Source of the DNA: Bacteroidales bacterium
GTDB lineage: Bacteria; Bacteroidota; Bacteroidia; Bacteroidales; NBLH01
Reading direction: 5' to 3'
Assembly (NCBI GenBank): GCA_016937695.1
Contig: JAFGWC010000004.1
Coordinates: 1-64,000, forward strand
Length of the DNA stretch: 64,000 nucleotides
This document shows, piece by piece, positions 1 to 64,000 of the stretch. A program made the translations under genes and the position numbers. The notes beneath the pieces are model-generated. The model was not told the origin of the DNA and made no database searches. It saw nothing but the letters and a program-made list of their open reading frames with translations. Every line of letters begins with the position of its first letter. Position 1 is the stretch's first letter.

Positions 1-53
1 TACCAATTACTAATATACTAATAACCAATTACCAATATACTAATTGCCAATTT
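1..53. repeat. AT-rich dispersed intergenic repeat (accaattac type)
   Basis: The first bases of the window are built from variants of taccaattac, aatatactaa and taaccaattac. The reverse complement of the same phrase (taattggtaat plus tatattagtat) occurs at 8077-8122 behind the aldehyde oxidoreductase gene. It is non-coding and low in complexity. Such families are common between Bacteroidota genes; no function is visible here. Confidence 0.6.
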
Positions 54-112
54 GTAAGGTCTTGCTAACGCTTGCAGGATTTTTTCAAGTCAATTGTGCA
101 TTGTAAATTGTT

Positions 113-1216
113 CTAATATTCGCCATATTCACAACCGCCCAAACTTCCTTCCAGTTCATCAATTAATTCAATTGTTTTGTTTTGTTTTTTATATAGTTTA
201 ACTATTCCTTCAGCATGTCCGCCATTCCATAATTTATTATGATTTTTTTCGCCATTTGGCGATTCATAATTAACTAAAAGCATTTTTGATTTTTCGCATT
301 TAAAATTCACCTCTATTTTAAATTTTCGATTATCAGAAATCACATTCCAGTAAAAGTATTTTTCATCTTCATCGGTGCTGAATTGCTGTTTAGATTTTTT
401 CCAAAACTTTGAGAAATTAAACTCAATAAATTCGCCTTTGTAATAAAATGCAGTTAATATTCTGCGCTTCAGCGAAATTCCAAATACTTTTGGGCAGCCT
501 CCGCCTAAATCCAAACTTGCATCAATTTTATTGTTTGTTAATTTTGATGTAAAATTATTACAATTCAACCATATCCATGGATTTGTATAATCTGTTCCCC
601 AATTTTTGTCTTGATATCCATAAGAGCTTTCAGGATTAACAATGTATTTTTGATTATTGAAAACAATTTCGCCTTTAAAATTACATTTCATTCCTTCAAC
701 ATGCCAATACATTTGAAATGCGCCTAATAAATTAAGCAATTTCGAACTGCCAAATCCAACATCAAACTTTACTTTTTTTTCTACCGATAGATTCCATTGC
801 ATAGATCCTGCATCACTCATTCTTTCCGGATATAAGTCTCGTTCTTGTTCCGAAACGTTAACAGCTCCGGAAAGATTAGATTCTGTTAGTTCATTATTGC
901 CAATTTTACAGTTAAGTTCTTTTGAAGAAGCATAAAAGTCGGATATATTGTAAAAATTATGCAGTTGTACTTTCTGTTCGCCCCAAGTTCCGGCCTTTAA
1001 CATTGCATAACAAGGCTTTTTCTTATTTAATTTATTCTCTTCAGATTGTCCAAATATAATTTTATCTTTCCATAAACCCGGGTTAATTACATAATATTCG
1101 ATAAAAAAAGGTTTTAATTCGCCGGTTTCAGCATTTGTAGCAACAAATGAATGCCACCACCAATCATAAGCATTTTTGGAAGAAAACTTAGTTAAACTAT
1201 ATCTGTTTTTACTCAT
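113..1216 (-). CDS. tocopherol cyclase-like (lipocalin-like) protein
   Basis: A 367-residue protein with no signal peptide or membrane segment. Its central motif YGYQDKNWG followed by NPWIWLNCNNF matches the conserved 'Y..KNWG...P..W.W' stretch of the tocopherol cyclase/CrtC-like fold, a double lipocalin-like barrel. It lies 66 bases downstream of aroB on the same strand, so co-transcription with the shikimate gene is likely. Plant tocopherol cyclases close the chromanol ring, but many bacterial relatives act on other lipids or are uncharacterised. I therefore claim the fold family and not the reaction. The start is an ATG at 1214-1216 with an A/T-rich leader. A structurally related DUF2804-like protein lies at 43497-44549. 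Confidence 0.7.
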   Translation of the reverse strand: MSKNRYSLTKFSSKNAYDWWWHSFVATNAETGELKPFFIEYYVINPGLWKDKIIFGQSEENKLNKKKPCYAMLKAGTWGEQKVQLHNFYNISDFYASSKELNCKIGNNELTESNLSGAVNVSEQERDLYPERMSDAGSMQWNLSVEKKVKFDVGFGSSKLLNLLGAFQMYWHVEGMKCNFKGEIVFNNQKYIVNPESSYGYQDKNWGTDYTNPWIWLNCNNFTSKLTNNKIDASLDLGGGCPKVFGISLKRRILTAFYYKGEFIEFNFSKFWKKSKQQFSTDEDEKYFYWNVISDNRKFKIEVNFKCEKSKMLLVNYESPNGEKNHNKLWNGGHAEGIVKLYKKQNKTIELIDELEGSLGGCEYGEY

Positions 1217-1282
1217 AATTTTGTGTTTTATATTTGTATTTGGCTGGAATAATATAATTTATACATTTTTTGTAATTAGTTT

Positions 1283-2338
1283 TTAATTCCAAATTACTAA
1301 TTTAAAATAATAATCAAAAGCTTCAAAAATTTCTTTTTTTGTTGCAGATGAGTTAATAAATGATTTTCCGATATCACTTAATAATGTAAAATTTATTTCG
1401 TTGTTTTCATTTTTTTTATCCTGTTTCATCAGCGCAAATAAAGCTTCATAATCATTCTTGTTAAATTGTATTTTGCCGTATGTTTTTATTATAAAATCAG
1501 TAATTTCTTTTAGTTTTGATAATTGAAATTTTAATTTATTGTAAGATAAAATCAGTTCAATAATAATTCCGAAAGCCACAGCATAACCATGTGCGATTTC
1601 ATTTTCGGTATTTAAAAAATAGCTTTCAAATGCATGTCCGGCAGTGTGGCCAAAGTTTAATGTTTTTCTGATGTTTTTTTCAAAAGGGTCTTTTTCAACA
1701 AAATATTCTTTAATAGAAATAGATTTTTTTATTAGTATCAGTAAATTTTGGTAATCTATTTTATCAAAATCAAGTTTGATTAAATTATTGTAATGTTCTG
1801 TGTCAAAAACTAAAGCATGTTTAATCATTTCGGCAAAACCAGATTTTAGATTTTCTTTGTTTAAAGATTTTAAAAAATCAGCATTAACAAAAACCGCCAA
1901 AGGCGAATTAAAACTACCAATTTGGTTTTTATAACCCATAAAATCGAAACCCGTTTTTCCGCCAATCGAAGCGTCAACTTGTGCAAGCAAACTTGTAGGA
2001 ATATTTACAAAATCAATTCCGCGTTTGTAAGTAGATGCTGCAAATCCGCCCAAGTCGCAAATAACGCCGCCGCCTAAATTTATAAGTGTAGATTTTCTAT
2101 CAGCATTGTTTTCTGTAAGTTTTTGCCAAATGTAAATTATAGAGTTTATGTTTTTATTGTTTTCGCCACTATTAATTTTAATTTTAATGATGTTATTCGG
2201 CAGAAAATCTTTAATTAAAGGCATGCAATATTTATCAGTATTTTCATCAGCAAGTAAAAAAAATCTATGCTGTAATTTGTTTTTAAAGATATCAGAAACA
2301 TCATTAAAATTATTTGAGAAAATTATTTTAGAGCTCAT
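1283..2338 (-). CDS. aroB: 3-dehydroquinate synthase
   Basis: Second step of the shikimate pathway: NAD- and metal-dependent cyclisation of DAHP to 3-dehydroquinate in the cytoplasm. The 351 residues are the usual length. The NAD-binding segment GGGVICDLGGFAAS is followed by KRGIDFVNIPTSLLAQVDAS and GGKTG. Metal and substrate ligands sit in FAEMIKHAL, in NFGHTAGHAFE and in HGYAVAFG. All are intact, so the gene should be functional. It is transcribed divergently from the proline dehydrogenase gene, and a TAATTTTG box on the minus strand (2387-2394) is a good -7 element for it. The tocopherol-cyclase-like gene follows directly. Confidence 0.96.
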   Translation of the reverse strand: MSSKIIFSNNFNDVSDIFKNKLQHRFFLLADENTDKYCMPLIKDFLPNNIIKIKINSGENNKNINSIIYIWQKLTENNADRKSTLINLGGGVICDLGGFAASTYKRGIDFVNIPTSLLAQVDASIGGKTGFDFMGYKNQIGSFNSPLAVFVNADFLKSLNKENLKSGFAEMIKHALVFDTEHYNNLIKLDFDKIDYQNLLILIKKSISIKEYFVEKDPFEKNIRKTLNFGHTAGHAFESYFLNTENEIAHGYAVAFGIIIELILSYNKLKFQLSKLKEITDFIIKTYGKIQFNKNDYEALFALMKQDKKNENNEINFTLLSDIGKSFINSSATKKEIFEAFDYYFKLVIWN

Positions 2339-2386
2339 TTTAATGTCAATCTTTTTAATTTCGTTTTTTGTTTATAATTTCGCAAT

Positions 2387-2394
2387 CAAAATTA
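2387..2394 (-). promoter_or_regulatory. Bacteroidota-type -7 box for aroB
   Basis: The minus strand reads TAATTTTG, an exact fit to the TAnnTTTG -7 consensus of Bacteroidota, about 50 bases upstream of the aroB start. A TTG lies 17 bases further upstream, a little closer than the usual 19-21. Confidence 0.5.
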
Positions 2395-2444
2395 CAAAAC
2401 AGTTTATTAATCAACGAGTTTTAATTTTATAAAATTTAATAATA

Positions 2445-3617
2445 ATGATAAAATTTGAAAATACAGAGATAGCTTTTAAAAGTAAATCGGACAAAGAATT
2501 AAAAAAAGCACATTTTTTATTTAAAGTAATGGGAAGCCCGTCTTTGGTAAAAGCAGGAAATAGCCTTACAAAAATAGCCATAAGTATTAATTTTCCTGTA
2601 GCTTGGGCAGCAAAACCAACTTTGTATGCACATTTTGTTGGTGGCGAAACTATTGAAAAATGCAAAACTAATGTTGAAAAGCTTGGCGAATATAATGTAA
2701 AAGCCATTCTCGATTATTCTGTTGAAGGAAAAGATGACGATAAAGATATTGAAAAGGCTTTGCAAGAAACTATAAATTCGATTAAAAATGCAGGCTCTAA
2801 TCCAAATATTCCTTTTGCAGTATTTAAACCAACAGCTTTCGGTAAAAGTGCAATATTAGAAAAAGCAAGCGAAAATAAAGAACTAACTGAATTTGAAAAA
2901 GCAGAAGTTCAGAAATTTAAAGACAGAATAGACACACTATGCAAAACAGCTTTTGAAGCAGATATTCCTATTCTTGTAGATGCAGAAGACACATGGTTTC
3001 AAAATATATTTGATATAGTTGTTACAGAAATGATGGAAAAGTACAATAAAGAAAAAGCTATTGTTTTTAATACATATCAAATGTATCGTTGGGATAGACT
3101 TGATATACTTAAACAAGCACATAAAGCAGCAACAGAAGGAGCTTATTTCTTGGGCGCTAAATTTGTTCGTGGTGCATATATGGAAAAAGAACGTGCCAGA
3201 GCTGCAGAAAAAGGATATAAAGACCCAATTCAACCTGACAAAGAAAGTACAGATTGCGATTTTAATCTAGCATTAAAATATTGTGTAGAAAACATCAAAA
3301 ACATAACAGTTTTTAACGGAACACATAACGAATACAGCTCAGCATATTTAGCTGAATTAATGGAAGAAAAAGGATACGAAAAAAACGATAAAAGATTCTG
3401 GTTTTCTCAACTTTATGGAATGAGCGACCATATTAGTTTTAATCTGGCTCAAGCAGGATATAATGTTGCAAAATATATGCCTTATGGTCCGGTAAAACAT
3501 GTTTTGCCATATCTTTTAAGAAGAGCAGAAGAAAACACATCAGTAAAAGGACAATCGAGCAGAGAACTTCAATTAATTGAAAAAGAAGCTAAAAGAAGAG
3601 TCGAAAAACAATATTAA
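2445..3617 (+). CDS. proline dehydrogenase (monofunctional)
   Basis: FAD-dependent oxidation of L-proline to pyrroline-5-carboxylate, feeding electrons to the quinone pool and carbon to glutamate. At 390 residues this is the single-domain type with no P5C dehydrogenase domain. Family hallmarks are visible: VDAEDTWFQ (barrel strand with acidic substrate ligands), NTYQMYRWD, the KFVRGAYMEKERARA segment (arginine/tyrosine FAD contacts), FNGTHNE, and PYGPVKHVLPYLLRRAEEN near the C-terminus, where the RR pair binds proline carboxylate. No partner P5C dehydrogenase lies in this window. The start ATG directly follows the divergent promoter region shared with aroB. A 10-bp hairpin follows at 3741-3769. 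Confidence 0.93.
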   Translation: MIKFENTEIAFKSKSDKELKKAHFLFKVMGSPSLVKAGNSLTKIAISINFPVAWAAKPTLYAHFVGGETIEKCKTNVEKLGEYNVKAILDYSVEGKDDDKDIEKALQETINSIKNAGSNPNIPFAVFKPTAFGKSAILEKASENKELTEFEKAEVQKFKDRIDTLCKTAFEADIPILVDAEDTWFQNIFDIVVTEMMEKYNKEKAIVFNTYQMYRWDRLDILKQAHKAATEGAYFLGAKFVRGAYMEKERARAAEKGYKDPIQPDKESTDCDFNLALKYCVENIKNITVFNGTHNEYSSAYLAELMEEKGYEKNDKRFWFSQLYGMSDHISFNLAQAGYNVAKYMPYGPVKHVLPYLLRRAEENTSVKGQSSRELQLIEKEAKRRVEKQY

Positions 3618-3740
3618 TATTTGGATTTGGTCTGATAATTGTAATTTTTTGCAAAACTATAAATTTAATAATCAGGTAGTTGTATCTAATTATCTAATAA
3701 TAAGCAGAAATAGTGTAAAAAAAACTTAATATATTAAAAA

Positions 3741-3769
3741 CCTGTTCCAATTAACATTTTTGGAACAGG
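3741..3769 (+). terminator. hairpin after proline dehydrogenase
   Basis: A perfect 10-bp stem, CCTGTTCCAA / TTGGAACAGG, with a 9-base loop. It is followed by ctatttaa, not a clear T-run, so plus-strand termination is plausible but not textbook. It is preceded by five A's. Confidence 0.5.
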
Positions 3770-3804
3770 CTATTTAAGCCAAATTAAAAAACAAAACCAA
3801 AAAT

Positions 3805-4791
3805 ATGTACAAGTTCATTCTAATTTTTATTTTGTGTACAACTTCTTTAAAAGCGCAATTGGCTGAAAATCCTTTACTTCAAAAAGCAGCAATAAATTAT
3901 TGGTTTTTTATTGAATTAGAGAAAATTCCAAATCAAAATTCAGGAGCAGTTCAGATTCATATAAAAAATATTTATGATAATATTATATCAGGCACTTTTG
4001 ATGAATTTGATAAAGACCATCAGCGAGGAATGATTAGAAGTAAAATAATTATTGGCCCTTTTTCTGAAAAACATCAGGCCGAAAACTCTATGTCTTTATA
4101 TAAAAATGTATCAAGAGGAATTTTGCAAAAAGGATCTGAACAAAAAGAAAACGATATTACTTATTCTTTTTTTTACGTAAGTCCATATTCTGGCGATTCA
4201 ATAAAAGGAATATATTTAGAACCAATTCCGTCTAGAGTTTCAACAGGTTCCCAAGAAGATTTTATTGCAAGCTTAGACGTAGGTTTAAACTTCGAGAAAT
4301 TGGCAATTGGTCCATTTCCTAACTATAAATCGGCAGAAAAGGCAAAATTTGTATACAGAAAAAACGTTTTTGATGCATCCTATGTTAATAATGAAAAAAA
4401 TGAAAGCTTAAAAAGAATGGTGAGAAAGTGGAAATCTTTAAAGTTTGAGATTGTAAGAAAAGCTCAAGGCCATGAAGCAGATAAATTCAGATATAGATTC
4501 AGCACCGGTTTCCCTCAAAATTATTTCGAACCAGATGCTGTTCAGGTAATTATAATTACGGCAAATTATAACGATAAAGTTCATACTTCGCGAACATGTT
4601 TCTCTTTGCAAGGCAGCGATGTTCTTGACAATAATTATTCGATTTCATCGGAAAGAAGCACCACGTACGTTAATTTTTTATTTTTTGATAAATATAATCC
4701 TGCAAGAATAACCGGATTTTTATTCGAAAGCTTTATATATAATGATGCTGAAATGATTGACTTAGAGCCTGTTTTTATCGATTTAAAATAA
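3805..4791 (+). CDS. exported protein with two SPOR-like segments
   Basis: A 328-residue protein with an N-terminal signal peptide (about residues 1-17, cleaving near LKAQ). Two copies of an IGPF....A.....Y..N pattern (IGPFSEKHQAENSMSLYKN near residue 90 and IGPFPNYKSAEKAKFVYRKN near residue 170) resemble the second half of SPOR domains, which bind peptidoglycan stripped of stem peptides. The C-terminal third shows no recognisable motif. A periplasmic, wall-associated role is inferred. The gene stands alone, convergent with the DUF4412 gene. Confidence 0.6.
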   Translation: MYKFILIFILCTTSLKAQLAENPLLQKAAINYWFFIELEKIPNQNSGAVQIHIKNIYDNIISGTFDEFDKDHQRGMIRSKIIIGPFSEKHQAENSMSLYKNVSRGILQKGSEQKENDITYSFFYVSPYSGDSIKGIYLEPIPSRVSTGSQEDFIASLDVGLNFEKLAIGPFPNYKSAEKAKFVYRKNVFDASYVNNEKNESLKRMVRKWKSLKFEIVRKAQGHEADKFRYRFSTGFPQNYFEPDAVQVIIITANYNDKVHTSRTCFSLQGSDVLDNNYSISSERSTTYVNFLFFDKYNPARITGFLFESFIYNDAEMIDLEPVFIDLK

Positions 4792-4946
4792 GCACACTGC
4801 GTATAAATTAAGAACCAAGAAAATGCTGTATTTGACAGAAAAACCATAAAATTTCAACTAATCATAAATTAAGCTAAAACAAAATGGGAGTTTCTCTTGT
4901 TTTCTGAAAATTGGAAACCATTTCGTTCACTTGCAGATTGTTTTTT

Positions 4947-5522
4947 TTACTGTTCCATAATTGTAAATCCTTCAGGAATTTTAAAGCCGGCTTCATCAGC
5001 TGTCCATGATTTAATATCCTTAAGTTCCATATTTGTGTCTCCGGCAACATCAATATGGCTCACAATTTTTATTGGAAATGAGTATTTATTAGAATACCAC
5101 ATAGTGTACAAAAGCTGCTTGCTTTCTCCGTACAACTCTTTTTTAACGCAGTCGTAACCATTAACAGTTTCATTACCAATTATCTTTTCTGTTCCGCCTA
5201 AATCTAGCTGATATTCGTAAAGTTTTAATGGATCATTTCCCATGCTCATTGGGCTGTATGGGTTTGTTTTAATTGCCATTTTTTGCTGCGGTATTATCAC
5301 AAATACTTTTTTTGGTTGATTTAGAACTATTATAATCCCTTCCTGTCCATCTTCATTAAATTCATTACGGTATCTGTTTTTGTCGCTAAAAACTTTAAAA
5401 TCTTTTTTAACACCAGAAAGTGTAAATTGCATTTTAGCCTCAAACTGACTAAAAGCATTAATTGATAAAGTACATAAAATGGAAATCAGTAAAACTAGCT
5501 TTAGGTTTCTTAACTCTTTCAT
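4947..5522 (-). CDS. DUF4412-like exported protein
   Basis: A 191-residue protein with a clear signal peptide (LVLLISILCTLSINAFSQ, cleavage near residue 26). The mature part is a predicted all-beta sheet with patterns such as NRYRNEF, QQKMAIKTNPYSPM, GYDCVKKELYG and WYSNKYSFPIKI. This resembles the DUF4412 family, which has a LolA-like half-barrel fold and probably a periplasmic location. No catalytic residues can be named. It is monocistronic, with an ATG start at 5522 and an A/T-rich leader. Confidence 0.6.
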   Translation of the reverse strand: MKELRNLKLVLLISILCTLSINAFSQFEAKMQFTLSGVKKDFKVFSDKNRYRNEFNEDGQEGIIIVLNQPKKVFVIIPQQKMAIKTNPYSPMSMGNDPLKLYEYQLDLGGTEKIIGNETVNGYDCVKKELYGESKQLLYTMWYSNKYSFPIKIVSHIDVAGDTNMELKDIKSWTADEAGFKIPEGFTIMEQ

Positions 5523-5761
5523 AATAAAAGGTTTTAATTAAAATAATTTATTATTTGGATATTTTGTTATAATATAATTGTTAAGTGATATTATTTCTAT
5601 GATTTAACTTATATTCATAACAAGTTACAAATATTATCAATAATAAACAATGGATTAAAATTTTAATGTTTGATATTATTAAAAAGTACTACTAAACTAT
5701 TTTGTTTTTTTACATTTATCTTTTGCCTTTTTACTTTTGTCTTAAAAACGCAAACCCGCGA

Positions 5762-5779
5762 TATGCAAAACTTTGCATA
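5762..5779. promoter_or_regulatory. 18-bp palindrome upstream of aldehyde oxidoreductase
   Basis: TATGCAAA-AC-TTTGCATA has perfect 8-bp arms around a 2-bp centre. It lies 43 bases upstream of the -7 box at 5823. Its symmetry and position suit an operator for an activator, but the regulator is unknown. Confidence 0.4.
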
Positions 5780-5822
5780 ATGCTATAAATCATATTTTTA
5801 TAAATCTCAATGATTAATTTTG

Positions 5823-5830
5823 TACTTTTG
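5823..5830 (+). promoter_or_regulatory. Bacteroidota-type -7 box (TACTTTTG)
   Basis: TACTTTTG fits TAnnTTTG exactly, 38 bases before the ATG of the aldehyde oxidoreductase gene. No clear TTG is present at the -33 position, consistent with a promoter that needs an activator. Confidence 0.5.
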
Positions 5831-5868
5831 CAAAGCAATATTTAATAGAAAACTTAAAAAATATCAAA

Positions 5869-8016
5869 ATGGATATTAATTCACTAAAAGTTATTAAGGA
5901 AATCTCCTATAACGTTACACCAATGGATAAGGGTTATACTGATAAGGTTTTACATGTTAATGTTACAGATAGCTCTATAACTCAAAAAGATGTAGCACCT
6001 TTAATGAAGGAGAAATTTATAGGCGGAAAAGGATATGGTTTAAAATTACTTTGGGATGCTACAAAACCAGACACAAAATGGAATGATCCTGAAAACGAGA
6101 TAATTATAAGTCCGGGCCCAATTGCCGGAATTACTCAATATTCAGGTACCGGAAAATCTCTTGTTGTTACTATATCTCCTCAAACAGATTCTGTTATGGA
6201 TAGTAATGTTGGTGGTTACTTTGGTCCTTTTTTAAATTTTTCCGGTTTTGATGCTCTTGAGCTTCAAGGTAAATCAGCTAAAGACGTAATAATTATTATT
6301 GATGGCGAAGCAGGAAAAATAAAAATTGTAGAAGCACCTGAAGGAACAAGTGATTCTCACGTACTTGCTGATAAACTTATGAAAGCCATAGCAAATAGCG
6401 ATGCCGGAAAAGACCTTGTTAAAGTATCTGTAGTTTCAGCCGGATCAGCAGCAGAACATTCATTGATTGGAATGCTTAATTTTTCTTTTTATGATACAAA
6501 ACGAAAAGAAATCCGTTTTAAACAAGCCGGACGTGGTGGAATTGGTACTGTATTAAGAGATAAAGGTATTAAGGCAATTGTTGCTAAAGTTCCAAGAATT
6601 AGTGGTAATCTTAACAATGTTGTTGATATGAAAGCCATTATGGAAAGAGGAAAAACTTTCAACAAAGAAATGAAAGACCTTGACGAATCTCAAGCGCAAA
6701 TGCGCTCAAAAGGCACAGCTCACCTTACAAATGTAATGAACGATTATAATCTTCTTCCTGTAAATAATTTTAAATTTGGAAGTCATAAAGATGCAGATAA
6801 AATACACGGAGATGTTTGGAAATCATATTTTACACAAGGAGTTCCTGATGGTTGCTGGGTAGGATGTAATATGTCTTGTGCAAAAGGAGTTGACAATTAC
6901 GAATTAAGAAGCGGACCATATGCTGGAGATAAAGTTCTTGTTGAAGGGCCTGAGTACGAAACTACTTCGTCATTAGGTTCAATTATGGGAATTTTTAATC
7001 CTGATTTTACTATTGAATCAAATTTTTATTGTGATACTTATGGTATTTGTACAATTTCTTGGGGAACAATTATGGGTTTCTTAATGGAATGTTACGAAAA
7101 CGGAATACTTAACGAAGAACGCACCGGAGGTTTAAAATTGAATTTCGGTAATGCCGATGATTCGATGAAATTATTACACTTGGTAGCAAAAGGCGAGGGA
7201 TTTGGTAAAATTGCAGGTCAAGGTGTTAGGAAATTAAAGAAATATTTTGCGGAACAAGGCTGGGGAGATGCTAACTTTATGCAAGATATAGGAATGGAAA
7301 ATAAAGGACTTGAATATTCGCAATATGTATCTAAAGAATCATTAGCTCAACAAGGTGGATATGCAATGACAAATAAAGGACCGCAGCACGATGAAGCTTG
7401 GCTTATTTTTATGGATATGGTTAATAATCAGATCCCTACATTCGAAGACAAAGCAGAAGCATTACATTATTTCCCAATGTTTAGAACTTGGTTTGGTTTA
7501 ATGGGATTATGTAAACTTCCTTGGAATGATGTTGAACCGGAGAATAATGCAGAAACAGACGAGCCTGCAAAAGTACCTGAGCATGTTGATAATTATGTTG
7601 CTATTTATAAGGCAGTTACAGGAAAACCTTTCGATAAAAAAGAAATGATAAGAATGTCGGAAAGAGTTTATAATTTTCAAAGAGTTTTCAATTTAAGAAG
7701 AGGCTTTGGTAAAAGAGCAGATGATGCCCAACCATACCGTGCCGCAGGACCGGTTACAAAAGAAGAATATCTTTCATTAGAAGCTCAATACGATAAGCAA
7801 ATGAAAGAAGATATTGGTGTAGATCCTAAAGGAAAATCGCTGGAAGAAAAAATGGAAATTACACGTAAACATAGAGAACTTCAATACGAAAAGCTTCTTG
7901 ATGCAGTTTATATGCGAAGAGGTTGGAGTAAAAATGGTATTCCTACAATTGAGCATCTAAAAAATTTAGGCATGGATTTACCGGAAGTTATTGAAACTGT
8001 TACACCTCATTTGTAA
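5869..8016 (+). CDS. aldehyde:ferredoxin oxidoreductase family, tungsto/molybdopterin enzyme
   Basis: Cytoplasmic oxidoreductase of the AOR family (715 residues). Members oxidise aldehydes or related substrates using a bis-pterin W or Mo site and a [4Fe-4S] cluster, usually with ferredoxin. The N-terminal pterin-binding domain shows FIGGKGYGLKLLWD, SPGPIAG and NVGGYFGPFLNFSGFDALE. The cluster cysteines are C329, C333 and C337 (GCWVGCNMSC, spacing C-x3-C-x3-C), and the probable fourth is C548 (GLMGLCKLPWND). GPEYETTSSLGS follows the first three. The spacing resembles the BamB/longer-AOR branch and not the archaeal C-x2-C-x3-C type, so the substrate is uncertain. A strong terminator follows, so it is probably transcribed alone. 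Confidence 0.88.
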   Translation: MDINSLKVIKEISYNVTPMDKGYTDKVLHVNVTDSSITQKDVAPLMKEKFIGGKGYGLKLLWDATKPDTKWNDPENEIIISPGPIAGITQYSGTGKSLVVTISPQTDSVMDSNVGGYFGPFLNFSGFDALELQGKSAKDVIIIIDGEAGKIKIVEAPEGTSDSHVLADKLMKAIANSDAGKDLVKVSVVSAGSAAEHSLIGMLNFSFYDTKRKEIRFKQAGRGGIGTVLRDKGIKAIVAKVPRISGNLNNVVDMKAIMERGKTFNKEMKDLDESQAQMRSKGTAHLTNVMNDYNLLPVNNFKFGSHKDADKIHGDVWKSYFTQGVPDGCWVGCNMSCAKGVDNYELRSGPYAGDKVLVEGPEYETTSSLGSIMGIFNPDFTIESNFYCDTYGICTISWGTIMGFLMECYENGILNEERTGGLKLNFGNADDSMKLLHLVAKGEGFGKIAGQGVRKLKKYFAEQGWGDANFMQDIGMENKGLEYSQYVSKESLAQQGGYAMTNKGPQHDEAWLIFMDMVNNQIPTFEDKAEALHYFPMFRTWFGLMGLCKLPWNDVEPENNAETDEPAKVPEHVDNYVAIYKAVTGKPFDKKEMIRMSERVYNFQRVFNLRRGFGKRADDAQPYRAAGPVTKEEYLSLEAQYDKQMKEDIGVDPKGKSLEEKMEITRKHRELQYEKLLDAVYMRRGWSKNGIPTIEHLKNLGMDLPEVIETVTPHL

Positions 8017-8034
8017 TCTTTATATATACTTATT

Positions 8035-8075
8035 AAAAAAAAGACCGACTCTAATTTCAGTGTCGGTCTTTTTTT
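8035..8075 (+). terminator. rho-independent terminator after aldehyde oxidoreductase
   Basis: A-run plus GACCGAC pairs with GTCGGTC plus seven T's around a 12-base loop. It is a textbook intrinsic terminator and, being symmetrical, could act on both strands. Confidence 0.9.
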
Positions 8076-8076
8076 A

Positions 8077-8122
8077 TGGGTAATTGGTAATTGGTATATT
8101 AGTATATTAGTAATTGGTAATT
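8077..8122. repeat. AT-rich dispersed repeat (taattggtaat type)
   Basis: Tandem words taattggtaat and tatattag. This is the reverse complement of the phrase found at 1-53, and a shorter copy, gggtaattggtaattttt, follows at about 8175-8191. It starts directly after the terminator. Confidence 0.6.
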
Positions 8123-8429
8123 AAAAAATATCATCATTCAATATTCAATATTCATTATTCGATGTTTTTTTATGGGTAATTGGTAATTTTTAATTCGTAA
8201 ATCGAGAATTGTAAATCGCAATTCGTTAATAGATCATCTTATTGAGCCAATTGGGGTTCTTTTGTGGGAATTAGTTTAAATAATGATTCTTACTAAATCT
8301 CTGAAATTATGAGTTAAAAACTTAGTAAGTAATTAAAGACTTGCTAAGTCTATTTTAATGCAAAAATCAAAACTTTGTTTTCGCATTAAAGTATTTTTTT
8401 ACTGCCAACAAAAGCTCTCCTTTATATTT

Positions 8430-8590
8430 TAAATTATTTAGCTGATTTAAAACATAATGCCTATAATTAACCGTTCAATAATTTCTGACTTTAACAAATA
8501 AAATAAGAAATTCAAAAAAAAAAGATAAATTTGCAATTAATAAAAAAACGTGTAACTAAATTGGAAATAGACACAATGTAGTTACATAAA
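8430..8590 (+). repeat. dispersed element, copy 1: promoter-like box plus hairpin
   Basis: Bases 8525-8587 match 29043-29105 at 59 of 63 positions without gaps, and a weaker similarity extends about 90 bases upstream (GCTGATT, then gttcaataattt words). The conserved part contains TAAATTTG (8526-8533, an exact -7 box). It then carries a 14-bp stem (8550-8563 / 8574-8587, one mismatch and one G-T pair) around a 10-base loop. It ends about 40 bases before the NADH dehydrogenase start, so it probably supplies that gene's promoter and leader. Confidence 0.65.
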
Positions 8591-8628
8591 TATTACTTCT
8601 AAAAGTAAATATAAATCAGAAAATAAAT

Positions 8629-9879
8629 ATGGATGTTAAACAAAAAATAGTAATTGTAGGAGGTGGATTTGCCGGTTTACAATTAGTTCGAAGATTAGAT
8701 AATCGTTTTTTTGAAATTATACTTATCGATAAATTAAATCATCATCAATTTCAGCCATTATTCTATCAAGTAGCAACATCTCAAATTGAGCCGTCAAGTA
8801 TTTCATTTCCATTGCGTCATATTTTTAGAAAAAGAAAAAATGTAATGATTAGATTGGCTGAAGTTTTAAGTTTAGATTTAAAGAAAAGCATAATAAAATC
8901 GAGCATTGGTGAATTTAAATACGATTATCTAGTTCTCGCAATGGGATGTAAAACTAATTTTTTTGGCAATAATGAAATCAGTAAATATGCATTTACATTA
9001 AAAACTACTTATGATGCAATAACAATAAGAAATCATATTCTTCAAACATTTGAAGATATTATTTCTGCAAACGGAATTGAAAAGGAAAGTTTAATGAATA
9101 TCGTCATTGTTGGTGGCGGACCAACAGGCGTTGAGATGGCAGGAGCATTTTCTGAAATAAAAAAGAATATTTTACCAAAAGATTATCACAGAATTGATTT
9201 TTCGAAATTAAATATTTTTTTAATAGAAGGCAGTAAATATCCACTAAATAGTATGAGCAAAACAGCCAAAAATGCTTCAAAAACTTATTTGCAAAAAATG
9301 GGTGTGGAGCTTTTAACCGAAAAATTTGTTGTTAATTACAATGGCGAAATTTTACAATTAAACAATGGCGAAACAATAAAAACAAAAACTGTAATATGGG
9401 CAGCAGGAGTTACCTCAAATACTATTGAAGGTCTTCCGGAAAATAGTTTGGCTGCTGGCAATAGAATTAAAGTTGACAGAATAAATAAAATAACAGAAAC
9501 CGAGAATGTATTTGCAATAGGAGATATAGCATATATGGAAACGCCTTTATATCCAAAAGGACATCCGCAATTGGCTAATGTTGCAATTAATCAGGCCAAA
9601 AATTTAGCCAAAAATCTAAAAAAAATAATAGAAGGTGAAAAAACAAAAGATTACGAATATAAAGATCTGGGCTCAATGGCAACACTTGGAAGGAATAAAG
9701 CAGTTGTTGATTTGCCGTTTATTAAATTTAAAGGTTTTTTTGCTTGGATAATTTGGATGTTTTTGCATCTAATGCTTATTTTAAGCGTAAGAAACAAGCT
9801 TATTATTTTTATAAATTGGGCTTGGGCATATATTACAAAAGATACTTCATTGCGTTTAATTTTAAAAGGCAACAAGTAA
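8629..9879 (+). CDS. ndh: type II NADH:quinone oxidoreductase (NDH-2)
   Basis: Single-subunit, non-proton-pumping, FAD-containing NADH dehydrogenase of 416 residues, peripheral on the inner membrane. Two Rossmann motifs are present: GGGFAG (residues 11-16) for FAD and IVGGGPTGVE for NADH. FYQVATSQIEP after HHQFQPL and WAAGVTSN, FAIGDIA and HPQLANVAINQAKNLAKN are characteristic. The C-terminal hydrophobic stretch (FFAWIIWMFLHLMLIL) anchors the enzyme to the membrane. It regenerates NAD and feeds menaquinone. Its presence beside oxygen-sensitive enzymes suggests a facultative or microaerobic lifestyle. It is monocistronic, with the dispersed promoter/hairpin element immediately upstream. Confidence 0.92.
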   Translation: MDVKQKIVIVGGGFAGLQLVRRLDNRFFEIILIDKLNHHQFQPLFYQVATSQIEPSSISFPLRHIFRKRKNVMIRLAEVLSLDLKKSIIKSSIGEFKYDYLVLAMGCKTNFFGNNEISKYAFTLKTTYDAITIRNHILQTFEDIISANGIEKESLMNIVIVGGGPTGVEMAGAFSEIKKNILPKDYHRIDFSKLNIFLIEGSKYPLNSMSKTAKNASKTYLQKMGVELLTEKFVVNYNGEILQLNNGETIKTKTVIWAAGVTSNTIEGLPENSLAAGNRIKVDRINKITETENVFAIGDIAYMETPLYPKGHPQLANVAINQAKNLAKNLKKIIEGEKTKDYEYKDLGSMATLGRNKAVVDLPFIKFKGFFAWIIWMFLHLMLILSVRNKLIIFINWAWAYITKDTSLRLILKGNK

Positions 9880-9987
9880 GTGTTCTTTGTGTTTATTTAT
9901 TTCTCAATTATTCCTGTTTGTGATGAGAAAATTACTTTGAGTAATGGCTTAGTTTAAATATCTTTTTCTTGTATCGAACTCAGCTTA

Positions 9988-10203
9988 TCAGGTTTTTATT
10001 TTTACTGATTTGTAAGATGCTATTCCAATAGGAATTAAAATTGAAGCAATAATTAAAAAGACAGCAAATTTGCAAAAAAAGTTACAGTAGAAATCACTAC
10101 CAGCGCCACAAGCACCTGCAATACAACCAATTAATGAAATTATAATATAATTAACGAATAGAATAATTGATATTGCTAATAAAAAAAATAGAAATTTTTT
10201 CAT
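9988..10203 (-). CDS. small two-helix membrane protein
   Basis: A 71-residue protein with two hydrophobic segments (about residues 4-28 and 45-63). A short loop between them is rich in Cys and Gly (GCIAGACGAGSDFYCNFFCK). It ends with a basic tail (KSVKIKT). I do not recognise a family. The cysteines might be metal- or disulfide-related, but this is speculation. It is flanked by convergent ndh and by the DUF4097 gene on the same strand 134 bases upstream. A CRP-like palindrome lies at 10270-10285 in that gap. Coding status is likely but not certain. Confidence 0.5.
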   Translation of the reverse strand: MKKFLFFLLAISIILFVNYIIISLIGCIAGACGAGSDFYCNFFCKFAVFLIIASILIPIGIASYKSVKIKT

Positions 10204-10269
10204 GATTTTAACTTATTATTTTAATAGCAATAAGTTACGACTATTTTGCCTCTTAATCAAGTATATCGC

Positions 10270-10285
10270 AGTGATTGTTATCACA
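10270..10285. promoter_or_regulatory. CRP/FNR-like palindrome
   Basis: AGTGAT-TGTT-ATCACA is a dyad with the GTGA-N6-TCAC layout of CRP-family sites, about 70 bases upstream of the small membrane protein start. Not proven; no regulator is in the window. Confidence 0.35.
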
Positions 10286-10295
10286 AGATTTACAT

Positions 10296-10330
10296 GAAAA
10301 AGCTCACTTTTTAAAAGCCGAGCTCTTTTA
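10296..10330 (-). terminator. minus-strand terminator of the sigma/DUF4097 operon
   Basis: Read on the minus strand, AAAGAGCTC pairs with GAGCTTTTT (9 bp with one G-T pair) around a 14-base loop and is followed by T's. It lies just beyond the DUF4097 stop codon. Confidence 0.6.
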
Positions 10331-10337
10331 TATAATC

Positions 10338-11384
10338 TTATTCAAGGTTTACACTACCATATTTTGTGTCGATTATAACTTTTGAATCAGTGTTTTTATT
10401 GTTTCCAACTTTTCCCCAAATTTTCGATTCAGTTTGATCAATAACTTTATTTAAAGTATTAGATTTTGGATAATGTACAGATCCGTATGCAGCTTCAGCT
10501 TCTAAAGTATATGAAGCGTTTTCCGAAATTTTAATATCAGAACTGCCGTATCTTAATCTTAGTTTAACAAGGTCGAAGTCATTTGCAACGTTTTTTATAT
10601 CAAAATCTGAATACTTCACATCTGCTTCAATTCTTTTCAAAACATTTTCAATTTCAAAGTTTGAATATTCGGCAGTAGTAATAAAATTTTTAGTTGTACC
10701 TACTCTAAAAGGATGATCATATTTTGATCTTGAAACTATTGAAACACTCTTTTTTACTTTTACAGATGAATATTTACTTTCAATCATTAATGCATTGTTT
10801 GTATTTAGTTGCACTTTAGAATATTTAGTTTCTAGTTGCAGCCAATCGCTTTCATTTATATTACAAACACCTGTTGAGTATGAAATGTTTATGTAATTTA
10901 GTGGTTTAACATTGCCTCTGCTTAATTTATTTATAGTAAGATTACCGTATTTAGTGGTAATTTGAGCATGCCCATTAAGTTCATCCAAGAAAAGATCTCC
11001 ATACTTATTGGAAAAATTAACATTTATATCTTTTGGTATTTTTATGTTATAATCAATGCTGAATTTTATATTATTTATACTTTCAGTAATTTCAGTAATT
11101 GCCGAAACAGTATTCCCAATTTCTTTAAAAGTGATATCTATTTTTTTGAATGTATTTTCAGCTCTTTCTTTACTGTTATTTTTTACAGTAATAAGCACAT
11201 CAATAGAAATTGAGTTTTGTTCCCAATTTTCTACATGTACATTTCCATATCTGTTGTTAATTTCGATGGTTGTACTGTTGTCCGATTTATACTCTTTATG
11301 ATATTTTTTAGTATATGCTTCTTGCGCATATGTTGTGCTTATCGCAAATAGTATCCCCAATACTATTAAATTTACCTTTCTCAT
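10338..11384 (-). CDS. DUF4097 beta-repeat exported protein
   Basis: A 348-residue protein with a signal peptide (VLGILFAISTTYAQ, cleavage near residue 20). The mature protein is a series of short beta-strand repeats containing YG or YS turns: NRYGNVHVENW, NKYGDLFLDEL, TKYGNLTINKL, TKYSKVQLN, SKYSSVKVKK, KYSDFDIKNV, RYGSSDIKI, AYGSVHY and TKYGSVNLE. This is the DUF4097-type right-handed beta-solenoid pattern. It is the third gene of an operon with an ECF sigma factor and a membrane anti-sigma candidate. It is therefore a likely envelope-stress output or sensor component, an inference from context. Its biochemical function is unknown. Confidence 0.8.
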   Translation of the reverse strand: MRKVNLIVLGILFAISTTYAQEAYTKKYHKEYKSDNSTTIEINNRYGNVHVENWEQNSISIDVLITVKNNSKERAENTFKKIDITFKEIGNTVSAITEITESINNIKFSIDYNIKIPKDINVNFSNKYGDLFLDELNGHAQITTKYGNLTINKLSRGNVKPLNYINISYSTGVCNINESDWLQLETKYSKVQLNTNNALMIESKYSSVKVKKSVSIVSRSKYDHPFRVGTTKNFITTAEYSNFEIENVLKRIEADVKYSDFDIKNVANDFDLVKLRLRYGSSDIKISENASYTLEAEAAYGSVHYPKSNTLNKVIDQTESKIWGKVGNNKNTDSKVIIDTKYGSVNLE

Positions 11385-11429
11385 TTTAGTTTCCTCCTTT
11401 TATATTTTAAGTCGTTTTTTAATTTATTA

Positions 11430-11948
11430 TTAACAGTTATTTTTTATTTGATTAATAACCAGTTCTATAAACTGAATTTTAGTTTGATAATTATTAATCA
11501 TTGCATCAATAATTCGTTGATCGTTTTTATTATTTTTTAATTCATTTTGTAAAGAATGATATACAATATCAAGTTGTTTTAATTCAATATCAATCATTTG
11601 TCTTTGTTCATCTCCGATTTTGCAATTCAGATGATCGAATTCATTCAATTTTTGATCTAAATCATTTTTATAGAACAGTTCTACTTCGCTATATTTAACA
11701 GATATATCGCTTAAAGAAGTATTTTTGTTATTAACAAAAGCTCTGTCGGAAATATTTTGCTCAATTACTATAGAAAAGCCTATTAAAAGTATTATTGTAG
11801 CTGCTATTGCATACCAATAATTGATTTTCCTTTTCTGCTTAACATCACTAAAAAGTTTTTTTTCAAACTTTTCAAGATGATTTTCAGATAAATTTGAAGA
11901 ATCAAAAGCTTCTCTGTTTTCATTTATGAAATCCTCTAAGTTCTTCAT
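11430..11948 (-). CDS. membrane anti-sigma factor candidate
   Basis: A 172-residue protein. An acidic, helical cytoplasmic part (residues 1-40) precedes a single transmembrane helix (WYAIAATIILLIGFSIVI, about 45-62). The periplasmic region that follows is rich in predicted coiled coil (Q/E/N/K heptads to the C-terminus). It starts 5 bases after the sigma factor stop codon, the classic sigma/anti-sigma arrangement. It lacks the HxxxCxxC zinc motif of ZAS anti-sigma factors, so sigma binding would rest on another type of helix. The role is inferred from topology and position, not from a recognised domain. Confidence 0.6.
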   Translation of the reverse strand: MKNLEDFINENREAFDSSNLSENHLEKFEKKLFSDVKQKRKINYWYAIAATIILLIGFSIVIEQNISDRAFVNNKNTSLSDISVKYSEVELFYKNDLDQKLNEFDHLNCKIGDEQRQMIDIELKQLDIVYHSLQNELKNNKNDQRIIDAMINNYQTKIQFIELVINQIKNNC

Positions 11949-11953
11949 CGTAA

Positions 11954-12502
11954 TTAATTATTATTTGTTAATAGTTTTATTAGTTTAGTTTTAGCTCTAG
12001 CTAACTGAGATCTTGAACTTGAAGCAGAAATATCTAAAATCTCTGAGATTTCATTATGATCGTAGCCTTCTAGTAAATAGAGAGATAATATGATTCTATA
12101 TCCGTCAGGTAATTTCATAATTGCATCTTTTATTTTGTTTACTTTAAGTTCTAATGTTTCATTTTTAGTATTTTCTTCGTCTTCTTCCTTATCTATTAAT
12201 TTAATGTTTTCTATATTTTCAAATTCTATTTTTCTTTTTTTTAAAAAGTCCAAAGATTTGTTTATAACTATTTTTTTTAACCATGCTCCAAAACTAAGTT
12301 CGCCAGATAAAGTATTTATGTTTTTAAAAGCTATTAAAAAAGACTCTTGAATAATATCTTCAGCTTCAGCTTCATCTTTTATAATTCTTAAACTAGTATT
12401 ATACATAGCCTTTGAGTAAAGTTTGTAAATTTCAAATTGAGCTTTGCTATTTCCTTTTTTACATTGCTCAATCAATTCATAATTTAGATTTCTGTTTTTC
12501 AA
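11954..12502 (-). CDS. ECF-family RNA polymerase sigma factor
   Basis: A 182-residue sigma-70 family protein with only regions 2 and 4. Region 2 shows FEIYKLYSKAMYNTSLRIIKDEAEAEDIIQESFLIAFKNI and then GAWLKKIVINKSLDFLKK. Region 4 shows LPDGYRIILSLYLLEGYDHNEISEILDISASSSRSQLARAKTKLIKLL, a helix-turn-helix for the -35 element. A charged linker (about residues 85-110, DKEEDEENTKNE) joins them. It is the first gene of a three-gene operon with a membrane anti-sigma candidate and a DUF4097 exported protein. This suggests a cell-envelope signal that releases the sigma factor and probably autoregulates the operon. Confidence 0.92.
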   Translation of the reverse strand: MKNRNLNYELIEQCKKGNSKAQFEIYKLYSKAMYNTSLRIIKDEAEAEDIIQESFLIAFKNINTLSGELSFGAWLKKIVINKSLDFLKKRKIEFENIENIKLIDKEEDEENTKNETLELKVNKIKDAIMKLPDGYRIILSLYLLEGYDHNEISEILDISASSSRSQLARAKTKLIKLLTNNN

Positions 12503-12625
12503 TTTTAGCTTCTATTTATAAGACGAATATTAAATTAAAGTGCTGCATAAATAATAATTTAATTTAAGGATTTTTCAAATAAAACAATATACAAACATAA
12601 TATTTTATTCCTGAAAAATTATAAT

Positions 12626-12656
12626 AAAAAAGGCTGCTTAATAAACAAGCAGCCTT
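12626..12656 (-). terminator. intrinsic terminator of the hydCBA operon
   Basis: A perfect 10-bp stem AAGGCTGCTT / AAGCAGCCTT with a 7-base loop. On the minus strand it is followed by at least six T's. It lies about 25 bases past the hydA stop codon. Confidence 0.88.
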
Positions 12657-12679
12657 AAAAACCTAATCCTAAATCAAAT

Positions 12680-14464
12680 CTAATAACGTTTTCTTTTTCT
12701 ATATTTGGTGTGAAGAAGATGATGCGATTTTTCACCTAGTGGTTTTCCTAAAAATTCTTTATAAATTTTTGCTATTTCAGGATTTTCATGAGACATTCTA
12801 ATTGGTTTTCCCATATCTTCAGCATAAATAGCTTCAATTCTTTTTTTCCTAATAGCATCATTAGTAGGAATTGGTTGTCCGCCACCCCCAATACATCCGC
12901 CCGGGCAGGCCATAATCTCAATAAAATGATATGGTGATTTGCCATCAGCAATTTGATCCATAATTTTTCTTGCATTAATTAATCCGTGAGCAATTGCAAA
13001 TTTTGCTTCTACGCCTTCAAGAAAACTAAATTCGGGCAAACAATTTTCAAATTTTATAGATGTTTCTTTTATTCCTTCTAAACCTCTAACAGGTGTAATA
13101 TTTAAGTTGTCAAAAGGTACAGGTCTGCCTGTAATAAGGAAGTATGCAGTTCTAAGAGCTGCTTCCATAACACCACCTGTTGCGCCAAAAATAACACCGG
13201 CACCTGTAGATTCACCCATAATGCTATCAAAGTCGCCATCTTCAAGCTCAGGAAAGTCTAAGCCGGCTTGCTTAATCATATGTCCAATTTCTCTAGTTGT
13301 TAAACCGGCATCAACATCTTGATATCCGCTATCGCGCATTTCAGATCTGTTTGCTTCATATTTTTTAGCTGCACAAGGCATTCCTGCAACACTAACAATG
13401 TTTTTAGGATCAATACCTTTTTGCTCAGCATAATATGTTTTAGCTAATGCACCAAACATTTGTTGTGGCGATTTACAAGTAGATAAATGTGCAAGATGCT
13501 CAGGATACATATGTTCAATAAATTTTACCCAACCAGGCGAACAAGATGTAATCATTGGTAATGCAATATCTTTTTTATCAACAAGAACTTCTTTTAATCT
13601 TGTTAAAAGTTCAGTTCCTTCTTCCATTATTGTAAGGTCAGCCGTAAAATCGGTGTCCAAAACAGAATCGAACCCCATTTTCTTTAAAGCTGTAACCATT
13701 TTTCCGGTAACTCTTGTTCCTGCAGGATAACCTAACATTTCGCCAAGAGCAACCCTAACAGAAGGAGCTGTATTTATAACAACGTGCTTTTCAGGATTGT
13801 CAATTGCTTCCCAAATTTCATCATAGTATCTTCTTTCAGTTAATGCACCTGTAGGGCAGTGTGTAATACATTGACCGCAATTTGTACAAACAATCTCATT
13901 CATTGGTAAATGCATGAAAGTTGAGATTTTCATTTCCGAACCTCTTTCTGTAACTGCAAGAGCGTTAACATGTTGTAGTTCAGCACAAGTTCTAACACAT
14001 CTTTGACAACGAATACATTTACTATCATCTTTTTCAATTGACCACGAAGACTTGTCGATTTTAAGATTAGGTTTAAGAACGCTTAGGTAAACATTATTGT
14101 CAACATTATATTCTGCAGCTAAATCTTGCAATTCGCAATTTGTACTTCTGTAGCAAGTTGTACATTGTGTATTATGCTCAGAAACAAGAAGTGCCATAAT
14201 GTCTTTTCTAGCTCTTCTAATTTTAGGAGTAGATGTTTTAATTTTCATGCCATTTTCAGCCGGAGTTGCACAAGATGGTATAAGATTATTTCTTCCTTCT
14301 TGTTCCACAACACAAACTCTGCAATTACCTGCAACGCAAAGATCTTCGTGATGACATAAAGTTGGAATTCTTATGTCTATTTGTTTTGCGGCATCAAGTA
14401 TTGATTTTCCCTTTTCAACTGATACTTCAATACCGTCAATTATTAAATTTATTTTATCTGCCAT
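12680..14464 (-). CDS. hydA: [FeFe] hydrogenase catalytic subunit
   Basis: Catalytic subunit of a cytoplasmic trimeric NAD-linked [FeFe] hydrogenase. From the chosen ATG (MADKINLIIDG) it has 594 residues. An N-terminal [2Fe-2S] domain carries C37, C48, C51 and C65. A His-Cys [4Fe-4S] motif (HNTQCTTCYRSTNC) and two ferredoxin clusters (CIRCQRCVRTC, CTNCGQCITHCP) follow. The H-cluster signatures are all intact: TSCSPGW (L1), MPCAAKKYE (L2) and MACPGGCIGGGGQP (L3). A small-subunit helix closes the C-terminus (NPEIAKIYKEFLGKPLG). An upstream ATG at 14515 would add 17 lysine-rich residues, but homologues begin near the MADK site. H2 evolution from NADH/ferredoxin, or the reverse, is the expected role. 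Maturases HydEFG are not in the window. Confidence 0.95.
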   Translation of the reverse strand: MADKINLIIDGIEVSVEKGKSILDAAKQIDIRIPTLCHHEDLCVAGNCRVCVVEQEGRNNLIPSCATPAENGMKIKTSTPKIRRARKDIMALLVSEHNTQCTTCYRSTNCELQDLAAEYNVDNNVYLSVLKPNLKIDKSSWSIEKDDSKCIRCQRCVRTCAELQHVNALAVTERGSEMKISTFMHLPMNEIVCTNCGQCITHCPTGALTERRYYDEIWEAIDNPEKHVVINTAPSVRVALGEMLGYPAGTRVTGKMVTALKKMGFDSVLDTDFTADLTIMEEGTELLTRLKEVLVDKKDIALPMITSCSPGWVKFIEHMYPEHLAHLSTCKSPQQMFGALAKTYYAEQKGIDPKNIVSVAGMPCAAKKYEANRSEMRDSGYQDVDAGLTTREIGHMIKQAGLDFPELEDGDFDSIMGESTGAGVIFGATGGVMEAALRTAYFLITGRPVPFDNLNITPVRGLEGIKETSIKFENCLPEFSFLEGVEAKFAIAHGLINARKIMDQIADGKSPYHFIEIMACPGGCIGGGGQPIPTNDAIRKKRIEAIYAEDMGKPIRMSHENPEIAKIYKEFLGKPLGEKSHHLLHTKYRKRKRY

Positions 14465-14522
14465 TTTTATTTTTTTTTTGATGAAAATAATTTTTTGCCA
14501 TTGACAATTTTTCATTTAGTAC

Positions 14523-15686
14523 TTAGTAAATCATTTCTTCTCTAAAGTTTTTAACAATAGAAGTGAAAGAATTTGTAACAGATTGTCCTAAACCGCATTT
14601 AGATGTAATTTGCATTGTTTCAGCAAGTTTAATAAGTTGATCTAAATACGAAGCTGGTCTAATACCAGATTTAACAGCTTCAATACCTTTTAACAGCTGT
14701 TGAGTTCCAATTCTGCAAGGAGTACATTGTCCACAAGATTCTTCGGCATAAAAATCCAGATAATTATGAAGCACATGATACATTGATCGACTACTATTGA
14801 AAATCATTGTAGAACCTCCAGTAGTGTTTCCTTCTCCAATAATTGCTGTATCAAATTGTTTGCGAGGTACACAAAAACCTGCAACACCACCAATTTGAAC
14901 TGCTTTTGTATCGCCATCCCCAAATTCATCTACAAATTGTTTAAGTGTCATGCCCAATTCAAGTTCATGAACACCTTCTTTAGGTGAATCGCCAGAAATA
15001 GAAAATAATTTTGATCCTTTTTGATCGTCTGTACCAAGTTTTTTATATTCATCAGAACCAATTCTGCAAACCATTGTTGCTGATGCAAATGTTTCAACAT
15101 TATTTACAATCGTAGGAAAACCTAAATAACCTTTTTGGATTGGATAAGGAGGTTTATTTCTAGGCTCGCCTCTTTTACCTTCCATTGATTCTATTAGTGC
15201 AGTTTCTTCACCACAAATATATGCGCCTGCACCTAAGAAAATTTCAATTGAAAAATCCAATCCAATTTCTTTGGCGTTTTGATTATAAATTTCAATTTCT
15301 TTATTTAAATCATTAATCAAATATCTGTATTCTCTTCTAAGGTAAATTACACCTTTGCTTGCACCAACAGCCCATGCACAAATAGCCATTCCGGAAATTA
15401 CTTTTCGTGGAACTTCAACAAGAAGCTTGCGATCTTTAAAAGTTCCTGGTTCGCCTTCGTCTGCGTTGCAAATAACGTATTTAGTTTTACTTTCTTGCTG
15501 TTGAGCAAATTTCCATTTCATTCCTGTTGGAAATCCTGCGCCGCCTCTTCCTCTTAATCCTGAATCAATTATATCTTGAATAACTTTCTCTTTGTTTTTT
15601 TTAATAGTTAACTTAAGAATATCATATGGTTCAATTGAATATGGACTAAAAATAATATCTACTTTTCTTAGTTTTGTATTTAACAT
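14523..15686 (-). CDS. hydB: NAD-linked hydrogenase flavin subunit (NuoF-like, short HydB)
   Basis: NADH-binding flavoprotein subunit of 387 residues. It carries the FMN/NADH motifs GLRGRGGAGFPTGMKW, NADEGEPGTFKDR and GAGAYICGEETALIES, the SLBB-like region, and a terminal [4Fe-4S] site (CGQCTPCRIG with a later Cys in SKCGLG). Bifurcating HydB proteins such as that of Thermotoga are about 600 residues, with an extra N-terminal thioredoxin-like [2Fe-2S] domain and two C-terminal ferredoxin clusters. Both extensions are missing here. It sits between hydC (19-base gap) and hydA. The complex links NAD(H) to H2, and whether it bifurcates electrons cannot be decided from the sequence. Confidence 0.92.
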   Translation of the reverse strand: MLNTKLRKVDIIFSPYSIEPYDILKLTIKKNKEKVIQDIIDSGLRGRGGAGFPTGMKWKFAQQQESKTKYVICNADEGEPGTFKDRKLLVEVPRKVISGMAICAWAVGASKGVIYLRREYRYLINDLNKEIEIYNQNAKEIGLDFSIEIFLGAGAYICGEETALIESMEGKRGEPRNKPPYPIQKGYLGFPTIVNNVETFASATMVCRIGSDEYKKLGTDDQKGSKLFSISGDSPKEGVHELELGMTLKQFVDEFGDGDTKAVQIGGVAGFCVPRKQFDTAIIGEGNTTGGSTMIFNSSRSMYHVLHNYLDFYAEESCGQCTPCRIGTQQLLKGIEAVKSGIRPASYLDQLIKLAETMQITSKCGLGQSVTNSFTSIVKNFREEMIY

Positions 15687-15705
15687 ATCTAAATCTCCTT
15701 TTTTT

Positions 15706-16176
15706 TTAGTATTCGTTTCTGATATAATCTCCTAAAATTTTGCGAACTTTTGAAGGAGTGAGCTCAGTATAATACTCGTCATTTATAAGCATTGCAGGAC
15801 CTTTGTCGCATAATCCTATGCAATTTGTTTCAATTAACGAAAAACGTTTACCTTCTGTGGTTTCTCCAACTTTAATTCTTAGCATGTCTTCCATTGTTTT
15901 CAGAATTTCATTTTTACCTTTCATATCACAAGTGATAGATTTACAAACTCTTATTTTGTATTTTCCATCAGCTTCTGTGTCTAAAAAAGAATAAAAAGAT
16001 GCTGTACCATAAACTTCGGCAGATGCTATATCTAATTGTTTAGCTACTTCTAGCATAGCTTCTTTTGAAAGGAAGTTGTTTTCAAGATGAATTCCTTGTA
16101 AGATTGGAATAAGATTTTGACGTTCTCTTCCATGTTTTTCAACTAATTTCTTTACTAATTCTTTTACTTCAGCCAT
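15706..16176 (-). CDS. hydC: hydrogenase NuoE-like [2Fe-2S] subunit
   Basis: A 156-residue thioredoxin-like ferredoxin of the NuoE/HydC family. An N-terminal helical bundle (LIPILQGIHLENNFLSKEAM...) precedes the cluster domain. The cluster ligands are two pairs, CKSITC and CIGLC, in the regions RVCKSITCDMKG and ETNCIGLCDKGPAM. It transfers electrons between the flavin subunit and other clusters of the hydrogenase. It is the first gene of the hydC-hydB-hydA operon, with a 462-base regulatory region upstream that contains two identical palindromes. The start ATG is at 16176 with an AT-rich leader. Confidence 0.93.
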   Translation of the reverse strand: MAEVKELVKKLVEKHGRERQNLIPILQGIHLENNFLSKEAMLEVAKQLDIASAEVYGTASFYSFLDTEADGKYKIRVCKSITCDMKGKNEILKTMEDMLRIKVGETTEGKRFSLIETNCIGLCDKGPAMLINDEYYTELTPSKVRKILGDYIRNEY

Positions 16177-16353
16177 ATTTTTTTATTTAATTTTTTAGTT
16201 TCATATAACTTCATTAAATTTTATGTAAAATTAGATATAGCTGTACTTTTGGAATATGACTTTTGCTATATTTATTTATGATTTTAGTCAGCGATACGTG
16301 TTTAATTAGATTAATTACAAATAAGGTTTTATTTATCTATTTGATATATAAAT

Positions 16354-16364
16354 TTGATAATCAA
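16354..16364. promoter_or_regulatory. TTGATAATCAA palindrome, site 1
   Basis: Arms TTGAT/ATCAA around a single base. The same 11 bases recur at 16438, with start-to-start distance 84 bp. It resembles FNR-type half-sites, but the spacer is 1 base instead of 4, so the regulator is unknown. Confidence 0.45.
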
Positions 16365-16437
16365 TTGCTGAGATTTTAACAAAATAATTTGCAATAAAAA
16401 TTTAGAAATGTCTTTTAAATCAATATATTTGATGATT

Positions 16438-16448
16438 TTGATAATCAA
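16438..16448. promoter_or_regulatory. TTGATAATCAA palindrome, site 2
   Basis: Identical to site 1 and followed by ctgg where site 1 has ttgc. It lies 262-272 bases upstream of hydC and about 190 bases upstream of the divergent phosphatase gene. Confidence 0.45.
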
Positions 16449-16638
16449 CTGGCAAGAAATATGTAGTGTAAATTGATTGTAGTTTATTAGAAATCACAAA
16501 ATTTTATATTTAAATGTCAAATAAATTTCATATTTTGATATTTAATTGTTTTTGATTTTTGTATTTAATATTTAAGTATTTGGGAAGAATTAATTTTTTC
16601 AGCAAAAAATAATTTCAGTTTGGGTTAAAATTTATTGT

Positions 16639-18726
16639 ATGCAACATAAAAAGATTCTTTATTTTATAATTAGTTTATTTATAAGCTTATCGGTTAATGA
16701 ATTAATTTATTCGCAAGAACAAAGTGGAAATGAAATGCTAAACATTGATAGTTTGAAAGAACTTTATCTTGAAAATTGGCAAGTTCAACCATTTCTTGCA
16801 ACTCAATATGCTGCACAAGCATTACAGCTTGCATTAGAGCAAAATGATAGTCTGGAAATTGCAACTATTTATGGATTTTTAGGGAATAGTTATTTTTATC
16901 AGGAATCGTACTCGCTTGCTCTTGATCATTTTTTTAAATCATTTAAAATATATAAGAAAATGAATAAGCAACAGCAGTTAGCATATTCATATATTGATAT
17001 TGGTTCTGTATATTTTGCAAGAAATTTAAGCAGTATATCTTTGGGATATTTTATAAAAGCTAAAGAAATTTTTGAGATTCTGAAAGATAAAAAAGGACTT
17101 GCTTTAGTTTATGATAAAATTGGACATGTTCATTTAAAACAATCAGAAGGCAAAGAGGCATTAGAATATTTTATAAATTCTCATTATTATAGAAAATCGG
17201 CAAGAGATACTATTTTGATTGCTGTTTCAAATAAAAATATTGCAGAGGTTTATTTTCAATGGGAAGAGTATGAAAAGGCGATTTCTTTTTTAAAAGAAGC
17301 TTTAATAAGCTTTAAATCATTAAATAAAAACATAGAAATTGCAGAAGTTGATGATAAAATTGGAGATATTTATTCATATAAAATTGAATACAAAAATGCT
17401 ATTAATCATTATAAAAATTCTTTAAGCATTTATTTAAAACTAGATAAACTTCATAATGCATCAAAACTGTACAATAAATTAAGTAAAATAAATTTTGAAC
17501 AAGGAAAAATAGATGACGCAAAAAATAATGCTTCCAAAGCATTAAAAATTGCTAATGAAAATGACTATCTTGATGTAAAATCAGAATCATATGTTTTATT
17601 ATCAATATATTATGAAAAAAAGAAGAAAATAAAACAGGCATTTGAATTTCAAAAAATGTATAGTTTAGTAATGGATTCTATTGTTGAAGAAAATAATATA
17701 AATCAATCATCGGAAATGCAGGTTAGTTTTGAAATTCAACAGCAAGAGAATGAAATACAGATACTTACAAAAGAAACTGAACTTAGTCAGGCTACAATTG
17801 CAAAGCAAAGGATTTTTACTTCTGCAATTGGAATTGGAGCTGTATTGTTATTTATTTTCGTTTTTTTCTTGTACAAATCAAATCAGCACAAACAAAAAAC
17901 AAATAAACTTTTATATGAGCAAAAAGCTAAAATTGAAAAAATAAATAAAAATATAACTGGCAGTATAAGCTATGCAAGTAGAATACAAAAAGCTATGCTT
18001 CCGAAAACGGATATTTTCAACGAATATTTTAAAGAAGCGTTTGTTTATTTTAATCCTAAAGAAGAGGTTAGTGGCGACTTTTATTGGATAACAAAAAAAG
18101 AGAAAGAGCAGAAAATTGTTGTTGCCGCAGTTGATTGCACCGGGCATGGAGTTCCAGGCGCTTTTATGAGTTTAATAGGAAATTCGTATTTGAATCAGAT
18201 TGTAAATCAGCAAAATGTATTAGAAGCAGACGAAATATTAAATCTTTTGCATATTAATATCAGAACAGAGTTGAATCAGGAAAAAAATCAAAGTCGAGAT
18301 GGAATGGATTTGGCTTTATGTGTGATAGATAAAAAAAATAAAACTATTGAATATTCTGGAGCAAGAAATCCAATTTTTATTATAAATGAAAATGAGCTTT
18401 TGCAATTTAGAGGCGATAATATGGATATTGGTGGAGTTCAAAGAGAAGCCGAAAGGAAATTTACAAAACAAATAATTCCATATACCGAAAACACCAAATT
18501 ATATATGTTTTCTGATGGTTTTCAGGATCAGTTTGGCGGTATTGATAAACAAAAGTTTATGCGAAAGCGATTTAAAGATCTTTTGTTGAAAATAAGCAAA
18601 TTTAAAATGTCTGAGCAAAAAGAAATTTTAGATCAAAAATATGAAGAATGGCGTGATATTGGAGATGGCTCAGGAAAAAAACTAGATCAGATTGATGATG
18701 TTTTAGTAATTGGACTTCAATTATAA
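16639..18726 (+). CDS. TPR-containing SpoIIE-type PP2C phosphatase
   Basis: A 695-residue signalling protein. A signal peptide (FIISLFISLSVNELIYSQ) is followed by about seven tetratricopeptide repeats (residues 40-330, for example YGFLGNSYFYQESYSLALDHF and YDKIGHVHLKQSEGKEALEYF). Next come a transmembrane helix (IFTSAIGIGAVLLFIFVFFLY, about 393-413), a short coiled coil, and a C-terminal PP2C-like domain. This last domain shows the metal-ligand motifs VSGDFYW, AVDCTGHGVPGAFMS, GMDLALCVID and SDGFQDQFGG. Such enzymes dephosphorylate anti-sigma-antagonist or STAS-type partners in response to signals sensed by the periplasmic TPR. No partner is adjacent. It is divergent from hydC. Confidence 0.88.
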   Translation: MQHKKILYFIISLFISLSVNELIYSQEQSGNEMLNIDSLKELYLENWQVQPFLATQYAAQALQLALEQNDSLEIATIYGFLGNSYFYQESYSLALDHFFKSFKIYKKMNKQQQLAYSYIDIGSVYFARNLSSISLGYFIKAKEIFEILKDKKGLALVYDKIGHVHLKQSEGKEALEYFINSHYYRKSARDTILIAVSNKNIAEVYFQWEEYEKAISFLKEALISFKSLNKNIEIAEVDDKIGDIYSYKIEYKNAINHYKNSLSIYLKLDKLHNASKLYNKLSKINFEQGKIDDAKNNASKALKIANENDYLDVKSESYVLLSIYYEKKKKIKQAFEFQKMYSLVMDSIVEENNINQSSEMQVSFEIQQQENEIQILTKETELSQATIAKQRIFTSAIGIGAVLLFIFVFFLYKSNQHKQKTNKLLYEQKAKIEKINKNITGSISYASRIQKAMLPKTDIFNEYFKEAFVYFNPKEEVSGDFYWITKKEKEQKIVVAAVDCTGHGVPGAFMSLIGNSYLNQIVNQQNVLEADEILNLLHINIRTELNQEKNQSRDGMDLALCVIDKKNKTIEYSGARNPIFIINENELLQFRGDNMDIGGVQREAERKFTKQIIPYTENTKLYMFSDGFQDQFGGIDKQKFMRKRFKDLLLKISKFKMSEQKEILDQKYEEWRDIGDGSGKKLDQIDDVLVIGLQL

Positions 18727-18889
18727 TTTCAATCAATATTTTCTTTTCGTAAACAATATTTTCAATTCAATCAAAAAGTTTGTAGAAATTGTTTTATAAA
18801 TGATAATTTCATGTGATTATATTTAACTTATAGTCATTCATTTGCGTGTTTATATGTAATCGTGGATGTTTTATGCAATTTTTTTTAAA

Positions 18890-21706
18890 ATGAAAGTGAA
18901 TTTATTCAAGTTTATTATTGGATTTCTTGTATTAATTGAGTTTTCGATAATAATTTATTCGATATTTTTTGATGTCAAGAAGTTTGAACCCGATATAAAA
19001 ACAGGTTTTTTTGAGCAAGAAGATTATGCATGGGTAGATTCTACAATTATAAAAATGAGTATTGAGAAAAAAATTTCTCAAACAATTATTTTAGAAATAA
19101 ATAACGCCACAATTGATATAAAAGACGATTTAGATACAATAATATCCAAAAATAAAATATCAGGATTAAAATATTCAAATACAGATGTTGGCGTACAATT
19201 AATACTTTCAAATTATTGTCAAGCAATTTCAGAAATTCCTATTTTTATTGGTTCGGAAGGTAGTTTAATAAACAAGCCTGATTTTAATTTTCCAATTGGA
19301 TTGATTTTAAATTCGATAAAAGATTCAGTTTTTATTGATAATTATTTAAATCATTTTGCAGAGATTTTAAGTTTGGAATCAGTAAATATAGATTTCTCAA
19401 ATTCTATTGAACTAGCTGATAGCAAACACTTTACATTTAGTGTGTTTTCAGATAAAAAGGAGAGAAGCGATAAAATATCTGAAAAATTCAGAAATTTACT
19501 TCATAAAAAAAAAATAATCAGCTCTTTAAATTATTCCAATCAGTTATTTTTTAATACAGACAGCATAGCAGTTGACACTTTAGCGCATATAAACTCAAAC
19601 TTTCCTTTAGATAAATATATGGCTATACATATAAGCGATAGTTTTGCAGAAGGGATTACAAAAAAGGCGAGTATTTTCAATTTAAAAATGTTTCTTCAGA
19701 AATATTATAATTTTAAAGGCTTAATAATTTCTTCTTTAAACGACAGCATAAATAGAGAAAATGTTAAAAATCTTTTTAATAATGGTGTAGATATTTTTGT
19801 TATAAAAAGCGATTTTGAAAAATTAAAAAACATTTATATTGATTTAATCGATAAAGGAGAAATTACTGAAAAAGAGCTCGATTTAAAAGTTAAAAAAATA
19901 CTTTTAGCAAAATCGAGCTTAGGACTAACAAAACCAAAATTGCAATCGGCAGAAATTAGTTTAACAAAAATTTTCGATAAAAACAGAAAACTTATTTCCT
20001 GGAATATAAATCAAGCTTCGGTTACATTAGTTAAAAATGAAAAAAACATAGTTCCTTTAAATGATTTGTTAAACAAAAGAACTCATTTACTGATATTTGG
20101 CAACTCAAAACTTCCCGTTTTAAACGAATATTTAAATTATTATCTTGATGTAAGCAAGTCAAATTTAAGTGTAAATAAATTTAACGAAAATAATTTTCGA
20201 AACTATAATACAATAATTATTGCAATAGACAATATCAGTAAAGAATATTTTAAAGATTCAATATTTGTAAAAAAACTAAAAGCAATAAATAAAAGCAAGA
20301 ATGTTATTTTATTAAATTTTAGTAATCCATTCATTATTAGCGATTTAGATTTTATTCCGACAATTATTCAATTATATAATAACAACGATATAACACAAAA
20401 AGTAACTGCTCAAATTATTGCCGGGGCTATAAAGCCTACAGGCGTTTTGCCTTTAGATATTAAAATTAATAAATCAGAAAGAAAAGCATTTTTTTCTATA
20501 AAAAGATTAAAATATACAATTCCTGAAGCAGCCGGTTTCAATTCTGAAAATTTAAAAGTAATAGATTCTATAGTAAATAGCGCAATATTCAGCAACGTAA
20601 TGCCAGGGTGTCAAATTTTAGCTGCGAAAAACGGGAAAGTTTTTTATTACAAATCATTTGGATATCAAACATATAGCAAAAATATTAAAATAGAAAACAA
20701 TACGCTTTTCGATCTTGCTTCAATAACAAAAGTAGCAGCAACAACTTTAGCTTCGATGAAACTTTTTGAGCTGAATAGCATTAATTTTCAAGATTCAATA
20801 AAGTATTATATTGAAGATACTATAAATTGCACAATTAAAAATCACAAGCTAATTGAATTTTACATACACCAAACCGGACTTAATTCAGATATGCCTATTT
20901 TACCTTATATAGCTTATACTGATTCTGTTACAAAAAGATATGATAAATATTATTCTAAAATCAAGGATTCTATACATACAATTAAAGTTGCTGATGATTA
21001 TTATTTTGATAAAAATTATTTAGATACAATAGTTCAATCTTTATATATGCAAGAATGGGATACAACTAAAAAATATGTTTATAGCGATATGAATTTTAAT
21101 ATAATTTATGACATAATTAAGAGAAAAATTGATAAACCATTTGAAAATTATTTAATTAAAAACTTCTATAATCCTATGCAAATCAGGACAATGGGTTATT
21201 TACCATTACGCAAATTCAACAAAAATCAAATAGCTCCAACTCAAAACGATAAATTTTGGCGAAAGCAAGTTTTACAAGGAATGCCACATGACGAATCAGC
21301 AGCAATTTATGGTGGAATTGCAGGAAATGCAGGTTTATTTTCAGATGCAAACGATTTAGCTGTTTTATTTCAAATGCTTTTAAATGGAGGAGACTATGGA
21401 GGCAGGAAAATATTGAAACAAGAAACTATCGATTTTTTTACAAATACTTATGAAAATTCGCATAGAGGAATTGGGTTTAATAGGAAAAAAGGAGGTTTGT
21501 TTGGACATAGCGGATTTACAGGCTGTGTAGTTTGGGCAAATCCGAAAACTAATTTTATTTTCATATTTCTTTCAAATAGTATTCATCCAAAATCAACAAA
21601 TAAAAAATTAAGAAAATTTAAAATTAGAGAAAAAGTTTATCAGGCAATCTTAAATTCAGAAAATTATTCTTTAAATAAAAAGTTGACTCGCATTATTCAT
21701 AAATAA
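18890..21706 (+). CDS. GH3-like (degenerate) and beta-lactamase-family fusion protein
   Basis: A membrane-anchored periplasmic protein (938 residues from the chosen ATG; an ATG at 18866 adds 8). An N-terminal anchor is followed by a GH3/NagZ-like TIM barrel and the GH3 C-terminal sandwich (about 40-540). A serine-hydrolase domain of the class C beta-lactamase/DD-peptidase type follows (about 560-930). The hydrolase keeps SITK (nucleophile Ser and Lys, about 611-614), YSDMNF and GHSGFTG. In contrast, the GH3 part lacks the KHFPGHG motif, and where NagZ-like proteins have F-T-D-A it reads IISSLNDSI, so the nucleophile Asp is absent. Intact relatives pair N-acetylglucosaminidase with peptidase or esterase activity on muropeptides. 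Here only the serine hydrolase is expected to be catalytic. Confidence 0.82.
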   Translation: MKVNLFKFIIGFLVLIEFSIIIYSIFFDVKKFEPDIKTGFFEQEDYAWVDSTIIKMSIEKKISQTIILEINNATIDIKDDLDTIISKNKISGLKYSNTDVGVQLILSNYCQAISEIPIFIGSEGSLINKPDFNFPIGLILNSIKDSVFIDNYLNHFAEILSLESVNIDFSNSIELADSKHFTFSVFSDKKERSDKISEKFRNLLHKKKIISSLNYSNQLFFNTDSIAVDTLAHINSNFPLDKYMAIHISDSFAEGITKKASIFNLKMFLQKYYNFKGLIISSLNDSINRENVKNLFNNGVDIFVIKSDFEKLKNIYIDLIDKGEITEKELDLKVKKILLAKSSLGLTKPKLQSAEISLTKIFDKNRKLISWNINQASVTLVKNEKNIVPLNDLLNKRTHLLIFGNSKLPVLNEYLNYYLDVSKSNLSVNKFNENNFRNYNTIIIAIDNISKEYFKDSIFVKKLKAINKSKNVILLNFSNPFIISDLDFIPTIIQLYNNNDITQKVTAQIIAGAIKPTGVLPLDIKINKSERKAFFSIKRLKYTIPEAAGFNSENLKVIDSIVNSAIFSNVMPGCQILAAKNGKVFYYKSFGYQTYSKNIKIENNTLFDLASITKVAATTLASMKLFELNSINFQDSIKYYIEDTINCTIKNHKLIEFYIHQTGLNSDMPILPYIAYTDSVTKRYDKYYSKIKDSIHTIKVADDYYFDKNYLDTIVQSLYMQEWDTTKKYVYSDMNFNIIYDIIKRKIDKPFENYLIKNFYNPMQIRTMGYLPLRKFNKNQIAPTQNDKFWRKQVLQGMPHDESAAIYGGIAGNAGLFSDANDLAVLFQMLLNGGDYGGRKILKQETIDFFTNTYENSHRGIGFNRKKGGLFGHSGFTGCVVWANPKTNFIFIFLSNSIHPKSTNKKLRKFKIREKVYQAILNSENYSLNKKLTRIIHK

Positions 21707-21799
21707 TTTGTAACGAGTGTTTTTAAGTATAAAAAGTACAGTAAAAGTGATTTTCAATAAAATTTATTTAACTTTTTACTGATAAATTGATAAATCTTT

Positions 21800-21807
21800 T
21801 AATTTTG
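21800..21807 (+). promoter_or_regulatory. Bacteroidota-type -7 box (TAATTTTG)
   Basis: An exact TAnnTTTG match 19 bases before the ATG of the MORN-type repeat gene. No convincing -33 TTG is present at the expected distance. Confidence 0.45.
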
Positions 21808-21826
21808 TTGGTAAAATTTCGTAGAT

Positions 21827-23068
21827 ATGAGAAAAATAATATTGCTTTTAACAATTCAAATTATATTTTTAAATGCTTTTTCGCAAAAAGAATATAATAA
21901 ACTTGATAGTTATTTCAAAAATGCTGAATATGATAAATGTATTGAAACTGCACAGAAATATATAAAAAAAGATGCTGAAAATTATATTTTACCTTTTTTT
22001 ATTTCAAAATCATATTTTGAAATGTTTAAACTTAATGTGCAAAAGTTAAAATCAAATGATTTAAAAAACTCTTTGAAATATGCTTATAAAGTAAAGCGAA
22101 TTGATGAAAAATCTGAATTTGAGGAAAATTATAAAAAGTTTTTTGAAGATTTATATAAAACAACATTAGAATTTGGCGGAAATATTTTTATTAGTAAAGA
22201 CAAAGATAAGTCAAAACCATATTTCGAATATATTGCAAAAATATATAACGACACAACTACTGAATATTTATATTTTTATCCTAAAAAAATAGCAGAAGCT
22301 AATGTTGGATTAAACGTAAATATTCAAAAAGTAAATCAAACAGACACAAAAGGCTTAAAACAAGGCTTTTGGACCAAGAAATATCCAAATGGCGTAACTG
22401 CATACGAAGTGTATTTTAAAGATAACAAACCTGTTGGCGATTATAAAAGATATCACGAAAACGGCAAATTAAATGCTTTTTTAAAGTACGACAGCAATTC
22501 TGAGTTTGCACAAGCTAAATTATATGATGAAAATGGTGAATTAATTGCAGAAGGAATATATCATGGAAAATTAAGAGATAAAGAATGGATATTTTATAAC
22601 AAAGCCAAAAAAATTAGTGTGGAAACATATATTGATGGCAAAAAAAATGGCGATTCTAAAACCTTTTATGAAAATGGTTCTGTTTCTGAAGAAAAACATT
22701 GGGAAAACGATATAGAGAACGGAGTTTGGAGGCAATTTTATGATAATGAAAAATTGAAACTTGAAACCAGAATTGACAATGGACTTAGAAATTCTGCATA
22801 TTACACCTATTATCAAAATGGAAAATTTGAAATTAAAGGAAAGTATATCAACGACATAATGGAAGGCGTTTGGATTTATTATGATGTAAATGGAAAAATT
22901 ATTCAAGAAATTGAATACTTAAATGGTAAAGCTAAAAATCAGAAAGAATTAGACGAAAAAGAACAAGAAGCATTTAAGAAACTTGAGGAAAACAGAAAAA
23001 GATTAAAAGATCCCGCAAATTTTATAAACGATCCTGAAAAATATATGAAAGAAAGCGGACTTAGATAA
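21827..23068 (+). CDS. exported protein with MORN-type (YwqK-like) repeats
   Basis: A 413-residue protein with a signal peptide (LLLTIQIIFLNAFSQ). The N-terminal 170 residues are helical. From about residue 175 come eight or so repeats of the type QGFWTKKYPNGVTAYEVYF, GDYKRYHENGKLNAFL, DKEWIFYNKAKK, GDSKTFYENGSVSEEKHW and GVWRQFYDNEKLKLET. This is the MORN-variant repeat found in YwqK-like proteins, and it forms an open beta hairpin array. It ends in a charged coiled coil (KELDEKEQEAFKKLEENRKRLK). A binding or scaffold role at the envelope is likely. The exact function is unknown. Confidence 0.72.
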   Translation: MRKIILLLTIQIIFLNAFSQKEYNKLDSYFKNAEYDKCIETAQKYIKKDAENYILPFFISKSYFEMFKLNVQKLKSNDLKNSLKYAYKVKRIDEKSEFEENYKKFFEDLYKTTLEFGGNIFISKDKDKSKPYFEYIAKIYNDTTTEYLYFYPKKIAEANVGLNVNIQKVNQTDTKGLKQGFWTKKYPNGVTAYEVYFKDNKPVGDYKRYHENGKLNAFLKYDSNSEFAQAKLYDENGELIAEGIYHGKLRDKEWIFYNKAKKISVETYIDGKKNGDSKTFYENGSVSEEKHWENDIENGVWRQFYDNEKLKLETRIDNGLRNSAYYTYYQNGKFEIKGKYINDIMEGVWIYYDVNGKIIQEIEYLNGKAKNQKELDEKEQEAFKKLEENRKRLKDPANFINDPEKYMKESGLR

Positions 23069-23137
23069 TACACCTTTTTTTATAATGCTGATATATTGAA
23101 ATATAAAAAAATAATTTTTTAAACACATAAAAATAAA

Positions 23138-24331
23138 ATGAAGATAATTAAAAAAATATCAATACTTACATTAGGAATAATCATATCATTTAGTTCATGT
23201 AAAACTTCAGACGTTTCATATAATGTTATAAATATAAATGATGCAGCAGGAATCAGAAATCATGCGATAATGTATTTCTTGCCTAAAACGGTAATTAAAA
23301 CAGAGATAAAACTTAAAAAAATTGTATATAAAAGTGGTCCGTTTGCGGCTTACGCAAAAAGATATTTGGATATAGATAATGCATTTTTGAAAGATGAGGT
23401 AAAATGGGAAGTTGAAGATATTAATTTTTTCACATATCCAATAGCCGATACAAGTCAAATATATTTGATAGAGCACGAAGAAATTTTTGAAGATATTGAT
23501 GTTCAATTTAACAGTTTGGGAATTATAAGAAACTATAATTCAAATATTTATGATAATGAAAATTTATTTGTAGATTTCAAAACAGATAAACAAAATTTAA
23601 AAGCGAATAATTTTTTTACTGAATCAACAAATCGATTTTTATCTAAATCAGAGGAAATTAATTTTGATGATGTTGAATTGCCAAAACAGGTTGTAAATGA
23701 AAAATCTTTATCTGAAAAAGCAAAAGAACTGGCAGCCAAAATTTTAACTTTACGAGAAGACAGAGCTGCAACACTAGTTGGCGACGGATATACCGAAATT
23801 GTACCCGAAGGTGGAGCTTTAGCAATTATGGTTGAAAACATAAATAGAATTGAAAAAGAATATCTCTCATTTTTTATTGGCAAAAAAGCAGAGGAAACAT
23901 TTATTTACAATTATGACTTTATACCGCAAGAAACAAGAGAAATAACCCAAAAAATACTTTTTAGATTTTCATCAACACAAGGAATAGTTGAAAATAATGA
24001 TATGAGTGGAATTCCTGTAATTATTGAGCTAGATGCATTTAGAAACTTAAATCAAATTAAAAGTTTTGATAAAACTCAAAATCATTTAAAACGAGTTTCT
24101 AAAATAAAAGAACAAAAAAAAGGTTTATATTACAGAATACCTGATATGGTTAAAGTAAAACTATTAATAAACGATAATGTTTTATCTGAAAAAAATATAC
24201 TTGTTTCTCAATTTGGATTAATTCAAAATTTGCCTGCAAAATATTTAAATGGAAATTATTCTATTGAATTTGATAGCGAATTTGGGTCAATTTTTAGAAT
24301 TGATAAGTTGAAAGAAAACATTAAAAAATAA
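23138..24331 (+). CDS. DUF4831 family lipoprotein
   Basis: A 397-residue lipoprotein. The signal ends in the lipobox SFSSC (Cys near residue 21). The family pattern is recognisable: an early YFLPKTVIKTEIKLKK strand, the GPFAAYAKRYLDI segment, and later REDRAATLVGDGYTEIVPEGGALAIMVENINRIEKEYLSFFIGK. The last of these is typical of the DUF4831 proteins found almost only in Bacteroidota. The function is unknown. It lies between the MORN-repeat gene (69-base gap) and the zinc carboxypeptidase gene on the same strand. Confidence 0.78.
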   Translation: MKIIKKISILTLGIIISFSSCKTSDVSYNVININDAAGIRNHAIMYFLPKTVIKTEIKLKKIVYKSGPFAAYAKRYLDIDNAFLKDEVKWEVEDINFFTYPIADTSQIYLIEHEEIFEDIDVQFNSLGIIRNYNSNIYDNENLFVDFKTDKQNLKANNFFTESTNRFLSKSEEINFDDVELPKQVVNEKSLSEKAKELAAKILTLREDRAATLVGDGYTEIVPEGGALAIMVENINRIEKEYLSFFIGKKAEETFIYNYDFIPQETREITQKILFRFSSTQGIVENNDMSGIPVIIELDAFRNLNQIKSFDKTQNHLKRVSKIKEQKKGLYYRIPDMVKVKLLINDNVLSEKNILVSQFGLIQNLPAKYLNGNYSIEFDSEFGSIFRIDKLKENIKK

Positions 24332-24480
24332 AAAATATTATTGCTCTGTTTATTTCAATAGCATTTGTTTATAATACTTGATGTATCAGATATGTTACTG
24401 ATATATAGATATTTGAATAAAATTGAAAGCGATTTTAATATAAAGGCATATTAAATAAAAAAAAACTATAATTATAAAAA

Positions 24481-26199
24481 GTGAGAAAAATTAAAACAAT
24501 TTTGGTGTTAATATTATTAATTAATGCAGTTACAAACTTACAAGCTCAAAAAACTGTTAAAGAATACTTGGAAAGCAGGAATGAGGCATATATCAAGATA
24601 AAATATAATAGTGAAAATGATATTGAAATAATCAAAAATATAGTTTATTTAGATAATTATAAATCAAAAGAAAAAGCAAATGAAATTTATGCTTATATAA
24701 ATCAAAATCAATATAATGATTTATTAAAAACAAATTTTGAGTTTGAAGTACAAACACCTCCTTCAATGGTTAAAGCTGTTGACATGTGTGTAGATAATAA
24801 CGCAGTAGAAAACTGGAATTGTTATCCAACTTATGATCAATATGTTTATTTAATGAATAAATTTGCTGCAGATTATCCCGAAATTTGTTCTCTACATGAA
24901 ATTGGCAACAGTGTTGAAAACCGTAAAGTTTTAGCATTGAAAATTTCAGATAATGTAGAATTGCATGAAGAAGAACCCGCTTTTTTTTATACATCAACAA
25001 TGCATGGCGACGAAGTTGTAGGATATATTCTAATGCTTCGCTTAACTAGCTATTTATTAAGTAATTACGAAACAGACGACAGAATTAAAGAATTAATAAA
25101 CAAGAATGAAATTTGGATAAATCCCTTAGCTAATCCTGATGGAACTTACGCTTCAGGAAATTCAACTGTAAATGATGCTACACGAACAAATGCAAACAGT
25201 TTTGATTTAAATCGTAATTTTCCTGATCCTGTCGACGGCGAATATCCAAATGGAACCAGACAGCCTGAAACTCAAGATATGATGAGCTTTATGCAAACTA
25301 ATAAATTTAGTTTATCTGCAAATTTTCATGGAGGAGCTGAAGTTGTAAATTATCCTTGGGACACATGGTCGAAAAGACATGCAGATGATTTATGGTATCA
25401 AAATATATCTGCACAATATGCTGATACTGTGCACGACAATAGTTCAGGATATATGACAGGTTTTGTTGACGGAATTACTAACGGTAATGATTGGTATTGG
25501 ATTAACGGTGGTCGACAAGATTACGTAAATTATTATTTGCATTCACGCGAAACCACTATCGAATTATCTCAAACTAAAATGCCTGCGGCCTCTGAATTAA
25601 ATAATTACTGGAATTATAATTATAGATCGTTTTTAAATTACATTGCTGCTCTAAATACAGGTGTTAAAGGAAAAACTACAGATATTGACGGAAATCCAAT
25701 AAAAGCAAAAGTTTATATACAAACAGATAGCGACAGCTCAGAAGTTTATTCCGAAGCTGAAAATGGAATGTTTTATCGATTATTAAATCCGGGTAATTAT
25801 AATTTTATCTTTAAAACAAGTGGATATTTGCAAAAAGAATTTACTGATATTTATGTTTACAGCGGAAATCAAACTGAACTTAATGTGCAATTTGATCAAA
25901 TTGGCAATGATCCCGATCCTGATCCTGATACCAATCCTGAATATTCAAACAAACTAGTTTCTTTTCAAAATCCTTTTATCGAAAATATACAATTTGAAAT
26001 AGAATTGGCAGAAGATGCAGAAATTCAAATCTCAATTTATAATATTTCAGGTAAAAAAGTTCTTGAAACAGATAGTAAATTATATTTTTCAGGCCCAAAT
26101 TCTTTTACAATTAATACTCAAAGTTTATTTAGTGGTTTTTATGTCTGTATTTTTAAATCAGTAAATTTTAGTTTTAAACTGAAATTAGTGAAAGTTTAA
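24481..26199 (+). CDS. secreted M14 zinc carboxypeptidase with T9SS sorting domain
   Basis: An extracellular metallocarboxypeptidase of 572 residues starting at GTG, chosen because a signal peptide (ILVLILLINAVTNLQAQ) follows at once. A short propeptide precedes the M14 domain (about residues 120-395). Zinc ligands are H175 and E178 (MHGDE) and the His of NFHGGAEV. The catalytic Glu is in TTIELSQTKMP. NPLANPDGTY and DLNRNFPDP are standard M14 landmarks. Next comes a carboxypeptidase-regulatory-like beta domain (about 396-465), then a PDPDPD linker. The C-terminal type-A sorting domain (FQNPFIENIQFEI...ISIYNISGKKV...GFYVCIF) directs export by the type IX system and attachment or release at the surface. 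Confidence 0.92.
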   Translation: MRKIKTILVLILLINAVTNLQAQKTVKEYLESRNEAYIKIKYNSENDIEIIKNIVYLDNYKSKEKANEIYAYINQNQYNDLLKTNFEFEVQTPPSMVKAVDMCVDNNAVENWNCYPTYDQYVYLMNKFAADYPEICSLHEIGNSVENRKVLALKISDNVELHEEEPAFFYTSTMHGDEVVGYILMLRLTSYLLSNYETDDRIKELINKNEIWINPLANPDGTYASGNSTVNDATRTNANSFDLNRNFPDPVDGEYPNGTRQPETQDMMSFMQTNKFSLSANFHGGAEVVNYPWDTWSKRHADDLWYQNISAQYADTVHDNSSGYMTGFVDGITNGNDWYWINGGRQDYVNYYLHSRETTIELSQTKMPAASELNNYWNYNYRSFLNYIAALNTGVKGKTTDIDGNPIKAKVYIQTDSDSSEVYSEAENGMFYRLLNPGNYNFIFKTSGYLQKEFTDIYVYSGNQTELNVQFDQIGNDPDPDPDTNPEYSNKLVSFQNPFIENIQFEIELAEDAEIQISIYNISGKKVLETDSKLYFSGPNSFTINTQSLFSGFYVCIFKSVNFSFKLKLVKV

Positions 26200-26342
26200 T
26201 TTAAAATATTCCAACTGATAAATAATTTTTTAGTGCTATTTGTTTAAACATCAGAAATATAGCCTTTGCTACATTCTACTTGTAATTATTGTTAATCGTC
26301 AATAAATTACTAATAATATTTTAAAAAAATGATATTTTGTAA

Positions 26343-26350
26343 TAACTTTG
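26343..26350 (+). promoter_or_regulatory. Bacteroidota-type -7 box (TAACTTTG)
   Basis: An exact TAnnTTTG match 17 bases before the LRR gene start. The implied leader is about 10-12 bases. Confidence 0.45.
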
Positions 26351-26367
26351 AATAAATATTAAATTAA

Positions 26368-27291
26368 ATGGATATGAGAAAATCACATGTAAAACTACTA
26401 TTAATTTTTACAGTAGTATTTTTAATAGAATCGGTTTTAAATGCACAAATAGATAACAGAACTTGGTGGAATAATCTATCACCTCAATGGAAAAAAGTTT
26501 TTTATAAAGAACAATTTAAAGGAAAAGAAGTTGAACCAAGCGACGAAGATTTAGACAGAGTTGTTAAAACAAAAAGAATTAATTGTTCACATAATGATGA
26601 AATTCAAAATTTAAAACCTTTAGCTCAATTGGTTCTTTTAGAAATGTTGAAATGTTCAGATTGCCCAGCTTTAGAAAGTCTTGAAGGAATAGAAAATCTT
26701 TCAAATCTTAAAGAAATTAATTGCTCAAACAATGATAATATAAGCAGTTTAAAACCAATAGAAAATTTAACAAGCCTTCAAAATTTGAATTGCGGAAATA
26801 CAATGGTTAAAAATTTAAGACCTTTATTAAATTTAAGCAATTTGCAAGTATTAGATATACATTTTGCAACAATAAACGAATTGATTTTTTTAAAAAATCT
26901 TAAAAATTTAAATAAATTAGATGTTTCTGATAATACAACATTATATTCTATTGAAGGTATTGAAGGTTTAAATAATTTATATGACTTTAATTGTTCTAAA
27001 ACAGACGTTGAAGATTTAACACCTTTGTCAAATCTCAAAAACTTACAAATATTAGACGTTTCTACAACTCAAATTAAAACATTAAGACCGTTACAATTTG
27101 TAAGAACTTTAAGGGAAATAGATTGTTCTAATACACAGATTAAAACTTTAAAGTATTTATATTCAAATCCTAATTTGGTAATTCTTTCTGTTAAAAATAC
27201 AGAAATTCCTGCGGAAGATTTAAAAGCTGCAATAGAAGCAATTTCGAAAATAAATTTTGACGCTAAAAACCTTATTTTTGAAGTTCAATAA
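26368..27291 (+). CDS. exported leucine-rich repeat protein
   Basis: A 307-residue protein with a signal peptide (LLLIFTVVFLIESVLNAQ). The body is an array of about nine 21-24-residue leucine-rich repeats in the internalin-like style, such as LKPLAQLVLLEMLKCSD, LEGIENLSNLKEINCSNN, LKPIENLTSLQNLNCGNT, LSNLKNLQILDVSTTQ and LRPLQFVRTLREIDCSN. A leading helical cap contains WWNNLSPQWKKVF, a motif seen on many Bacteroidota LRR proteins. No sorting domain follows, so it is probably periplasmic. A protein-binding role is likely. An ATG at 26374 is an alternative start. Confidence 0.82.
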   Translation: MDMRKSHVKLLLIFTVVFLIESVLNAQIDNRTWWNNLSPQWKKVFYKEQFKGKEVEPSDEDLDRVVKTKRINCSHNDEIQNLKPLAQLVLLEMLKCSDCPALESLEGIENLSNLKEINCSNNDNISSLKPIENLTSLQNLNCGNTMVKNLRPLLNLSNLQVLDIHFATINELIFLKNLKNLNKLDVSDNTTLYSIEGIEGLNNLYDFNCSKTDVEDLTPLSNLKNLQILDVSTTQIKTLRPLQFVRTLREIDCSNTQIKTLKYLYSNPNLVILSVKNTEIPAEDLKAAIEAISKINFDAKNLIFEVQ

Positions 27292-27413
27292 TGTTTTTTT
27301 ACTGACAAAGGCTCTGTTTTAAGATAGCTGTATTGCTTAATAAACAGAGTTCGATTTAAGAAAAAGATAATTTAAATAATTCTTATTGCATTTTAAAAAA
27401 ATAAAATTACTTT

Positions 27414-27448
27414 ATTGTTAAATTGTTTAAATTCAGCAATTTAACAAT
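27414..27448. repeat. palindromic intergenic repeat (attgttaaattg type)
   Basis: A perfect 12-bp inverted repeat, ATTGTTAAATTG / CAATTTAACAAT, around an 11-base spacer. The same words build a larger, imperfect inverted structure at 49135-49208. It lies between convergent genes. Confidence 0.5.
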
Positions 27449-27538
27449 TTAGTAATTATCTTATATTAAAAAGTAATAATAGCGATATAAATTTAATTAA
27501 ATTTTCATATCGAATTCATGTTGTTTAATAATTTCTTT

Positions 27539-28555
27539 TTAAAGATTGAACAATATTAAAACTCCTCCAACCAAAAGTCCGACAAGTACATTTAGTAATT
27601 TCATATACAAAAAGCTTTTTCTAGATTCTGCAAGCAAAGGAATAGAACCATGTCCGTCTTGTACAATTGAATTTGCAATTAAAATGCTAAAAGGTATAGT
27701 GCCGGCAACAAAAAGGCTTATAAAAATAATATGTGGACCCGATTCAGGAATAATTCCAATTAAAACGGCAACCAACAATACAATCCAAACATTATCTTGA
27801 ATTGCAGTATTTATATTTATATAATCTTCAAGAAGATGAATTAAGGCAAATGCACCAAAAGTCCATAAGAAAATTTTAAGTAAATGCTTTTTAATTATAT
27901 GATTCCAAACATGTTTAGTTAAAAAATGATCAGTAACAGATAAAACAATTAAAAACCCAATTATGCTAACAATTAAAAAAGTGATTTTTTCCCATTCCCA
28001 TTCTTTTGGTCCAATATCACCCGTAATCAAAAATACAATAAACAACAATGCGCCTGTTAACAATAAAGCCCGATGAAAACTAATTTCTTTTAATTGTAAT
28101 GTAATTATACTTTTATTAAAGCATTTAGGCTCATTATTATATAATTGTGTATGGATATTTGAGTTTTCGGGCATATAATTTTTTTTGGTAAAAAAAGAAA
28201 TAATAAGCCCTGCAATGATAGCAACTGCAAGCAAAATAATTAATAACAAAGGTGTTTTTCCCGGCATCATAGCAAACATAACAAAAATTTCATCGCCGGA
28301 TGTGGCAATCATTAAAGTTACTAAAGCTGCAAAGCTAAAAATACGATGCACATAAAGCGAAACAGCGGCAAACGTACCTAAACATCCTGGCAAAATACCC
28401 ATAAAAGCAGCAATAATAACTTGCAACCAAGCTTATTTATTTAACGATTTATTCCAACTGCCTTTAGATTGAACATTTATAAATTCAATTAATATCATCA
28501 TTACAATTACAAAAACCGTAATCATAATAGAATGTTTTAATACATCTACAACCAT
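27539..28555 (-). pseudogene. 10-TM heavy-metal/manganese exporter-like gene with in-frame stop
   Basis: An ArsP_2-type (putative 10-TM heavy-metal exporter) membrane protein. The ATG at 28555 opens a reading frame (MVVDVLKHSIMITVF..., ending SWNKSLNK) that meets a TAA at codon 41 (28433-28435). The same frame then continues without shift as AWLQVIIAAFMGILPGCLGTF and runs 298 more codons to its natural stop. Family landmarks PGCLGTFAAVSLYVH, IATSGDEIFVMFAMMPGK and the inverted counterpart IPESGPHIIFISLFVAG are intact. Only one nonsense codon breaks it. A TTG at 28426 could restart translation, but the first helix would be lost. It is a recent pseudogene, a sequencing error, or a read-through case. 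Confidence 0.75.
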
Positions 28556-28574
28556 TTTTTTAATTAATTAAGGA

Positions 28575-28847
28575 TTATTTATATTTTTTAAATTTAAAAA
28601 TTTGATAGCCTTTTTCAGGAACAGGATCATAACCACTTGTTCCCCAAGGATGACATTTAGATAATCGTCTGATAGACAGTAATATGCCTTTAAAAACTCC
28701 ATGTGTTTTAAGAGCTTCAACAGCATAATTAGAACATGTTGGTACATGTCTGCACGATTGAGGTAAAATAGGAGAAATAAACCACTGATAAAATTTTACA
28801 GGAATTAAGAATATTGATATTAGTATTTTATTTAAAAACTTTAACAT
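28575..28847 (-). CDS. yidD: membrane protein insertion efficiency factor YidD
   Basis: A 90-residue YidD protein. It has an amphipathic N-terminal helix ([24 protein letters not shown]) and the conserved cysteine core [15 protein letters not shown]. This is followed by [21 protein letters not shown] and the ending GYDPVPEK. It assists YidC-dependent insertion of inner-membrane proteins. It is usually linked to rnpA/yidC but here is alone, 20 bases upstream of the broken exporter gene on the same strand. A minus-strand TACTTTTG box at 28861-28868 lies just ahead of its ATG. Confidence 0.95.
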
Positions 28848-28860
28848 AAATGTTTTTTTG

Positions 28861-28868
28861 CAAAAGTA
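28861..28868 (-). promoter_or_regulatory. Bacteroidota-type -7 box for yidD
   Basis: The minus strand reads TACTTTTG, an exact TAnnTTTG match, 13 bases before the yidD ATG. This implies a very short leader. Confidence 0.45.
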
Positions 28869-28961
28869 AATAATTACAATTTAATTAATTGTTAATATTA
28901 TTAAAAATAATAATTTTTCAGATTTTGTTTTGCATTTTGAAATTTGTAAATAAAAACCATA

Positions 28962-29107
28962 GATTAATTTATTTTGCTGATTATAAACTAATATCTATAT
29001 TTAATTGTTCAATAATTTTCTGTTTTTCAATAAATAAAAACAATAAATTTGCAATTAATAAAAAAACGTGTAGCTAAATTGGAAATAAACACAATTTAGT
29101 TACACAA
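28962..29107 (+). repeat. dispersed element, copy 2: promoter-like box plus hairpin
   Basis: Bases 29043-29105 match copy 1 (8525-8587) at 59 of 63 positions. TAAATTTG lies at 29044-29051. The hairpin arms are 29068-29081 and 29092-29105 (14 bp, one G-T pair) around a 10-base loop, more perfect than in copy 1. Weaker similarity reaches upstream through GCTGATT and gttcaataattt words. It lies 280 bases upstream of a methyltransferase gene. Confidence 0.65.
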
Positions 29108-29384
29108 CCTTTCCAATGCACTAAAACCAACATTCTGCAATATCATAAAGATTTTTAATTTTGATTCGTATATTTGAAGAAATTTTTAAAATATTCATGA
29201 ATCAAATATCCTTATATATTAAACCGATGGCGAACGGAGACATTGAATATTTTAATAATGATGTGATTATTAAAATTGAATATCCATATTAAATCACACC
29301 TTAACGGAACAAGTATACAATAAACATTTGGCAAAATTACATTAATTGTCTTTACTTTGTAAATTGTGAAAATAAATTTTAAAA

Positions 29385-30494
29385 ATGCAAGAAAACGAAT
29401 CAGGATTAATATTTACAGTTTCGGGAAAAAAAATACAAGTTAATCGTCCGCAGCCTATTATTTCGGATATTGATGTGGTTTCATACAAGCGTAGAATGGA
29501 TCCTCAAATAGCTGTTGAAGCGCTTGTAGAAGGACACAATGTTTTAATCGCCGACTTTTACAGTAGCGGACTTGCCGTTTTAAACGAGCTAAAGAAATAC
29601 GTTAAAAATAAAAATTCAGATCAATCATTTCAAGGTCAGCGAGATTTTCGTTCTGTATTTCGCGAACTTTCGCATCGAATATTATTATTTGTCAGCCATA
29701 ATAAATTAACAGTAAGGAAAGCACCTGTAATTGGCTGGTTTTCAGTTTTATATCCCGAATTAGATGAGTTTTTATTGCCATTTCCTCAAGTTCAAGGATT
29801 AAACAGCTCATGGCAATGGTACGAAAAAGGAATTTCTATTCCGGTTTTAAATAAAAAAATACATCCATTTTTTGGAACTTATTTTCCCACACGATTCGAA
29901 CATTTGACACTTTTTGATAATTGGTTAAAAAAATATAATGGAGAAAAAAAATCAGCCATAGATATTGGTATTGGTTCTGGAGTTCTTTCTTTTCAGATGT
30001 TGAAATATGGTTTTGAGAAAATTTATGGAACGGATTCTAACCCTAACGCCATTTTTGGTTTACATGAAGATTTGAATAATACTAAGCTAAATTCTAAAAT
30101 AGAATTAATGCATGGTAATTTGTTTGCCGATTTCGATTTCAAGACGGAATTAATTGTATTTAATCCGCCATGGCTTCCTGCTTATCATAATATGGAAGGC
30201 TTAGATAAAGCTATATATTACGATTCTAATTTGTTTCCGCAGTTTTTCGCTGAAGCAAAAAAGCACCTTAAAGAAGATGGGAGAGTTGTTCTTATGTTTT
30301 CAAATTTGGCACAAATAACTAAAGTCAGTGAGTTTAATCCTATAGAAGCAGAATTATTAAAAGGCGGACGATTCCAAAAGGAAATATTTATACAAAAAAA
30401 AGTTAGTGAGGCTTCAAAAAAAACACGAAGAAATCAAAATTGGCGTAATTCTGAAATGGTAGAATTGTGGGTGTTGAAAATGCGTAATGCTTAA
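29385..30494 (+). CDS. class I SAM-dependent methyltransferase (NPPW type)
   Basis: A 369-residue protein whose second half is a Rossmann methyltransferase. Motif I is AIDIGIGSGVLSFQML (SAM binding), an acidic residue follows in YGTDSNPNA, and motif IV is FNPPWLPAYHN, the N/D-P-P-Y/W motif of enzymes that methylate exocyclic or amide nitrogens (N6-adenine, glutamine, guanine N2). The N-terminal 190 residues have no recognised domain and probably bind substrate. This layout fits RNA or release-factor methyltransferases of the RlmG/PrmC type, but the target cannot be fixed. The final segment KKTRRNQNWRNSEMVELWVL is strongly basic. Confidence 0.8.
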   Translation: MQENESGLIFTVSGKKIQVNRPQPIISDIDVVSYKRRMDPQIAVEALVEGHNVLIADFYSSGLAVLNELKKYVKNKNSDQSFQGQRDFRSVFRELSHRILLFVSHNKLTVRKAPVIGWFSVLYPELDEFLLPFPQVQGLNSSWQWYEKGISIPVLNKKIHPFFGTYFPTRFEHLTLFDNWLKKYNGEKKSAIDIGIGSGVLSFQMLKYGFEKIYGTDSNPNAIFGLHEDLNNTKLNSKIELMHGNLFADFDFKTELIVFNPPWLPAYHNMEGLDKAIYYDSNLFPQFFAEAKKHLKEDGRVVLMFSNLAQITKVSEFNPIEAELLKGGRFQKEIFIQKKVSEASKKTRRNQNWRNSEMVELWVLKMRNA

Positions 30495-30626
30495 ATACGA
30501 CAATTTGTACTTTATTTTATATTGGTATGTCTTTTGAGAAAACTAGTAAGAATATATAATCGGATATGTGTATAAATATCAGAAAAATAATAAGTTATAT
30601 AATAAATAAAATAAAAGATAAAAAAA

Positions 30627-31631
30627 ATGAGCTTTTTTAAACCAATGAATGTTGATGAAACTGATGACAAAAAGTCAGTTGAACTGAGCGAAAAAATTGA
30701 AAATATAAAATGTTTAATCATAGGTTCCGGACCAGCAGGATATACAGCTGCAATTTATGCCGCTCGTGCAAATTTGAATCCTGTAATAATTCAAGGAATG
30801 GAACCGGGCGGGCAATTAACCACAACAACCGAAGTTGAAAATTTCCCCGGCTATCCTGAAGGAGTAACAGGTCCTGTAATGATGGAAGATTTAAAAGCAC
30901 AAGCAGAAAGGTTTGGAACCGATATTCGCTGGGGCGAAGTAACAAAAGTTGATTTTTCAAAACGTCCGTTTAGAATTATTGTTGACGACAAGCAACAGAT
31001 TGATGCTGAGTCTGTTATAATTTCTACAGGAGCAACTGCTAAATATTTAGGAATAGAATCAGAAAAAAAATTCAGAGGCGCTGGAGTATCTGCTTGTGCA
31101 ACTTGCGACGGATTTTTCTACAAAGGAAAAGATGTAGCTGTTGTTGGTGGTGGCGACTCCGCAATTGAAGAAGCTACTTATCTTGCTGGGCTTTGTAATA
31201 AAGTATATTTAGTAGTAAGAAAAGGCTATTTAAGAGCTTCAAAAGCAATGCAAAAAAGAGTTGAAAACATCAAAAATGTTGAAGTTTTATACGAGCACAA
31301 TACAAAAGAAATTACCGGCGATAAAGTTGTTACGGGTTTAACTCTTATCAAAAGAATGGGTAAACCGGACGAAGAAGAAGTTAAAATAAAAATAGATGGT
31401 TTCTTTTTAGGAATTGGACATACACCAAATTCTAAAATATTTAAAGATTATCTTGATTTGGACGAAACCGGATATATTAAAACAATTCCCGGAACTTCAA
31501 AAACAAATATTCTAGGTGTTTTTGCTGCAGGCGATGTTCAAGATTCAATTTATAGACAAGCTGTAACTGCTGCAGGTTCAGGTTGTATGGCAGCATTAGA
31601 TACTGAAAAGTTTTTTGCTGAATTTGATTAG
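30627..31631 (+). CDS. trxB: thioredoxin-disulfide reductase
   Basis: FAD- and NADPH-dependent reductase of thioredoxin, 334 residues, cytoplasmic. FAD motif IIGSGPAGYTAAIYAARA, redox-active CATC (C157 and C160, in SACATCDGFFYKG), NADPH motif VVGGGDSAIEEA, and the terminal FAD motif GVFAAGDVQD with RQAVTAAGSGCMAA are all present. Compared with E. coli TrxB there is an acidic N-terminal extension of about 20 residues (VDETDDKKSVELSEKIENI). It could supply the two-domain thioredoxin-like protein encoded at 38446-39504, though that one is exported. It appears monocistronic. Confidence 0.96.
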   Translation: MSFFKPMNVDETDDKKSVELSEKIENIKCLIIGSGPAGYTAAIYAARANLNPVIIQGMEPGGQLTTTTEVENFPGYPEGVTGPVMMEDLKAQAERFGTDIRWGEVTKVDFSKRPFRIIVDDKQQIDAESVIISTGATAKYLGIESEKKFRGAGVSACATCDGFFYKGKDVAVVGGGDSAIEEATYLAGLCNKVYLVVRKGYLRASKAMQKRVENIKNVEVLYEHNTKEITGDKVVTGLTLIKRMGKPDEEEVKIKIDGFFLGIGHTPNSKIFKDYLDLDETGYIKTIPGTSKTNILGVFAAGDVQDSIYRQAVTAAGSGCMAALDTEKFFAEFD

Positions 31632-31726
31632 GAATTAAAATATTGGATTAATTGTAAAAAAGTTTCAGATTCCAGTTTGTCAAAAACTTGCAATTTGGAA
31701 CTTTTTTTATTGATTTTTTTAATGAT

Positions 31727-33853
31727 TTATAAAAGTCTGGATTTTAATTTTTTGATTTCTTCCTGAGCAATAATGTAATCTTCTTTCAATTTATTTTCTT
31801 TGTTTACAGTTTCAGTCATATCTTTTGATATGCAAATTATACGTAAGAAATTTCCGTTGCTATCATAAATTGGAGTAAATGTTTCATGAAACCATTTTTC
31901 TTGTTTCCCAAATAAATAGCGGTTAAGTTTTCTGTAAATATGACCTGAAAGTAAATTTGGGATAAGATTTTGATAATCCTGAGAATTAATATCTTCATCA
32001 GCCATGAATTTTTCAAGTTTATTTCCTTTTAGTTCTTTCATGCTTTTTCCTGTCATTTTAAGATAACTGTCGTTTGCACTTGTAAAAGTTCCGTTATTTG
32101 ACAAGTAGTAACTTCCTAAAGAATTATTCATTGCTTCAAGAATGTTTTTAAACTCTTCTTTATTAAAGTTTAATTCTTCATTTAAATCTTTATTTGCTTC
32201 TTTTTGATATTCAATGTCATCTTTAAATTGTTCAGTCTGGTCTTTAATTTTAGATTTCAGGCTTTCGGTATTTACTTTAAGCGTTTCAACATCAAGTTCT
32301 AATTTTTCAATTTGCTTTTTAGATTCTTGTTCTTGTTTTGTAAGTCTTTCAGATTTCTCATTAGATTCCTGAAGTAATTTAGCTGTATGCAAGCTTATTT
32401 TAGCACTTGAAATAGTAGAAGCTATACTTTCACCAATTTTCTCAACAAATTCAATTTGGTATTTTTCTATTTTTTTTACAGATGCTAATTCAACAACGCC
32501 ATAAACCTTTTCATTTAATTTAAGAGGCACAATTAATAAACTTGTTGGCTTATCTTTTCCTAATCCGGAAGCAATTTCAATATAATCATCAGGAATTTCT
32601 GTCATGAAAATAGTTTCATTTTCCATAACACATTGTCCAACTAAATTTTCGCCTAAATTTATATGTTTTTCTACATATTTTCTTCTGTCATATGCGTAAA
32701 AAGCAATTAACTCAAGAAAATTATTTTCTTGATTATCATCGTTAATAATAAATAAACCGCCAATATTAGCGTCTAAATATCTAACAAGTTTTGCAAGTAT
32801 CTCATTAGTAAGTTCTTCAAGGTCTTTTTTGCTTTCTCTTAAAAGTTCTCCAAATTCAGCTAAACCTTGCGAAGCCCAACTTCTTTGAAAGTTTTCAGTT
32901 TTTCTTATTTCAGCTTCTTCCGAAGCCTTTTTTAAGTTTTCACGCATTAAAACAAGCGAGTTCCCAAGTTCGTCATTTTCGCCAAGTGGCTCAAATTCAC
33001 TAGTATAGTTTTCTTTACCAATTTCATTTGAGAATTTAGAGATTTTTATTAATCCTTTTATTAAGTCATTAAGTGCATGTCCCATTTCTCCAATTTCATC
33101 AAATCTGTATTTGATGTTTTCTTTTGGAAGTTCACCATTACTCATCTTAATAATTAGCTTTTTTATTGAATTAATTGGAACAACAATAGTACGTGTTAGA
33201 ATAAAAGCAATTATTATGATTATAAAAAACAAAATTACGGCCGACCATCTTATTAACTCTCTAAAATTATTGAAAGAAGCTTCCATTATTACATTTGAAG
33301 CGTCAATTTTTTTGTTGAATTTGTTATTTAAAATATTCGCTTTAAATAAAATTCTGTCAGTTAAAAGTAAAATATTTCCTTTGTCATTTATTTTTGATTC
33401 TGCTTCTGCGATGTTTATATTTTTCGAATAATCTGCCGGAGTTTTTAAAAGTTCCATTATTCTTTTGTGCTCAATAAAAAGGGTGTCAATTGATAAACTA
33501 ATTGTTTTATATTCATTTTTCTCCATTTGATCCCATGATTTTGAAAGTTCATCAATTTTGTTTTTCAAATCTGGATATTCAAACTGAAGAAGGTTTGTAA
33601 GTTTCTGTTTGTATTTTGTATTTGATTTTTCGGTTGAAACCCAGTTTTTAATTAGCATTTTTGAATCTGTAAGTATTAATGCCAATTCTGCTATAGATTT
33701 TGATGCAGGAAGATAATAATTTACAATTTCTCTATTGATTCTTAGGTTTTTTTGCAAAGTTGTATATGATGAAACACTACTTAAAATAACAAATATCAAT
33801 AAAATGCCTAAAGCAAAACTAATTTTTGTAGCAATTGTAAACTTTAATTTCAT
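31727..33853 (-). CDS. membrane sensor: HAMP-GAF-coiled coil-PAS, no kinase domain
   Basis: A 708-residue receptor. One transmembrane helix lies near residues 10-30, followed by a helical periplasmic ligand-binding region (about 31-200). A second transmembrane helix follows (VILFFIIIIIAFILTRTIV, about 205-225). HAMP (226-280), a GAF domain (about 340-480, with GENLVGQCVMENETIFM and LLIVPLKLNEKVYGVVELAS), a long coiled coil (485-575) and a PAS domain (580-690, NSLGSYYLSNNGTFTSANDSYLKMTGK) come next. The protein ends in a charged helix with no HisKA, HATPase, GGDEF or methyl-accepting signature. Output must go through a partner protein or conformational coupling. No obvious partner is adjacent. 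Confidence 0.82.
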   Translation of the reverse strand: MKLKFTIATKISFALGILLIFVILSSVSSYTTLQKNLRINREIVNYYLPASKSIAELALILTDSKMLIKNWVSTEKSNTKYKQKLTNLLQFEYPDLKNKIDELSKSWDQMEKNEYKTISLSIDTLFIEHKRIMELLKTPADYSKNINIAEAESKINDKGNILLLTDRILFKANILNNKFNKKIDASNVIMEASFNNFRELIRWSAVILFFIIIIIAFILTRTIVVPINSIKKLIIKMSNGELPKENIKYRFDEIGEMGHALNDLIKGLIKISKFSNEIGKENYTSEFEPLGENDELGNSLVLMRENLKKASEEAEIRKTENFQRSWASQGLAEFGELLRESKKDLEELTNEILAKLVRYLDANIGGLFIINDDNQENNFLELIAFYAYDRRKYVEKHINLGENLVGQCVMENETIFMTEIPDDYIEIASGLGKDKPTSLLIVPLKLNEKVYGVVELASVKKIEKYQIEFVEKIGESIASTISSAKISLHTAKLLQESNEKSERLTKQEQESKKQIEKLELDVETLKVNTESLKSKIKDQTEQFKDDIEYQKEANKDLNEELNFNKEEFKNILEAMNNSLGSYYLSNNGTFTSANDSYLKMTGKSMKELKGNKLEKFMADEDINSQDYQNLIPNLLSGHIYRKLNRYLFGKQEKWFHETFTPIYDSNGNFLRIICISKDMTETVNKENKLKEDYIIAQEEIKKLKSRLL

Positions 33854-34402
33854 TTTTGTCCTGATGATTTAATTTAAAATCCCTAATTAACTATTATTGA
33901 TAGATAAAGAGCTTATCAAATATATGAATTAATTCCAGTTTGAAAAAATATATACAACAAATAAGCCAAAAAAACTTCTGATAGATGTCTGTTATTTATT
34001 AATATTGAAAATACTAATATGTTTAAGTGCCTAATATATTGCAAATTACAAGCTTTTATTTTTTGCTGATGTTAAATAAAATTTTACATTTTGTCCTTTA
34101 TTATATTAATGTTACAGAATTAAGTCATGTAAATAAATAAATCGTTTTAGTTTTATTGGGAATTATTAAGATAATTGGTTTAAATATTTTGAGTTTTTTT
34201 AGTAAATAAAAACTTGTTTAAAAACATTTAAGAGAATATTAGTTTATTAAAGCAAATAGTATTGAGATTTTAATTCTTGAAAAACAAATTAATTTGTAAA
34301 AATAATTTTTTAGAATCCAATTGAAATTACGTTATTTGTCATCAAGAATTTAAAAATAAAATAGGCTTTTTATAAATACTAAACTAATAATCTAATAATA
34401 TT
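33854..34402. other. AT-rich intergenic region, no feature recognised
   Basis: A 549-base spacer between divergent genes (sensor on minus, MFS carrier on plus). I see no ORF, convincing hairpin, repeat copy or consensus promoter box in it. It may hold regulatory sites not visible by eye. Confidence 0.5.
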
Positions 34403-35803
34403 ATGACTGAACAAATACAAAACTCATTAAGAGAATCAAAAACTGCAAGATGGATTGCATTGCTTTTTGTTTCATTAACACTTGTTGCCGGATATTATTT
34501 TGCTGATGTTATGTCGCCTCTTAAATCTATGCTAACCGAAAATGCAAAATATGCTTGGGACGGTAATGAATACGGATTTTTTACCGGAGCTTATTCTTGG
34601 TTAGTAGTTCTTGGTTTTTTGATACTTGGAGGTATTATGCTCGATAAAAGTGGAATAAGATTTACAGGAATTATGTTTTCCATTATTATGATTATTGGTG
34701 CATTTCTTAATTATTACGCTCTATCAGATACTTTTTTAAATGGTGGATTTGGTTTTGATTTTCTAAGTTCATTTATGAAAGACTATAATCCTTCAGTAAA
34801 ACTTGCTGCAGCAGGATATGCAATATTTGGATTAGGCATCGAAATATTAGGTGTAACAGGTTCTAGGATTGTTGTTAAATGGTTTAAAGGTAAAGAAATG
34901 GCATTTGCCATGGCTTTACAAGTTGCTTTTGGTCGTTTAGGGATGTTGTGGGTGTTTTGGCAAGCTCCTCGATTAGCAGGAGAAGGAGAAATTGTAACCA
35001 GACCAATTGCTCTTGGATTAGTTATATTAGTAATAGGCTTTTTAACATATCTAGTATATTCTGTAATGGATTTCAAATTAGATAAACAAGAAGTTATTGA
35101 CTTATCGGATGAAAAAGAAGAATTCAAATTTTCTGATCTTGGAAAAATACTTACTAATAAAGCTTTTTGGTATATTGCAATGCTATGTGTTTTGTTTTAT
35201 TCTGCTGTTTTCCCATTTATGAAGTATGCGCCGGATTTAATGGTTAATAAATTTTTGGTTCTTAAAAAAACTGCTGGTGATATTCCTTCGCTTTTACCAC
35301 TTGGAACAATGTTACTAACTCCAGTAGTTGGTTTATTTTTAGATTTTAAAGGCAAAAGTGCAAGTATAATGATTTTTGGCTCTTTATTGCTGATTTTAGT
35401 TCATCTTGGATTCGCATTTGGACCAGCTAACCAGTGGTTTGCAATCGGATTGATGATGATATTAGGAGTTTCCTTTTCATTTGTGCCAGGAGCAATGTGG
35501 CCTTCTGTTCCAAGTATAGTTAAAGAACAATATTTAGGAACTGCATATTCTTTAATATTTTGGATTCAAAACTGGGGATTAATGGGTTTCCCAATGTTAA
35601 TTGGTTGGGCTTTAGAAAAATACAATCCTGGAATTACTGAACAACTTCAGGGTGGCGCTGATGTACATTACGATTATACTGTACCCATGATTATTTTTGC
35701 AGCAACTGGATTTTTAGGTTTGCTTTTTGCATTTTTGCTTAAAGTTGAAGATAAGAAAAAAGGCTACGGATTAGAACTTCCTAATAAAATCCCTGTTAAT
35801 TAA
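34403..35803 (+). CDS. major facilitator superfamily transporter
   Basis: A 466-residue inner-membrane protein with about 12 hydrophobic helices and an N-terminal cytoplasmic stretch. The segment after TM2 reads GGIMLDKSGIRFTGI, the MFS loop 2-3 pattern (G...D+.G.R), and its counterpart in the second half is GLFLDFKGKSAS. A WPSVPSIVKEQYLGTAYSLIFWIQNWG stretch recalls the MFSD1-like branch of MFS proteins. The substrate is not determinable. Convergent beyond a small gene remnant lies the dipeptidase pepD, so peptide uptake is one possibility but only a guess. A clear terminator follows. Confidence 0.85.
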   Translation: MTEQIQNSLRESKTARWIALLFVSLTLVAGYYFADVMSPLKSMLTENAKYAWDGNEYGFFTGAYSWLVVLGFLILGGIMLDKSGIRFTGIMFSIIMIIGAFLNYYALSDTFLNGGFGFDFLSSFMKDYNPSVKLAAAGYAIFGLGIEILGVTGSRIVVKWFKGKEMAFAMALQVAFGRLGMLWVFWQAPRLAGEGEIVTRPIALGLVILVIGFLTYLVYSVMDFKLDKQEVIDLSDEKEEFKFSDLGKILTNKAFWYIAMLCVLFYSAVFPFMKYAPDLMVNKFLVLKKTAGDIPSLLPLGTMLLTPVVGLFLDFKGKSASIMIFGSLLLILVHLGFAFGPANQWFAIGLMMILGVSFSFVPGAMWPSVPSIVKEQYLGTAYSLIFWIQNWGLMGFPMLIGWALEKYNPGITEQLQGGADVHYDYTVPMIIFAATGFLGLLFAFLLKVEDKKKGYGLELPNKIPVN

Positions 35804-35826
35804 TTAGTTTAATAGAAATATATAAC

Positions 35827-35865
35827 AATCAACGAGTTTCACTAAAAGCTCGTTGATTTTTTTTT
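35827..35865 (+). terminator. intrinsic terminator after the MFS gene
   Basis: A perfect 10-bp stem, AATCAACGAG / CTCGTTGATT, with a 12-base loop followed by a T-run. Confidence 0.9.
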
Positions 35866-35911
35866 GAGTATATATGATTTTAAATAGAAACGAACATTTA
35901 TAAAGAAAATA

Positions 35912-36109
35912 ATGATACTAATTTTAGTATTGTTTATTTTAATTCCCAATTCCATATTTTGACAAACATTTTTAGGTGAAGTAATTAATGATAAAACTAA
36001 TTTGCCAATTGAGTATGTGAACATTGGAATTATTGGTAAAAACATAGGCACAACTTCTGATTTTAAAGGCAACTATAAAATCAGCATTTTCAAAGAAATC
36101 GTGTTTTAG
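35912..36109 (+). pseudogene. remnant of a CarboxypepD_reg-like exported protein
   Basis: An ATG opens a signal-peptide-like stretch (MILILVLFILIPNSIF). It hits TGA (35960-35962) where a Ser is typical, then continues in frame as QTFLGEVINDKTNLPIEYV, then NIGIIGKNIGTTSDFKGNY, to a TAG. The pattern G.V....T..P...VNI....GT.TD..G.Y is the CarboxypepD_reg-like beta domain found at the start of many TonB-dependent receptors and surface proteins. In a different frame, 36120-36185 can be read as QGEWETAPIGISLSVIAKVEK before a stop, possibly the other end of the same gene. One nonsense change plus an internal deletion would explain the remnant. Confidence 0.6.
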
Positions 36110-36230
36110 AAAGACAAGCCAAGGTGAGTGGGAAACAGCACCAATAGGTATTAGTTTAAGCGTTATTGCTAAAGTTGAAAAATAGAAACAGAAAAAGCTT
36201 TAAATGTTACATTTATAAGATTTTTGCAAT

Positions 36231-36279
36231 AAAAAAAAACTTCTATAATTGCTTTTTGGCTGATTATAGAAGTTTTTTT
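36231..36279. terminator. bidirectional terminator beside pepD
   Basis: An A-run plus CTTCTATAAT pairs with ATTATAGAAG plus a T-run. It follows the pepD stop codon on the minus strand and closes the remnant on the plus strand. Confidence 0.8.
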
Positions 36280-36325
36280 ATTTACTCTGTTTAACAATAA
36301 ACTCTTTTAAATTTAAGATTTTTGA

Positions 36326-37783
36326 TTATTTTACAGGAATATTTTTCAAAGTTTCAATCAAATATTTCCAAAACATGTCAACAGATTTAATATTTACTTT
36401 TTCGTCTGGCGAATGAGGAAAACGAATTGTTGGCCCAAATGATATCATATCCCAATTAGGGTAAGTTGCTCCAAGAATACCACATTCTAATCCGGCATGA
36501 ATAACTTTAACTTCTGGTGTTTTGCCAAAATTTTCAAGATATACATTTTTCATAGTTGATAAAATATCTGAGTCTGGATTAGGATTCCAACCAGGATAAT
36601 CACCATCTTGAATAACTTTAGCATTATATTCTTCAAAAAGTTCTTTAAGTTCAACACAGAGTTTGTTTTTAGCTTCTTCCGATGAACTTCTTTGAAGAGA
36701 AAGAACTTTAATTTGTCCATTTTCTGACTTAACAACAGCAAGATTTGATGATGTTTCAACAACATCAGGCAAAGCATCTATCATTTTAATTACGCCATTT
36801 GGACAAATACTTATTGAATTTAACAGATTTGTTGTAGTTTTTGTATCAATAAATTTTTTGGGCATGTCTATTTCTTCCAGCGAAATACTTAATCCTTCAT
36901 CATCAGTTAAAACATCAAGAAATTGAGCTTTTATTTCTTTAACAAGTTTAATAAAAAGCAAATCTTTTTCTTGTGGAATTGCAACTAAAGCAAAAGCTTC
37001 TCTGGGAATAGCATTTCTTAAATTTCCTCCTTCAATTTCAGAAAGCATAATGCCAAAATGTTCATTTGCTTTAATAAGAATTTTATTCATTATTAAATTG
37101 GCATTTCCTCTTTTTAAAATAATATCTAAACCAGAATGTCCACCTTTTAAACCTTTTACAGCAATTCTGTATGATTTATAGTTTTCTTTTGGATTTTCTT
37201 CTGAATAGTTAAAAATTGCAGTTGTATTAATTCCGCCGGCACATCCAATATAAAGTTCTCCTTCGTCTTCCGAATCTAAATTAATTAATATATCTCCCTT
37301 CAGGAAATTTGGTTTTAATTCTGTAGCGCCAGTCATCCCGGTTTCTTCATCGATTGTAAATAAAGCTTCAATCGGGCCATGTTCAATGTCGTTAGATTCT
37401 AAGATTGCCATTGCTGCTGCTGCGCCAATTCCATTGTCTGCGCCAAGAGTTGTGCCTTTTGCCGTAACCCATTCTCCTTCAATATAAGCTTGAATCGGAT
37501 CTGCCTCAAAATCATGAATAGTATCAGAATTTTTTTGCGGAACCATATCAAGATGACCTTGGAGAATAACGCCCTGTCTGTTTTCAAAGCCTTTAGTTGC
37601 AGGCTTTCTAATAATTACATTTCCCGTTTGATCAACAATAGTCTCTAATCCAAGATCTATTCCGAATTTTTCAACAAATGCAATAATCCTTTCTTCTTTT
37701 TTAGAAGGTCTGGGTATTTGGGTTAAATTATAGAAGTTATTCCATAATTTTTGTGGTTCCAGCTTTGCTATTTCTTTTCCCAT
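36326..37783 (-). CDS. pepD: aminoacyl-histidine/cytosol nonspecific dipeptidase (M20)
   Basis: A cytoplasmic zinc dipeptidase of 485 residues, the usual PepD length. Metal-binding landmarks of clan MH are present: LQGHLDMVPQK (first zinc His plus Asp), TLGADNGIGAAAAMAIL (bridging Asp), FTIDEETGMTGA (catalytic Glu and ligand Glu), NLDSEDEGELYIGCAGG, GLKGGHSGLDI (lid-domain His), and HAGLECGIL with RFPHSPDEKVN near the C-terminus. It hydrolyses Xaa-His and a broad range of dipeptides. It is transcribed alone, ending at a bidirectional terminator. Confidence 0.95.
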   Translation of the reverse strand: MGKEIAKLEPQKLWNNFYNLTQIPRPSKKEERIIAFVEKFGIDLGLETIVDQTGNVIIRKPATKGFENRQGVILQGHLDMVPQKNSDTIHDFEADPIQAYIEGEWVTAKGTTLGADNGIGAAAAMAILESNDIEHGPIEALFTIDEETGMTGATELKPNFLKGDILINLDSEDEGELYIGCAGGINTTAIFNYSEENPKENYKSYRIAVKGLKGGHSGLDIILKRGNANLIMNKILIKANEHFGIMLSEIEGGNLRNAIPREAFALVAIPQEKDLLFIKLVKEIKAQFLDVLTDDEGLSISLEEIDMPKKFIDTKTTTNLLNSISICPNGVIKMIDALPDVVETSSNLAVVKSENGQIKVLSLQRSSSEEAKNKLCVELKELFEEYNAKVIQDGDYPGWNPNPDSDILSTMKNVYLENFGKTPEVKVIHAGLECGILGATYPNWDMISFGPTIRFPHSPDEKVNIKSVDMFWKYLIETLKNIPVK

Positions 37784-38004
37784 AAAATATTTTTTTTAGT
37801 TTAAACAGAGTTTATATAAGTTTGTAAAGTTAAAATAAATTTATTCAGAGTTTAAAAAAAAAATGCATTATTTATATTTTATGCAACATATAAATTAAAT
37901 TTTATTTTACTATTAATAAATAATACTTTAACTTTTGGTATTATGTTTGTTGGCTTTATCAGAAATATTTTAACAAAAAAAATTCTAATTTTCGAATAAA
38001 TTTT

Positions 38005-38205
38005 ATGGATATTGCTGAAGAAGATATTGAAAAAATGTATGACTGGATTAGCAACAAAATGAAATTTGATAAATGGTATCCTGTTCAATCTGATAAAGCA
38101 TTTGAAATAATTAAAATTTTATTTAAAGAAGATTTGATAAATAATTGCGAGCTTGACCAAAACGAAACACATATCCGTAAAGTCAGAATTGAATTTGAAA
38201 TTTAA
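38005..38205 (+). CDS. small acidic hypothetical protein
   Basis: A 66-residue ORF, rich in charged residues and predicted mostly helical (MDIAEEDIEKMYDWISNKMKF..., KAFEIIKILFKEDLINNC). It ends with a beta-like stretch, HIRKVRIEFEI. There is no signal peptide or membrane segment. Composition and start context look protein-like and the opposite-strand reading does not. I do not recognise a family. It stands alone between pepD (divergent) and the double-thioredoxin gene. Confidence 0.5.
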   Translation: MDIAEEDIEKMYDWISNKMKFDKWYPVQSDKAFEIIKILFKEDLINNCELDQNETHIRKVRIEFEI

Positions 38206-38445
38206 ATTCTAAATACTTAAAGTCTTTCCTTTTAATTTAAAATATTTGTTCTTTAAATGTTTATTTTAAATTTAAGCTAATTAAAATGATTTACATTCAA
38301 TATGAAGTAAATCATTAAAAAAAGATGTTTAATTAATTTGATAAATCTTATATCTAAATATAAAGAAAAGGAAAAATAAGTTTAATAAATAATGCAATTT
38401 TTGGTAATAAAACATTTAGCTTAACATGCTGTAAATTAATACAAT

Positions 38446-39504
38446 ATGAAAATATTTTATTTTATAATGATTTTAACTTTTTTTTATGTTAATAATTTAA
38501 AATCGCAAGAAATTATTGCGCCAAGTGCTATAAAATGGTACTCAATAAATGAGGCATTCGAATTAAATAAAAAGCAAAACAGACCAATAATAGTTGATGT
38601 TTATACAGATTGGTGCAGTTGGTGTAAATTTATGATGAAAACTACTTTTGCAAACAATGGAATTTCAAGTTATATAAATAATAATTTTTATGCAGCTAGA
38701 TTTAATGCAGAGTTAACAGACACTGTAAAATTTAATGATAAAGATTATATTAACAGACAGATTGGAAGAAGACCAACTCATGATTTAGCAAATTATTTGT
38801 TAGATGGAAAATTGTCTTATCCTTCATTGGTTTATTTCGATAGAGAAGGAAGAAAAACAGTTGTCCCGGGATATAAAGAATCAAAAGATATTGAACCTAT
38901 TTTAATATATTTTAATGAAAACTTACAATCTAAAATTTCTTTAAACGAGTTTATAATAAATTTTATGTTCACTTATCCAAATGCATTTGAAAATGATCAT
39001 TCTATTTATAAAATTGATAATGCTTTTAAACCTGACACACTTGGTTTACCCGAATGGCAAAATCTTGATAAATTTGGAAATAAATATAGTAAAAAGCCTA
39101 AACCAATTTTGCTATTTATGTACACAACTTGGTGTATAAGTTGCAATGTTATGGAGAATACAACATTTGGAAACACTAAAGTTGCCGACTTTTTAAATGA
39201 AAATTTTTACATTATAAAAATAGATGCTGCAAGTCAGGATACTATTAATTTTTTTGGAAAAACTTTTTATGGAACCGGTAAAAATAATCCTCATCAGATA
39301 GCAACATCATTATTTCAAAATAATCTGCAAATGCCTGCTATCGCTTTTTTTGATGAAAAAGCTAACTTAATTTCAATAAATAATGGTTATTTAACAACAG
39401 AACAAATCTATCCTTTTCTTAAGTTTTTGAATGAAAAAAAATACGTGAAAATGAAATATCAGGATTATTTAAAAGAACAGCAAAACACAAAAGTCGCTAA
39501 TTAA
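38446..39504 (+). CDS. exported protein with two thioredoxin-like domains
   Basis: A 352-residue protein with a signal peptide (FYFIMILTFFYVNNLKSQ). It is followed by two thioredoxin-7/DUF255-like domains. The first has IIVDVYTDWCSWCKFMMKTTF (CSWC), and the second has LLFMYTTWCISCNVMENTTF (CISC). Each is followed by F..NNFY or FLNENFYIIKIDA and a cis-Pro-like segment (LSYPSLVYFD, LQMPAIAFFD). The second domain appears to be a duplication of the first, with a longer insert. It probably reduces or isomerises disulfides in the periplasm. No DsbD-type partner is adjacent. Confidence 0.8.
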   Translation: MKIFYFIMILTFFYVNNLKSQEIIAPSAIKWYSINEAFELNKKQNRPIIVDVYTDWCSWCKFMMKTTFANNGISSYINNNFYAARFNAELTDTVKFNDKDYINRQIGRRPTHDLANYLLDGKLSYPSLVYFDREGRKTVVPGYKESKDIEPILIYFNENLQSKISLNEFIINFMFTYPNAFENDHSIYKIDNAFKPDTLGLPEWQNLDKFGNKYSKKPKPILLFMYTTWCISCNVMENTTFGNTKVADFLNENFYIIKIDAASQDTINFFGKTFYGTGKNNPHQIATSLFQNNLQMPAIAFFDEKANLISINNGYLTTEQIYPFLKFLNEKKYVKMKYQDYLKEQQNTKVAN

Positions 39505-39754
39505 TTGATTCTCAATATTTAATGCTTGAATTATGGCGATTTTTAAATAAAATATATGTTTTTTAAACAATATTACTAATTTATATTGATTTAGAATATT
39601 ATATTTTCTTGATTTGTATTTTTGAAGTCTTCATTAATTACACACAAATCTTGTTCTTTTAAATAAAGTCAAATTTCCAAACTTTTATTTTTTTTGTACA
39701 AAAAAAACTTTTAATTTAATACATTTATAAAGTTTTTTTATTATTAAACAATTT

Positions 39755-42700
39755 ATGAAATCTGGAAGTAATAGTTCGAAAGAATTAGAAAAAAGAATTT
39801 TAGTTCTTGAGGAGGAGAATAAAAAGCTTAAAGAACAGTTAGTGAAAAATAGTGAACTTTCTGCAAATGAACATATAGATGTTCAAAGCGAAGAAATAAG
39901 AGCTATTAACGAAGAAATGTTAGCTACTAACGACGCATTAAAAGAAAGTGAAAGTAATTTGCAATTATTTATAGATGAGGCAGTTGATAGTATTTTGATT
40001 AGCGATTACAATGGAAATATAAATTATGTTAATAAAAGTACGATAAAACTAACCGGTTATTCAAAATCAGAATTATTAAAATTAAACCTAAAAAATTTAT
40101 TTACCGAAGAAAGCTTATCCGAAAGTCCTTTTAGATATGATTTGATGAAAAAAGGCCAACCTGTATCAAAACAGCGGTATATTAAAACTAAAAATGAAAA
40201 TCCTGTTTTTGTTGAAATGCGGAGTAAATCATTACCAAGTGGTGAACTGCAAACCATTTTCAGAGATATGACCGAATGGCTTAATAAAGAAAGAATAAAC
40301 AGACAATTTAAAACAATTTTTGATTATTCGCCGGATGCAATTTTTCAAATTAATGAAAAAGGTATAATTACTAATTGCAATAATGCTTATGCAAAAGAAA
40401 TAAGGCTAGATGTAGATGAAATTAAAGGCAAACATTCTTCTGATTTTATTGCGAATAAAGAGTTTTCAAAACATGGATTTATTCAATTGCAAAAAGAAGG
40501 ATATTATGAAGCTGAAGTTGAAGAATTAAGAGCTGATGGAACACATACAAAAGCTTGGCGAAAAGCTGTTGCTTTATTAAATAGTAAAAACAAATTTACA
40601 GGAGCAATTGTATTTAACCGAAATATTGAAAAAAAAATAAAAGATGCAGAAATGCAACTTAAATTAACTGCCGCAGTTGAGCAAAGTGCAAATACTGTAA
40701 TTATTACAGATTCAAACGGAATAATTGAATATGTAAATCAAAAATTTGTTGATACTTCAGGTTTTTCTAAAGAAGAAGCTATAGGAAAGCACACTCGTAT
40801 TTTAAAATCAGGAAATCATAAACCGGAATATTACAAAGAACTTTGGTATAGAATTAGCTCAGGCAAGCAGTGGCTTGGAGAATTTCATAACAAAAAGAAG
40901 AAAGGGGAGTTTTATTGGGAGTCTGCAACTATTTCACCAATAATAAATATAAAAGGAGAAATATTAAATTATGTTGCAATTAAAGAAGATATTACAATAA
41001 AAAAAGATACAGAAAGAAGATTAATTGAAAGAAACAGAGAATTTGAAGAACTATATTTAAGTAATGTAAAATTAAATGATAAACTTTTATCTCTTAATAT
41101 AAAGCTTGAGGAACGCAATGAAAATATTGAGAAAATTAATAATTTTTTAATTGAAGCTCAAAAAATTGGTAGAATTGGCACTTGGGAATATGTTTTCGAA
41201 AAAGACTCTCTATATTTATCCGGAATTGGTAGAGATATTTTAGGATTAAATGAGAATGATGAAGTTTCATTTGAAATCTCAAAAAACAGATCGCATCCTG
41301 ATGATTATCAGACATATAACAATGCTATTAAAGAAACAATTGTAAATCATAAACCTTACAATGTCGACAGACGAATAAAATTGTATAATGATAAAATAAT
41401 ACACATTCACGAGCAAGGTCAGATTTATTTTGATAAATCCGGAAAGCCAATTAGATTTTCAGGAATTATGCAAGATATTTCTGAAAGAGTTTTAGCAGAA
41501 GAAAACTTAAGAAAATCAGAAGAAACATATAGAAATATTTTTAATTCTTCAAGTGAATGTATTTTTATTCATGATGCTGAAACAGGAGTAATTGTAGATG
41601 TTAATAAATCTATACAAAAAATGTATGGATATAATGAAAAAGAAATTATTGGATTGACAATTGAAAATTTAAGCGCCGGATTTGAACCTTATAGAATAAA
41701 AGATGCTGCAGAATACATAGCAAAAACAATAAATGAAGGCGATCAATCTTTTGATTGGATGGCAAAGAGAAAAGATGGAACAATCTTTTGGACAGGCGTA
41801 AATCTAACATATCAAGAAATTGCAGGAATTAAAAGAGTGGTTGCAACAGTTAGAGATATTAGTTCAAGAAAAGAAAGTGAAAATAACTTAATTGAAAGTG
41901 AGGATAGGTTAAAGTCGTTATCAAACGCTACGTTCGAAGCAATAACTATTAGTGTTAATAGTGAAATTATAGATGTGAATGATACAGCTATGAAGCTATT
42001 CGGATTTACATATGAAGAATTTATAGGTGGCAGCGTTTTAATGTTTGTAGCTGAAAATTACAAAGAAAAAGTTACAAAAAAAATGCTTGATGGCTATGAA
42101 AAACCATATGAATTTGTTGCTGTAAAAAAGGACGGAACTAATTTTGAAGTACAGGTTCAGGGTAAAAACACTATTTATAAAGGCCAAAAAGCCAGAGTTA
42201 CTGCAATTAGAGATATTACAAGCCTTAAAGCTATTGAAAAAGAGCTTGTTAAAGCCAAAATAAAAGCTGAAGAAAGTGATAGGTTAAAATCCGCATTTCT
42301 TGCAAACATGTCGCACGAGATAAGAACTCCTATGAATGGCATTATCGGCTTTTCTGAATTGCTTGGAACTCCAGATATTTCGGGAGACCAAAGAGAAAAA
42401 TATATTGATGTGATAAGACAAAGTAGTAATCAGTTATTACATATTATTGATGATATTTTAGATATTTCAAAAATTGAAGTAGGAGAGGTTAAAATTGTTA
42501 AAGGTGATTTTAATGCAAATGTTTTAATTAATGACATGAAGCATATCTTTGATAATGAGATTATTAGGCGAAATTTGAAAGTCAAATTAATTTCAAAAAC
42601 AGGATTGAGAGATGTAGACGCAATTATTGATTCCGATCAATATAGAATAAGGCAAGTATTTACAAATTTAATTAATAATGCTATAAAGTTTACAAAAGAA

Positions 42701-43432
42701 GGCGAAATAGAAATTGGATATACACTTATTACGCCAAATAAAAAACAAACAATGCCAGAACTTGCTGATATCAAAGAAAATATGCTTTTGTTTTACGTTA
42801 AAGATACAGGATTGGGAATAGTAAAGGAAAAACAAAAATTGATTTTTGACAGATTCAGACAATCAGATGAATCTCATTCAAGAGAGTATGGCGGAACCGG
42901 TTTAGGATTGTCTATTTCAAAAGGTTTAATCGAAATTCTTGATGGAAATATATGGCTAGTTTCAGAGTCTGGAATTGGTTCTACTTTTTATTTTACATTG
43001 CCTTATACTCACAAAAACATTTCAGAACTAAATTATCTTGAGGAAACTAAAATTATTAAAATAACCGAATTAAAAAATTTGCATATCTTAATTGTTGAAG
43101 ATGACGAAATGAACTTATTTTATTTAAAAGAAATATTTTCATCAGTTGGAGCTAAAATTACACATGCTAAAAATGGCCGAGATGCTTTGGCATTAACTTT
43201 AAAACATAGTGATATTGATATTATACTGATGGATATTCAAATGCCGGTTATGGATGGTTTTGAGGCAACTAAGCAAATTAAAAAGCTGAAAAGCAAATTG
43301 CCTATTATAGCACAAACTGCACATGCAATGGTTGATGATAAATATAAAGCTCTTGAAGCCGGTTGCGACGATTATATCTCAAAACCAATTAATAAAGAAG
43401 AGCTGATAGCTAAAATCTTGAAATTAGTTTAA
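39755..43432 (+). CDS. soluble hybrid histidine kinase with six PAS domains and receiver
   Basis: A 1225-residue cytoplasmic sensor with no signal peptide or transmembrane helix. An N-terminal coiled coil (residues 8-60) is followed by six PAS-type modules (roughly 68-185, 190-298, 300-420, 468-580, 588-708, 715-830). HisKA follows with the phospho-acceptor H854 (MSHEIRTPMNGIIGF), then HATPase (N box NLINNAIKF, G boxes DTGLGI and GGTGLGL), and a C-terminal receiver (VEDDEMN, phospho-acceptor D1160 in LMDIQMPVMDG, KP in SKPIN). No DNA-binding output or separate regulator is adjacent. PAS number suggests several cytoplasmic ligands or redox cues. Confidence 0.94.
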   Translation: MKSGSNSSKELEKRILVLEEENKKLKEQLVKNSELSANEHIDVQSEEIRAINEEMLATNDALKESESNLQLFIDEAVDSILISDYNGNINYVNKSTIKLTGYSKSELLKLNLKNLFTEESLSESPFRYDLMKKGQPVSKQRYIKTKNENPVFVEMRSKSLPSGELQTIFRDMTEWLNKERINRQFKTIFDYSPDAIFQINEKGIITNCNNAYAKEIRLDVDEIKGKHSSDFIANKEFSKHGFIQLQKEGYYEAEVEELRADGTHTKAWRKAVALLNSKNKFTGAIVFNRNIEKKIKDAEMQLKLTAAVEQSANTVIITDSNGIIEYVNQKFVDTSGFSKEEAIGKHTRILKSGNHKPEYYKELWYRISSGKQWLGEFHNKKKKGEFYWESATISPIINIKGEILNYVAIKEDITIKKDTERRLIERNREFEELYLSNVKLNDKLLSLNIKLEERNENIEKINNFLIEAQKIGRIGTWEYVFEKDSLYLSGIGRDILGLNENDEVSFEISKNRSHPDDYQTYNNAIKETIVNHKPYNVDRRIKLYNDKIIHIHEQGQIYFDKSGKPIRFSGIMQDISERVLAEENLRKSEETYRNIFNSSSECIFIHDAETGVIVDVNKSIQKMYGYNEKEIIGLTIENLSAGFEPYRIKDAAEYIAKTINEGDQSFDWMAKRKDGTIFWTGVNLTYQEIAGIKRVVATVRDISSRKESENNLIESEDRLKSLSNATFEAITISVNSEIIDVNDTAMKLFGFTYEEFIGGSVLMFVAENYKEKVTKKMLDGYEKPYEFVAVKKDGTNFEVQVQGKNTIYKGQKARVTAIRDITSLKAIEKELVKAKIKAEESDRLKSAFLANMSHEIRTPMNGIIGFSELLGTPDISGDQREKYIDVIRQSSNQLLHIIDDILDISKIEVGEVKIVKGDFNANVLINDMKHIFDNEIIRRNLKVKLISKTGLRDVDAIIDSDQYRIRQVFTNLINNAIKFTKEGEIEIGYTLITPNKKQTMPELADIKENMLLFYVKDTGLGIVKEKQKLIFDRFRQSDESHSREYGGTGLGLSISKGLIEILDGNIWLVSESGIGSTFYFTLPYTHKNISELNYLEETKIIKITELKNLHILIVEDDEMNLFYLKEIFSSVGAKITHAKNGRDALALTLKHSDIDIILMDIQMPVMDGFEATKQIKKLKSKLPIIAQTAHAMVDDKYKALEAGCDDYISKPINKEELIAKILKLV

Positions 43433-43496
43433 GTGCTTGATTATTAAATTGTTATGCCGATGATTAGTTGCAAACAAAAATTATAAAATAATAAAT

Positions 43497-44549
43497 ATGA
43501 AAGGCTACATAAGAGAAATTTTCTCAACGCCATTAGAGCTTGTAACAAAAGGACAAATAAATTTTGGAACTTTCGACAAAGCTTTTTCTAAAATAAATTT
43601 GCTTGAGGCAAAAAAGCTTTTTGGATTTCCTATTCCATTATTTTTAAAAAAAATGAGGCTTAAAGAATGGCAGGCTTTTCAATTTTGGACAGAAGATTTT
43701 TTTATTTTAATGGCTGTTTATAATCCAAAATCAATTTCTATTAATCAATTATTAATTTTTAATAGAAAAACTAAACAATTTTATAAATATGAGAAGAAAA
43801 CAGCTTTTTGGAAAACTAAAATCAGTGAAAACTTAATAAACGGATTTTCTGAGTTTGTTGCTAAAAACTTTAAACTTCACGTTTTCAACGAATTAGAAAA
43901 AAATAGAATAAAAATTGAAATTGATATCAAAAAATTTAAAACATACCCGGATTTTGAAGCTGACATAGAAATAGTAAATCCAGAAAGTAAAAATAAACCT
44001 ATTATTGTAAGCATTCCATTTGGTAAAAACAGAGGAATGTACTCGCATAAAGAATTGTCCGGAATACAAGGCGTAATAAAATTAGGAAGTAAAATAATTA
44101 ATCTGAAACCTGAAAATTCATTTGCAATTTTTGATGACCACAAAGGCTATTATCCATATAATATGAAATATGATTGGGTTACAGCTGCAAATTATGTGAA
44201 TGATGAACTTGTTGGTTTTAATTTGACTGATAATCAGTCTGTTAACTCAGAAAAGTTTAACGAAAACGGACTTTGGAAAGGCAATCAATTATATCTTTTA
44301 CCGCCTGTGAAATTTATTCGGCCAAATGGAGTTAACAAAGAATGGATAATTAGAGATGATAGAGGTCAAGTTGAATTGAGCTTTTTTCCTGTTCAGAAAA
44401 ATAATTTCAGATTTAATTTAATTGCTGTAAAATCAGATTATTACGGGCCTTTTGGATATTTTAAAGGATTTATTAAATATTCGCCAGGTAAAAAAGTTAT
44501 AGTTGATGATTTTTTTGGAATGGGCGAAAAGAAATTTATTCGTTCATAA
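43497..44549 (+). CDS. DUF2804-like lipocalin-type protein
   Basis: A 350-residue protein without signal peptide. The arrangement (early KRL-type strand, FQFWTEDFFILMAVYN, then FAIFDDHKGYYPYNMKYDWVTAANYV, GLWKGNQLYLLPPVKF, and an ending YGPFGYFKGFIKY...VDDFFGMGEKKFIR) resembles the DUF2804 family. That family is thought to share the AttH/CrtC lipocalin-like fold with tocopherol cyclase. The biochemical function is unknown. It follows the hybrid kinase by 64 bases on the same strand and precedes the putative muramidase-like gene by 27 bases, so the three could be co-transcribed. Confidence 0.7.
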   Translation: MKGYIREIFSTPLELVTKGQINFGTFDKAFSKINLLEAKKLFGFPIPLFLKKMRLKEWQAFQFWTEDFFILMAVYNPKSISINQLLIFNRKTKQFYKYEKKTAFWKTKISENLINGFSEFVAKNFKLHVFNELEKNRIKIEIDIKKFKTYPDFEADIEIVNPESKNKPIIVSIPFGKNRGMYSHKELSGIQGVIKLGSKIINLKPENSFAIFDDHKGYYPYNMKYDWVTAANYVNDELVGFNLTDNQSVNSEKFNENGLWKGNQLYLLPPVKFIRPNGVNKEWIIRDDRGQVELSFFPVQKNNFRFNLIAVKSDYYGPFGYFKGFIKYSPGKKVIVDDFFGMGEKKFIRS

Positions 44550-44576
44550 ATACAAAAGCTAAATTTAAAATGTTAA

Positions 44577-45296
44577 ATGTTACTTGTAAAAAAGCTATGC
44601 ATTATAATTTCTTTCATATTTATTTTTCAAAAACAGAATAATTATCTCAAAATTTTTGGCAACGATTATAAAAATGCAATAAACTATTTTATAGATAATA
44701 AAACTGTTTTCGAAAACTATTTTTCTGATTATAATGTTGATATAGAGATACTTACCTCAATAATATTTCCGGAAAGAATTAGATATTCGATAGTAAAAGA
44801 TTATTTTGAAACCACATTTCTGGAACTTTTCTATGTTGAAAACGGAAGCTCAAAAGTAGATTTTTCAATTGGCGATTTTCAAATTAAACCGTCATTTGCC
44901 GAAAAAATAGAGTTTTACATTAAAAATAATCCTTATTTAAATCATAAATATGAAATTTTACTGAATTATGATACTAAAGAAATAAGCGAAATAAGGAAAA
45001 AACGAGTTGAAAGATTAAAAAATAAAAAAAATCAAATTGTCTATATCTCAGCATTTTACGATATTGTAAAGAGTAAATTTTATTTGCTGAAAAAATCAAA
45101 ATCAGAAAAAATAAAGTTTTTTGCAACAGCTTATAATTACGGTTTCGATAAATCTCAAAATGTGTTGGAAAAACACCTAAATGATGAGTTTTTCCCATAC
45201 GGAACTTCATATCCTCAAAAGCAATATTCTTATTCAGATATTTCGCTTTACTTTTATCGTAATGAATATTTTCTTATCTTTAATAAAAAGAATTAA
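44577..45296 (+). CDS. exported protein, possible divergent lysozyme/transglycosylase
   Basis: A 239-residue protein with a hydrophobic N-terminus (LCIIISFIFIF) that probably acts as a signal. I do not recognise a named family. The order IIFPERIRYS ... VDFSIGDFQIKPSFAEKIE has the layout of lysozyme-like lytic transglycosylases: a catalytic Glu in a helix and then S-x-G-x-x-Q-x-x-P. The Glu in FPE would be the catalytic acid. The rest is basic and helical. It is closely linked to the DUF2804-like gene upstream. The call is an inference from motif order only. Confidence 0.5.
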   Translation: MLLVKKLCIIISFIFIFQKQNNYLKIFGNDYKNAINYFIDNKTVFENYFSDYNVDIEILTSIIFPERIRYSIVKDYFETTFLELFYVENGSSKVDFSIGDFQIKPSFAEKIEFYIKNNPYLNHKYEILLNYDTKEISEIRKKRVERLKNKKNQIVYISAFYDIVKSKFYLLKKSKSEKIKFFATAYNYGFDKSQNVLEKHLNDEFFPYGTSYPQKQYSYSDISLYFYRNEYFLIFNKKN

Positions 45297-45476
45297 CCCA
45301 AATAATTTGGGAATTATATTTTGACTATTCTATACGCTTAATAATCAGCGTATTGATTATGTTTTATTAATTTTATTAATCTTTCAGATTTACTTGTCAT
45401 TTTTTCTTTATTAAACTGATATAATGTATTAATAATCAATATTTTACACGTAATAATGATACTTTTTATGTGTAAT

Positions 45477-45484
45477 TAAGTTTG
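45477..45484 (+). promoter_or_regulatory. Bacteroidota-type -7 box (TAAGTTTG)
   Basis: An exact TAnnTTTG match, 34 bases before the ATG of the lipoprotein gene. No good -33 TTG is visible. Confidence 0.4.
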
Positions 45485-45518
45485 AATTTTCCTTATCTAT
45501 AACTAAATTACAACAATT

Positions 45519-46973
45519 ATGAAATCACTTATCAATATCATTGTTTTAATTTCAATTTTCTTGATTTTTTCTTGTTCAGATAAAGTTGTTAAACAAGCTT
45601 TTATTTCTCCACCTTTTGCAGATTTAAATCCGCAATATACAGAATATGAGATAAATGCAGATTATGGCGATACAGTTTTTATTGATTCCGGAAGCGAAAT
45701 TATAATACCTGCCGATATTTGGGTTAATAAAAATGGCGAAAAAGTAAAAGGAAAAATAAATCTTAAATATCGTGAGTTTAGCGATGCTTTGGATATTTTT
45801 CTTGCCGGAGTTCCAATGTGCTACGATTCGGCAAATGTAAAAAGCACTTTGAAAACAGCTGGAATGTTTGAACTTAGAGCATTTAAAGACACTAATGAAA
45901 TTTTTATAAATAAAGGTAAATTTATTGATGTAAAATTTGCATCAAACGTTAAAGGTGGCGAATATAATTTTTACACTTTCGATGAACAAGCCGAAAACTG
46001 GGAGTATAAAGGAACAGATAAGCCAACTGAAAATTACAAGATAAGTTTGATGAAAGATTCAATCGAAAAATTTTCACCAAAACATCCTGTTCCTTTTACA
46101 AAAGATTATTTTGCGCTCGATTATTACGCAATTCTGGACGTTTATTTTAATGTTAAACCAGGTGGAAATTTGTATCCTTACTATAACAATAAAAGTTTAG
46201 AACGAAAATCGGAAACTTATGGCTTAAAATGGTCAGGAATTTATGGAACTTGGAATAAATTGAGTTTTAACGGGAAAAGTTATTTTGCTTACGAACTGGT
46301 TTGGAAAAATGTTTCGGATAAAAAAATGCCAAAATGGATGATGACAAAACAATACCAAACTGAGAATAGATTAATCAAACTAAAACACATGGGAAACAAT
46401 AAATATTTTATGCATGTGGTAGATAATCAGTACAATACGAAAAATGAATTTAAATTTTTTGCCGAAGCTATTCAACCTTTAAAAGAAGTATTTAAATTAA
46501 TGCCTGATGATTGGAAAAACGAATATGATATTGCAATGATTAAAATTGCAGAAACTCAAAAAAGAATTGAATTGCAAAAAAAGTTTTTGCGTACATTTCA
46601 AATTTCTCAAACAGGATGGCATAATTGGGATTTAATTGATAAACGAAACGATAGAATATTAGTAAAAGCCAATTTTAAATTTGATAAAGAAGTTGATAAT
46701 GAGATGATTACATTACTTTATTTTACTGATAGTAATAAAACTTACGTTAAAATACCTTATACTGATTGGGATAAAATTAGATTAGTACCAGATGAATCCG
46801 CAAAATTTTTAGCTGTTTTATCTGATAAGGAAGCTGCTGTTTATACTGCAAAAGAATACAGTGCCATTAATTTTCAAGAACTGAGTAGTATAAAAGAACC
46901 TTCATATACATTCAATATGAAATCAAGAAAAATTAATAATCGCAATGATTTTTTAAAAATTATGGAAAACTAG
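45519..46973 (+). CDS. large lipoprotein of unknown function
   Basis: A 484-residue lipoprotein with lipobox IFSC (Cys near residue 19). The N-terminal part has the look of a ZU5-like beta domain: DTVFIDSGSEIIIPADIWVN followed by GEKVKGKINLKYREFSDALDIFLAGVPM. The middle is rich in aromatic residues (WSGIYGTWNKLSFNGKSYF). A coiled-coil-like stretch (EYDIAMIKIAETQKRIELQKKF) precedes a terminal beta domain (QISQTGWHNWDLI...). Similar long lipoproteins are widespread in Bacteroidota without known role. A terminator follows at 47001-47040. Confidence 0.6.
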   Translation: MKSLINIIVLISIFLIFSCSDKVVKQAFISPPFADLNPQYTEYEINADYGDTVFIDSGSEIIIPADIWVNKNGEKVKGKINLKYREFSDALDIFLAGVPMCYDSANVKSTLKTAGMFELRAFKDTNEIFINKGKFIDVKFASNVKGGEYNFYTFDEQAENWEYKGTDKPTENYKISLMKDSIEKFSPKHPVPFTKDYFALDYYAILDVYFNVKPGGNLYPYYNNKSLERKSETYGLKWSGIYGTWNKLSFNGKSYFAYELVWKNVSDKKMPKWMMTKQYQTENRLIKLKHMGNNKYFMHVVDNQYNTKNEFKFFAEAIQPLKEVFKLMPDDWKNEYDIAMIKIAETQKRIELQKKFLRTFQISQTGWHNWDLIDKRNDRILVKANFKFDKEVDNEMITLLYFTDSNKTYVKIPYTDWDKIRLVPDESAKFLAVLSDKEAAVYTAKEYSAINFQELSSIKEPSYTFNMKSRKINNRNDFLKIMEN

Positions 46974-47000
46974 ATTTTTACTTTGAGAAATTTTAAGACT

Positions 47001-47040
47001 AACACTTTCAGGGTTTTAAACACCGAAAGTGTTTTTTTTT
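47001..47040 (+). terminator. intrinsic terminator after the lipoprotein gene
   Basis: AACACTTTC pairs with GAAAGTGTT, extended by a short GG/CC pair, and is followed by ten T's. It lies between convergent genes. Confidence 0.85.
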
Positions 47041-47084
47041 AACAAAACGTAAGTTGGAGAACTCAGAATAATAAAATTAAGATA

Positions 47085-48227
47085 TTATTTCAAAATAAGA
47101 TTAAAATCTAATAGTTGACCATTTCTGAAATGTTTGCGCAATTTATCAATATCAGAAAATTGAAAAGGGATATTACATGTTTTAAAAGCATTGACAAGTA
47201 AATTTTTTTCTCTGTAATTTACTTTTCCATCAATAATACAAGCAAAAACTAAAGTTTGCAATACAATTTCTTTTTCATTATCGGGCACATTATTTAATTC
47301 AGCCAAAAACAGATGAGTGTCATCAATAACAGCATCAGGCAATTTGCCAAAGCGCTGACTGAATGAACGATACATATATTCAAGATTTGGATGCAAATCG
47401 GCAGTTCTTACAATTGAGCTTCCAATAGCTCTTAATAATGCCAATTTCCCTTTGTCTGATATGGTGTCTAACGAAATACTTATTTTATTTAATATCTCGT
47501 TTACAGCCGATGGACCTAAAACCCTGATTTTAACTTCTCTAATAACCATCCAGCAAACAATACCGTTCCAAAAAGCACAAACCGGAACAGAAATAAAACT
47601 CAGCCATGCGCGACTGATTGCGCGTCCTAACATTCTTTTAACCAGAGCTTTAAGAATGAAATTACTAACAGAAATTTTAAGTTTGTAAAATATTGTTGCA
47701 AGCACTATAAATATTTTTGACGATTCTTTTCTTGGATCAATATTTATGTCTTCTTCTTTTTTATTTGGTAATTCAAGCGCAGCTCTAACAATTGGCACAG
47801 CAATTAATTCTTCGTCAGTATCTTTCGGAAACAGCTCCATGTGAGCAGCAACGGCAAGTGCATGAGTTTTTGCCATTACATCATAATAAATATAAATAAT
47901 TTCGATAAGAGAAGCCAAAATGGTTACACCAATAACAATTCCCCAATATAATAAATTTTCATTTGAAAAAATGCTTGCGTTTTCATCTATTAATGAATCA
48001 GAAAAAAAAGCTGCAAGTCCCGATGCAATTGATGAAAGAGTTCCGGCAATAACCACATTTATAATTGCTTGTTTTTCAATTCGGTTAATATTATCACGTT
48101 CTTGATTGTCAAGTATATATGCCTGATAATCAATTCTTTCGGGTTGAGTTTTTTTGTTTATTTTTTTAAGATACCAAATTCCCGCCCGTTCCATCATAGG
48201 CGATTTTTTTTCGGCTTTTTTGTTCAT
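47085..48227 (-). CDS. membrane protein with TerB-like C-terminal region
   Basis: A 380-residue protein. A basic N-terminus precedes two transmembrane helices (about residues 55-75 and 92-112) and further hydrophobic stretches near 180-240 (ISVPVCAFWNGIVCWMVI). The C-terminal 100 residues are helical and contain EIVLQTLVFACIIDGKVNYREKNLLVNAF. This is the 'DGK....E...' pattern of TerB/DjlA-like tellurite-resistance domains, where acidic residues bind metal. The whole family is not known to me by function. It begins 37 bases after the mazG stop on the same strand. Confidence 0.6.
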   Translation of the reverse strand: MNKKAEKKSPMMERAGIWYLKKINKKTQPERIDYQAYILDNQERDNINRIEKQAIINVVIAGTLSSIASGLAAFFSDSLIDENASIFSNENLLYWGIVIGVTILASLIEIIYIYYDVMAKTHALAVAAHMELFPKDTDEELIAVPIVRAALELPNKKEEDINIDPRKESSKIFIVLATIFYKLKISVSNFILKALVKRMLGRAISRAWLSFISVPVCAFWNGIVCWMVIREVKIRVLGPSAVNEILNKISISLDTISDKGKLALLRAIGSSIVRTADLHPNLEYMYRSFSQRFGKLPDAVIDDTHLFLAELNNVPDNEKEIVLQTLVFACIIDGKVNYREKNLLVNAFKTCNIPFQFSDIDKLRKHFRNGQLLDFNLILK

Positions 48228-48264
48228 AATTATTATTTTTCAAATAATTTTAAAACTAAAAAAA

Positions 48265-49050
48265 TTATTCCATGTCTTTGTTATTGTTTTTAGCTTCTTC
48301 CCAAATTTCGTTCATTTGGTCAAGCGACATTTCTTTCAACGATTTTCCTTTTTTTATTGTTTTACTTTCAAGAAAGTTAAATCTTTCAATAAATTTTCTG
48401 TTTGTTCTTTCTAAAGCATTTTCAGGATTTACGCCATAAAGCCTTGCTGCGTTGATAACAGAAAAAAGCATGTCGCCAAATTCGGCTTCAATTTTATCTG
48501 CATCTGCATTATTAATTTCAACTTTAAGTTCGTTAAGTTCTTCTTCAACTTTTTCCCAAACTTGTTCTTTTTTATCCCAATCAAAACCAACTCCTCTTGC
48601 TTTTTCCTGAATTCTGTTTGCTTTTATTAATGCCGGCAACGATTTTGGTATTCCGCAAAGCACACAATCATTTCCGTCTTTTTCTTTTAATTTCAGTTCT
48701 TCCCAATTATCAGCAACATCTTTTGAGTTTTTAACTTTTACATCGCCGTAAATATGTGGATGTCTGTATGTTAGCTTTTCAGAAATCGAATTTAAAACAT
48801 CAGAAATATCAAAATCGTTTGTTTCTGAAGCTATTTTTGAATAAAAAACCAAATGAAGCATTAAATCGCCTAATTCTTTTTTTATTTCAGGCATATTTTT
48901 GTTTATAATTGCATCCGAAAGTTCAAAAGTTTCTTCAATTGTTAAAGTTCTTAAAGTATCAATTGTTTGAATACTATCCCACGGACATTTTTCGCGCAAA
49001 TCATCCATAATATTTAATAAGCGCTCAAATGCTTTCAATCTTTTATCCAT
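48265..49050 (-). CDS. mazG: nucleoside triphosphate pyrophosphohydrolase MazG
   Basis: A cytoplasmic house-cleaning enzyme that hydrolyses (d)NTPs to monophosphates and pyrophosphate; 261 residues, full-length two-domain type. Domain 1 has CPWDSIQTIDTLRTLTIEETFELSDAI and ELGDLMLHLVFYSKIA (metal-binding ExxE-12-ExxD). Domain 2 has ARGVGFDWDKKEQVWEKVEEELNEL and EAEFGDMLFSVINAARLYGVNPE. It is co-directional with the membrane protein gene downstream. The start ATG is at 49050. Confidence 0.95.
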   Translation of the reverse strand: MDKRLKAFERLLNIMDDLREKCPWDSIQTIDTLRTLTIEETFELSDAIINKNMPEIKKELGDLMLHLVFYSKIASETNDFDISDVLNSISEKLTYRHPHIYGDVKVKNSKDVADNWEELKLKEKDGNDCVLCGIPKSLPALIKANRIQEKARGVGFDWDKKEQVWEKVEEELNELKVEINNADADKIEAEFGDMLFSVINAARLYGVNPENALERTNRKFIERFNFLESKTIKKGKSLKEMSLDQMNEIWEEAKNNNKDME

Positions 49051-49134
49051 TTGGTTTATCTTTTAAAAACGAGTAATCTTTAATCGTAATAATTTTTGTT
49101 CGATTAGTAATTAGCTATATTTTTATAAATCGCA

Positions 49135-49208
49135 ATGTTAAATTGCTAAGCTGTTGAATTGTTAAAAGCTTGTATTCGAACAATTTAGCAATATAACAGT
49201 TTAACAAT
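49135..49208. repeat. imperfect inverted repeat of attgttaaattg words
   Basis: Two arms of about 28 bases (49135-49165 and 49180-49207), made of tgttaaattgctaa-like words, can pair with several G-T pairs and mismatches. The same words form the perfect 12-bp palindrome at 27414-27448. It lies between mazG and the monooxygenase-like gene. Confidence 0.5.
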
Positions 49209-49223
49209 ATTTTTTTAAATTTT

Positions 49224-49514
49224 TTAGCCTGAAATATCTTCAACCGACCAAGCGCAAGGTTTTTCTGCAAACCATTGTTTGGTTTTCGACCAGGTGTTTT
49301 TAAAAAAATCGGAGTATCTGTATTTGTTCAGATATTCTTCCGATTCCCAATGACTATATGTGAAAAAAACATTCGGATTTTTAATGTCTCTTAAAATATC
49401 TAAATGCAAACAACCTTCTTGGTTTCTTATTTTTTCTTTAATTGTTAGAGTAAAATTTTTAAATGTTTCAGAAGAGTCTTCCCTGAATGTCATTTTCACT
49501 ATTCTTATTATCAT
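49224..49514 (-). CDS. antibiotic biosynthesis monooxygenase (ABM) domain protein
   Basis: A 96-residue single-domain protein of the dimeric alpha-beta barrel ABM fold: IRIVKMTFREDSSETFKNF, QEGCLHLDILRDIKNPNVFF, TYSHWESEEYLNKYRYSDFF. Members range from quinone or heme monooxygenases to proteins of unknown role, and no catalytic set can be assigned. Its start overlaps the 3' end of the SAM hydroxide adenosyltransferase gene by 47 bases, so the two are translationally linked. Confidence 0.8.
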   Translation of the reverse strand: MIIRIVKMTFREDSSETFKNFTLTIKEKIRNQEGCLHLDILRDIKNPNVFFTYSHWESEEYLNKYRYSDFFKNTWSKTKQWFAEKPCAWSVEDISG

Positions 49515-50283
49515 TATAAACTATTCTAATTGATGAATTTGTTGTTAATCTGAATAATTCGGCTGCATTTCCATTTCTAATAGCAATTTCTAAATAGTTT
49601 GCCGAATTAAATAATGCCAAAAGCTCGCCTTGAGCTGTTTGTGTATATGTTTTGCTTATTTTACTGATTTTATTGCTTTTACTTTGTACAAAAATGTTAA
49701 ATCCTCTGTTTTTACCAACTTTCTCAAACAAATCTTTTGTAACGTTTGTTATTATATTTCCATAAGAATCTATATAAATTACTTTGCCGATAATTAAAGA
49801 ATCTTCAATAGCCGGTAAAATAGGAATTTGTTTATGAAGCTCGTTTATTATTTTTCCTAAGCTTTCAATTGGCTCATTATTAATAAGTTTGCATGCAATT
49901 GGAGCGAAAACATCCAGTTCCGGAAAGCTTGAATCTTTATAATTATTCTCTATTTCTATTATAATTTCGGGCTTTTCTTTTATAAAAAGATTGAAAATTC
50001 CATTATCTGTTCCAATAAAAAAATGATTGTCGTGTTTAATTATTACGTGAGGATTTTTTTCGGAATAATTACTGTTAACAGCAACAATATGAACAGTGCC
50101 TTCCGGAAAATTTTTATATGTGTTTTCTAAAACAAAAGCAGTTTGACTGATATTATAATTTGAAATCTGATTGTTAATATCAATGATTTTTGCATCAGGA
50201 CAATTACTTAAAATGTATCCTTTTACAGCACCAATGTAGTAATCAGCAAAATTCCAATCAGAAATCAGACTTATAACACTCAT
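49468..50283 (-). CDS. SAM hydroxide adenosyltransferase (DUF62 family)
   Basis: A 271-residue protein of the SAM hydroxide adenosyltransferase / fluorinase-chlorinase superfamily. The early ISDWNFADYYIGAVKGYIL matches the conserved SD....D.Y.G..KG segment. HIVAVNSNYSEKNPHVIIK and FFIGTDNGIFN follow, then SFPELDVFAPIACKL. The C-terminal domain has GKVIYIDSYGNIITNVT, the conserved 'D.FGN..TN' strand. It would hydrolyse SAM to adenosine and methionine using activated water. The C-terminal tail reads through the start of the ABM gene. A minus-strand TAAATTTG box (50325-50332) precedes it. Confidence 0.88.
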   Translation of the reverse strand: MSVISLISDWNFADYYIGAVKGYILSNCPDAKIIDINNQISNYNISQTAFVLENTYKNFPEGTVHIVAVNSNYSEKNPHVIIKHDNHFFIGTDNGIFNLFIKEKPEIIIEIENNYKDSSFPELDVFAPIACKLINNEPIESLGKIINELHKQIPILPAIEDSLIIGKVIYIDSYGNIITNVTKDLFEKVGKNRGFNIFVQSKSNKISKISKTYTQTAQGELLALFNSANYLEIAIRNGNAAELFRLTTNSSIRIVYNDNKNSENDIQGRLF

Positions 50284-50324
50284 AAATATTTAATTTATGA
50301 TTTTAAATAATTAATATAAAAAAA

Positions 50325-50332
50325 CAAATTTA
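50325..50332 (-). promoter_or_regulatory. Bacteroidota-type -7 box (TAAATTTG), minus strand
   Basis: An exact TAnnTTTG match about 42 bases ahead of the SAM hydroxide adenosyltransferase start. Confidence 0.45.
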
Positions 50333-50403
50333 AAATAACTTAAAGATATACATTAGTATAAACTTATTACTTATTCATTGTTTTATTTAACAAATTTTTA
50401 AAT

Positions 50404-50411
50404 TAATTTTG
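50404..50411 (+). promoter_or_regulatory. Bacteroidota-type -7 box for phoH (TAATTTTG)
   Basis: An exact TAnnTTTG match 34 bases before the phoH ATG. A TTG lies 23 bases upstream (50378-50380), slightly further than the usual 19-21. Confidence 0.5.
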
Positions 50412-50445
50412 TAAAAGACAAATGTAATATATTCTTATAAAAAAT

Positions 50446-51396
50446 ATGATTGAAAAGATAATCTATTTAGATGAAATTGATCCGATTAATTTATATGGTG
50501 TAAATAATATCAAAATTGAAATCATAAAATCCTTATTTCCTGAATTAAAAATAATTTCCAGAGGTCATGAAATTAAAGTAGCGGGCGAATCTGACAAAAT
50601 AATAGATTTCGAAACAAAGCTTGAAAAGCTCATCAATTATTTTAATAAATATCATAATTTAAGTGCAGAAACTATTGTAGATATTGTTGGTAATGAGAAC
50701 AGTCTGTCAGAAATTGGCTTTGACGATACTACAATATTATATGCAACAAATGGTAAAGCAATAAAAGCAAGAACTGCAAATCAGCAAAAGTTTATTGATA
50801 ATTACAGAACAAATGATTTGTTATTTGCAATTGGTCCGGCAGGAACCGGGAAAACTTATCTTGCTATAGCATTGGCTGTTAGAGCATTAAAAAGCAAACA
50901 TGTTAAAAGAATTATTTTAAGTCGCCCTGCGGTTGAAGCCGGAGAAAAGCTTGGTTTTTTACCGGGTGATTTAAAAGAGAAGCTCGATCCATATATGCAA
51001 GCTCTGTATGATGCTCTTAATGATATGATTACAGCTAAAAAACTTGAAGAATATATGAATAAAGGAGTTATTCAAATTGCACCGCTTGCTTTTATGCGCG
51101 GAAGAACTCTTGATAATGCAATTGTTATTCTCGACGAAGCTCAAAATGCTTCTAAAAATCAATTAAAAATGTTTTTAACACGAATGGGTGAAAATTCCAA
51201 ATTTATTGTAACTGGCGATATTACTCAAATTGATTTGCCAGATAAAAATCAATCGGGTTTACTTCAAGCAAAAGATATTTTAAAAAATATCAAAGGAATA
51301 ACATTTGTTGATTTTAATGCATCTGATGTAGTTCGCCATAAATTAGTTAAAAACATTATTGATGCTTATGACTCAATTAATTCTAAAAAAGATTAA
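50446..51396 (+). CDS. phoH: PhoH family ATPase
   Basis: A cytoplasmic P-loop ATPase/RNA helicase-like protein of 316 residues, normal for PhoH. An N-terminal KH-like region (residues 1-105) is followed by the conserved AIKARTANQQKFIDNY. Walker A is AIGPAGTGKTYLAIALAV, IILSRPAVEAGEKLGFLPGDL follows, and Walker B is AIVILDEAQNASKNQLKMF. Sensor motif FIVTGDITQIDLP is also present. PhoH proteins are linked to RNA metabolism and often sit beside ybeY. Here the next gene is an LEA-like lipoprotein 37 bases downstream. Confidence 0.94.
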   Translation: MIEKIIYLDEIDPINLYGVNNIKIEIIKSLFPELKIISRGHEIKVAGESDKIIDFETKLEKLINYFNKYHNLSAETIVDIVGNENSLSEIGFDDTTILYATNGKAIKARTANQQKFIDNYRTNDLLFAIGPAGTGKTYLAIALAVRALKSKHVKRIILSRPAVEAGEKLGFLPGDLKEKLDPYMQALYDALNDMITAKKLEEYMNKGVIQIAPLAFMRGRTLDNAIVILDEAQNASKNQLKMFLTRMGENSKFIVTGDITQIDLPDKNQSGLLQAKDILKNIKGITFVDFNASDVVRHKLVKNIIDAYDSINSKKD

Positions 51397-51433
51397 AATA
51401 TTTATTTAAATTATTAATTAAAATCTGAGTTTT

Positions 51434-52021
51434 ATGAAAACAAAATTATTTATTGCCTTTTTATTTGTAGCTATTATTTCTTTCCAGTCTTGCGATGTTA
51501 TTCAGCAAATGATTACATTCACAAAGTGTGAATTTAAAATGAAATCATTAACAAACACCAAATTGGTTGGCATTAATATCCAAAATAAAAAGAGTTTTTC
51601 CGATTTAAATATGTTAGACGCCGCAAATGCAACAAAATCACTTTTAAGCGGAAAATTGCCTCTTACATTTCAGTTAAATATTGAAACAAGAAATCCAAAC
51701 CAAACAGCAGCATCTATGCAAAAAATGGAATGGAAATTATATATTGATGATATTTTAATTACAACGGGTAAAGTTGATAAACTTGTTACAATTCCTGCCG
51801 GCGGTGTTGAAAATTTACCAATTCAAATTGATCTCGATTTAAAAGAGCTTTTTAATAATAAAACAAAAACTGCACTTTTGAATTTTGGTTTTAATTTAAC
51901 CGATTCCGGAAATTATCCAACAAGAGTAAGGTTAGATATTAAACCAACAATAACAGTTAGTGGAATTGCAATAGAATATCCTGGATATTTTTCTTTGAAA
52001 AAAGAATTTGGAGCACAGTAA
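51434..52021 (+). CDS. LEA14/WHy-like lipoprotein
   Basis: A 195-residue lipoprotein: signal FIAFLFVAIISFQSC with the lipidated Cys near residue 20. The mature part is a beta sandwich resembling LEA type 2 / WHy domains: IEVKN-like ININNPN strands (LVGINIQNKKSF, LTFQLNIETRNPNQTA), WKLYIDDILITTGKV, and a terminal FNLTDSGNYPTRVRLDIKPTI. A structural or stress role in the periplasm is typical for the family. It is likely co-transcribed with phoH and followed by a bidirectional terminator. Confidence 0.65.
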   Translation: MKTKLFIAFLFVAIISFQSCDVIQQMITFTKCEFKMKSLTNTKLVGINIQNKKSFSDLNMLDAANATKSLLSGKLPLTFQLNIETRNPNQTAASMQKMEWKLYIDDILITTGKVDKLVTIPAGGVENLPIQIDLDLKELFNNKTKTALLNFGFNLTDSGNYPTRVRLDIKPTITVSGIAIEYPGYFSLKKEFGAQ

Positions 52022-52056
52022 ATTTTTTTACTGTTTAGTGCAACAGTTTATTATAC

Positions 52057-52105
52057 AAAAAAAACGAACAAATTTGCTGATAATCAGTTTGTTTGTTCGT
52101 TTTTT
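52057..52105. terminator. bidirectional terminator between convergent genes
   Basis: AAAAAACGAACAAA pairs with TTTGTTCGTTTTTT (14 bp) around a loop containing tgctgataatcag. A and T runs on each side make it usable on both strands. Confidence 0.88.
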
Positions 52106-52134
52106 GTGATTTGAATTTTATAATTTTTTATTCT

Positions 52135-53385
52135 TTATACATCTAAAGTTACTTCTTCAGCATCATATTCACCTGCTTTTAGTTTTACTAAGATTTCAGA
52201 AAATGCTTTAATTGTTCTTTCAACATGTTCTAAAGTATGACTGGCAGTTGGAATAATTCTAAGCATAATAGTTCCTTTTGGCACAACAGGATATACAACA
52301 ATAGACGTAAAAATACCAAAATTTTCTCTTAAATCTTTTAGAAAATTTGTTCCTTGAGCTACATTTCCTTGAAAAAATACAGGCGTAACAGGAGATTCTG
52401 TTTTTCTTAAATCAAATCCAGCTTTTCTTAATCCTTTTTGCAAAGCATTAACAATTGTCCATAAATTTTCTCTAAGTTCAGGCATATTTATAAGTAGGTC
52501 TAATCTTTTTAAAGCACCTATTACCATTGGCATTGGAAGCGATTTTGCGAAAATTTGAGAACGCATATTATATTGCAGATAGTTAATAACATCAGGATCT
52601 CCGGCAACAAAAGCACCAATTCCTGCCATTGCTTTAGCAAATGTGGAAAAATAAATATCAATTTTGTCTTGAACACCAAAATGCTCACCTGTTCCGGCAC
52701 CTGTTTTTCCCATAGTTCCAAAACCATGAGCATCATCAACTAATAATCTAAAATTATATTTGCTTTTAAAATCAGTAATAGCTTTCAAATTGCCAAGGTC
52801 GCCTTCCATTCCAAAAACACCTTCGGTAACAACAAGAATACCTCCTCCCGTTTCTTCAACTTTTTTTGTGGCTCTTTGCATTTGTTTGTCAAAGCTATCC
52901 ATGTCGTTGTGCTGAAACACATAACGTTTTCCCATGTGTAAACGCAAACCGTCTAAAATTGAAGCATGAGAATCTGAATCATATACTGCAACATCGTTTC
53001 TTCCAAGAAGTGAATCAATAATAGAAACAATTCCCTGATATCCATAGTTTAGCAGATATCCTCTTTTTTTGCTAACAAAATCAGCAAGTTTTTGTTCTAA
53101 TTCTTCATGATAAGAAGTTTGCCCACTCATCATTCTTGCACCCATTGGGTATGCCATTCCCCATTGTTTTGCAGCATCTGCATCAGCTTTCCTAACTTCA
53201 GGATGATTGGCTAATCCGATGTAATTATTTAAACTCCAGTTTAATACATCTTTGCCTCTAAATTTCATTATTGGTGCAATTTCACCTTCAAGTTTTGGAA
53301 ATAAATAATAACCATGTCCAACTTCTCTGTACTTTCCAAGGTCAGAATTAGACATTTGCATTTTGTCAAAAAGATCTACACTCAT
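52135..53385 (-). CDS. alpha-oxoamine synthase (KBL/BioF/SPT/cysteate acyltransferase family)
   Basis: A PLP enzyme of 416 residues that condenses an amino acid with an acyl thioester and releases CO2. Landmarks: NWSLNNYIGLANHPEV, GARMMSGQTSYHEELEQKLA, DSDSHASILDGLRLH, VTEGVFGMEGDLGNL, LLVDDAHGFGTMGKTGAGT, and the PLP lysine in YFSTFAKAMAGIGAFVAG. The family covers glycine C-acetyltransferase, 8-amino-7-oxononanoate synthase, serine palmitoyltransferase and cysteate fatty-acyltransferase (capnine synthesis). No biotin or threonine-degradation genes are adjacent. A sulfate-assimilation/cysteate-type locus lies 3-10 kb away, making the cysteate acyltransferase role worth testing. Substrate specificity cannot be read from the sequence. 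Confidence 0.88.
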   Translation of the reverse strand: MSVDLFDKMQMSNSDLGKYREVGHGYYLFPKLEGEIAPIMKFRGKDVLNWSLNNYIGLANHPEVRKADADAAKQWGMAYPMGARMMSGQTSYHEELEQKLADFVSKKRGYLLNYGYQGIVSIIDSLLGRNDVAVYDSDSHASILDGLRLHMGKRYVFQHNDMDSFDKQMQRATKKVEETGGGILVVTEGVFGMEGDLGNLKAITDFKSKYNFRLLVDDAHGFGTMGKTGAGTGEHFGVQDKIDIYFSTFAKAMAGIGAFVAGDPDVINYLQYNMRSQIFAKSLPMPMVIGALKRLDLLINMPELRENLWTIVNALQKGLRKAGFDLRKTESPVTPVFFQGNVAQGTNFLKDLRENFGIFTSIVVYPVVPKGTIMLRIIPTASHTLEHVERTIKAFSEILVKLKAGEYDAEEVTLDV

Positions 53386-53497
53386 ATGTTCATTTTTTTT
53401 ATTGTCTCAGATTAAATTATTTCCGAGTTTGTTTTATTAAATATATCAATACAAATAGATAAAGTTTAGATTTGTTTTAAGTATTCTAATTTTGATG

Positions 53498-53505
53498 CAA
53501 ATGTA
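53498..53505 (-). promoter_or_regulatory. Bacteroidota-type -7 box (TACATTTG), minus strand
   Basis: An exact TAnnTTTG match 112 bases ahead of the alpha-oxoamine synthase start, implying a leader of about 100 bases. Confidence 0.4.
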
Positions 53506-53679
53506 ATAGATTTATTAAATTTTAGATAAAAAAAATATATGTTTATGAAGAACTTTGTCGTTTTTTGTCGAAATTATATAAATATATAACTTGTATGATG
53601 TAAAAACAGACGTTTGAGAAAATATTGAAAAGTTATTTTTATATAAAGAAAATCAAAAAAAACTTTCTAAAATAAATTA

Positions 53680-53687
53680 TAACTTTG
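53680..53687 (+). promoter_or_regulatory. Bacteroidota-type -7 box (TAACTTTG) that decides the MCP-like start
   Basis: An exact TAnnTTTG match. It overlaps a TTG codon (53685) that would otherwise open the reading frame 11 codons earlier. Transcription would begin after that codon, so the ATG at 53718 is the better start. Confidence 0.5.
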
Positions 53688-53717
53688 AAAAAAATAAAAG
53701 AAGTATTATATTTAAGC

Positions 53718-55091
53718 ATGAAATTTAATTTAATCAATAAACTTATTTCCATAATTATTGAGCGTCTGGTAAATTATTTTTTAATACACTTAAAAAACGA
53801 ACAATTTATCATACAGCTAAAGGCTAAAGCATTTTTGTTTTTAAATGTAATAGGCTTTTTTGTGAATTTAATTTATCTGATAATCAGTTATTTAGCTAAT
53901 ATAAGTATTGAATATATCACACATGTTTTTGTGCTTCTGATAATTATTGTGGATTTAGTGTTACTTAAAAAAGGGAAGTTTGAAAAAGCAGGAAATTTCT
54001 TTACTATTTCACTTGTTTTTTTATTTTTTGTAAATTCATTTCTCTTTTCAGGAAATAATAGTATAGAAAGTTTTGTTGATGAATTCTATTTTATATTGTC
54101 ATTTTTAGTTTTAAGTCTTTTGTTTACAACAGAAAAAGCAATGCTTGTTAATGCTTTAGTGATAATGTTTGGAAGTTTTTTATTTTTTCTGTTATTTGCC
54201 AACAAAAACGCAAATGTTAATAAAGATGCGATAATAAATTACGAATTTGTTGTAATAATAATCACAACTATTTTATTTGTGATATCAAAAATAATTAAAA
54301 GTACAATGATTTTTGCTGAAGAAAAAAACATGCAATTTGTAGAGCAGAAAAACAACGCTGTTTTTGCAATTAAAACTTTATCAGCAACATCTGAGGCAAT
54401 GCTTCAAATGAGTGAAAAAATTGCCGGATTAACAGATAATTTGAATGAAAGCACAAACATACAAGCCAGTAGTATTGAACAAATGTATGCAAATATATCA
54501 AGTCTTTCAGAATCAATTTCAAATAATGCTTCAAACTCTTTACTTGCATTAAATTCAACAACAGAGAGAGTTTTGGTTGTAAGAAGAAGCGAGCGCCTTC
54601 TTAAAAGAGTTATTTCTTCAATAAGAGATATTAGTTCAAGAATAAATATTGTTGAAGAAATTGCAAGACAAACAAATCTTCTGGCATTAAATGCGGCAAT
54701 TGAGGCTGCAAGAGCAGGTAGGTTTGGAAGAGGATTTGGTGTGGTTGCAGCAGAAGTTAAAAAACTTGCAGAAATTAGTCAATCGTCTGCAAAAGATATA
54801 GTTAGCCTAGTTAATGAAGGTATTTCTGTTTCTGATCAAGCCTGGGACTATTTAGGTGCAATTGTCGAAAATTCTAATGAATCGAGAGAGTTGATTATGA
54901 AAATAACGGATGTTTTAAAAGTGCAAAAAGATAATATTGGTTTGATTAAAAGCGGCATGGAGGAAATTAATAATGCAGCCCAAACTAATGCCATGATAGT
55001 TGATAATCTTGTGTCTCAAACTGAAGATATGAAAGATAGTTCTAAATTGCAACGAGATTTATTTAAAGAAGAATCCAATGAATTGAATTAA
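53718..55091 (+). CDS. methyl-accepting chemotaxis-like membrane protein
   Basis: A 457-residue protein with a membrane domain of about six hydrophobic helices (residues 45-215, little periplasmic sequence). The C-terminal cytoplasmic MCP signalling region follows. The hairpin tip reads [20 protein letters not shown] then [20 protein letters not shown], matching the MCP consensus. The usual ligand-binding and HAMP domains are absent. Such minimal receptors may sense membrane or energy state. No cheA, cheW or flagellar gene lies in the window, so the output path is unknown; gliding-type systems are possible. The ATG at 53718 is preferred over an upstream TTG that lies in a promoter box. Confidence 0.85.
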
Positions 55092-55181
55092 TGAAAATCT
55101 GAAAAATGTAGATTTCTTTTTAATATATACACATTCTCCCCAAAAAAATATATTTCAATAGCAAGATAAATCAAATTTATT

Positions 55182-55212
55182 TTGAAAAACAAGCATATAC
55201 TTAGTACTTTTG
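55182..55212 (+). promoter_or_regulatory. complete Bacteroidota promoter before the VOC/cys operon
   Basis: TTG (55182-55184), a 20-base spacer, then TACTTTTG (55205-55212). This matches both the -33 and -7 consensus boxes at ideal spacing, about 24 bases ahead of the VOC gene ATG. It is the best promoter seen in the window. Confidence 0.7.
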
Positions 55213-55235
55213 CACAAATTTTTTAAAAGATAATT

Positions 55236-56330
55236 ATGCAGAAAATAATAAGTGGTATTCAGCAAATAGGAGTTGGAATTCCAAATGTTCATGAAGCTTG
55301 GGATTGGTATTTAAAAAATTTCAATATGGACATACCAGCTTTCGATGCAGAAGGTTGGGCCGAATTGATGTTGCCATATACTGGAAATAAACCTCAGGAG
55401 CGTCATGCAATATTAGCACTTAATATGAAAGGCGGAGGTGGTTTTGAAATTTGGCAATATAAAAGTAGAACACCCGAAAAAGCAAATTTTGAAATTAAAC
55501 TTGGCGATTTAGGGATTTTCGCAGTCAAAATAAAAACTGCAGATATTGAAAAAACTTATAATAAGTTTAAAGAAGACAATCTTCAAATTATCGGTGAAAT
55601 TAAAAAAGATGCTAATAACAAAAAGTTTTTCTTTGTTAAGGATTTATATGGAAATGTTTTTCAAATGGTTGAAAATAATATGTGGTTTTCAACTAATGAA
55701 GCGTTAACTGGAGGTGTCGAAGGTGCAATTATTGGAGTAACAGATATTGAAAAATCAATAAGATTTTATAGCGAGATATTAGATTATAATGAAGTTTTGT
55801 ACGATACAAACGGTAAATTTGATGATTTAACTGCGCTTTCTGGTGGAACAGATACTTTTAGAAGAGCATTAATCACTCATAAAGAACCAAGAAAAGGAGC
55901 TTTTAATAAATTGTTTGGCAATAGCACAATTGAATTGGTTCAAGTTACAAGCAGAAAAGCAGAAAAAATATTTAAAGACAGATTTTGGGGAGATTTGGGT
56001 TTCATTCATTTATGTTTTGATATTGGCGGAATGGATATTTTTAGAGAACAATGTAAAACTTTTGGTCATCCTTTCACTGTGGACAGCCGTAGGCCAAACG
56101 GAACAGAAGCTGAAGTCTTTGACATGGGTGAAGCTTCAGGCGATTTTGCATATATTGAAGATCCGGACGGAACTTTAATAGAACTTGTTGAAGCTCACCG
56201 AATTCCACTTGTAAAAAAGATTGGTTGGGAATTAAACTTAAACAAAAGAGACAGAGCAAAAGCACTTCCAAACTGGATGGTAAAGATGTTATCTCTAAAA
56301 AGAGTTAAAGAGGTGAAAATCAGCAAATAA
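55236..56330 (+). CDS. two-domain VOC family protein (dioxygenase-like fold)
   Basis: A 364-residue protein with two vicinal-oxygen-chelate domains. The first starts QQIGVGIPNVHEAWDWYLKNF. The second starts GVEGAIIGVTDIEKSIRFYSEILDY, contains LGFIHLCFDIGGMD, and ends FAYIEDPDGTLIELVEAHRI, where a His and a Glu could be metal ligands. Two-domain VOC proteins include 4-hydroxyphenylpyruvate dioxygenase and extradiol dioxygenases, but HPPD-specific C-terminal features are not evident, so no reaction is claimed. A consensus promoter lies just upstream, and cysH starts only 12 bases after the stop. It is thus probably the first gene of the sulfate-assimilation operon. Confidence 0.78.
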   Translation: MQKIISGIQQIGVGIPNVHEAWDWYLKNFNMDIPAFDAEGWAELMLPYTGNKPQERHAILALNMKGGGGFEIWQYKSRTPEKANFEIKLGDLGIFAVKIKTADIEKTYNKFKEDNLQIIGEIKKDANNKKFFFVKDLYGNVFQMVENNMWFSTNEALTGGVEGAIIGVTDIEKSIRFYSEILDYNEVLYDTNGKFDDLTALSGGTDTFRRALITHKEPRKGAFNKLFGNSTIELVQVTSRKAEKIFKDRFWGDLGFIHLCFDIGGMDIFREQCKTFGHPFTVDSRRPNGTEAEVFDMGEASGDFAYIEDPDGTLIELVEAHRIPLVKKIGWELNLNKRDRAKALPNWMVKMLSLKRVKEVKISK

Positions 56331-56342
56331 CAAATATAAATA

Positions 56343-57086
56343 ATGATAGAAGAACTAACTAAAGAAATAAGCGAGAAATCTATAGTAGAGCAGTTAAAAT
56401 ATCTAAGTGATAAGTTTAAAGGTAAAATTGCTTTTTCTACAAGTTTTGGACAGGAAGATCAAGTAATTACTGATATTATCTTCAAAAACGATATTGATAT
56501 TGAAGTGTTTACACTTGACACAGGACGCTTTTTTGAAGAAACATATAAAGTCTGGAATAAAACAATCGAAAAATACAATAAGAAAATCACAGTATATTTT
56601 CCTGATAAAGAGGAAGTTGAAAGATTAGTTTCAGAAAAAGGACCATATAGTTTTTATGAATCTATCGAAAATAGGAAAGAATGCTGTAATATTAGAAAAG
56701 TTAATCCTTTGAAAAGAGCACTTGGAAATGTTGATTTGTGGATAACAGGATTACGTGCAGAACAATCAGAAGCTCGTCTAGAACTTGAATATTTTAGTTT
56801 TGAAGAAAGTTTTAAACTTACTAAATTTAATCCATTAAAAGATTGGACGATATCAGAAGTTGTTGAATATCTGAAAGTTAATTCTGTGCCTTATAATATT
56901 TTACATGATAAAGGTTTTATTAGTATTGGTTGTTCGCCCTGTACAAGAGCAATTAAAGAAGGTGAAGATATACGAGCCGGAAGATGGTGGTGGGAAGATA
57001 AATCGAAAAAAGAATGTGGATTACATGATACTTCCTCAAATAATATAGAATTAGAAAATATTACGAATAATATTAAAAAAATTTAA
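56343..57086 (+). CDS. cysH: assimilatory adenylyl-sulfate (APS) reductase, [4Fe-4S] type
   Basis: Reduces activated sulfate to sulfite with thioredoxin or glutaredoxin as donor; 247 residues, cytoplasmic. FSTSFGQEDQVITDII is the nucleotide (PP-loop) motif, with FTLDTGRFFEETY next. The cysteine pairs C114-C115 (ECCNIRKVNPLKRAL) and C197/C200 (GCSPCTRAI) form the [4Fe-4S] site that marks bacterial APS reductases, as opposed to cluster-free PAPS reductases. RAGRWWWED and the catalytic Cys of KKECGLH close the protein. Using APS directly removes the need for APS kinase, and no cysC is present. It is followed by cysD and cysN. Confidence 0.93.
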   Translation: MIEELTKEISEKSIVEQLKYLSDKFKGKIAFSTSFGQEDQVITDIIFKNDIDIEVFTLDTGRFFEETYKVWNKTIEKYNKKITVYFPDKEEVERLVSEKGPYSFYESIENRKECCNIRKVNPLKRALGNVDLWITGLRAEQSEARLELEYFSFEESFKLTKFNPLKDWTISEVVEYLKVNSVPYNILHDKGFISIGCSPCTRAIKEGEDIRAGRWWWEDKSKKECGLHDTSSNNIELENITNNIKKI

Positions 57087-57220
57087 ATGTTAACAAGTGT
57101 TTAAATAGGCTGAAAATTATTTAATGATAGAAACAACATTAAAATAACTACTTTCGGACTGAAAAATCACTAGAAAATGTTTTAGTTTAAATATCGCAAA
57201 AATAAAATAAATTAATATAT

Positions 57221-58129
57221 ATGAACAACAAGATTGTTATAAACCATCTTAGAGAATTAGAGTCAGAATCTATACATGTGATACGCGAAGTAGCAGCACA
57301 GTTTGAAACTCCGGCTTTATTATTTTCAGGAGGAAAAGATTCAATTGTTATGTTTCATCTTGCAAGAAAAGCGTTTTATCCGGCTAAAGTACCTTTTCCT
57401 TTGTTACATATCGATACAGGACATAATTTTGAAGAAACAATAAGTTTTAGAGATCGTTTGGCTAAAGAAACAGGAACCGAGCTTATTGTAAAATATGTGC
57501 AGGACACAATTGATAAAGGCCGAGCTGTTGAAGAAACAGGAGTTAATGCAAGTCGAAATCTTTTGCAGACAATTACCTTATTAGATGCTATTGAAGATTT
57601 AAAACTTGATGCCGCAATGGGCGGCGGACGTAGAGATGAAGAAAAAGCAAGAGCAAAAGAACGTTTTTTCTCTCATCGAGATGATTTTGGACAGTGGGAT
57701 CCGAAAAATCAAAGACCTGAACTTTGGACTTTATATAACGGCAAGAAAAAAATGGGCGAACATTTCAGAATTTTCCCAATTAGTAACTGGACTGAAATGG
57801 ATGTTTGGCAATATATTTATATGGAAAATATTGATATTCCAAGCCTGTATTTTACACATAAAAGAAAAGTGTTTAAAAGAGATGGCGCATGGATGGCTAC
57901 TGCATCATTTATGAAACTTAAAGAAGATGAAGTAGTTGTAGAAAAAGATGTTCGTTGCCGTACTATTGGTGATATTACAAACACTGGCGTTACTTTATCA
58001 AAAGCAAATAAACTTGAAGATATTATTGCCGAAGTTGCTGCTACCCGTACTACAGAGCGTGGCGATAGAGCAGATGATAAAAGATCAGAAGCGGCAATGG
58101 AAGACAGAAAAAAAGAAGGATACTTTTAA
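57221..58129 (+). CDS. cysD: sulfate adenylyltransferase subunit 2
   Basis: The catalytic subunit of ATP sulfurylase: ATP plus sulfate gives APS and pyrophosphate. It has 302 residues, exactly the usual length. The PP-loop is LLFSGGKDSIVMFHLARKAF, followed by PLLHIDTGHNFEETI, MGGGRRDEEKARAKERFFS, RIFPISNWTEMDVWQYI, and the C-terminal RCRTIGDITNTG and RTTERGDRADDKRSEAAME. It requires the GTPase subunit CysN, encoded next (140-base gap). There is a 134-base gap after cysH. Confidence 0.97.
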   Translation: MNNKIVINHLRELESESIHVIREVAAQFETPALLFSGGKDSIVMFHLARKAFYPAKVPFPLLHIDTGHNFEETISFRDRLAKETGTELIVKYVQDTIDKGRAVEETGVNASRNLLQTITLLDAIEDLKLDAAMGGGRRDEEKARAKERFFSHRDDFGQWDPKNQRPELWTLYNGKKKMGEHFRIFPISNWTEMDVWQYIYMENIDIPSLYFTHKRKVFKRDGAWMATASFMKLKEDEVVVEKDVRCRTIGDITNTGVTLSKANKLEDIIAEVAATRTTERGDRADDKRSEAAMEDRKKEGYF

Positions 58130-58269
58130 TTTTATATCATAAAATAAAGTATTTAAATGATTTTTTATAGTTTAAAGATATCAATTATAAATTAGCGTAT
58201 TGAACTGACAATTAACAATTTATAATTTTCAATTTATAATTTAAAATCACCCTTTGGGTAAAAAATATC

Positions 58270-59541
58270 ATGGAAGAAAAAAATAAAGGATATTTAGATA
58301 TGGAACTTTTACGTTTTACTACTGCAGGTAGCGTAGATGACGGAAAAAGTACACTTATTGGCAGATTATTGTACGATAGCAAAGCAATTTTCGAAGATCA
58401 AATGGAAGCGATTGAGAGAAGCAGTAAGAAAAAGGGAGAAGAGCATGTTAATTTAGCACTTTTAACAGATGGCTTAAGAGCTGAAAGAGAACAAGGCATT
58501 ACAATTGATGTTGCATATAGATATTTTGCAACGCCTAAAAGAAAATTTATTATTGCAGATACTCCCGGGCACATTCAATACACCAGAAATATGGTAACTG
58601 GTGCATCAACTGCAAACTTGGCAATTATTCTTATTGATGCAAGAAATGGAGTTATTGAACAAACATTAAGACATTCATTTATAGCTTCTTTATTACGAAT
58701 TCCGCATATAATTGTTTGTATTAATAAAATGGATTTAGTTGAATATAAAGAAGAAAGATACGAAGAAATTAAGCAACAGTTTATGACTTTTGCGCCAAAG
58801 CTTGATGTTCAGGATGTGAGATTTATTCCTATCAGTGCATTAAAGGGTGATAATATTGTTAATCGTTCTGAAAAAACTCCATGGTATAACGGTGCAACTT
58901 TACTTTATACCCTTGAAAATGTATATATTGGCAGCGACCAAAACCATATTGATGGTAGATTTCCTGTTCAATACGTTGTGAGACCTCAAAGTGCTGAATT
59001 TCACGACTATAGAGGTTATGCGGGAAAAATTGAAGGAGGAATTTTTAATGTTGGAGATAAAGTTTCAGTATTACCATCAGGTTTAAGCAGTAAAATTAAA
59101 TCAATCGACCTTTTTAAAGAAACTTTGAAAACAGCTGCAAAACCTCAATCTGTTACTATTACTCTCGAAGATGAAATTGATATCAGCCGTGGAGATATGA
59201 TTGTTAAACCGAACAGTTTTCCAAAGTCTTCGCAGGAAATTGAACTTATGGTTTGTTGGTTTAATGAAAAACCATTGATGCACAAAGGTAAATATTCTCT
59301 AAAACATACATCAAAAGATGTACGTTGCATGATTACCGAAATAAATTACAAAGTAAATGTTGATACTCTTGAAAGTGATTATGAGGATAAAAACATTGAA
59401 ATGAATGATATAGCTAAAATTTCAATCAAAACTACTGCACCATTATTTTTTGATTCATACAGAAAAAATAGAAATACAGGAAGCTTAATTTTAATTGACG
59501 AAGCTACAAATGAAACTGTAGCAGCAGGAATGATAATTTAA
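58270..59541 (+). CDS. cysN: sulfate adenylyltransferase subunit 1 (GTPase)
   Basis: The regulatory GTPase subunit of ATP sulfurylase, 423 residues. GTP-binding motifs: G1 TAGSVDDGKSTLIGRLL, G2 REQGITIDVAYRYF, G3 ADTPGHIQYTRNM, G4 NKMDL. The EF-Tu-like domains II and III follow (FPVQYVVRPQSAEFHDYRGYAG, SRGDMIV). There is no C-terminal APS kinase (CysC) domain as in NodQ-type fusions. This agrees with an APS-reducing CysH. GTP hydrolysis drives APS formation by CysD. A perfect 12-bp hairpin lies shortly after its stop. Confidence 0.97.
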   Translation: MEEKNKGYLDMELLRFTTAGSVDDGKSTLIGRLLYDSKAIFEDQMEAIERSSKKKGEEHVNLALLTDGLRAEREQGITIDVAYRYFATPKRKFIIADTPGHIQYTRNMVTGASTANLAIILIDARNGVIEQTLRHSFIASLLRIPHIIVCINKMDLVEYKEERYEEIKQQFMTFAPKLDVQDVRFIPISALKGDNIVNRSEKTPWYNGATLLYTLENVYIGSDQNHIDGRFPVQYVVRPQSAEFHDYRGYAGKIEGGIFNVGDKVSVLPSGLSSKIKSIDLFKETLKTAAKPQSVTITLEDEIDISRGDMIVKPNSFPKSSQEIELMVCWFNEKPLMHKGKYSLKHTSKDVRCMITEINYKVNVDTLESDYEDKNIEMNDIAKISIKTTAPLFFDSYRKNRNTGSLILIDEATNETVAAGMII

Positions 59542-59583
59542 TTTTTTTTATAATATAAAAAACTTAAATTTGAAGCTTAGGTT

Positions 59584-59613
59584 AAAATCCATTTATAAAT
59601 GTAAATGGATTTT
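59584..59613 (+). terminator. hairpin between cysN and the permease gene
   Basis: A perfect 12-bp stem, AAAATCCATTTA / TAAATGGATTTT, with a 6-base loop. It ends in TTTT and then aataaaa, so it is a weak terminator or an mRNA-processing/stability hairpin inside the operon. Confidence 0.5.
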
Positions 59614-59655
59614 AATAAAACCATAAACCTTTAATAAATAAATGCTCATTATAAT

Positions 59656-61431
59656 ATGATTGACCATAATGGAATATTAGTATTAGTTGTGATATTATTT
59701 ATTTTGGTTTCATTATATTTCGAAATTGTAGGCCCTGGATTTACATTTGTAATAGCCTTGGCAATACTAGCAACATTCAAAGTAATAACTCCGGCAGAAT
59801 TACTTTCAGGATTTGCTAACGAGCAGATTATGAACATTATAATGCTGCTTTTAATAGGTGATGTTTTCAGGCGGACTTCTGTATTAGATATTTTTTTCGA
59901 CAAGTTTTTTAAACATGCAAAATCGCCAAGACATTTCACATTTCGGATGATGATTGTTGTTGCTCCTTTATCTGCTTTTTTAAACAACACACCACTTGTC
60001 GCCATATTAATTCCCTACATTCATAATTGGGGAATTAAAAACAGAACTCACGTTTCAAAATTATTAATGCCTTTATCATTTGCCGCAATTTTGGGAGGTA
60101 GTGCCACATTAATTGGTACTTCAACAAATATGATTGTTAATGGTCTTGTTGTTGATCAGCAAATTGTTCCAAACTTAAAACCATTAGAGATTTTTGATTT
60201 TGTGTATGTTGGTGTGCCAATGATAGTTATAGGGATTTTATACATGCTTTTTATAGGTATTAAATTACTTCCTAAAATAGAACTTCCTGCTCTTGAAAGA
60301 GAAAATTCAAGAGATTATATATTTGAACTTCAAATAAAAGAAGGAAGTGATTTTGTTGGTGTTTCTCGTTCAAAAGTGCCTTTTTTAAAAAACGAAGGCT
60401 TTATTTTAATAGAAGTTTTTAGAAATGGTGTGTTTTATCATCAAATTGACAAAAATTATATTTTTGAAGCTGAAGATATTTTAATTTTTGCAGGAAATAA
60501 AGAAGGAATTGCCGACCTTGTAAATGCTGATAAAAGATGTGTAATTCCATCTGTTGGTATGTTTGCAAGAAAACATCAATCAGATATAGTTGAAATTGTT
60601 ATTTCACATAAATCAGGCATGATTGGAAAACGAATTATGCATGAAAACTTTAGAGGAAAATATGATGGAACTGTTATTGCAATTCACCGAAATGGTGAAA
60701 ATATAATCGGACATATTGCTAATGCTGAATTAAGAGCAGGTGATGCTCTGCTGCTTATGGTAGGAAATCAGTTTAAAAGACTCTCAAAAACAGCTAACGA
60801 TTTTTATGTTATTTCAAAAATTAAGGAAATAAGACGTTTAGGAGTACTAAAAACTACCGCGCTTATAGGAGGAATGCTTTTGGTTATTGCTCTTAACTTA
60901 TTGGGAATGAGTACTTTATTTACAGGATTATTGGTTTTTTTAATAGTAACTCAGCTTCTCAAAATAGTTAGCCCAAAAGATTTGGCCCAAAGTGTAGATT
61001 ATCAACTAGCACTTATTATAGCATTATCGCTTGCATTAGGAATGGCAATGATAAAAACCGGTGTTGCTGATATGCTTGCTAATGGTGTTTTGTTTGTATT
61101 TAAACCATTAGGGAAATATGGATTGTTGTTTGGTATATATCTTATTACTAGCTTAATGGCTGCTTTTATAACAAACAAAGCTGCTGTGGCAATTGCTTTT
61201 CCTATTTCTTTAAGTGTTGCTTTAAATTTGGGAGTTGATACAACACCTTTCGTGTTAGTAGTTGCATTTGCTGCTGCCGCTAATTTTATGACACCAATTG
61301 GTTATCAAACAAATCTTATGATTTATGGACCTGGAGGTTATAAATTTAAAGACTTTTTAAGAGTAGGAACACCTTTAACAATTATTTATATGATTACTAC
61401 TGTGGTGATATTAAGCTTTTTATATTTGTAG
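59656..61431 (+). CDS. SLC13/DASS family anion (sulfate) permease with RCK_C domains
   Basis: A 591-residue inner-membrane protein. Two blocks of hydrophobic helices (about residues 1-210 and 395-590) enclose two cytoplasmic TrkA-C/RCK_C domains (about 215-300 and 305-385). Family motifs include FLNNTPLVAILIPY and the substrate-site GGSATLIGTSTNMIVNGLV, with its counterpart ANFMTPIGYQTNLMIYGPGGY in the second half. The SNT-type serines/threonines fit divalent anions. Position between cysN and cysQ (1-base gap to cysQ) identifies sulfate as the likely substrate, imported with sodium or protons. Confidence 0.9.
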   Translation: MIDHNGILVLVVILFILVSLYFEIVGPGFTFVIALAILATFKVITPAELLSGFANEQIMNIIMLLLIGDVFRRTSVLDIFFDKFFKHAKSPRHFTFRMMIVVAPLSAFLNNTPLVAILIPYIHNWGIKNRTHVSKLLMPLSFAAILGGSATLIGTSTNMIVNGLVVDQQIVPNLKPLEIFDFVYVGVPMIVIGILYMLFIGIKLLPKIELPALERENSRDYIFELQIKEGSDFVGVSRSKVPFLKNEGFILIEVFRNGVFYHQIDKNYIFEAEDILIFAGNKEGIADLVNADKRCVIPSVGMFARKHQSDIVEIVISHKSGMIGKRIMHENFRGKYDGTVIAIHRNGENIIGHIANAELRAGDALLLMVGNQFKRLSKTANDFYVISKIKEIRRLGVLKTTALIGGMLLVIALNLLGMSTLFTGLLVFLIVTQLLKIVSPKDLAQSVDYQLALIIALSLALGMAMIKTGVADMLANGVLFVFKPLGKYGLLFGIYLITSLMAAFITNKAAVAIAFPISLSVALNLGVDTTPFVLVVAFAAAANFMTPIGYQTNLMIYGPGGYKFKDFLRVGTPLTIIYMITTVVILSFLYL

Positions 61432-61432
61432 A

Positions 61433-62269
61433 ATGGAGAAAGAAATTAATGATAAACTGCTAAATATAGCCATTTTAGCAGCTGTAAAAGCAGGAAAGGA
61501 AATACTTAATATATACAAAAGTGATAATTTTGAACTAAATTTTAAGCAAGACAATTCACCTTTAACCATTGCTGATAAAAAAGCACACGAAATAATAAAG
61601 GATACTTTAATAAAAACTAATATTCCATTATTAAGCGAAGAAGGTTCTAAAATTGATTTTGAGAAAAGGCGAAATTGGAATTATTTGTGGATAGTAGATC
61701 CATTAGACGGAACAAAAGAATTTGTGAAAAAAAATGGTGAATTTACTGTAAATATTGCATTAATATTTAATAATGAGGTAGTTATGGGTGTTGTTTATAG
61801 TCCTTGTTTAAAAAAACTTTATTTTAACCAAATAGATGGAAATGCTTTTTTAACAAATAACATAGATGTAGATTTTAAAGAAAATGAACTTTTAAAATTT
61901 ATATTTGAAAATAAAGAACAACTGCCAAAACAAAGAAATAAATCTTTAAAAGTTGTTGCAAGCAGATCTCATCTTTCAAAAGAAACAAAAGAATATATTG
62001 ATAATTTAAAAAGTCAGTATAATGATATTGAGATTGTAAATATTGGAAGTTCTTTAAAACTTTGTTTAATTGCAGAAGCAAGTGCAGATATTTACCCAAG
62101 ATTTGCACCAACAATGGAGTGGGATACCGCTGCAGGTCATGCAATAATTAATGCTGCTGGTGGAAATATTTTAAATTCAAAAACGAATGAAGAGCTTTTG
62201 TATAATAAAGAAAATTTATTAAATCCTTGGTTTATTGCAAAAATGAAAACAACGGATTTGAGCTCATAA
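61433..62269 (+). CDS. cysQ: 3'(2'),5'-bisphosphate nucleotidase
   Basis: A lithium-sensitive inositol-monophosphatase-fold enzyme that hydrolyses PAP (3'-phospho-AMP) to AMP; 278 residues. Metal motifs: LLSEEGSKIDFEKR (Glu), WIVDPLDGTKEFVKKNGEFT (DPLDGT), and ADIYPRFAPTMEWDTAAGHAI (terminal Asp). It starts one base after the permease stop, so translation is coupled. PAP is produced by PAPS reductases and sulfotransferases. With an APS-type CysH and no CysC in the locus, its substrate here may come from other pathways. Confidence 0.95.
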   Translation: MEKEINDKLLNIAILAAVKAGKEILNIYKSDNFELNFKQDNSPLTIADKKAHEIIKDTLIKTNIPLLSEEGSKIDFEKRRNWNYLWIVDPLDGTKEFVKKNGEFTVNIALIFNNEVVMGVVYSPCLKKLYFNQIDGNAFLTNNIDVDFKENELLKFIFENKEQLPKQRNKSLKVVASRSHLSKETKEYIDNLKSQYNDIEIVNIGSSLKLCLIAEASADIYPRFAPTMEWDTAAGHAIINAAGGNILNSKTNEELLYNKENLLNPWFIAKMKTTDLSS

Positions 62270-62397
62270 AGTTAAAAATGGGAAAATATATTTTAAAAGA
62301 TGTTCAAGATACTTTTTTGTTTATAACTTACATATAATTATTTTACATCTTTGCAAAATATGATAATTAATCTATTAAAATTTATAAACTATTGAAA

Positions 62398-63720
62398 ATG
62401 GACAAAAAATTTTACTTTGAGTGCAGAACTTGTGGTCATAAAATTGAAGGTTTCGAAGAATGGTTCTCTAATAATCAATCTTGTCCTAAATGTGGCGATC
62501 ATAAAATAAACACAGTTTATTCAACAAATCAAAATGATATAAAAAAACTTATTAGTCCTGATGCAAAACCAGAGAGTTTATGGCATTATTTTGATTTTCT
62601 TCCTTTAAATAATAAAGAAAATATCGTAACAGAAGGCGAAGGAATTGCACCGATTGAAAGATGGGGCTTTTTAGAAGAATTTGCAAAAAGGAAATACAAT
62701 CTTGAATTAGAAATATACGTAAATAGAAATGATAAAAGTTTTGCTACAGGAACTTTTAAAGACAAAGGTGCAGCATTAGCAGCCAGTGTACTAAAAGAGC
62801 ATGGGATTAAAGAATATGTTGTTGCAAGTACCGGAAATACTGCAACTGCGTTTGCTCATTATCTTGCAAAAGCAGGGATATCTTGTTCTATTTTTGTGCC
62901 TTACGATTCTCTTGCAGACAGTGAAGCCCACATTGGAACATATGGTCAGAAATTGTTCAGAGTAAAGGGTGATTACGCAATGGCTAAAAGAATTGCTGCT
63001 GAATACTCAAAAAAATATGGAATCTTAATGACTGGTGGAAATCTAGATCCATTAAGATTAGAGGCGAAAAAAACTCAAGTGTATGAAATGTTAAGAGTTA
63101 TTGGCAAAATACCAGATGTTTATATTCAAGCCTTAAGCGGCGGAACCGGACCATTTGCAGTTGAAAAAGCTATAAAAGATTTAAAAATTACAGGTTTAGT
63201 TGAAAAAATGCCAAGATTTCTATTATCTCAAGGCGATAGATGTGCGCCTCAGGCTCATGCTTGGGAAAAGGCTAAAAATGAAGGTTTCCCTGAAGGATTT
63301 GAAAAAACATATCCTGTTTATGATAATCCTGAAACTTTAATTCCAACAATAGCAACCGGCGATCCAAAAATGTATCCATTAATGGCACCTCTTGTAAAAA
63401 GCACTGGTGGAGAAATATTTGAAGTAAATGAAGAACATGCTGTAAATATTGCCAGACTTGTTGGTTATGAGAGAGTTATAAAAATTGGACCTGCATCTGG
63501 TGCTGGTTTATTAGGTCTTTTTGAAGCACTTAAGCGAGGATATATAAAAAATGGAGAAACTATTTTTCTTAATATGGGCGAAAGTGCAAACCGTGCTTTA
63601 GATTTTATGAAGGAAGTTGCATACACAACATCAGAAGTAGATTCTGTTGACCAATGTAAAAGATTTGACAGAGAAAATTACAAAAAAGAGCTTTGGGATT
63701 TTTTTGACAACAATTATTAA
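62398..63720 (+). CDS. threonine synthase-fold PLP enzyme, candidate cysteate synthase
   Basis: A 440-residue fold-type II PLP enzyme (start ATG at 62398; a TTG six bases upstream is less likely). An N-terminal zinc-ribbon-like segment has FECRTCGHKIEG and SCPKCGDHK. The PLP lysine is in FATGTFKDKGAALAAS, and the cofactor/phosphate sites are ASTGNTATAFAHYL and LSGGTGPFAVE. It resembles threonine synthase, but its place at the end of a sulfate-to-sulfite operon with no sulfite reductase suggests cysteate synthase. That enzyme, known from Methanosarcina as a threonine synthase paralogue, joins phosphoserine and sulfite. Threonine synthase proper remains an alternative; no thrA or thrB is near. 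Confidence 0.7.
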   Translation: MDKKFYFECRTCGHKIEGFEEWFSNNQSCPKCGDHKINTVYSTNQNDIKKLISPDAKPESLWHYFDFLPLNNKENIVTEGEGIAPIERWGFLEEFAKRKYNLELEIYVNRNDKSFATGTFKDKGAALAASVLKEHGIKEYVVASTGNTATAFAHYLAKAGISCSIFVPYDSLADSEAHIGTYGQKLFRVKGDYAMAKRIAAEYSKKYGILMTGGNLDPLRLEAKKTQVYEMLRVIGKIPDVYIQALSGGTGPFAVEKAIKDLKITGLVEKMPRFLLSQGDRCAPQAHAWEKAKNEGFPEGFEKTYPVYDNPETLIPTIATGDPKMYPLMAPLVKSTGGEIFEVNEEHAVNIARLVGYERVIKIGPASGAGLLGLFEALKRGYIKNGETIFLNMGESANRALDFMKEVAYTTSEVDSVDQCKRFDRENYKKELWDFFDNNY

Positions 63721-63737
63721 TCAAAAATTATTTTAGC

Positions 63738-63745
63738 TATATTTG
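63738..63745 (+). promoter_or_regulatory. Bacteroidota-type -7 box (TATATTTG)
   Basis: An exact TAnnTTTG match 35 bases before the GTG of the last, partial gene. Confidence 0.45.
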
Positions 63746-63780
63746 TACATGAATATTAATTTCATTAATCATACTGAAAA

Positions 63781-64000
63781 GTGAAAATTGCAGTAGATTT
63801 TGACGGAACAATTGTTGAACATCGTTATCCTAGGATAGGAAAAGTAATGCCTTTTGCATTTGAAACATTAAAAGCTTTGCAAAAAGAACAATACGAAATA
63901 ATATTATGGACTTTTAGAGCAGGGAAAGAGCTTACAGAAGCAGTTGAGTTTTGTAAACAAAATGGTGTGGAGTTTTATGCAGTAAACAATAGTTATCCTG
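63781..64000 (+). CDS. HAD-like hydrolase, partial (runs off the window)
   Basis: The first 73 codons of a gene cut by the window end, starting at GTG (MKIAVDFDGTIVEHRYPRIG). The DFDGT motif I of the haloacid-dehalogenase superfamily is followed by FETLKALQKEQYEIILWTFR, a motif II-like strand ending in T, then GKELTEAVEFCKQNGVEFYAVNNSYP. The layout matches short Bacteroidota HAD proteins of about 140 residues. The substrate is unknown. It has its own promoter box and so may not belong to the cys operon. Confidence 0.8.
   Translation, partial: MKIAVDFDGTIVEHRYPRIGKVMPFAFETLKALQKEQYEIILWTFRAGKELTEAVEFCKQNGVEFYAVNNSYP

Follow-up and report, generated by a model that had tools for sequence, protein, structure and literature searches.

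Integrons are usually described as carrying one attI site beside one integrase gene, and in the integrons of Treponema this site lies 3' of intI. Archaeal attI sites have also been described directly downstream of intI (PMC9668308). Cassette arrays that lack an integrase, defined by their attC sites, are known as CALINs (PMC9024848), and class 1 and class 2 integrons have in addition attG sites, which are strongly diverged from both attI and attC, and delta-attI cassettes, in which delta-attI replaces attC inside arrays (PMC12901181). Complete integrons have rarely been reported in the Bacteroidota, for which IntegronFinder 2.0 names one, that of Salinibacter ruber (PMC9024848). A literature search of partial journal coverage, which is no proof of novelty, turned up no account of orphan attI sites that have leaders.

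The window analysed here is a stretch of 64,000 nucleotides from the genome of a Bacteroidales bacterium, and it holds two copies of a short element that, judging from sequence comparisons, are probably orphan attI-like copies of this genome's integron insertion site, with a shared leader of about 100 bp. We prefer an attI-like reading for two reasons: an integron-type recombinase gene has one further copy on its 3' side, and in relatives this position is occupied by an attI with cassette arrays after it. The features of the window are listed below; the bar in G|TT marks the crossover place, C5, C35, C63 and C10 are other contigs of the same genome, and R1 is a model built from five copies of the element, whose recovery at E <=4e-12 is by construction.

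8430..8525, + strand: leader of copy 1, AT-rich, starting near TTATTTAGCTGATTTAAAAC; alignable at about 75% with that of copy 2.
8526..8533, + strand: possible Bacteroidota -7 box TAAATTTG of copy 1, identical in copy 2.
8550..8592, + strand: attI-like core of copy 1, GTGTAACTAAATTGGAAATAGACACAATGTAGTTACATAAATA; aligned with the copies on C5, C35, C63 and C10; folds; R1 E 4e-12 (by construction).
8592/8593: crossover place of copy 1, A|TTAC where attI has G|TT.
8629..9879, + strand: NDH-2 type NADH dehydrogenase gene (Pfam Pyr_redox_2, NDH2_C), listed as a downstream neighbour of copy 1.
28962..29043, + strand: leader of copy 2 (TAATTTATTTTGCTGATTATAAAC...), homologous to the leader of copy 1.
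29044..29051, + strand: possible -7 box TAAATTTG of copy 2.
29068..29108, + strand: attI-like core of copy 2, GTGTAGCTAAATTGGAAATAAACACAATTTAGTTACACAAC; identified by alignment and fold; R1 E 5e-19 (by construction); followed by CTTTCC in place of attI's ATG|TT.
29385..30494, + strand: methyltransferase gene (Pfam MTS/PrmA), about 280 bp downstream of copy 2 and solely its neighbour.

As with the attI of integrons, the copy on C5 has a recombinase gene next to it and G|TT at its end, and homologous sites in relatives precede different cassettes that obey the rule relating R'' to the cassette 5' end. Unlike an integron attI, the copies in the window are solitary, come with their own leader and no longer have G|TT; a further difference is that the recombinase has no IntI-specific insert. 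The cassette arrays that lie away from an integrase gene at two sites in Kordia (L252, L254) resemble CALINs or degraded integrons, but the orphans described here are attI copies, several per genome and some with a common leader. The likeness to attG and delta-attI cassettes is that these, too, are integrase targets besides the main attI, whereas the present elements are near full-length relatives of attI, dispersed in the chromosome.

A first-pass annotation of the window had noted a dispersed repeat that combines a promoter box with a conserved hairpin. The repeat is real: copy 1 (8525-8589) and copy 2 (29043-29107) match over 65 gap-free bases with four substitutions (E ~2e-25 in the window), in otherwise unrelated intergenic DNA, and this match is enclosed in about 150 bp of weaker homology that includes, upstream, some 80 bp at about 75% starting near TTATTTTGCTGATT. 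Equally real is the 14-position stem, which joins 8550-8563 with 8574-8587 in copy 1 (DNA fold -7.4 kcal/mol, z -4.8) and 29068-29081 with 29092-29105 in copy 2 (-9.5 kcal/mol, z -5.8), none of the shuffled sequences folding as well as either. When the folds of the copies were compared, this stem was absent from those on C35 and C63, and the hairpin was rejected as a conserved feature of the element; with no Rfam model at the gathering threshold in the window, this argues against the small-RNA family that had been proposed. As to the box, TAAATTTG is indeed present at 8526 and at 29044, 16 bp ahead of the stem in both copies, and the leader could be a promoter, but TAnnTTTG is as common in the window as chance predicts (137 observed versus 132 expected), so that on its own the box carries little weight, and it is altered to TAAATTTA at C63 and to TTAAATTA at C35. 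The position of the box, the strong stems of both window copies and the 40 bp that separate copy 1 from the NDH-2 start codon would all suit a dispersed promoter with a 5' leader hairpin, be it a mobile promoter or an RNA-stabilising leader, unrelated to recombination. We think this unlikely, given the absence of the stem at C35 and C63, the altered and commonplace box, the ~280 bp between copy 2 and the next gene, the lack of any ORF >=60 aa downstream of C35 up to its contig end, and the presence of one copy 3' of a recombinase gene at the end of a contig. Low-complexity GTAATTGGTAATT repeats occupy intergenic positions 8080-8240 ahead of copy 1, and similar repeats occur at C35 and C10.

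At the crossover place the window copies read ATA|TTAC (copy 1) and ACC|TTTCC (copy 2), neither of which has G|TT. No recognisable cassette follows either copy, an attC covariance model finds no attC in the window, and a test for R'' after the two copies gave 2-mismatch matches only, by eye no better than chance. Given the loss of G|TT together with the lack of a recognisable cassette, the window copies are probably unoccupied or decayed; most likely they are unoccupied, decayed sites, and copy 1 may now be a plain upstream region of the NDH-2 gene with a possible influence on it.

The first-pass annotation had named an absence of further copies as part of what would refute it. Such copies do exist: a search of the whole genome (3.95 Mb, 159 contigs) found four or more besides the two of the window, located at C35:14560, C5:1-66 (minus strand), C63:1476 and C10:73184, as well as a half copy at C5:3137. 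The C10 copy scores E 0.006 with model R1 and is also a 44-bp, 98% match to C35. A leader related to that of copy 1, TTTATTTTGYTGATT, occurs at C35 and at C5:3204; it is not beside the C5 attI, a point against the attI-like reading. G|TT is kept in the copies on C5, C10 and C63. Contig C5 ends at ...GTTACACAGATG|TT and contig C10 at ...GTTACACAAATG|TTA, in each case exactly at the crossover of its copy (ACAGATG|TT and ACAAATG|TTA, respectively), as would be expected if the sequences after attI differ between cells or loci. The C63 copy, intact at ...CACAATTG|TTAGC, is directly followed by a 125-aa ORF that has no convincing attC, the best R'' match having 3 mismatches. In the assembled genome no attC was found (best E 0.87), and contigs C5, C10 and C113 stop where arrays would start.

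A dispersed element of ~150 bp in more than four copies also recalls a MITE, as had been suggested, or the end of an insertion sequence. In the copies read, whose ends are fuzzy, neither terminal inverted repeats nor any clear target duplication could be seen. The element has no transposase partner; the enzyme associated with it is instead a tyrosine recombinase, which in relatives is accompanied by cassette arrays, and a MITE or insertion-sequence origin is extremely improbable. Both the element and the recombinase were absent, at the thresholds used, from six genomes of the same genus, and these gave no empty site for comparison: the methyltransferase was absent at the threshold used, and NDH-2 had relatives in two genomes only, 43-68% identical. 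The leader pattern TATTTTGYTGATTWAA is enriched but not specific (33 matches versus 13 for the reversed control). Among the matches listed for the short pattern GTGTAGCTAAATTG in viral contigs there were apparent chance matches and the pattern was discarded; the Kordia attI core had no match in viral contigs. Three side observations concern other places in this genome: 46-bp-spaced repeats TTGGGTAAGTAATCACATAG between the half copy and the recombinase gene of C5 (L031 2958-3107), a ~21-bp unit, CGCCGCTAAACTGTTTACATA, repeated in tandem ahead of a 234-aa gene on C10 (L280 256-522), and a weak element-like site just after a gene and followed by TTTTG|TTAGCC (C99:6561-6604, near 1500 of L287; E 0.3), which could be another decayed attI.

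The recombinase gene of C5 (C5:54-1160, minus strand) encodes 368 aa, and the C5 copy of the element lies directly 3' of it, after the stop codon. Its product is an integron-type tyrosine recombinase that matches both XerA and integron integrase models, yet scores 178.8 bits against TIGR02249, below the cut-off of 265; in the nine genomes tested no canonical IntI exceeded that cut-off. Residues ~209-244 of IntI4 (about 36 extra) are unmatched in the C5 protein, which thus has no IntI-specific insert near patch III, and the integron-type recombinases of the nine genomes align with the integron model as two separate segments, positions ~180-238 being missing. The domain missing here has been described as necessary for integron recombination (PMC9668308). 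From the missing insert and the failure to pass the cut-off, the arrays in these genomes appear to be served by a recombinase without the IntI-specific insert. Another contig, C113 (L034 1-2082), encodes a second recombinase of 649 aa with two tyrosine-recombinase-like halves and ends at ...GACG|TT, 3' of that gene; it is possibly a second integron.

Kordia, Algibacter and Muricauda are among the bacteria that encode homologues of the recombinase. On the 3' side of the gene, in four Kordia genomes as well as in other Bacteroidota, the G|TT of the site is followed by small-gene cassettes that differ from one another; in Kordia the site is conserved up to G|TT and diverges beyond it. For most sites tested, the 5' end of the cassette and the R'' of the attC behind it are complementary with 0-1 mismatches in 10 positions, a score that few or no shuffled controls reached; at one site (L190) there was no R'' match in the 2.5 kb searched, and the first attC, which lies beyond, reads GTTGCCAAC. 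The attC covariance model, made from 12 sites with a hand-set structure (a first model had no base pairs), gave 28 sites at E < 0.001, its own 12 included. By these sequence criteria the recombinase-adjacent loci of the relatives are integrons in which attI lies on the 3' side of that gene. At three places in one Kordia locus (L204 12850, 15354, 18683) attC sites continue into a motif, GGTAACCGTTGCRCAA, that is repeated and lies close to transposase-like ORFs; it may belong to an insertion sequence with attC as its target. The Bacteroidales MAG GMC10 has a recombinase 77% identical to that of C5, followed by an attI, GAAATAAACgCAAT...TTACACAGATG|TT, that can be aligned to the window element; the cross-species match of the attI model to it is modest (E 0.03). 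Of the features by which an attI is recognised, homology to a qualifying site is thus found in the window copies, through this alignment, that with C5 and model R1; adjacency to a recombinase gene is found outside the window, at C5 and in relatives, as are attC cassettes in Kordia and others, and no recombinase gene adjoins copy 1 or copy 2. It is very unlikely that the elements are lone attC sites, the ends of cassettes. The stem GTGTARC...GTTACAC does resemble short R''/R' boxes, but the window has no match to the attC model, the leader has no 5' end complementary to R'', and by position the crossover in C5, C10 and C63 is a later ATG|TT or TTG|TT, not AG|TTACAC.

Attachment sites that stand apart from a recombinase gene are also present in relatives. 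In the four Kordia genomes, searched with one attI query, we counted as orphans those attI copies that had no recombinase match within 1.5 kb. Several of them have complete cassettes: L246, L248, L252 and L254 have R'' matches with 0-1 mismatches, and modelled attC sites follow the last three. L251, L253, L255 and L258 had no R'' match in the ~1.4 kb searched, L251 having a modelled attC further downstream. Most Kordia orphan sites lie between unrelated flanks, and no turnover of cassettes at one syntenic site could be demonstrated. Two orphans of GMC10 (L263, L264) have in common a leader of ~100 bp that is particular to them and contains TAACTTTG or a close variant of it; L264 had no R'' match. 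How such sites arose is where a further explanation enters, in which each copy is the relic of a whole integron platform with a recombinase and cassettes of its own, of which attI alone survives; it shares the attI identity with our preferred reading and differs in the history. The 3' end of the recombinase gene is kept at L245, L246, L248, L251 and L255, and those orphans, some only, that keep the last recombinase codons are plain remnants of decayed integrons. The other Kordia orphans have no such tail, nor do copies 1, 2, C35, C63 and C10, where there are shared non-coding leaders instead, and for the elements of this genome we therefore find a platform origin rather doubtful.

Under the preferred reading, that of orphan attI-like sites, the 368-aa recombinase would join a circular cassette, through its attC, to attI at G|TT, and would act in trans on sites such as those of the window; the leader common to the copies would be a promoter, and a cassette would land just downstream of it and be expressed from it. 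The homology of the copies, the copy 3' of the recombinase gene, and the attI-cassette arrays and cassette-bearing orphans of relatives support this reading. Against it stand the want of G|TT and of a cassette at both window copies, of any attC in the genome itself, and of a cross-species attI match better than E 0.03.

More tentatively, the Bacteroidota may possess a type of integron in which a recombinase without the IntI-specific domain acts in trans on several attI sites that are scattered, carry leaders and serve as landing pads, and searches that require a canonical IntI may miss such systems, since the recombinase has no insert and reports from the Bacteroidota are few. If such a type exists, cassettes would be captured and expressed at many chromosomal places, and orphan attI sites that receive cassettes in trans would give a genome several expression sites for captured genes.
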